Source of the DNA: a virus
IMG/VR virus record: IMGVR_UViG_3300009030_000016
Span: 1-26,102 of that record
Reading direction: 5' to 3' (one strand)
DNA length: 26,102 nt
Shown: positions 1 through 26,102 of the stretch, piece after piece
Layout of the letters: each line of letters begins with the position of its first letter
How positions within the stretch are numbered: position 1 is the stretch's first letter
Notes under the pieces: generated by a model
What the model saw: the letters and a program-made list of their open reading frames with translations, nothing else
Told to the model about the DNA's origin: nothing
Databases searched by the model: none
Translations under genes and position numbers: made by a program

Positions 1-23
1 CCATCCTCATACCAATGGTGTGA
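1..23 (+). CDS. 3' end of an upstream gene (partial, tentative)
   Basis: A reading frame is open from the window edge (codons from base 3) and ends at TGA 21-23, reading ILIPMV before the stop. It stops one base before the next ATG, which is the tight spacing seen throughout this genome. Six residues say nothing about function, and the frame could be open by chance. Confidence 0.3.
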
Positions 24-24
24 C

Positions 25-129
25 ATGGATACCAATATGCTGATGGTGGGCATACTGCTGGGCCTCATCGGAGTCGCTGGGCTTAGCGTGATGGCATACA
101 CCTTATGGAGTGAACATGGACAGCAGTAG
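25..129 (+). CDS. 34-residue single-pass membrane miniprotein
   Basis: The frame from ATG 25 to TAG 127-129 encodes 34 residues. A short polar start (MDTN) is followed by about 20 hydrophobic residues (roughly 5-25, including VGILLGLIGVAGLSVMAY) and a short polar tail (WSEHGQQ). This is the profile of a single transmembrane helix with no cleavage site. It overlaps the next gene by 14 bases. There is no good Shine-Dalgarno (SD) sequence of its own, so translation would depend on coupling to the upstream frame. Small membrane proteins of unknown role are common among early genes of T7-like phages. I cannot tell whether this one is a host-takeover factor, a holin-like protein or a chance frame. 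Confidence 0.5.
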   Translation: MDTNMLMVGILLGLIGVAGLSVMAYTLWSEHGQQ

Positions 130-331
130 AGAGAATAGGATCAGGGCACAGGGTGTAGTACAGGCCGTGATCGCAAGCGGAGCCCCCGCTGATGAGTGGG
201 CAAGCCGAGCAAGGTTTGCAATGCGAGTCGTCAACTACATGGCGGCTGGCTTGGACAAGAAGAAGCCTAAGGAACCCAAGGTTCCCGACGCACTCGCTTA
301 CAAGCCGCGACCTGATATGGGTCCCGGTTAG
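116..331 (+). CDS. hypothetical protein, 71 residues
   Basis: I chose ATG 116 rather than GTG 110 because GGAG at 107-110 sits five bases upstream of it. The product has a predicted helical N-terminal half (ENRIRAQGVVQAVIASG, then ARFAMRVVNYMAAG) and a basic, proline-rich tail (DKKKPKEPKVPD). It ends just before the ssDNA-binding protein gene, whose ribosome site overlaps its stop codon. No family is recognised. Its position directly upstream of the replication genes suggests co-expression with them. Confidence 0.65.
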   Translation: MDSSRENRIRAQGVVQAVIASGAPADEWASRARFAMRVVNYMAAGLDKKKPKEPKVPDALAYKPRPDMGPG

Positions 332-339
332 GAGAATGA

Positions 340-1050
340 ATGATGGCAACAACTAAGATCAAGCTGACCAACCGTAAGCTGCTCACCCCCAAGGGACAGT
401 TCCAGTGGGCGTACCTGAGCAAGCCGGATGATGCTTTCAACAAGAGCCAGTACCGCTGCACCATCTACTTCTTGGACAAGAAGGACGAGGAGTATGTGGC
501 GTTCGTCGGCAACATCAAGCGGCTCGCCAAGGAGTACGCCAAGGAGATCGGCAAGCCGATCAAGAGCGTCAACATCCCGATGAAGGTAGCCACTGAGAGT
601 CAGGCCGAGAAGGCTGGCGTCCCGGTGGGCACCCCGTTCATCGAGGCCAAGACCAAGGCCATGACTAAGGAAGGCAAGGCCAAGGGTCCGGTCGCTGTGT
701 TCAATGCCAAGGGACAGAAGGACATGAGCCTTCAGGTCTTCGGCGGGGACATCGGTAGGCTGGAGATCACCGTTGACGGGTACGATTCCCCGCCACCCAT
801 TGGCCGGGGCCTGACCCTGTACCTCAACGCCGCCCAGCTTCTCAAGTCGAGTGGCAAGGGCAGTGCGGGTGGTATGTTCGAGCAGGAGGATGACTTCCTC
901 ACGGATGACACCGACGACAGCCCGGTCAACGAGGCTGACCCGGATGAGTTCGAGGATGAGGACGAGGAGGACAGCGACTTCGGGGAAGGCGATGAGGACG
1001 AGGAGGACAGCGACGAGGAGGATGACGATCCCACCGCTGGCCTTCTGTGA
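340..1050 (+). CDS. single-stranded DNA-binding protein, T7 gp2.5-like
   Basis: The product is 236 residues, close to T7 gp2.5 (232). An OB-fold-like body (about 5-165, with alternating basic and aromatic beta segments such as KGQFQWAYLSKP and YRCTIYFLDKK) is followed by a linker. The tail, about 180-230, is almost entirely Asp/Glu. In this family the acidic tail contacts the polymerase and the primase-helicase and competes with ssDNA for the binding cleft. T7 gp2.5 ends in an essential Phe; this protein ends PTAGLL instead. The start may be ATG 340 or ATG 343; GGAG at 331-334 gives the better spacing for 343. The stop overlaps the RusA start by four bases. A DUF2815-type SSB is the main alternative name. 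Confidence 0.85.
   Translation: MMATTKIKLTNRKLLTPKGQFQWAYLSKPDDAFNKSQYRCTIYFLDKKDEEYVAFVGNIKRLAKEYAKEIGKPIKSVNIPMKVATESQAEKAGVPVGTPFIEAKTKAMTKEGKAKGPVAVFNAKGQKDMSLQVFGGDIGRLEITVDGYDSPPPIGRGLTLYLNAAQLLKSSGKGSAGGMFEQEDDFLTDDTDDSPVNEADPDEFEDEDEEDSDFGEGDEDEEDSDEEDDDPTAGLL
955..1014 (+). repeat. two exact 24-base direct repeats in the SSB acidic tail
   Basis: The 24 bases at 955-978 recur exactly at 991-1014, 36 bases apart, so the reading frame is kept. Each copy encodes DEDEEDSD. The repeat lengthens the acidic tail of the ssDNA-binding protein and could expand or contract by slippage or recombination without breaking the frame. Confidence 0.85.
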
Positions 1051-1418
1051 TCCGAATAGTTCTGGACGTAGTGCCGGTCCCTGCTTCGAGGCCCCGTGTC
1101 TCGAAGTGGGGCACCTACTACGGCAAGACGTACAAGGCGTTCCGCAAGGCGATGGAGAAGGAGCTATCAGGATGGGAGGACCCACCCATAGCGGGTGCCC
1201 TCATCGTGGATGTCACGTTCCATTGCAAGACGCCAAAGAAACCCACCAAGCTGTGGCCCCGTGGGGACATAGACAACTACCTCAAGGCACTGTTCGACTC
1301 GTTGAACGGTATCGTATGGGGTGATGATGACCAGATCATCATGGCGGTGGGGTCAAAGGTATATGCGGACAACCCGCACATCGAGGTCATCATTAGACCG
1401 GGAAGAGATAGACCATGA
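1047..1418 (+). CDS. rusA: RusA-family Holliday junction resolvase
   Basis: The product is 123 residues, the usual size for RusA. The family signature is complete: PRGDIDNYLKALFDSLNG followed by VWGDDDQI. By comparison with E. coli RusA (Asp70, Asp72, Asp91), the metal-binding residues should be D74, D76 and D93 or D94. The N-terminus VPVPASRPRV matches the family's first strand. RusA dimers cut four-way junctions symmetrically. Here the enzyme would resolve recombination intermediates and debranch replicating DNA, the task done in T7 by the unrelated gp3 endonuclease I in the same genome position. The GTG start overlaps the SSB stop (GTGA), and the stop overlaps the primase-helicase start (ATGA). 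Confidence 0.9.
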   Translation: MIRIVLDVVPVPASRPRVSKWGTYYGKTYKAFRKAMEKELSGWEDPPIAGALIVDVTFHCKTPKKPTKLWPRGDIDNYLKALFDSLNGIVWGDDDQIIMAVGSKVYADNPHIEVIIRPGRDRP

Positions 1419-3172
1419 GTGATACAAGCAAGCAACCCTGCCCTCAGTGCCGGGAGAAGGGCGAGGACACCAGTGGTGACAACCTCGTCAACTTCGGTGA
1501 GGGACGCGGGGCACACTGCTTCGCTTGCGGCTACCATGTCCACGGTGACGGGGTGATGAAGAGGACGGCATCGTCCAGCCTCTCCAGTCCCATCAAGGGC
1601 AAAGTCATCAGCCTGAAACACAGGCACATTGACCAACGCACCACCCACCTGTTCGACTACCGCTGCTATAGGCAGGGCGGGGTTGTCAAGGAGTGTGCCA
1701 ACTACTACCTCGACGGCAAGATCGTGGCCCAGCATACGCGAGGCCCAAAGAAGCAGTTTAGGTGGAAGGGTGACACTGACAACCTGCCCCTGTTCGGGCA
1801 GTGGCTGTGGTCAGGTAAGGGTAAGCGTATCGTAGTGACGGAAGGCGAGATTGATTGCATGTCCGTCAGCATGCTGTGGCAGAACCGATGGCCGGTCGTG
1901 TCCCTACCCAATGGGATACAGAGCGGGCTCAAGTACATCCGCATGAACGCTGAGTTCCTGTCGGGGTATGACCAGATCGTCCTGTGCTTCGACAACGACG
2001 AGGCAGGGCGAGCGGGGGCTGAGGAATGTGCTGAGATCCTACCACCCGGTAAGGTCCGCATCGCACACACCTCACTCAAGGATGCCAACGAGCATGTGCT
2101 GAAGGGTGAGACAAAGACCCTGATGACTGCGATCTACGAGGCCCGCCAGTACCAGCCCGATGGCATACTGCATGCCAGTGATGTCACCTCAGGGGATGCA
2201 CCCGTCCAGCGGATGTGGTCGTTCCCATGGTGCAACCTGACCAAGGGCCTGATGGGCCAGCGGTCGGGAGAGATGTCACTGTGGGCATCAGGCACGGGCA
2301 GTGGCAAGTCCACGGTCATGCGGGAGATGGTGTATCACCACCTGATTCGCGGCAGGACAGTGGGCGTCCTCATGTTGGAGGAGTCACCGCTCGAAACGCT
2401 AGATGACCTGATCGCACTCAAGCTGAACAAGGCAGTGCGTCAGATCAGAGCGAGCCGCATCCTCAACGCCCTGCTCATTGACGAGGGTGGCGAGGCACTG
2501 GACTTCGGGTTCCCTGACAACCTCACTGACGAGGAGTATGATGAGACACGAAAGTTCTTCGGAGGGCTTCCGCTGTACATATATGATCACCATGGAACCA
2601 ATGAGTTCGGGTCAGTATTGCAGCGGGTCGAGTACATGGCAGCAGCCCTTGAGTGCGACATCATCGTTATTGATCATGTCACCGCACTGGTGGCTGGGAT
2701 GGCTCGCAATGGTAGCGAGCGTGAGTGCATCGACGAGATTATGCGGCAGCTTCGGTCCATCGTGGAGCGAACAGGCGTACATATTGACATCGTGTCTCAA
2801 CTGAACAGACTCGACGGCAAGGCAGCAGAGGAAGGGGCACAGATCAGCCTCAAGAACCTGCGTGGTTCGGGCTCACTGGGTAGTGTGCCGAACAATGTCA
2901 TCGCCATCGAACGCAACCAGCAAGCAGAAGACCCGGAGGAACGCAACATGATAAAGGTGCGTATCCTCAAGGGCAGATTCATAGGTGACACGGGTATCGT
3001 AGGTCACCTCAAGTTCAACAAGCAAACCCGTCGTCTGGATGAGGCCGAATGGACCGAGCCGGGCGACCACACGGAGATAGAAGATGTCGGATCAACGATC
3101 AACGCAGAAGAAATCCTCCCCGAAGAAGGCGGAGTCACTGAAGACCATGGACTTGGTGCAGCCGTGGCCTGA
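1415..3172 (+). CDS. bifunctional DNA primase-helicase, T7 gp4-like
   Basis: The product is 585 residues (T7 gp4 is 566). The zinc-binding domain has C9-x2-C12 and C35-x2-C38 (CPQC, CFAC). The TOPRIM primase core has VVTEGEIDCMSV and VLCFDNDEAGRAG, both nearly identical to T7. The RecA-like helicase has Walker A GTGSGKST (K298), Walker B-like IIVIDHVTAL, IVSQLNRLDGK and the late motif ILKGRFIGDTG. It should unwind DNA 5'-3' as a ring and make the primers for the polymerase. ATG 1415 overlaps the RusA stop (ATGA) and has a GGAAGAG ribosome site. The last 89 bases overlap the next small gene in another frame. Confidence 0.95.
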   Translation: MSDTSKQPCPQCREKGEDTSGDNLVNFGEGRGAHCFACGYHVHGDGVMKRTASSSLSSPIKGKVISLKHRHIDQRTTHLFDYRCYRQGGVVKECANYYLDGKIVAQHTRGPKKQFRWKGDTDNLPLFGQWLWSGKGKRIVVTEGEIDCMSVSMLWQNRWPVVSLPNGIQSGLKYIRMNAEFLSGYDQIVLCFDNDEAGRAGAEECAEILPPGKVRIAHTSLKDANEHVLKGETKTLMTAIYEARQYQPDGILHASDVTSGDAPVQRMWSFPWCNLTKGLMGQRSGEMSLWASGTGSGKSTVMREMVYHHLIRGRTVGVLMLEESPLETLDDLIALKLNKAVRQIRASRILNALLIDEGGEALDFGFPDNLTDEEYDETRKFFGGLPLYIYDHHGTNEFGSVLQRVEYMAAALECDIIVIDHVTALVAGMARNGSERECIDEIMRQLRSIVERTGVHIDIVSQLNRLDGKAAEEGAQISLKNLRGSGSLGSVPNNVIAIERNQQAEDPEERNMIKVRILKGRFIGDTGIVGHLKFNKQTRRLDEAEWTEPGDHTEIEDVGSTINAEEILPEEGGVTEDHGLGAAVA

Positions 3173-3305
3173 TGGCAAGAGCATGCACCAGCTTGACGAG
3201 TTGAACATCATGTTCAGCACCCGCGAGCTTCGGCTGGTGGTGAGTGAGTTGCAGGGGCGGGTCGCCGCCCTTGAGAATCGTCCCGTGTTCATGGACGCGA
3301 AGTGA
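3084..3305 (+). CDS. hypothetical protein, 73 residues, overlapping the primase-helicase end
   Basis: ATG 3084 is preceded by GGAG at 3073-3076, seven bases away, which supports this start inside the primase-helicase gene. A later ATG at 3147 (MDLVQPW) is an alternative and would shorten the overlap from 89 to 26 bases. The product has a basic N-terminus (TQKKSSPKKAESLK) and a helical C-terminal half (TRELRLVVSELQGRVAALE) that looks like a short coiled coil. Its stop overlaps the polymerase GTG start (GTGA). That coupling, between two replication enzymes, is the best evidence it is real. No family is recognised. Confidence 0.7.
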   Translation: MSDQRSTQKKSSPKKAESLKTMDLVQPWPDGKSMHQLDELNIMFSTRELRLVVSELQGRVAALENRPVFMDAK

Positions 3306-5215
3306 TCACATACCTCGCGGACATCGAAGCCAACGGCAGACTTGAACTCGACATGAAGCGTGGCGTGGTCAAGGTGCGGGAGGCGACGGTGATCCATCTG
3401 CTGGTGATGAAGAATCTCCAGACAGGCGAGGTCAAGGTGTACCGCAGGAACGAGAGAGAGGACACCATAGCTGAGGGGTGGGCCGAGCTACAGCGAGCCG
3501 GTCTCGTCATTGGACACAACTTCATCCAATACGATTGGCCCCTCCTCTGCCGCCTCGAAGGAGAGCCCGCCCACCGGCCCAAGATATTCGATACCTTGGT
3601 CGGCGGTCGGCTACTCTGGCCGGATGAGAAGGCTCACCCGTATGGTGGTAACTCTCTCGATGCTCTGTCGGTGGTGGCTGGCGGTGCCCGCAAGATGCCC
3701 TTCAAGGGGCCGTGGGATTGCTGGTCGCAGGAGATGGAGGACTACTGCATCGGGGATGTGGAGGCAGAGGAGAGCATTTTCCTATGGATGCGACCTCGCC
3801 TCCAACCCTATGCAGTGGCGTTCCGCATCGAGACCCGCATCGCTACGATCATAGCCGCCCAGCAGGAGAACGGTGTCCGCATTGACATCGAGCAAGGCGA
3901 GCAACTGATCGAGCGGATGGAGATCGTGAGGGCCGATGCCCTCGACAAGTTGCAGGCTGCATTCCCTCCCACCGTGGAGGTAATGAAGTCACGGTGGTGG
4001 CTGGGGGCTGACGGCGTGGAGTACGACACGAAAAAGTCTGGTCCCAAGGATGGGGAGTGGGGTGAGTTCAAGACGAAGGAACACCCCTTCGAGTGTACGA
4101 CGCAGCACCTTGCCCGTCGCTTCAAGGAGAAGTATGACTGGGACGCACCGCTCACCAAGAAGGAGAACCCCTCCATCAAGGAGGATGTGCTGCTGGCCCT
4201 CGACTTCGAGGAAGCCGAGTGGGCGTACCACCACAACATGGCGAAGATGAGGCTGGGGCACCTGATGGACTGGACTATCAGGGCACGGGAGTGCCGCACC
4301 CCCGGCGTCATACACCCCAGCATCAACACCAACGGTGCGGTCACGGGCCGCATGACCCACAGCCAGCCCAATCAGACGGCAGCACCCAAGGTGCAGACCG
4401 ACGAGGACTCAGGCCACCCGCTGCTGGAGTGGGAAGGACGATGGGGGTGGGAGATGCGGTCACTGTGGAAGCCAGCCCATGAGGGGTGGTGGCAGTGGGG
4501 TGCAGATGCGAGCGGGCTGGAGTACCGCATGCTGGCCGATGCCATGTGGCAATGGGACGGCGGGGCATACGCCAAGATCATCCTGACTGGAGACATTCAT
4601 GAGCATAACCGAAGGGCAGGCGGGCTTCTTACTAGGTCCCAATCGAAAGAGACTGGATATGCCTTCCTTTACGGAAGCGGAATGGAATCACTTGGTATCA
4701 CTATCGGAACCCATCCTTCGCTTGATGGTAAGCAACGGAAGAGGTATTCCAAGCTGCTTCGATCCGAGAAAGGTCGCAAGTCTATTGGGGCGGGGTTCCG
4801 ACGCAACCTTAGGAAGGGACTGCCCGCCCTCGGCAAGCTGATCGACCACTGCATCCACGCCGCCGACCAGTACGGCTATCTCACGCTGTATGATGGACGC
4901 CGGGCACCGGCCCGCAAGTCGTATGCCGCACTGAACACCAAGCTACAGGGCAACGGGGCCATCGTGATGAAGCTCGCCCTGATCCTGTTCGTGCATCGGA
5001 TGGAGGTTGAGTTCGGGTTCAAGCACGGGGTGGAATACGCCCTGATGCTGAACGCACATGACGAGTTCCAAGGCGAGGCTCTCACCAAGGTGGTAGCAGA
5101 ACATGCGGGTCAAGCCGCAGTGTGGGCTATCGGTGAAGCGGGCCGTCGCCTCAAGTGCAAGATACAACTAGATGGAGAGTATCGGGTCGGCAAAAGCTGG
5201 GCCGAGACACACTGA
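3302..5215 (+). CDS. DNA polymerase, family A, T7 gp5-like, with 3'-5' exonuclease domain
   Basis: The product is 637 residues (T7 gp5 is 704). Proofreading motifs are intact: Exo I LADIEAN (D7, E9), Exo II GHNFIQYDWPLL and Exo III DYCIGDVEA. Polymerase motif A is GADASGLEYRMLA, motif B is RSQSKETGYAFLYGSG (K449, Y453) and motif C is AHDEFQG. Y453 aligns with T7 Y526 and E. coli Pol I F762. The insert in the thumb where T7 binds thioredoxin is present but clearly shorter, so thioredoxin dependence is uncertain. The GTG start is favoured because Exo I lies only six residues in. Codon use changes around motif B (see findings). It would copy the genome with the primase-helicase and SSB. Confidence 0.95.
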   Translation: MITYLADIEANGRLELDMKRGVVKVREATVIHLLVMKNLQTGEVKVYRRNEREDTIAEGWAELQRAGLVIGHNFIQYDWPLLCRLEGEPAHRPKIFDTLVGGRLLWPDEKAHPYGGNSLDALSVVAGGARKMPFKGPWDCWSQEMEDYCIGDVEAEESIFLWMRPRLQPYAVAFRIETRIATIIAAQQENGVRIDIEQGEQLIERMEIVRADALDKLQAAFPPTVEVMKSRWWLGADGVEYDTKKSGPKDGEWGEFKTKEHPFECTTQHLARRFKEKYDWDAPLTKKENPSIKEDVLLALDFEEAEWAYHHNMAKMRLGHLMDWTIRARECRTPGVIHPSINTNGAVTGRMTHSQPNQTAAPKVQTDEDSGHPLLEWEGRWGWEMRSLWKPAHEGWWQWGADASGLEYRMLADAMWQWDGGAYAKIILTGDIHEHNRRAGGLLTRSQSKETGYAFLYGSGMESLGITIGTHPSLDGKQRKRYSKLLRSEKGRKSIGAGFRRNLRKGLPALGKLIDHCIHAADQYGYLTLYDGRRAPARKSYAALNTKLQGNGAIVMKLALILFVHRMEVEFGFKHGVEYALMLNAHDEFQGEALTKVVAEHAGQAAVWAIGEAGRRLKCKIQLDGEYRVGKSWAETH

Positions 5216-5454
5216 TGAGAGTAATACTGAAGACAAGGTGCGGGTGTACCCGCATTATCTGCCTGACCGGGTGTCCGCCCAATGTTAGGGTGCCGATGTT
5301 GAGGCGGGTCAACGCCCTTCGGCACAGTCCGGGCGACATCGTGGACACACCGTGGAACAACCCCGACTATGTGTACCCCATTGACGACCGCCTCTTTACG
5401 ACCACCGGGCAGCGGGATGAGGACACCGGGCTGATGCTGTATGAGGAGGACTGA
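5215..5454 (+). CDS. hypothetical protein, 79 residues, Cys-rich N-terminus
   Basis: ATG 5215 shares a base with the polymerase stop (TGATG), and the TGA shares a base with the next start in the same way, so the gene sits in a coupled chain. A longer in-frame start at 5155 lies inside the polymerase gene and is not needed. The N-terminus reads MRVILKTRCGCTRIICLTGCPP, with four cysteines within twenty residues, two of them as CGC. This suggests a possible metal site. The C-terminal half is acidic. I recall short phage proteins beginning MxVILKTxCGC from aquatic podophages, but no function is known to me. Confidence 0.7.
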   Translation: MRVILKTRCGCTRIICLTGCPPNVRVPMLRRVNALRHSPGDIVDTPWNNPDYVYPIDDRLFTTTGQRDEDTGLMLYEED

Positions 5455-5888
5455 TGTACAAAGGAACACACGCATGGGGCAACACGGTGAGTGCCCAAAT
5501 CCACACAGCAGTTGAGCAACTGCTTGAGGATGGACCTTTCAAGACCGAGAGTTGTCGGGACATTCGCACTTGCTCGCAACTAATCAGCCTGCATTGGAGA
5601 CCCTTCAAGACGGGGCCGACGTTCTGCTCCTTTATACGGTACGACGACGGCTTCATCATGACCGATATGTCGGACAAGAAGAAGGGAGACATCGCATGGA
5701 CTATCGGGATGGACTTGGCCTCAAGATTTCCTGAGATGCTGACCCGCATCTCAGACAACAGCGATAAGTGGGATGCACTGCAAACCAAGATTCACAACCG
5801 AGTATGGAGGAGAGCATGGCGAAATACTACTGCACTTTGGCGAAAGTTTACGATGTGGGAGAAGGCGGGCAACACCACGCATGACTGA
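5454..5888 (+). CDS. hypothetical protein, 144 residues
   Basis: ATG 5454 overlaps the preceding stop (TGATG) and has a strong ribosome site, GAGGAGG, in the ten bases upstream. The product has a mixed alpha/beta look: helical SAQIHTAVEQLLEDG, a beta-like FCSFIRYDDGFIMTDMS, then helical segments rich in Trp and Arg (VWRRAWRNTTALWRKFTMW). No family is recognised. Codon use is less GC-biased than in the replication enzymes. The last 24 codons overlap, in another frame, the ligase-like leader at 5816-5884 and the ligase start. That stretch may be a read-out of inserted DNA rather than conserved protein. Confidence 0.65.
   Translation: MYKGTHAWGNTVSAQIHTAVEQLLEDGPFKTESCRDIRTCSQLISLHWRPFKTGPTFCSFIRYDDGFIMTDMSDKKKGDIAWTIGMDLASRFPEMLTRISDNSDKWDALQTKIHNRVWRRAWRNTTALWRKFTMWEKAGNTTHD
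5806..5815 (+). promoter_or_regulatory. strong ribosome binding site for the ligase-like leader
   Basis: GGAGGAGAG at 5806-5814 contains a full GGAGG core, five bases before ATG 5816. The ligase ATG at 5881 has only a GGAGAAGG starting about 23 bases upstream, too far for good initiation. Ribosomes would therefore load mainly at 5816 and reach the ligase by stop-start coupling. Confidence 0.6.
5816..5884 (+). CDS. 22-residue leader peptide copying the ligase N-terminus
   Basis: The frame from ATG 5816 to TGA 5882-5884 encodes 22 residues. Residues 4-13 read YYCTLAKVYD, identical in sequence and numbering to residues 4-13 of the ligase that follows. After that it diverges (VGEGGQHHA). It has the best ribosome site in the area, and its stop overlaps the ligase start as ATGA (5881-5884). 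It lies in a frame different from both the upstream gene and the ligase. It is either the remnant of a second ligase allele left by recombination, or a leader that couples ribosomes into the ligase. The two are compatible. Confidence 0.5.
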   Translation: MAKYYCTLAKVYDVGEGGQHHA

Positions 5889-5923
5889 TTACTACTGCAC
5901 CCTCGCCAAGGTTTACGATGCGG
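5816..5923 (+). repeat. imperfect tandem duplication of the ligase 5' end (65-base period)
   Basis: Bases 5816-5858 align with 5881-5923 at 33 of 43 positions by hand count. Within the shared codons 4-13, all five differences are synonymous (ACT/ACC, TTG/CTC, GCG/GCC, AAA/AAG). The period, 65, is not a multiple of three, so the copies lie in different frames. Confidence 0.8.
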
Positions 5924-6690
5924 ATAAGCACGACGTTACGGGGTGGGTTTGGAGCGAGAAGCTCGACGGAGTGAGGGCACTGTGGCGTCCCGACGAGGGC
6001 CGCTTCGTGTCACGCAGCAACAAGCCACTCAATGTCCCGCCGTCGTGGCTGAAGATGATGGCCGAGGTGAAGATACCCCTCGATGGCGAGTTCTTCATGG
6101 GCCGGGGCCGTTTCAATGAGACCATCTCGGCGGTGCGGAAGAAGGCACCCACTGAGGAGCAGTTCATCGGCGTGAAGTACGCCGTGTTCGACGCCGTGGT
6201 GGAACAGGCCGACTTCGCGGAGAGGCTGAGCATGGCAGAGATGGCAGTGGCTAGGGTCAAGGACACCCGCCTCTTCGTTCACCTCCATACGACCGTGACC
6301 AACATGGCCTCGATTGGCGTGGCGTATCTCTCCATCATGGCGTCGGGGGGAGAGGGCATCATGTTCCGCAACCCCGGTTCGCAGTACGAGTTCAAGAGGA
6401 CGAGCAACCTACTCAAGATGAAGGGGGAGATAGACGGCAAGGCCACGGTGCGGGCAATACAGCCCGGCAAGGGCAAGCACGAAGGACGCATGGGTGCCCT
6501 TGAAGTGGACGCCTTCTACGAGGGCAAGGCCATCTCATTCGAGGTGGGCACGGGGTTCACTGACGAGGAGCGGCAATGGTGGTGGGACAATGACCCCGTG
6601 GGTCAGGTCATCCGGTGGCGGGGGATGGAATTGACAGTGGACGACAGCGTTCGCTTCCCAGTGTATGTATGCAGAGATGAGGGAGACTAA
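5881..6690 (+). CDS. ATP-dependent DNA ligase
   Basis: The product is 269 residues when started at ATG 5881; an in-frame ATG at 5773 is rejected because the added 36 residues read through the upstream gene. The nucleotidyltransferase motifs are in order: motif I SEKLDGVRA (K27 takes the AMP), motif III LDGEFFMGRG, motif IIIa KYAVFDAV, motif IV GEGIMFRNP and motif V LLKMKG. A C-terminal OB-fold-like domain (about 180-269) follows. This is the minimal ligase layout of small viral and bacterial Lig-type enzymes, shorter than T7 gp1.3 (359). It would seal nicks left by the RusA, exonuclease and polymerase reactions. Start-site context is unusual: see the leader at 5816. Confidence 0.92.
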   Translation: MTDYYCTLAKVYDADKHDVTGWVWSEKLDGVRALWRPDEGRFVSRSNKPLNVPPSWLKMMAEVKIPLDGEFFMGRGRFNETISAVRKKAPTEEQFIGVKYAVFDAVVEQADFAERLSMAEMAVARVKDTRLFVHLHTTVTNMASIGVAYLSIMASGGEGIMFRNPGSQYEFKRTSNLLKMKGEIDGKATVRAIQPGKGKHEGRMGALEVDAFYEGKAISFEVGTGFTDEERQWWWDNDPVGQVIRWRGMELTVDDSVRFPVYVCRDEGD

Positions 6691-7353
6691 ATGCAAATCG
6701 TAGGATTCGGTGGGCTCGCTAAGGCGGGCAAGACGACAGCAGCGTGCATCTTGTCAACGTGGGCATTCGAGCGGGGCTACCATGTGGTGGCTGACCAGTT
6801 CGCAAGGCCCCTCAAGATGGCCGCGAGGATGATGGGGTTCATCAAGGGTGGGGAGTACGATGACCTGTATCGTGATTTCTGCCAGTACGCCGGGACCGAC
6901 TTGGCCCGCAAGCGGGGGCATGTGGACTGGTTCGCCAACCTGATGCAGAAGCGTCTGGATGTCTACGCCCTTGAGGAGCAGCAGCGTATGGCGGTGGAAA
7001 GCGGGCCAATCACAGAGTTCCATGAGACCATCGTGATCGTAGATGATCTCCGGTTCCAGAACGAGGTTGACCTACTCAACCTATACAAGGGACGCACCGT
7101 GTTCATCTGTGCAGCCCAACGGTTGAAGGATATGGACGCCAAGTGGCGTCAGCATGAGAGCGAGGCCCTCGCCTATGACTACACTTACGGCAGGCTGCCG
7201 GACAAGACCTTCAACTTCAGCGTACCGAACAATAAGTGGAGTGTGTCGGAGGATGACCACGATGGAATCACCTTCCCACTCCTGATCAAGGCCATCCACG
7301 ATTTGGCCCCCACACTGGCGTCACTGGACGCAGCGGAGAGACTGCATGAGTAA
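6691..7353 (+). CDS. deoxynucleoside monophosphate kinase
   Basis: The product is 220 residues. It opens with a beta strand and P-loop, IVGFGGLAKAGKTT (residues 3-16), as in the T4 gp1-type dNMP kinases of phages. The body follows that family: a substrate-side segment ADQFARPLKMAARMMGF, then IVIVDDLRFQNEVDLL, where the two Asp and the Arg match the family's DDxRFxNE motif. It would phosphorylate dNMPs released from host DNA to feed phage replication. The ATG follows the ligase stop directly, with GGGAGA as ribosome site. The stop overlaps the 38-residue gene by eight bases. Confidence 0.85.
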   Translation: MQIVGFGGLAKAGKTTAACILSTWAFERGYHVVADQFARPLKMAARMMGFIKGGEYDDLYRDFCQYAGTDLARKRGHVDWFANLMQKRLDVYALEEQQRMAVESGPITEFHETIVIVDDLRFQNEVDLLNLYKGRTVFICAAQRLKDMDAKWRQHESEALAYDYTYGRLPDKTFNFSVPNNKWSVSEDDHDGITFPLLIKAIHDLAPTLASLDAAERLHE

Positions 7354-7462
7354 GTGCAAGTACGGGGTGGAACTACACCCTGACTGGTGGCGTCCCCATT
7401 GGGATTATTGTGCAGGCTGTTGCCGAGATTTACTGAAACGATTTGAGGAGATACTTACATGA
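7346..7462 (+). CDS. 38-residue Cys/His/Trp-rich miniprotein
   Basis: ATG 7346 lies inside the end of the kinase gene and has GGAGAG at 7335-7340, five bases upstream. TGA 7460-7462 overlaps the exonuclease start as ATGA. Residues C4, H11, H18, C22, C25 and C26 could bind a metal ion (YCAGCC contains C-x2-C). The C-terminal third is an amphipathic helix (RDLLKRFEEILT). Three Trp lie between residues 14 and 19. No family is recognised. The tight couplings at both ends and the good ribosome site argue for a real gene filling what would otherwise be a 105-base gap. Confidence 0.65.
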   Translation: MSKCKYGVELHPDWWRPHWDYCAGCCRDLLKRFEEILT

Positions 7463-8226
7463 GTGAACGACGATACCACACCGAGCGGACGGCCCTGATT
7501 GACGCCGATCACCTTGCCTACCAGCAGGCGGCGGCGGCACATGCCAACCAAGACTCGGCACATGAGATGAATGAGCGTATTCAGGACCTGTTGGCGGCAT
7601 ACACCCGCCTCGCCTGTTGCACCAAGTTCATCACCGTGTTCAGTTGCAGCCGGGAGGACAACTTCCGGCGTGGCATCTACGCACCGTACAAGACCAACCG
7701 CACCGCCGAGCCCCCAGCCATGTTGGATGCGGCTCGTCAGTTGCTGGCTGAAGCAGGCCCCACCATCACCCGCCCCAAGGTGGAGGCAGACGATGTGATG
7801 GGCATACTCCAGACCAACGGCAAGATCGCCCACACGGTGATCGTGTCGGTGGACAAGGACATGCGGTCCATCCCCGGTTTGCACCTCAACCCCACCAAGG
7901 ACGACTTCCCGGTGCGGGTCACACTGGAGGAAGCGGACCACGCCTTCTATGTCCAGTGGCTCACTGGCGATCCCACTGATGGCTATCCCGGCATCAAGGG
8001 AGTAGGCAAGGTCAAGGCCGAGAAGATCATACGCTATGCTGAGAACGGCACGGAGCGAGCGATTCTTGAGGCGTACCGGAACGCGGGCAAGACCCCGTTC
8101 GAGGCCATGGAGCAGGCCGCGTGTGCCCGCATCCTGAGGGCAGAGGACTGGAGCGTCGAGGGAGGCCCCATCCTGTGGGAGCCGGGCATTGATGTCGCGG
8201 AGGTTTGGGAGGAAGAGGTGGTATGA
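7459..8226 (+). CDS. 5'-3' exonuclease, T7 gp6-like (FEN/PIN fold)
   Basis: The product is 255 residues. The acidic metal-site motifs are present: LIDADHLAY near the N-terminus, then YKTNR, VEADDVMG, IVSVDKDM and GDPTDGYPGIKGVGKVKA. The last is the helix-hairpin-helix DNA-binding loop of the FEN family. T7 gp6 (300 residues) removes RNA primers and degrades host DNA with the endonuclease; this enzyme should do the same alongside RusA and ligase. Start ATG 7459 has GAGGAG about nine bases upstream and overlaps the miniprotein stop. The stop overlaps the next start (ATGA). Confidence 0.92.
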   Translation: MSERRYHTERTALIDADHLAYQQAAAAHANQDSAHEMNERIQDLLAAYTRLACCTKFITVFSCSREDNFRRGIYAPYKTNRTAEPPAMLDAARQLLAEAGPTITRPKVEADDVMGILQTNGKIAHTVIVSVDKDMRSIPGLHLNPTKDDFPVRVTLEEADHAFYVQWLTGDPTDGYPGIKGVGKVKAEKIIRYAENGTERAILEAYRNAGKTPFEAMEQAACARILRAEDWSVEGGPILWEPGIDVAEVWEEEVV

Positions 8227-8792
8227 CCAATTTGGACGGAATATCGGGACTCTCCCGGAACACGCCCTCCACAGTGACCCTCACAGTCTACTTTCTAGGC
8301 CCAATAGCGGGCAAAACGCCCCTTTGGATACGTTTGGCCCGCCTCCGCTACTCCCACATCGCCTTCGCCATCGGTGGCAAGCTGTGGGACCAGCCGTTCA
8401 ACGACTATTGCCATGTCTACGACGAAGCCGAGTGGTTGGTCGAGAAGAGGAAGACCGGAAACCGCTCATACGCGGCATTCACTGTTCGTGGTGAGTTGGA
8501 CTGGAGTGTTGCGGAAGACGCGGTGAATGGACTAGCAGGAGTGAGGTCTATACCTCCCCTGATTGCCCTTCGATGGCTACACCTGTGGCCCCGCCCCGTG
8601 AGAAATTGTGTGACCCCTGTTCGGACCCTACTGAACATCATGGGTCACTTCACAGACGAGGAGACTTGCGATGGGATCTACAAATCCCTCCGATTCGCCG
8701 CCAAAGCCTGTTGTGTTGGCCTTTACGGACTGGACCCCCGTGTCGTCCATGTTGCTGCGGGATCTCTCGGCCCTTATACAGGCACGAATTGA
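8223..8792 (+). CDS. possible permuted NlpC/P60 (papain-like) protein
   Basis: The product is 189 residues from ATG 8223, which overlaps the exonuclease stop (ATGA); six earlier in-frame codons from 8205 are not needed. A strand, LTVYFLGP, is followed by YSHIAFAIGG, which resembles the His-containing strand of circularly permuted papain-like proteins (YiiX and LRAT types). A later NCVTPVRTLLNIMG resembles the Cys-bearing helix start of the same fold. H45 and C129 would then be the catalytic pair. Such enzymes cut or transfer at amide or ester bonds in peptidoglycan or lipids. The identification rests on motif order only. Its last 122 bases overlap the next gene. Confidence 0.6.
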   Translation: MTNLDGISGLSRNTPSTVTLTVYFLGPIAGKTPLWIRLARLRYSHIAFAIGGKLWDQPFNDYCHVYDEAEWLVEKRKTGNRSYAAFTVRGELDWSVAEDAVNGLAGVRSIPPLIALRWLHLWPRPVRNCVTPVRTLLNIMGHFTDEETCDGIYKSLRFAAKACCVGLYGLDPRVVHVAAGSLGPYTGTN

Positions 8793-9003
8793 GAACCTCC
8801 AGTCAGGCGTAGAATACAACATGGTCACCGCTGAGGTGGCCCTCGGTATAGTGGCCCGATCACAGGGCATGCGGGATGTACTCTCCATGCTGGTGAAGTG
8901 CCACGCCGTGCAGAACCCCCCACCCAAGGAAGAAGAAGATGGGCGAACTCAAAGCAGACGGCGAGCCGGTCGCTGGCGGTCTCCCTCTCCCTCACCCGGA
9001 TGA
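8671..9003 (+). CDS. hypothetical protein, 110 residues, overlapping its neighbours
   Basis: ATG 8671 has GAGGAG at 8658-8663, seven bases upstream, a clear ribosome site inside the preceding gene. The middle of the product is strongly helical (SSMLLRDLSALIQARIENLQ and AEVALGIVARSQGMRDVLSML). The tail is basic and Ser/Pro-rich (RSPSPSPG), and its last 65 bases overlap the next gene. The helical core looks like a small structural or regulatory protein, but no family is recognised. Position directly upstream of the portal could suit a head-assembly or host-range accessory such as T7 gp6.7 or gp7.3; that is a guess from position only. Confidence 0.65.
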   Translation: MGSTNPSDSPPKPVVLAFTDWTPVSSMLLRDLSALIQARIENLQSGVEYNMVTAEVALGIVARSQGMRDVLSMLVKCHAVQNPPPKEEEDGRTQSRRRAGRWRSPSPSPG

Positions 9004-9256
9004 GGCAAAGATCAGGGCACAGAATGCCCGTCGAAAGTCTCGCCGGGCTCAGGCTGCATCGCTCGCCTTTCAGGTACAGCAGACAGAGGGCCAAGACCTC
9101 GACCGCTTCGGGGATACCCGTGTAGTGGGCGGGAGGTTCGAGAGCCTACAAGAGGTGCCGGATCGTGAACGCCCCGAAAGCACGGGCCTCGATCTGGACG
9201 ACCTTATGCAGTTCCTCGGTCTCTTCAATTTTGATCCCCGTGTGATAAAAAAGTAA
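8939..9256 (+). CDS. hypothetical protein, 105 residues, upstream of the portal
   Basis: ATG 8939 follows an AAGGAAGAAGAAG purine run that can act as ribosome site. The product has a Pro-rich start, a basic helical stretch (EAKIRAQNARRKSRRAQAAS) and an acidic-hydrophobic end (LDLDDLMQFLGLFNFDP). It stops eleven bases before the portal ATG, and the portal ribosome site AAAGGAG begins over its stop codon. The segment order suggests a small DNA- or protein-binding factor made with the portal. No family is recognised. Confidence 0.7.
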   Translation: MGELKADGEPVAGGLPLPHPDEAKIRAQNARRKSRRAQAASLAFQVQQTEGQDLDRFGDTRVVGGRFESLQEVPDRERPESTGLDLDDLMQFLGLFNFDPRVIKK

Positions 9257-9266
9257 AGGAGTAGCG

Positions 9267-10826
9267 ATGCCCGAACTGCCCATGAGTTTCAAGGATAGGT
9301 TCGACCACTTCGACCAACTCCGAAAGGAGGGGCTGGAGAGGAAACGTGAACACGCCATGTTGACGATGCCTTCTCTGCTCCCCCCGGAGGGACGGGCATC
9401 CAACACTGCACTTGATGTACCCTACAACTCGCTTTCAGCGGAGGGTATCAACAACCTTGCATCCCGCATCATGTCCGTGGTCTTCCCCCTCAACGGCCAG
9501 AGCGTCTTCGAGATCCTAGTCGAAGCACCGTTCAAGCCAGAGGGCAAAGACGACTCGGAGTTGGACGCGGTGTTCACCTCATTCGAGCAGAGTGTCATGG
9601 ATACGCTCGCACCCACCAATATGCGGGCCTCGATCAACCTTGCGTATCGTCACCTGATCGCCATTGGCGATGTGATGCTGCACATGGACGACAACTTCAA
9701 CTTCAGACTCTTCCGAGCCGACCAATATGTGGTCCGCCGTAAGCATGAGGGAAGCTGGGAAGAGATCATCATTCGTGAGGCGGTGAATGCCGAGTGGCAT
9801 CCAGAGTTGAAAGCCCTCCCCAAGGGGGATACCAACGCCACGGGCCTCAGGGAAGATGGTACGCAGGAGCAATGGGAGCCCCTGTACACTCAGATTATGA
9901 AGCACCCTGATGGCAGCGTGTGCGTAGAGCAGGAGTTCCGGGGCCACAAGGTGCCCGGCACAAAAGAGAAGCATCTGGTATCACCCTACATGCCCGCTCG
10001 CTGGTCATCCCTGATCGGTGAGTCATACGGCGTGTCTCTGGTGGAAGATATGTTCGGTGACATCCGAACGCTCGACTCCCTCAGTAAGGCACTGCTGGAC
10101 GGCGTGATGCTCAACGCAGAGTACCGCTGGATTCTGAATCCCGGTGGCATGCTTGAGCTACAGGACTTCCTCGACTCCATCAACGGAGACACCCTCGCGG
10201 GTGGCAGGGAAGACCTCACCCCGATGTCCTTCCAGAACAACGCTCAGGTGGCCGCTGCCCAAGCCGCAGTCGCCCACCGCGAAGCCATCCTTGGTCGCCG
10301 CTTCCTGATGAACAGTGCCGTGCAGCCTACGGGTGATCGCGTCACGGCCCGTCAGGTTACGCTGCTGGCACAGGAACTGGAGCAGGCACTCGGCGGCATC
10401 CTGTCGCTGGCCTCTACGGAGCTACAGGAGCCCATCATTCGTCGTGCCATGTTCATCATGGGTAAGCGAGGGTTGCTGGACAGCCGGATCATCGAACAGA
10501 TCGATGAGCAAGGCGGATTCCTCAAGCTACGCCTCAGGGCGGGGCTGGAGATTCTCAACCGAGAGGCTGAGAAAGAGAACCTTGAACGAGCAATCGGTAT
10601 CATGACGAACATGAGCGATGCAATGCTCGAAGGTGCGAATATGCACATCATTGGCCGCGACTGGTGGCAGGCACAGGGCCTCGACGCCAAGGGCCGGTGG
10701 AAGACCGACGAGGAAATGGAGCAGGCGAGGCAGCAACGTCAGCAGGCAGCCCAGCAGCAGCAAGTCATGCAAGCTGGTCTACAGGCGGGTGTTGCTCAAG
10801 CCTCCGAACAAGGAGATAGTCAGTGA
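9267..10826 (+). CDS. portal (head-tail connector) protein, T7 gp8-like
   Basis: The product is 519 residues (T7 gp8 is 536). The N-terminal region, with EGINNLASRIMSVVFPLNGQSVF, and the middle stretch RWSSLIGESYGVSLVEDMFGDIRTLDSLSKALLDG are characteristic of the T7-type head-to-tail connector family. The C-terminal 40 residues are Gln-rich (EQARQQRQQAAQQQQ), as is common in this family's crown region. Twelve copies form the ring at one capsid vertex through which DNA is packaged and ejected. AAAGGAG lies about five bases before the ATG. The stop overlaps the scaffold GTG (GTGA). Confidence 0.93.
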   Translation: MPELPMSFKDRFDHFDQLRKEGLERKREHAMLTMPSLLPPEGRASNTALDVPYNSLSAEGINNLASRIMSVVFPLNGQSVFEILVEAPFKPEGKDDSELDAVFTSFEQSVMDTLAPTNMRASINLAYRHLIAIGDVMLHMDDNFNFRLFRADQYVVRRKHEGSWEEIIIREAVNAEWHPELKALPKGDTNATGLREDGTQEQWEPLYTQIMKHPDGSVCVEQEFRGHKVPGTKEKHLVSPYMPARWSSLIGESYGVSLVEDMFGDIRTLDSLSKALLDGVMLNAEYRWILNPGGMLELQDFLDSINGDTLAGGREDLTPMSFQNNAQVAAAQAAVAHREAILGRRFLMNSAVQPTGDRVTARQVTLLAQELEQALGGILSLASTELQEPIIRRAMFIMGKRGLLDSRIIEQIDEQGGFLKLRLRAGLEILNREAEKENLERAIGIMTNMSDAMLEGANMHIIGRDWWQAQGLDAKGRWKTDEEMEQARQQRQQAAQQQQVMQAGLQAGVAQASEQGDSQ

Positions 10827-11734
10827 CTCAACTTCCCACGGGCACACCGCCCGTCGAGCCCGTTGCACCCGTAGAGCCCACGCCGGGCAGTGCGGAGTAC
10901 AACGCTCAAGTCGCCATGACGGCACAGCACAACATCCCCGCCAAGTTCCGCAAGCCGGATGGCACGGTGGATGAAGCCCTGCTGCTGGCGTCATACAAGC
11001 AGCTTGAGCAGTTGCAGCGAGGAGTAACCCCGGACCCTACGGCGGGGGTTCCAACCCCTTCCCCACAGGAAGTGTTGAATGGTACGGCTGGGAACTCAGC
11101 AAGCCCCGCTTCTACTACGTCGCCAGCCCCATCGACTTCCGGTACAGTTGAAGAGATCCTCTCACAGGAGAAGGCCCCTGAATCGGTTATCAACTGGGGT
11201 GCTGTCCGCTCTGGTACGGCTACCGAGTCGGATGTCGCTGCCATTCAGAAGCTGGGCGTACCCGATGACTTCATCAAGCAGTTCACCGCAGACCGACAGG
11301 CCGCGAAAACCGCTGCTATCAAGGAAGTCGCGGAGTCCATCGGTGGTGAGGAGAATCTCAAGGCCACTCTAACGTGGGCACAAAAAACTCTGAGCGAGTC
11401 AGCGTGGAACGATCTTCGCAAGGCTGTCTCAGAGGGTACACAGAGCAAGACGCTGTTGATTGGGCTGCATGCCCAGTATGTGGCCTCACAGCCCAAGGAG
11501 TCGAGCCTTGTAGTTCCTGCCGAAGGTGGACTGGGCATAGGCACCTCCGTTCCGCAACCTTATGCCTCCAAGAAGGAGATGTTTGCGGACATGGGTGAAC
11601 TTGATTCGTCGGGCAAGGAAATCTACTCCTACAGCCCGGTGAAGCAGAAGGATGTTGCCTTCCGCATCTTCATCACCAATGGTGGAAACCCCGACAACTT
11701 CGAGAGCCTGTACAAACCGGCCACTGACTATTGA
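10823..11734 (+). CDS. capsid assembly scaffolding protein, T7 gp9-like
   Basis: The product is 303 residues (T7 gp9 is 307). It begins with Pro/Thr-rich low-complexity sequence (TGTPPVEPVAPVEP), then helical acidic and Gln-rich segments. The middle (LKATLTWAQKTLSESAWNDL and LLIGLHAQYVASQ) matches the usual T7-type scaffold pattern. This pattern, plus its place between portal and major capsid protein, identifies it. It would guide procapsid assembly and then leave. The GTG start overlaps the portal stop. It is followed by the longest non-coding stretch in the window. Confidence 0.85.
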   Translation: MTQLPTGTPPVEPVAPVEPTPGSAEYNAQVAMTAQHNIPAKFRKPDGTVDEALLLASYKQLEQLQRGVTPDPTAGVPTPSPQEVLNGTAGNSASPASTTSPAPSTSGTVEEILSQEKAPESVINWGAVRSGTATESDVAAIQKLGVPDDFIKQFTADRQAAKTAAIKEVAESIGGEENLKATLTWAQKTLSESAWNDLRKAVSEGTQSKTLLIGLHAQYVASQPKESSLVVPAEGGLGIGTSVPQPYASKKEMFADMGELDSSGKEIYSYSPVKQKDVAFRIFITNGGNPDNFESLYKPATDY

Positions 11735-11783
11735 TCAAACGGGTGGCAGAGGTGGGTAGCTCCCATCTATGAGCCGGTACTAC

Positions 11784-11803
11784 GCTGAGGTTCGCCCCTC
11801 GGC
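11784..11803 (+). other. 7-bp RNA hairpin in the capsid leader
   Basis: GCTGAGG (11784-11790) pairs with CCTCGGC (11797-11803) across a six-base TTCGCC loop, with one G-U pair. No T-run follows, so it is not an intrinsic terminator. It could be a processing site or 5' stabilising structure of the capsid mRNA. Confidence 0.5.
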
Positions 11804-12006
11804 TGCTCCTGCCGCCCTATTTATCTTGGCTAGACGACGACGACGACGCCACCCCGTCCCCACCCTTATCAAGAGCGTGGGGGCTTTGTTCAAGACGACT
11901 TCCCCTCCGGGTCAGTGTAGACGCATGCTTCGGGCCACCTCAGGTAACGCCAAAGCTGCATCCTCTACCTCACTCGCTGACAGGCCCGTTAGGCCCACCC
12001 CGTGGT

Positions 12007-12033
12007 GGCACAACCTAGAGAGCGGCACAACCT
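12007..12033 (+). repeat. 10-base direct repeat, 17-base period, in the capsid leader
   Basis: GGCACAACCT occurs at 12007-12016 and exactly again at 12024-12033. The spacing is not a whole number of codons. It lies about 60 bases before the capsid start, a plausible place for promoter or operator half-sites. Confidence 0.6.
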
Positions 12034-12046
12034 GAATGGGACACCA

Positions 12047-12092
12047 GAATCATTTACGTTTACCAACCATAAGCAGAAGGAGGCTACCCAAA
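12047..12092 (+). promoter_or_regulatory. strong translation start region of the major capsid gene
   Basis: An unusually AT-rich stretch (about 12047-12075, including CATTTACGTTTACC) leads into AGAAGGAGG at 12075-12083, nine bases before ATG 12093. The layout, AT-rich unstructured leader then AAGGAG, resembles the T7 gene 10 leader and fits the need for very high capsid synthesis. Confidence 0.65.
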
Positions 12093-13166
12093 ATGGCTAG
12101 TCCCTCACTTCCGATTCGCTTTGGTTCCAACACCGCTCTCACTTCGCCCGCGTTCGATGACCTGTATCTCCCCATTTTCGGTGGAGAGGTCCTCAAGCGT
12201 TACAACGAGTTTCTCGGCATCACTTCTAAGATGAAGCGTCGGGATATCACCGTTGGCAACACCGCTCGCTTCCCGCGACTCGGTGGCATGACGGCTGAGC
12301 GACATGCTGTTGGTACTAAACTGCTGGGCCTCGACGCCGAGCAGACCGAAGTGACCATCACGCTCGATGAGCGTCCGCTGGTCTCTCACTTCCGCCTCGA
12401 TGACATCGACCAAGCTATGTCGCACTTCGAGGTCCGATCCGAGTACGCGATGCAGGCCGCACAGGCCCTCGCTGAAGCTCAGGATCAGTTCTCCCTGCGG
12501 CTGGCGATCAACGCCTCCCGTGAGACCCCGACCACCGTGTACGGTGGCTCAGGTTCCAACTTCCCCGGTGGTGGCATCGACGGCAACGGACTCGCTGCGG
12601 TCGGCACACTGTGGGCGGCTGGTGTAGAGCCCTCTGTGGCACAGGTATTGGTATTCCTCGGCCTGCTCGATGACATCTCAATTCGGTTCGACCAGTTGCG
12701 TGTCCTCAAGCCGAGCCGTTGGGTTGCCGTGGACGTTCCGGCGTTCCACCGCATCCGCGACATTGGCTTCCCGAAGAATCCCACGGACCTCAATAACGCC
12801 CTTCTGCCGCTGTTCAGTGGCGACGGACGGCATGGTCCGACGACCACGCAGAGCGTTCTCATGCCCGGCGATACGTTCGCCTCAACGATTGCCTACAACG
12901 GCTTCACCATCTTCCCCTCCAACATTTGCTCGACCGTCTTTGGACAGGATCTGTCCTCGGACGACGAGGCCAAGTATCAGGGTGACTTCACCGCCACCCG
13001 TGCGATGGTGTGGCAGGAAGAGGCGGTCGGAGTGGCTGTCAAGATGGATGTCAACAGCGAAGCTGAGCGAGACATCTCGCGTCAGGACTGGCTGTTCGTT
13101 ACGAAGATGCTCTCCGGTGGTGGGACGATCCGTCCCGAAGCTGCCGTTGAGATCATTGACGACTAA
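12093..13166 (+). CDS. major capsid protein, T7 gp10-like
   Basis: The product is 357 residues (T7 gp10A is 345). I use ATG 12093, behind AAGGAGG, rather than the in-frame ATG 12036, whose extra 19 residues are read from the leader. HK97-fold features of the T7 group are seen: an N-terminal arm with FGGEVLKRYNEF, then GNTARFPRLGGM. A helical spine follows, QAMSHFEVRSEYAMQAAQALAEAQDQ, and a late VGVAVKMDVNSE. It builds the icosahedral shell with the scaffold and portal. There is no obvious slippery site near the end that would give a gp10B-type product. It is followed 29 bases on by a probable structural gene. Confidence 0.92.
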   Translation: MASPSLPIRFGSNTALTSPAFDDLYLPIFGGEVLKRYNEFLGITSKMKRRDITVGNTARFPRLGGMTAERHAVGTKLLGLDAEQTEVTITLDERPLVSHFRLDDIDQAMSHFEVRSEYAMQAAQALAEAQDQFSLRLAINASRETPTTVYGGSGSNFPGGGIDGNGLAAVGTLWAAGVEPSVAQVLVFLGLLDDISIRFDQLRVLKPSRWVAVDVPAFHRIRDIGFPKNPTDLNNALLPLFSGDGRHGPTTTQSVLMPGDTFASTIAYNGFTIFPSNICSTVFGQDLSSDDEAKYQGDFTATRAMVWQEEAVGVAVKMDVNSEAERDISRQDWLFVTKMLSGGGTIRPEAAVEIIDD

Positions 13167-13195
13167 ATCCAAAATCAACTGAAAGGAGCCATTCA

Positions 13196-13798
13196 ATGGC
13201 TGTTCAGAATACTCGGTTCACGCCCCAGCGGCGTGGACCCTCCCTTCAGGACGGGGCAGGCGGAACAAGTGACCGGGCTAGAGCCCGTGAGCGTGATCCG
13301 GTTCTCCGCAATGTTGGGGCACTCACGGAAATGATTCGCCTGCTTCCGGGTGGGGCCGATGTTTCCGGGGGTGATGCCCATGTGTATGACTTTGGCGGCT
13401 GCGACAAGATGTCGGTGGGCCGCTATCGTTTGACTCGACAGACTGCGGCCTCCACAACTGCCGAGCCTCTCAGCGACTACACGCACTGTGAGTTCGATAT
13501 TATCGAGGTTACGGCGGGTGTCTTCACGGCCACCGTCACGCTGACCATCGATGATAACGATCCCGACATCGTGTCGGCACAGACCAACGGAACCATCCTC
13601 ACGGCAGTGGACCCCGATATCGCGGGAGCGACTTCGGATACACGGGCCACGGTGTTCGTTGCGGATGCCGCTGCGGTTACGGAACTCGCTGCGGCTGGTG
13701 TCGAAAGTGGATCTGCGGTGATTGCTGTTGGCGATCTCGTCCTTATGGACGCGGAAGAGGCCAGCAACCATGTGTTCACCATGCGGCGTCTGAGCTAA
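13196..13798 (+). CDS. hypothetical protein, 200 residues, candidate capsid decoration protein
   Basis: AAAGGAG precedes ATG 13196. The N-terminal 45 residues are basic and look disordered (TPQRRGPSLQDG, SDRARARERDP). The rest is rich in Thr, Val, Ala and Asp and looks all-beta (GVFTATVTLTIDDNDPDIVSAQ, SDTRATVFVADAAAV). The gene lies between the major capsid gene and the strong terminator, so it shares the capsid transcript and should be made in large amounts. That placement fits a decoration or cement protein on the capsid surface. No family is recognised; the role is inferred from context. Confidence 0.75.
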   Translation: MAVQNTRFTPQRRGPSLQDGAGGTSDRARARERDPVLRNVGALTEMIRLLPGGADVSGGDAHVYDFGGCDKMSVGRYRLTRQTAASTTAEPLSDYTHCEFDIIEVTAGVFTATVTLTIDDNDPDIVSAQTNGTILTAVDPDIAGATSDTRATVFVADAAAVTELAAAGVESGSAVIAVGDLVLMDAEEASNHVFTMRRLS

Positions 13799-13821
13799 GA
13801 CAGACTCTCCTCTCTCACTCG

Positions 13822-13856
13822 TCCCCTTGGGTCTTCGGACTCAAGGGGATTTTTTT
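13822..13856 (+). terminator. strong intrinsic terminator after the capsid genes
   Basis: Bases 13822-13833 pair with 13838-13849 over all twelve positions, with one G-U pair. The loop is TTCG closed by C-G, the extra-stable UUCG tetraloop. Seven T follow (13850-13856). It lies 23 bases after the 13196 gene and before the fibre gene, the position of T-phi after T7 gene 10. It should partly stop the late polymerase and so favour capsid over tail transcripts. Confidence 0.95.
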
Positions 13857-13869
13857 CGTTAGGAACGCC

Positions 13870-15720
13870 ATGCCCCTCAGACCCCGCGAGATCAACGACT
13901 CCCTTAGCTCTGCTGCTATCACGGCCCTGATCCGTGAGTCGGTCAAGAGGGAAGTACGTCGTTTGAATACTACCATCGGTAGTCTTGATCACGGGGCTTT
14001 GCTGGGCCTCAGCGACGACGACCATACGCAGTATCTCACTGAAACCCGGCACGATGCCCTCCCGGCTGACAACCCCCACTCGCTGACGTTCACCCAAGCG
14101 GTCACTGCCGATGGCGGCACGGACATCTTGGCGTCAGAGGCTGAGACCCTGACGGACGGCTCCAATGCGGATGCCCTCCATGTGCATGCCGCTATAGACG
14201 GGGCAGACCACGGGGCTCTTTTGGGGCTAGGGGACGACGACCACTCTGCGTACGTTCGGAATGTGACCGGCACATTCATAGACGGCACTATCCCTCGGCT
14301 AGACGGCACCGGAGGTCGAGACCTCCAAGGAGCCGTGGTGGGTGACGGATGGGTTATTCTAGACAACCAGAGAATGATTGCCCCAACAGCCGCCACGTTC
14401 GACTTGGGTGCTAACGGAGTGTTCATTGTCTTTGACGCGGATGGGGACTCTTCCGTGGGCTCCTTCATAGATGACATTATCGTCTTCGCCACTGGGGGGG
14501 TTTCTAGGTTTTCCATCACCAACGTGGGTGTCTTTTATACCACCCTTATAAATCTCCTCGGCAACGAATTGGTCTTCGACTCCGATGGTGACACCTCCAT
14601 TAGTTCCGCTGTGGACGACATTCTGGTGTTCGCCACAGGCGGCTCTACCCGCATGACCCTGACCAATACGGAACTCGACTTCAACACGGCGATTCTGTTG
14701 AACCACTTGGAGTTGATACTTGACAATGAGGGTCTTGCTAAGATTCGATCCAACGCGGTATCAGGAGACCAAATTGAGATTGAGCATAACAGCAGCGTTG
14801 TAGCCTCGTTCTCTAACACCGGGATCAACTTCAACGACACGGTGACCATGAATGGTGTAGGGATCTTCGGAGCATCCATCCTGTCTATGAGTGGCCCTAT
14901 AGACATGAACAATAATGACATCGACACAGAGGGTGGAGACATCCTGTTGGGTACTGGTCTACTCGATACCGAAGGCGGGATCATCCAGTCAGGTGGTGCC
15001 CTCATCGACTCCGAGGGTGGCATCATCGACACCGGCGGGGCTAACCTGTTCCTCGGTTCTTCCCCCGGCACGGAAAGTGGTGTACTCGACTTCGAGAGTG
15101 ACGGCACCGTAACTATCCGATCTGACGCTGCCGCAGTGGGGTACATCTTCAAAAGCATCTTTGATATATTCAAGATAAACCTCAATGAATGTAAAGGGTT
15201 GTTCAGCACTATGGCTTTCGGCGGTGCGGGCAACGTGACTTACGAGTTGGACTCATCTGGTAGCACTAAGATGGACACTACCGGTGGCGGGGCTTCTGCG
15301 ACAATCCGCTTTACCATCAACAATACGTCAGCAGGACAGTTTCAACTTGTCGGCGGTGAAGCGAACTTCACGGCCCCTCTCTCCGTCACCTCCCCCGGCA
15401 ACGCCTTGATCTTGTCGGGTGGGTTCACTACTAGCACTGTAGGTGGTGATCTAAGGCTACGCCCCGGTGTGGGTAGTACCACTGGCGGAAATGTGCTGTT
15501 CGAGGACGAGACCGGCAGCGAGATTGCTCGCGTGGACTCAGTAGTAGGAGCCTTCATCGTGGACACAATACTTGACATCAATGCCCCCATCGCTTTTGGA
15601 ATTGGTAACCCGTGTACTCTAGGAAACACCACCGTCCTAGGTCCCGGCACAACGCAACAGAACGAGTGGGTGCAAATCAACGTGAACGGCAATACCCGCT
15701 GGATCGCAGTGTGGGCTTAG
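13870..15720 (+). CDS. fibre- or spike-like structural protein with nested repeats
   Basis: The product is 616 residues. A helical start (residues 8-35) leads to two copies of DHGALLGLxDDDHxxY (at D40 and D113), a motif often seen in phage tail fibres. SNADALHVHA between them is also typical of fibres. Residues about 178-330 hold three 48-residue repeats and residues 351-392 three 14-residue repeats, both beta-rich with Gly and Asp turns. The C-terminus TRWIAVWA resembles the ends of trimeric fibres. The likely role is host recognition, as a tail or head fibre. Its place between the capsid terminator and gp11 is unusual; T7 gp17 follows gp16. Codon use is less GC-biased than in its neighbours. 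Confidence 0.75.
   Translation: MPLRPREINDSLSSAAITALIRESVKREVRRLNTTIGSLDHGALLGLSDDDHTQYLTETRHDALPADNPHSLTFTQAVTADGGTDILASEAETLTDGSNADALHVHAAIDGADHGALLGLGDDDHSAYVRNVTGTFIDGTIPRLDGTGGRDLQGAVVGDGWVILDNQRMIAPTAATFDLGANGVFIVFDADGDSSVGSFIDDIIVFATGGVSRFSITNVGVFYTTLINLLGNELVFDSDGDTSISSAVDDILVFATGGSTRMTLTNTELDFNTAILLNHLELILDNEGLAKIRSNAVSGDQIEIEHNSSVVASFSNTGINFNDTVTMNGVGIFGASILSMSGPIDMNNNDIDTEGGDILLGTGLLDTEGGIIQSGGALIDSEGGIIDTGGANLFLGSSPGTESGVLDFESDGTVTIRSDAAAVGYIFKSIFDIFKINLNECKGLFSTMAFGGAGNVTYELDSSGSTKMDTTGGGASATIRFTINNTSAGQFQLVGGEANFTAPLSVTSPGNALILSGGFTTSTVGGDLRLRPGVGSTTGGNVLFEDETGSEIARVDSVVGAFIVDTILDINAPIAFGIGNPCTLGNTTVLGPGTTQQNEWVQINVNGNTRWIAVWA
14401..14830 (+). repeat. three 48-residue (144-base) repeats in the fibre-like protein
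   Basis: Aspartates at residues 189, 237 and 285 mark an exact 48-residue period. Copy 1 has VFDADGDSSVGSFIDDIIVF, copy 2 VFDSDGDTSISSAVDDILVF and copy 3 the diverged ILDNEGLAKIRSN. Each ends with ATGGxxRxxxTN-like or ASFSNTGINF text. Copies 1 and 2 are close; copy 3 has drifted. Confidence 0.75.
14920..15045 (+). repeat. three 14-residue (42-base) repeats in the fibre-like protein
   Basis: Residues 351-364, 365-378 and 379-392 start IDTEGG, LDTEGG and IDSEGG and carry a second glycine turn (GTG, SGG, TGG) at the same place. The regular 14-residue period suggests rungs of a beta-helix or triple-beta shaft. Confidence 0.75.
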
Positions 15721-15728
15721 GAGAAACA

Positions 15729-15920
15729 ATGAAGTACATGAAACTGACTGTCCCCTTGGTGCAGAAGCTAGTAGACTATCTGGTGACTAAACCATGGGCC
15801 GAAGTAAACGAATTGCTAACGCTCTTACAGCGTACTAAGATAGAAACGGAGGAAGCCGATGGCGACAGATGCGTCAATGACGAAACTGGAAGCAGTGAAC
15901 AGGATGCTGAGGTCAGCTAA
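15729..15920 (+). CDS. hypothetical protein, 63 residues
   Basis: ATG 15729 has AGGAG at 15719-15723, starting over the fibre stop codon. An in-frame ATG at 15612 lies inside the fibre gene and is not needed. The first half reads KLTVPLVQKLVDYLVTKPWAEVNELLTLLQ, a short strand followed by two helices. I recall small proteins of this style from aquatic podophages, with no known role. The tail is acidic and overlaps the gp11-like gene by 62 bases in another frame. Confidence 0.75.
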   Translation: MKYMKLTVPLVQKLVDYLVTKPWAEVNELLTLLQRTKIETEEADGDRCVNDETGSSEQDAEVS

Positions 15921-16524
15921 GGAGCACCCGGTCTCCTCCATCATCAGCGTCACTGAGAACGACAGCCTCATGGCGGTCTCGGTCCTTGATGAGGTGACCC
16001 GAAGGGTCCAGATGAACGGCCTGCACTGCAACCAGACACAGACCTCCTTCACCCCGGACGCCGGGAACAACAACAGGGTGGTTCTCCCCGACAACACCCT
16101 ACAGGTGACCGGGTGGAACGAGCATGCGAACCGCAACTACTTCCACCGCTGTGTGGACGGGGTTCTGCTCCTGTTCGACGCCACCCCGGAGCCCCTCGCC
16201 GCTGCGACCACTGACTTCGATGACGACGACACCGTGTTCGTCCGGCTCACACAGCTTCTGGAGTTCGAGGACCTTCCCCAGCCCATCCAGTTCTGGATCG
16301 TGGACGAAGCGGCGGTCGAGTACCATATGTCCGTGCTGGGCTCCAGCATGATGCACAGGCATCTGCAAGAGACCGCCTTCCGAGCCCGCATCGAAGGCCG
16401 GAAGTACGACATGCGATCTCGCCCCGTCAACATCATCACCAGTGGCCGCTCTATGGGACCTCGCCTCGGCATCGCCGGTGCTCCCCGTAGTTGGCCGGGC
16501 AACGACATGCGGAGACAAGGCTAA
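15859..16524 (+). CDS. tail tubular protein A, T7 gp11-like
   Basis: The product is 221 residues (T7 gp11 is 196). The family pattern is present: LEAVNRMLRSAKEHPVSSI at the start, a central region with VRRVQ-like TRRVQMNGLHCNQ, LLEFEDLPQPIQFWIVDEAAVEY, and a late helix. GGAGGAAG at 15848-15855 lies three bases before ATG 15859. It forms the gatekeeper ring between the portal and the nozzle. It shares TAATG with the next, tiny gene. Confidence 0.88.
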   Translation: MATDASMTKLEAVNRMLRSAKEHPVSSIISVTENDSLMAVSVLDEVTRRVQMNGLHCNQTQTSFTPDAGNNNRVVLPDNTLQVTGWNEHANRNYFHRCVDGVLLLFDATPEPLAAATTDFDDDDTVFVRLTQLLEFEDLPQPIQFWIVDEAAVEYHMSVLGSSMMHRHLQETAFRARIEGRKYDMRSRPVNIITSGRSMGPRLGIAGAPRSWPGNDMRRQG

Positions 16525-16628
16525 TGCCAAAGCACACTGCTGCCGAGAAGCGTAAGAACAAGAAGGCGAAGAAGTCTAACCTCGCCCCGCCGTTCGAGAA
16601 GAAATCCAAGAAGAAGAAGGGTAAGTAA
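16524..16628 (+). CDS. 34-residue lysine-rich miniprotein between gp11 and gp12
   Basis: The frame runs from ATG 16524 to TAA 16626-16628, with TAATG overlaps at both ends and GGAGACAAGG upstream. Of 34 residues, 14 are Lys and one Arg, in two clusters (KRKNKKAKK and KKSKKKKGK) separated by SNLAPPFE. It is too short for the usual cut-offs but fills the gap between two tail genes exactly. The charge suggests binding to DNA, RNA or an acidic protein surface. It could be a virion component or simply a coupling cistron. Confidence 0.7.
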   Translation: MPKHTAAEKRKNKKAKKSNLAPPFEKKSKKKKGK

Positions 16629-18952
16629 TGCCACTCGCCAACATCCGAATCCAGTCCCTCATGGGCGGTGTGTCCCGGCTGTCACAGAACCAGCGGACTC
16701 CATTCGAGGTGGAGGCAATGGACAACTGCGACATCCAGATCACACGCGGCACCGACAAGCGTAATTCGCTGGAGCATATTGCTGGCGTGGGCGGGACCCA
16801 AGAGGCCCTGAACATCACGCTCGCGGGCAACGCCTTCATGTTCTGGATCAACCGCAGTGCGACAGAGCGGTTCGTGGTCTTCGTAGACCCCGACGCCGCA
16901 GATGATCTGAACATCATTCAGGCATTCAATATCGTCACAGGGGTAGAGGTCTCCGTGCTGGCAGAGGAAGCTGACGGAACAGAGTCTGCTCTCGATACAA
17001 TCGAGGATGACATCGTTGCGATGGTGGCCTATCTAGCCAGCGGAACGCAGACCATCCGGCAGCGGTTCCGTGCAGTGACAGTGGAAGACTCCACCTTCAT
17101 CCTCAACCGCGAGGTGGAGACCTCCCTTGAGGGCGATGCCATAGACTATAAGGACGCGGCGATGGGTAACCTCATCCGCCTCCAGTCCGATCCCAACAAC
17201 CAACCGTCATGGATCGACTTCGACCAGCCCCCGACCACCGTGGAAGCCTACCCCGACCGCGACGACCTAGTGACCGGGGGAGAGGTATCCGGCACCGGCA
17301 ACGTCATCTGGTACGCCCGTGACGACGATAGAGGACTCCCGCAGGGATTCTACTGGGCCACCAGTGCCACCCAGCCGCCGTGGTATCAGAGGCTCCCCAC
17401 GGAGGGAGCTAACGGGTTCCTCCAGCGGGACACCATGCCGCTGCGGCTGGCATTCGACGGCACCCGCTTCCTGCTCCAGTTTGTAGACTGGACAGAGCGG
17501 AGGGCTGGCGACAGCACCACCAACCCCGGCCCGTCATTCATCGGACTCAGGATGAACGACATGGCGTTCCATCAGGGACGCTTCTGGTTCCTCGCCGGGG
17601 AACGCATCGTGTCCAGCCGGGTGAACGACCTGTTCAACCTCTGGATCGACAGCACTGCTGTAGGCATCGTGACGGACGCGGACCCCATTGACCGGGGCAT
17701 CCAAGGCCGACGCATCTCGAACGGGCTGTTCGCGGAGTCCTTCCGCGAGTCCCTGATCGTGATTACGGACGGCAACCGACAGATAGAGGTCCGAGCTAAT
17801 GGACCCATCACGCCGGGCACGGTGCAGTTGTACGACAGCACCAACGTGTTCGCCGTGGGGTACGTCAAGCCAGTCATCAAGGGCTCCCAGTTGTACTTCC
17901 CCAGTGAGCAGGACTTTGCTATGATCCTGTATGAGTACAACTATGACCCGGAGCAGATCACCAACGTGGCACTGGACTTGACGGAGCGTATCCACGGATA
18001 CATCCCCGCCGAGGCCCATACCATGGCGACCTCCGACTCCCACGACCAAATCTTTATGCTGACACTGGCCGATCCAGATGCCGTCTATGTGAACAAGCAG
18101 TTGTTCACCGGGGCTAAGCGTGTCCTCAACTCATGGTATCGCTGGGTCTTCCCCGGCGTGGATGAGGTTATGGGCTGCTTCGTCTTCGATGACTTTCTGT
18201 TCTTCGTCAACAAGCGTACCGGCACAGACGCCGTGCAGCGTGTGTTCCTTGAGAGGATGCCCCTTGGGCAGCCAGAGCAGGACACCACGGGCTCCCCGGC
18301 TCAGACCCTCGGCTACGCCACCCGCATAGACCGCAAGCAGGAGATTCAGGGCACCTACGATTCGGGCACTGGCCTGACCACGTTCACCCTTCCCTTCGAG
18401 GACGAGACCATCGACACGATTGTTCTGTCCGCGACATGGGACACGGTTGATACCAAGGCGGCGGGCACGCTCATCGTTGCCGCCGACTTCGTTTCAATCA
18501 TTGCAGATTCCGGTGAGACTGATATCATCCTGACGGGTGACTTCGAGAACAACACGGACGGGGATGACGCCCCGGCGTGGCTGGGAATCAGCTACGAGGC
18601 CGAGGTCACCCTCAGTCAGCAGTTCGTGCGGGATCAGAATAGCAACATCCTGCACGGCAACACCCACCTCATGCGGGCCAAGATTCGGCACCGCGACTCC
18701 GGTGGGTACAAGGTCAAGATCACCCCTGAGGGCCGCGACGAACTCATCAAGGAGTTCGTTGTGCCCACCATCGGCAGCAGCCCCATCGACGGCGACCAAC
18801 TGGACGACTTCGGTGAGTTTCAGGTGAGGATCATGGCCCACTCTCAGAACCTTGTCATCAAGCTCGTCAACGACACTCCCTTCCCCACCGCATGGGTGGA
18901 CATGGAGATCGACTGCGAGTTCATCCCTCAATCCTACTCCCCGGTGAGATAA
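16628..18952 (+). CDS. tail tubular protein B (nozzle), T7 gp12-like
   Basis: The product is 774 residues (T7 gp12 is 794). It starts, as the family does, by setting out a chain of beta-rich segments: NIRIQSLMGGVSRLSQNQRT, then repeated strands. The typical middle reads RLNDMAFHQGRFWFLAGERIVSSRV-like (here LRMNDMAFHQGRFWFLAGE and FNLWIDSTAVGIVTDADPID). DRGIQGRRISNGLFAESFRESLIVITDG follows closely the propeller text of known gp12 proteins. Six copies form the tail nozzle. It is coupled on both sides through TAATG. Confidence 0.93.
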   Translation: MPLANIRIQSLMGGVSRLSQNQRTPFEVEAMDNCDIQITRGTDKRNSLEHIAGVGGTQEALNITLAGNAFMFWINRSATERFVVFVDPDAADDLNIIQAFNIVTGVEVSVLAEEADGTESALDTIEDDIVAMVAYLASGTQTIRQRFRAVTVEDSTFILNREVETSLEGDAIDYKDAAMGNLIRLQSDPNNQPSWIDFDQPPTTVEAYPDRDDLVTGGEVSGTGNVIWYARDDDRGLPQGFYWATSATQPPWYQRLPTEGANGFLQRDTMPLRLAFDGTRFLLQFVDWTERRAGDSTTNPGPSFIGLRMNDMAFHQGRFWFLAGERIVSSRVNDLFNLWIDSTAVGIVTDADPIDRGIQGRRISNGLFAESFRESLIVITDGNRQIEVRANGPITPGTVQLYDSTNVFAVGYVKPVIKGSQLYFPSEQDFAMILYEYNYDPEQITNVALDLTERIHGYIPAEAHTMATSDSHDQIFMLTLADPDAVYVNKQLFTGAKRVLNSWYRWVFPGVDEVMGCFVFDDFLFFVNKRTGTDAVQRVFLERMPLGQPEQDTTGSPAQTLGYATRIDRKQEIQGTYDSGTGLTTFTLPFEDETIDTIVLSATWDTVDTKAAGTLIVAADFVSIIADSGETDIILTGDFENNTDGDDAPAWLGISYEAEVTLSQQFVRDQNSNILHGNTHLMRAKIRHRDSGGYKVKITPEGRDELIKEFVVPTIGSSPIDGDQLDDFGEFQVRIMAHSQNLVIKLVNDTPFPTAWVDMEIDCEFIPQSYSPVR

Positions 18953-19494
18953 TGACCGAGTTTAGTGAAGATATTGCAGAAATCTCTACCGGATTCGCAG
19001 AGGTCTTCTCCAAGGCTGCGATCTCGCAGAACATAGAGAAGCTCCGCATCGCAGAGGGAACCATCGGTGCCGCTACCGACGCCATCAATCTGGAGAAGGA
19101 AACAGGCCGTCGCAAGGTGGCCCAAGCCCTCGCCTTCAACACCGGGGCCGTGTCTGCACAGCAGGCATTCACCGGGGGTGGCCTAGCAGGATCGGGTGCA
19201 GCCCTTATTGACTCCGCTACCTTTCAGGCGGCGGATCAGGCCGCGATTATTGATGCGAACGCTGCGGCCAAAGAGGTCGCGGTCATCTTCGCCAACCAGC
19301 CCATCCTTGATGACCCCATCCTCGCGGCCATCCAAGGGCTGACCACGGGCCTTGAAGTGGGCACCTCCATCGCCAACTCCCTGTTTGCAGAGGCGGAAGT
19401 GCATAACTTCGCTGGGCCGGGCGGGTTCTTTACCCAATTCACCATCCCCGGATTTGACATCAACGACTTCATTGAAGGATTAGGAGGCCCTTAG
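18952..19494 (+). CDS. internal virion protein, T7 gp14-like
   Basis: I start at ATG 18952, which overlaps the gp12 stop (TAATG); the longer frame from 18892 runs inside gp12. The product is 180 residues (T7 gp14 is 196), Ala- and Gly-rich and mostly helical. Segments such as KVAQALAFNTGAVSAQQAF and AADQAAIIDANAAAKEVAV fit an outer-membrane-inserting ejection protein. It ends with a Phe/Gly/Pro-rich tail (FAGPGGFFTQFTIPGF). The assignment rests on length, composition and order after gp12; no gp13 homologue lies between. During infection gp14 makes the outer-membrane pore of the ejection channel. Confidence 0.7.
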   Translation: MTEFSEDIAEISTGFAEVFSKAAISQNIEKLRIAEGTIGAATDAINLEKETGRRKVAQALAFNTGAVSAQQAFTGGGLAGSGAALIDSATFQAADQAAIIDANAAAKEVAVIFANQPILDDPILAAIQGLTTGLEVGTSIANSLFAEAEVHNFAGPGGFFTQFTIPGFDINDFIEGLGGP

Positions 19495-22352
19495 TGCCTA
19501 AGGAAACCATTCGCAGAGTGCAGACGGGACCGGGGAGTGTAGCCCCCGCTTTCACCCCGCCCGCCACTCCGGTTGCCACCCCGTCCTTTGCTCAGCGGGA
19601 GGGGCCGACCAACTTCACGCAGTTCCGAGATGCCGTGCTCGCCGTGGGGCGAGGTGCCGCATCCGTGGCTAGTGCCCGGTCGAACATCGCGTCCCGCATG
19701 CAGGCCCTCAAGAAGCAGGGTGTTGCAGAGACAGAGAGACTGATTGAGAGGCAGAGCCAACAGCTACAGCAGCAGAGGCAGGGCGAGGCCGAGCAGGCCC
19801 GCAGAGCCATCCTACTGGAGGCTGAGAAGAAGGGACCGGACTGGGTGGAGCGTCAATTCCGCAGCAGGATGGTCAACGCAGGCTCCCGTGAGGAAGCCCT
19901 GTTTTGGGAGGGAGCGTGGCGTCCCGCTGCTGCCGCTGTCCATAGGGATAGCGAGGAGCAGTTCCGGCAGGAGTTCAACTCCCATGTCCGCTCTGTAAGC
20001 GACATCGCCACCACTCTCCAACTCCAGATAGATGCTGACCCCGCCACCAAAGCGGTCCTCATCGGTAACGGAGAGAAGATCACCAGCCGCGTACAGGACT
20101 GGATGATCCTCAAGGTCAACGAGGCCCAGCCGGGCGTCTTCGATCTACAGGAGGGGGACAGCGAGGACAAGGCCCGCAGCAAGGAGATGCTACTGCACCA
20201 GTTGATGCAGCAGTCCTTCAAGATCGCGGACGCCCTAATCGCTAAGAACAACGGCGATGTCGAGAAGTCTAACAACATCCTCGGCACCCAGCAACTGGAG
20301 GCCGATTTCTTCTCCACCATGACCGGACAGCAGGACCCCTCGTTCCTTCCCGCTCAGGTGGAGGCCACTATGCAGAACCGCTTCGGCCACCTCACGGTGG
20401 AGCAGCAGCGGGCACAGGTCCGCGTCATGATCACCGGCTCCCTCACTGCCCTCGGCAGAGGGGCCTACGGCATCGACGCCCTCAACAACATCGGCTTGGC
20501 TACCCACCTCCTCGACATGGAGGTGGACGGGCAGGCTATCTTCTCCCCTGCGGAGAAGCAGAGGCGAAGGATCGACCTTCTGGTACTCGCGGAGAACACG
20601 GCTAAGCGGGAGATGGAGTCCGAGATCGGACGGCTACGAGAGTCGCTCCGTCCTGACCCCAACGCCCTCGCCATAATGACCACCCAAGACCCCATCACGG
20701 GATTCACTCCCATTGACGACGCGGCCAACCGTGTCCTCGCAGAGATGGGCTTCCTTGGGGCCACGAACCTGAACCCGGAGGGGCAGCGAATCATCAATGC
20801 AGTACGCACAGCGGCTGCTAAGATTCTAGACGCCACTAGGGTGCAGAGAAACAAGCACTCCCTCTCTATCGCCAACCACAACATGGTTATGAAGGGGGAC
20901 CCCGGTGCCAACGCCGACAAGGCTCACCGCTGGTCACCCTTCACCCGTGCTCATATGTCTGGTGTGGAGTTCGCGGTCACTGAGGTGCCCCCCATGGGCG
21001 ATCAGGATATCGAGGAGTTCAAGGGCCTGCTCGTAGAGGTGGCCGGGAAACTGGGCATCAGTCGGGATGTGGTGGACAACTGGGACGGTCGGGACGCCGC
21101 GTACACCGACGAGAACGGGGACCTGAATAAGGTCATCGCTACGGCTGAGGCCCTCCAGTGGAACAACGACGCCACCCAGTCCTTCTATGGCATCCCCGCC
21201 GAGATGGCTAAAGACAAGATGGCTCTGCTCCGCTCTGATGACACCAACAGACTCATGGCCTTTGGTCACTGGGTCTCTGCTCTCAAGGTGGGGGCGAACG
21301 AGTCTTGGGACAACTTCCTCGACGCCAAGGGCGTGTCCTCTCAGGAGGTTGCGGCAGCTTGGTGGGTACGCATCAACCTGAAGCAGGGCAGGCCCCGCTT
21401 CACGGACACTGGGGAGGTTCTCCCCGGCGACTTCCAGACGGACCCTGCTGTCCTCATGACTGAGGTTCAGGCCATCATGCGTAGCAGGCCCGTACCCTCA
21501 TGGTCGGGTGCTGACACCGGGCTGGATGATGTGGACCGCAGCAACGCGGCGAACATGGCAGATGTTATGGCTGAGATCGTCAGCGGTCAAGTAGACCTCG
21601 AAGGCGATGACAACGACCGCTTCGGGGCTCGCATCCAAGCTCAGTTCCTCCGTCTGTTCCTCTCGGACCAAGACCACACGGGGCGTATGCTCCGCAACCT
21701 CTGGTTCGCTGGCCGGGCCGCTGAGCCCGACCTAGACGACGCCCAGCGTGGGGCCATGCTCTGGTCATGGATACGGGGGAAGGGATACCGCTGGCGTGAG
21801 ATCAACGACCGAGTGGTGCTGATCATAGACCCGCAGGGATACACTGGGGCCGAAGGGGCTTCCATCCAAGGTTCGGTGGACATGCACATGCAGATGCAGT
21901 TCTCCCCGCTGTACCGCTCTTTCATTCAGGACGCCATGGACTTGGAGCCCTTCGAGGTTCCCAACAACTACGCACAGATGTTCCTACTCGGATCTGGCAA
22001 AGACCCCGGCGTCGGGGGCACTTCAGACATCCGAGGACGATGGAATATGTCCGATCAGGTTACTGATCGGCTGCTGGAGTCCCGTGCCAACTACGGCGGC
22101 TTCGTCATCGAAGGCGTAGATCTCCGTGGCAACCCCATGGCTACCCCGCTTACAAAGCACCCCGCCCTCATGCGGTGGGACGACGGAACATCCTTCATGG
22201 TGCCCGCAGGGGTTACCATGTCTGTAATTGGTAACCAAGACCTGTTCGCCCCTGTGTTTAGACTGCCCAAGGCCCGGCAATCTCTCAACTTGCTGACACC
22301 GGCTAACGCCCCAGCACACGCGAGACCCGGATTCTCTCGGCCCCAGTTCTAA
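19494..22352 (+). CDS. internal virion protein, T7 gp15-like
   Basis: The product is 952 residues; T7 gp15 is 747, so this one is about 200 longer. The GTG start shares a base with the gp14-like stop, and AGGAGG lies about eight bases upstream. A Pro-rich start is followed by a Gln-rich coiled-coil region (IERQSQQLQQQRQGEAEQARR). A long helical body follows, with no transmembrane segment or catalytic motif I can name. The order gp12, gp14, gp15, gp16 supports the call. In T7, gp15 and gp16 form the periplasmic tube through which DNA enters. Sequence alone would not prove it. Confidence 0.7.
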   Translation: MPKETIRRVQTGPGSVAPAFTPPATPVATPSFAQREGPTNFTQFRDAVLAVGRGAASVASARSNIASRMQALKKQGVAETERLIERQSQQLQQQRQGEAEQARRAILLEAEKKGPDWVERQFRSRMVNAGSREEALFWEGAWRPAAAAVHRDSEEQFRQEFNSHVRSVSDIATTLQLQIDADPATKAVLIGNGEKITSRVQDWMILKVNEAQPGVFDLQEGDSEDKARSKEMLLHQLMQQSFKIADALIAKNNGDVEKSNNILGTQQLEADFFSTMTGQQDPSFLPAQVEATMQNRFGHLTVEQQRAQVRVMITGSLTALGRGAYGIDALNNIGLATHLLDMEVDGQAIFSPAEKQRRRIDLLVLAENTAKREMESEIGRLRESLRPDPNALAIMTTQDPITGFTPIDDAANRVLAEMGFLGATNLNPEGQRIINAVRTAAAKILDATRVQRNKHSLSIANHNMVMKGDPGANADKAHRWSPFTRAHMSGVEFAVTEVPPMGDQDIEEFKGLLVEVAGKLGISRDVVDNWDGRDAAYTDENGDLNKVIATAEALQWNNDATQSFYGIPAEMAKDKMALLRSDDTNRLMAFGHWVSALKVGANESWDNFLDAKGVSSQEVAAAWWVRINLKQGRPRFTDTGEVLPGDFQTDPAVLMTEVQAIMRSRPVPSWSGADTGLDDVDRSNAANMADVMAEIVSGQVDLEGDDNDRFGARIQAQFLRLFLSDQDHTGRMLRNLWFAGRAAEPDLDDAQRGAMLWSWIRGKGYRWREINDRVVLIIDPQGYTGAEGASIQGSVDMHMQMQFSPLYRSFIQDAMDLEPFEVPNNYAQMFLLGSGKDPGVGGTSDIRGRWNMSDQVTDRLLESRANYGGFVIEGVDLRGNPMATPLTKHPALMRWDDGTSFMVPAGVTMSVIGNQDLFAPVFRLPKARQSLNLLTPANAPAHARPGFSRPQF

Positions 22353-22374
22353 GCCAGAATTGCAAGGAATTAGT

Positions 22375-25300
22375 ATGCCCGCTCGCTTCGACACTACCGG
22401 CTCAGGAAAAGAAATGCGTCGAGACCTCCTCGGCCATGCTCAGTATGAGCCCAAGATGTTTCTCGGTGGAGACTCCATCATCGGATGGGAGGCCACCTAC
22501 ACGCCCCCGGAGCTTAGCTTTTGGGGCGTTGTCACTCACGACAAGCAGATCAACGCTGCCTTGACGGAGAGTGGCAACCTCGCCACTTGGATGTTCAACA
22601 CATTCCTTGACCCTCTGGTCCCCGGTGACCAGAGGTTCGTGGGCCTTGGCCCCGGCATGCTCATGCGAGCAGCGAACCCGGAGAAGGATGAAACGATCAG
22701 TGGGTGGAAACTCCTCAGCCGACAGATTTCCCCCGTCCAGAACGTGGCCGACATCGACCAACGAATCGAGTTCAGGGATGAGGACTTCAACGCTGAGGAA
22801 GCCACCAACCGCTGGATGAATGAAGGCAACAACGGACAGCTTCTCAAGATGGCACGGGAAGAGGGCTTCGACCTCGAAGGCATGCTTCGGGAAACCCGCA
22901 ACCTGAACCACTTCGTCCACACACAGAACCTCATCTTCACCCACGCGAGGGCGTGGCAGAACATCCGTGCGTGGGAGGATAAGGCTGGCCTGACGGCCAA
23001 GTGGACAAGCCGCGTGATGTCGCTGGCTACCAACTACCTCCTGACGGACCCCACGGTCGCCCCGTCCATGGTCCTCCCCTTCGGGTGGGCACGGGCACTC
23101 GGCAGTTCCGTCAAGATCGGGTCCAAGGTCATCCGCCTCACCGCTCCCATCGTGGGCGGGCAGAAGGCGTTGGCACTGGGCAAGGCGGCTGCCTCCCTGT
23201 CCCCGGAGGCGATGCACATCGGCCTCGCCACCCATGTAGGGCACCGGGCTGCGGTCGCTATCGAGATGGGCGTCTACGGAGGTGTCTTCGATGGGGCAGT
23301 GCAGGCCCAGCGTATGGAGCAGAGCGAGATTCTCTTCGACAACCCGGACTACCAACAGTCCTTCTCTTGGGGCGAGATGGGTCTCGCCGTTGGAGTGAGT
23401 GCCCTCGCGGGATTCGTCTTCGCGGGGCGTGGCACCCACAGCCTCAGGGAGGCCCGCAAGGCAGTGACAGAGGTGGCCGGGGGTGGCCCCCACTCTCCCA
23501 TCTCCCACTCCTTCGATAACGTCCCGGCCCAAGCACGGCTGGATCTCGCCAACGTCCGAGTACAGCGGGCCGCACAGGCGGTGCTGGGCTCGAAGGCTGG
23601 GGAGATTGGGCACTACCTTGACCCCACCCTACTCAGCGAGGTCGGGCTCACCCCCTTCCACATCGCTGTGGTGCTGGAGCAGTTGGCACGGGCTACCGCA
23701 GGACGTAACATATCCAAGGGTACTGTCATGCGAGTTCTAGCCGACCTCTTTACGGACGCGGCTGAGTCCCGTGCTACCCGCAACGTACTGGAGCAGACCT
23801 TCGCCACCGAGATCGAGAAGGCGGCACTGGCTAGGGCTCTCGCCCGTGCAGCCCGTGCCAACCCCAATGCCTCCAACATGGAGGTTCTGGACGCAGCTAA
23901 GCGACTGGTCCCGCAGGAGATCGAGAAGATCGAAGCGGAGATGCAGCGGCGGGCCGCACAGGTTATCCCCGCACAGACTACGGAGCTTGAGTATTGGCTC
24001 AACGAGTCCGTCGAAATTGCAGGCATTGCCCGCATCCGCAACCTCACGCAGGCTGAGCTTGACTACATGGCTGTCATCCGTGGCAAGCTCGCCTCACAGA
24101 ATTGGACGGACCCCTTCGAGGGCCTCGCCTCCCAAATCAGCCAACGCTGGACGGACGGCTCCATATTCTCCCCGCTCCGTGCCCGCACAGGTACACCCCT
24201 CTCCAAGGCCATGACCAAGATCCTCTCGGAGGAAGAGGCTGTGGCTAAGGCGGTCAACGACCACATTCAGTTTGGTGGGGCCGATCTGAAGAAGACCATC
24301 ACCAACGCCCGTGCTCGTTTGCGTCGGGCGAAGAAGTCCTTCGACAAGCTCGCCGGTGAAATACCCCCGGACACTATCGCCACTGTTCCTGCATCCGAGC
24401 TTACCCGCAGTGTGCGTAAGCTGATGCTCAAATGGGCGGCAGATCCCCCGAAGACAGTTCGGGCAAGGCAGCAGGCCCTTCAGGAACTGATGGACGGTAA
24501 CGACTTCGGGGAGACAATCCTTATTGAGGATGTCTCCTTCCTCGGTCGGCTCGTCGCGGGCTGGGGCGGTGGACGGTTCCTCCGCTCTATCGCCACGGCT
24601 GGCACCGGGATGGATCAGACCATCCGGTCCACCCTCGGCATGCTGCGGGAGATCGCCCATGAGTTCGACAACGCGAAACTGCGAATGGGGGATCTTGACC
24701 CCACCCGCTTGGCGGTCCACCGGACCATTCAGGATCTACAGAACGACCTAGCCGTCCGTACCTCCGAGATACTGGACGAGCTTGGACGCCTGCACCACGC
24801 GGGCAAGTGGGGAAACTCTTTCTTCCACTACCCCACCTACATCAAGAAGAGGGCAGCCTTCGACAAGGAAGTCATCCGCCACATAGCGGACGACACCTTC
24901 ACCTCCACTGACGCCGATGTCATGCGGGTGGCTGAACTCTGGCTGAAGCACTCTGAAGAGATTGCCGATGTCGGCCAAGCGGTGGGCACCCTGCCCAACC
25001 GTATCAAGGGCCGCAAGTTCTTCCCCCGTCGCTGGAACGTGGGCGTCATCGCCAAGGATGAGCAAGCATTCATCAACGACCTCACCGCCCACTTCGAGGC
25101 AAGGTGGGAACTGTCTGATGATATCCATCTGGATACCCTCGTTGCCATGAACGTAGCTTTCCGCGACATCGGGCAAGACGGAGAACTCAAGGGGTGGATA
25201 ATCCAAGGCCGCAAAGGAACAACCCGATCCCTCAAGCGTAAAGAGCTAAAGGCTTTGGGTGTTGACGAAGGGGACTATAATACAGCATTGCGTACTATAG

Positions 25301-26102
25301 ACCCGGAAGACGGGTTCACCCCGCTGAGCCGTTCCGCTAAGGACGCGGCTGCCCGGCTGCAAGGCTCCGACGCCTTCGAGCAACTACCGAACGGCAAGAT
25401 CAAGAGGACGCATCACGGGTCACCCCGATCCGAGGGCGACCGGGCCATCGAGGAATCAGTGTGGAGCAACCCCGCTCTGCACAAGTACCTCGACTTCCGG
25501 TTTGCTAACGGCGTCCACCAATACATGAACAGCACCGCGATGCGTATTACGAATACGGCCCGCCACCAACAGCGGTGGGGCATCCCCGGCCTGACCATGG
25601 AGGAGACTCTCGACTTCATTGAAATCAAGTTGGCCTCTCTCCCCGGTACGAACATGACCAAGGATGAGTGGCGGGTTGGCATCAACACCCTACGGGAGAA
25701 GCTGCACCTCGCTGAGGGGCGGCTCCCCACCCTGCGGGACCACACCAACAAGTTCCAAGAGTTCCTCTCCGCTACCGCCAACGCTGCTGCCGGTGCCCTC
25801 TACGGGTCCGGTATCGGGCAGGCGGTGCTGTCCACCGAGGTGGCTCAGGCCATCATGTCCCGGCTCAACGTGCGTCCTGATGTCCTCGTTCAGAGGACCA
25901 TGGGCATCTTCAAGAGCTTGGGGCGGGGCAAGGAGATGCGAGCGAACATGCAGGCTCTTGGCCTGACCGTCCGACAGTACCGACTCCACACGCTGGAGCG
26001 TCTGACAGGCGGTGCTGCCCACTCCGAGGGCTTCCAGTTCGCCATCGTGCCGAAGCTGCTGGGTCCTTGGATGGACGTTTGGGAGCAGTTCAGGGGCCGC
26101 AC
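22375..26102 (+). CDS. internal virion protein, T7 gp16-like (3' end beyond window)
   Basis: The frame is open from ATG 22375 to the window edge, 1242 complete codons (T7 gp16 is 1318). AAGGAA precedes the ATG. The body is long and helical, with a hydrophobic stretch about residues 335-350 (MGLAVGVSALAGFVFAG) and another near 230-245. The T7 protein carries a lytic transglycosylase domain at its N-terminus. I do not find the usual ES...NP...GLMQ-type motif in the part visible here. By order and size it is the gp16 equivalent, the main DNA-translocating ejection protein. A different large virion protein remains possible. Confidence 0.7.
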   Translation, partial: MPARFDTTGSGKEMRRDLLGHAQYEPKMFLGGDSIIGWEATYTPPELSFWGVVTHDKQINAALTESGNLATWMFNTFLDPLVPGDQRFVGLGPGMLMRAANPEKDETISGWKLLSRQISPVQNVADIDQRIEFRDEDFNAEEATNRWMNEGNNGQLLKMAREEGFDLEGMLRETRNLNHFVHTQNLIFTHARAWQNIRAWEDKAGLTAKWTSRVMSLATNYLLTDPTVAPSMVLPFGWARALGSSVKIGSKVIRLTAPIVGGQKALALGKAAASLSPEAMHIGLATHVGHRAAVAIEMGVYGGVFDGAVQAQRMEQSEILFDNPDYQQSFSWGEMGLAVGVSALAGFVFAGRGTHSLREARKAVTEVAGGGPHSPISHSFDNVPAQARLDLANVRVQRAAQAVLGSKAGEIGHYLDPTLLSEVGLTPFHIAVVLEQLARATAGRNISKGTVMRVLADLFTDAAESRATRNVLEQTFATEIEKAALARALARAARANPNASNMEVLDAAKRLVPQEIEKIEAEMQRRAAQVIPAQTTELEYWLNESVEIAGIARIRNLTQAELDYMAVIRGKLASQNWTDPFEGLASQISQRWTDGSIFSPLRARTGTPLSKAMTKILSEEEAVAKAVNDHIQFGGADLKKTITNARARLRRAKKSFDKLAGEIPPDTIATVPASELTRSVRKLMLKWAADPPKTVRARQQALQELMDGNDFGETILIEDVSFLGRLVAGWGGGRFLRSIATAGTGMDQTIRSTLGMLREIAHEFDNAKLRMGDLDPTRLAVHRTIQDLQNDLAVRTSEILDELGRLHHAGKWGNSFFHYPTYIKKRAAFDKEVIRHIADDTFTSTDADVMRVAELWLKHSEEIADVGQAVGTLPNRIKGRKFFPRRWNVGVIAKDEQAFINDLTAHFEARWELSDDIHLDTLVAMNVAFRDIGQDGELKGWIIQGRKGTTRSLKRKELKALGVDEGDYNTALRTIDPEDGFTPLSRSAKDAAARLQGSDAFEQLPNGKIKRTHHGSPRSEGDRAIEESVWSNPALHKYLDFRFANGVHQYMNSTAMRITNTARHQQRWGIPGLTMEETLDFIEIKLASLPGTNMTKDEWRVGINTLREKLHLAEGRLPTLRDHTNKFQEFLSATANAAAGALYGSGIGQAVLSTEVAQAIMSRLNVRPDVLVQRTMGIFKSLGRGKEMRANMQALGLTVRQYRLHTLERLTGGAAHSEGFQFAIVPKLLGPWMDVWEQFRGR

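Follow-up and report, generated by a model that had tools for sequence, protein, structure and literature searches.

The ATP-dependent DNA ligase gene of an uncultured T7-like phage is preceded by an ATG-started frame of 22 codons, whose peptide (MAKYYCTLAKVYD plus nine residues) repeats the N-terminus of the ligase itself. This mini-cistron is probably (at a probability of roughly 0.6) a 5' remnant, or stub, of a diverged ligase allele that was left by an offset crossover and would now act as a ribosome-loading leader coupled to the ligase. The window analysed is the whole 26.1-kb virus record (26,102 nt; IMGVR_UViG_3300009030_000016). Its T7-like replication block consists of genes for a single-stranded-DNA-binding protein, a primase/helicase and a family A DNA polymerase, small gene Y (5215-5454, plus strand, 79 aa, downstream of the polymerase), an orphan gene (5454-5888), the ligase gene (5881-6690), and genes for a deoxynucleoside monophosphate kinase and a 5'-3' exonuclease. 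An imperfect inverted repeat (5096-5119 / 5239-5262; 24 nt, 79%) spans the junction of the polymerase gene and gene Y, and a terminator-like hairpin on the minus strand (5239-5254) lies near the same junction.

More than 10 kb of the window recurs without a difference in two further IMG/VR contigs (33.6 and 50.0 kb; from metagenomes 3300024431 and 3300020235). The base-identical junction in these two contigs from other metagenomes makes an assembly chimera unlikely, but the three junction-bearing contigs are mutually identical and are thus not independent evidence of conservation. No second full ligase was found in the genome, as represented by the contigs of 33.6 and 50.0 kb, and no close relatives were found among bacterial genome contigs.

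The ligase gene (plus strand, 269 aa) was assigned to PHROG 114 (E=5e-54). Its product contains the nucleotidyltransferase and OB domains that define ATP-dependent DNA ligases (Pfam DNA_ligase_A_M and DNA_ligase_OB_2, both above cut-offs), and the KxDG motif (K27-D29-G30) is invariant in the alignment. The translation begins MTDYYCTLAKVYDADKHDV. A longer ligase starting from the ATG at 5773 was considered and rejected, since its ribosome site is poor and the ligase of the relative L022, which starts at the equivalent codon, gives it no support. The understanding of ligase function is unchanged by the present finding. At the ligase start (ATGACTGA; 5881-5888, plus strand), the leader stop (TGA, 5882-5884) and the stop of the upstream gene (TGA, 5886-5888) are both included, and both non-ligase frames are thereby closed within 8 nt; ribosomes arriving in either frame would therefore end at the ligase start.

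A repeat search identified a 45-nt direct repeat (5814-5858 / 5879-5923, plus strand; spacing 65 nt, 78% identity), which is the sole repeat family in the region 5500-6200. The first copy is the stub and the second is the real ligase start. The leader frame (5816-5884, plus strand) encodes MAKYYCTLAKVYDVGEGGQHHA before its stop codon; codons 1-13 correspond to the ligase N-terminus, and the ligase-like codons read ATGGCGAAATACTACTGCACTTTGGCGAAA. A GGAGG ribosome-binding site (5806-5810, plus strand) is located 5 nt before the leader ATG. The 20-nt spacer between the copies (5859-5878, plus strand) holds a degraded and far-spaced AAGGCGG (5862-5868). Among the gene starts tested, this leader is the only coupled mini-ORF of at least 15 codons with a ribosome site, and no comparable duplicated gene start was found upstream of another gene in the loci retrieved (1.08 Mb, partly redundant). 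The sequence-only reading had already described the GGAGG-led frame repeating ligase residues 4-13 (YYCTLAKVYD), the 65-base period and the overlap of the leader stop with the ligase ATG (5881-5883) as ATGA, and all of these were confirmed.

The degenerate pattern for YYCTLAKVYD has two matches without mismatch in the window, both at this junction, while none is expected in shuffled sequences even when three mismatches are allowed. Elsewhere, the exact pattern occurs only in the two identical contigs. The looser pattern YxCTLAKxYD was found in IMG/VR only in this phage (both copies) and in L022 (one copy), and its matches in viral contigs are confined to ligase genes and the leader. The L022 ligase, which is the nearest ligase relative (58% identical), begins MAEYHCTLAKKYDPGKHDV, that of L024 begins MPQFSFLLAKPYEPDKHD, and more distant ligases have LAxxYD-like starts in common. 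Judged by these matches, ligases of this type begin with the leader motif.

Between leader and ligase, codons 4-13 contain five base differences, all of which are synonymous, whereas the amino acids differ at codons 2, 3, 14, 15 and 16. The divergence had been described as synonymous only, which applies to codons 4-13 but not to the flanking codons. In simulations of random substitution under three transition biases, the chance of five synonymous changes in five was 3e-5 to 8e-4; when the choice of block within 14 codons was allowed for, the chance of an all-synonymous block was at most 6e-4. The wobble positions of the leader are second codon positions in the frame of the upstream gene, which argues that divergence followed the ligase frame. 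The leader thus combines a match to the ligase N-terminus with ligase-like constraint, as would be expected of a ligase-allele stub. A direct repeat at 65-nt spacing is also the usual mark of an in-genome tandem duplication, in which the ligase start would have been duplicated and then diverged, leaving an inert stub and a ligase that is coupled to the upstream gene or weakly self-translated; the upstream gene does stop on the ligase start. However, the two units are alike in only 45 of 65 nt, and 22% divergence without a non-synonymous change in the core is unlikely for an unconstrained copy (about 1e-4 to 8e-4), so that this origin is considered unlikely.

The origin of the stub from a ligase allele was assessed against L021 (1-4090), a contig of a sister phage from metagenome 3300020235, which also holds the window phage; the two phages share 76-79% nucleotide identity. 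The primases are 82% identical in amino acids and 79% in nucleotides, with 35% of conserved codons changed, and the corresponding values for the polymerases are 78, 76 and 35%. Leader and ligase, compared over a homologous block of only 13 codons, show 85, 77 and 36%. Because the leader-ligase divergence matches that between the sister phages, the stub resembles a relative's ligase allele, left behind by an offset crossover, more than a tandem duplicate undergoing drift. GC3 is 0.62 in the leader, 0.66 in L021 and 0.81 in the ligase. The choice of codons in the leader stands out when taken unconditionally (P=0.001), but this falls to P=0.09 given the difference from the ligase at those codons, and foreign codon usage is therefore suggestive only. 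The proposal of a second ligase allele introduced by recombination thus gains a divergence equal to that from L021, whereas no contig with the donor allele, i.e. an intact ligase carrying the 5' sequence of the stub, was found in IMG/VR. The L021 contig ends inside its polymerase gene, just before the informative junction. The case for the allele is strong but not conclusive, since the block is no longer than 13 codons and none of the donor contigs extends into the ligase. The spacer showed no significant similarity to the continuation of the ligase (GCGGGCAA-CACCACG against codons 14-19; p=0.18) or to the upstream DNA of L022.

The orphan gene upstream of the ligase (plus strand, 144 codons) crosses the first copy in the third frame and stops 8 nt into the ligase; it had been thought to read through both copies, which holds for the first but not for the second. 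Its last 24 codons (from 5814), which cross the stub, are probably a read-through extension. The gene is located between gene Y and the ligase and is inserted there relative to L022, in which the counterpart of gene Y directly precedes the ligase. Its GC content (0.52) is below that of every 360-nt window of five core genes, suggesting that it came from elsewhere. No relatives were detected in PHROGs (best E=0.12), Pfam, NCBIfam or PDB sequences, nor in phage records and IMG/VR except in the identical contigs, and a single-sequence fold was uninformative (pLDDT 37). The repeat copies are not a target-site duplication flanking the inserted gene, because both lie downstream of it.

In L022, there is no leader or stub; the ligase has a single start with AAGGAGG directly before its ATG, and gene Y overlaps the ligase start by 8 nt (xATGRCTGA), just as the upstream gene does in the window (GATGGCTGA in L022 and CATGACTGA in the window). 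The second of the two stops at the ligase start of the window is also present in L022 (ATGGCTGA). Among the relatives of 60-70% identity, a ligase gene is present in L022, L024 and L025 and was not found in L023, L026 and L028-L030, although the kinase gene is present in the latter. In L024 and L025, there is a 29-nt overlap between a MazG-like gene and the ligase.

Pairing with the 16S tail was computed for the starts around the junction. The leader site gave -9.3 kcal/mol at a spacing of 4-5 nt, whereas the remaining site of the ligase itself (AAGGCGG) gave -7.7 kcal/mol, is interrupted and lies 11-12 nt from the ATG. The L022 ligase site gave -12.0 kcal/mol at a spacing of 5-6 nt. When one 65-nt unit is removed (5814-5878; join 5813/5879), the junction becomes GGAGGAGAGC-ATGA and the orphan gene ends in VWRRA. 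The ATGA is then common to the upstream stop and the ligase start, with GGAGG 5 nt ahead, which is a textbook arrangement. The restoration of this canonical junction suggests that an insertion parted the ligase from its ribosome site. Stop/start overlaps of -4 or -1 nt are common in the window, occurring at 1047, 1415, 5215, 5454 and 10823. These strengths and spacings, together with the junction restored by removal of the unit, fit the earlier suggestion that the leader loads ribosomes for a ligase with a poorly spaced site of its own. Relatives that lack the leader but express the ligase normally had been named as a point against this role; L022 does lack the leader, but a strong ribosome site lies directly on its ligase.

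From the sequence of the junction, we infer the crossover, the direction of events, the translation of the leader and reinitiation as follows. In the ancestral state, the upstream gene would have ended on the ligase start in ATGA, and the GGAGG at 5806-5810, 5 nt ahead, would have been the original ribosome site of the ligase. Related phages may then have recombined where the upstream gene meets the ligase, in an offset (illegitimate) crossover that left the stub and displaced the ligase 65 nt from the GGAGG exactly at a canonical coupled junction; a change of ATGA to ATGG would have removed the stop of the upstream gene from the first copy. An offset of 65 nt moves the frame by two, and since no stop in the leader frame occurs within the 20-nt spacer, the stub would have come to end in ATGA on the ligase start. 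Ribosomes would bind the GGAGG at 5806, read 22 codons as far as the stop at 5882-5884 and then begin again at the overlapping ATG at 5881, whereas those from the upstream gene would stop 4 nt further on. The retained site and the ATGA overlap should thus restore ligase expression by termination-reinitiation.

Reinitiation can, on this architecture, also occur from the upstream gene alone, and the leader may be dispensable. The upstream gene might accordingly carry all of the coupling, with the leader being little translated and of little consequence; of the starts tested in the window, it has the strongest ribosome site (-12.0), its stop lies 8 nt inside the ligase, and the xATGRCTGA overlap links upstream gene and ligase in L022 as well. 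Initiation at the leader is nevertheless expected from its near-consensus and well-spaced GGAGG, which makes a merely passive scar improbable. It had also been suggested that the leader encodes a regulatory peptide. Selection on MAKYYCTLAKVYD itself, e.g. as a nascent-chain regulator or a ligase-interacting peptide, would also give a synonymous-only core after duplication, but YxCTLAKxYD is accounted for as the ligase N-terminus, the stretch of nine residues that follows codon 13, in which a stalling motif would have to act, is without relatives, and the peptide is absent from L022. A regulatory RNA structure was rejected: the whole region folds no better than shuffled sequences (z 0.71), and no Rfam match was found in it. 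The regulatory peptide thus found no support and is regarded as very improbable. The two copies could pair in a 10-bp stem (-15.9 kcal/mol), yet a stem as strong arises from codon usage alone with P=0.14. No sigma-70-like promoter match was found inside the region.

Termination-reinitiation at stop/start overlaps is well documented (PMC6728339, PMC12548453). Like other coupled leaders (uORFs), the phage leader is a short ORF whose stop overlaps the downstream start, and by computation it has a usable ribosome-binding site of its own. The nearest natural parallel, by analogy, is the MIRU of mycobacteria: MIRU insertions sit at start codons, and their ORF couples to the gene with a -4 nt (ATGA) spacing (PMC12548453). 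Both cases involve a short insert at a start codon, an ORF coupled by ATGA and, for the phage presumably, expression that survives the insertion. However, MIRUs are mobile interspersed repeats unrelated to their targets, whereas the leader is a single-copy diverged stub of the target gene in a phage and does not belong to an interspersed family at several loci. Tap, a small translated leader ORF, activates repA translation by coupling. It resembles the phage leader as a small leader ORF coupled to a replication gene, but Tap is not a copy of the RepA N-terminus and is under antisense RNA control, which was not seen at the phage leader. Tap of plasmid R1 is known as a translational activator leader peptide (PMC5883639). 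In bicistronic designs (BCDs), a short first cistron with a good SD contains the SD of the second gene, and its translation brings ribosomes to the second (PMC5995908). The leader shares the short, well-provided first cistron and the SD of the second gene within it; unlike the engineered BCD, it is natural and derived from the second gene, and its embedded SD (AAGGCGG, 5862-5868) is weak, interrupted and, at 11-12 nt, not at a working distance. Gene VII of f1 is a coupled phage gene with a defective start of its own (PMC12548453), i.e. an inherently weak downstream start used through coupling; there the upstream partner is a full gene, a role that may fall to a residual gene stub at the present junction. 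The junction also resembles phage mosaic junctions, at which gene boundaries are formed by recombination.

The leader would thus act like a coupled short ORF, yet it is by membership neither a MIRU, a BCD nor Tap, but a single self-derived gene stub. The open-access literature searched yielded no report of a leader that is a copy of the start of the gene it serves. The class of mechanism (coupled leader ORFs and MIRU insertions) is known, and the self-derived stub appears to be a new variation; the junction is an example in a good state of preservation and does not amount to a new kind of system. More tentatively, a sister-allele stub may be a natural form of coupled leader: offset recombination at an ATGA junction would make a ribosome-loading cistron, self-derived, through which expression of the parted gene continues, and insertions at the starts of coupled genes might be tolerated in this way more generally. 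If the proposed history is correct, a mosaic junction has been caught in the act, displaying the allele origin of each sequence, the broken ATGA junction and its rescue by the phasing of the scar. Translational coupling would then make gene starts insertion-tolerant, as proposed for MIRUs, without a mobile element, and the leader would be a natural, self-derived counterpart to engineered bicistronic leaders.
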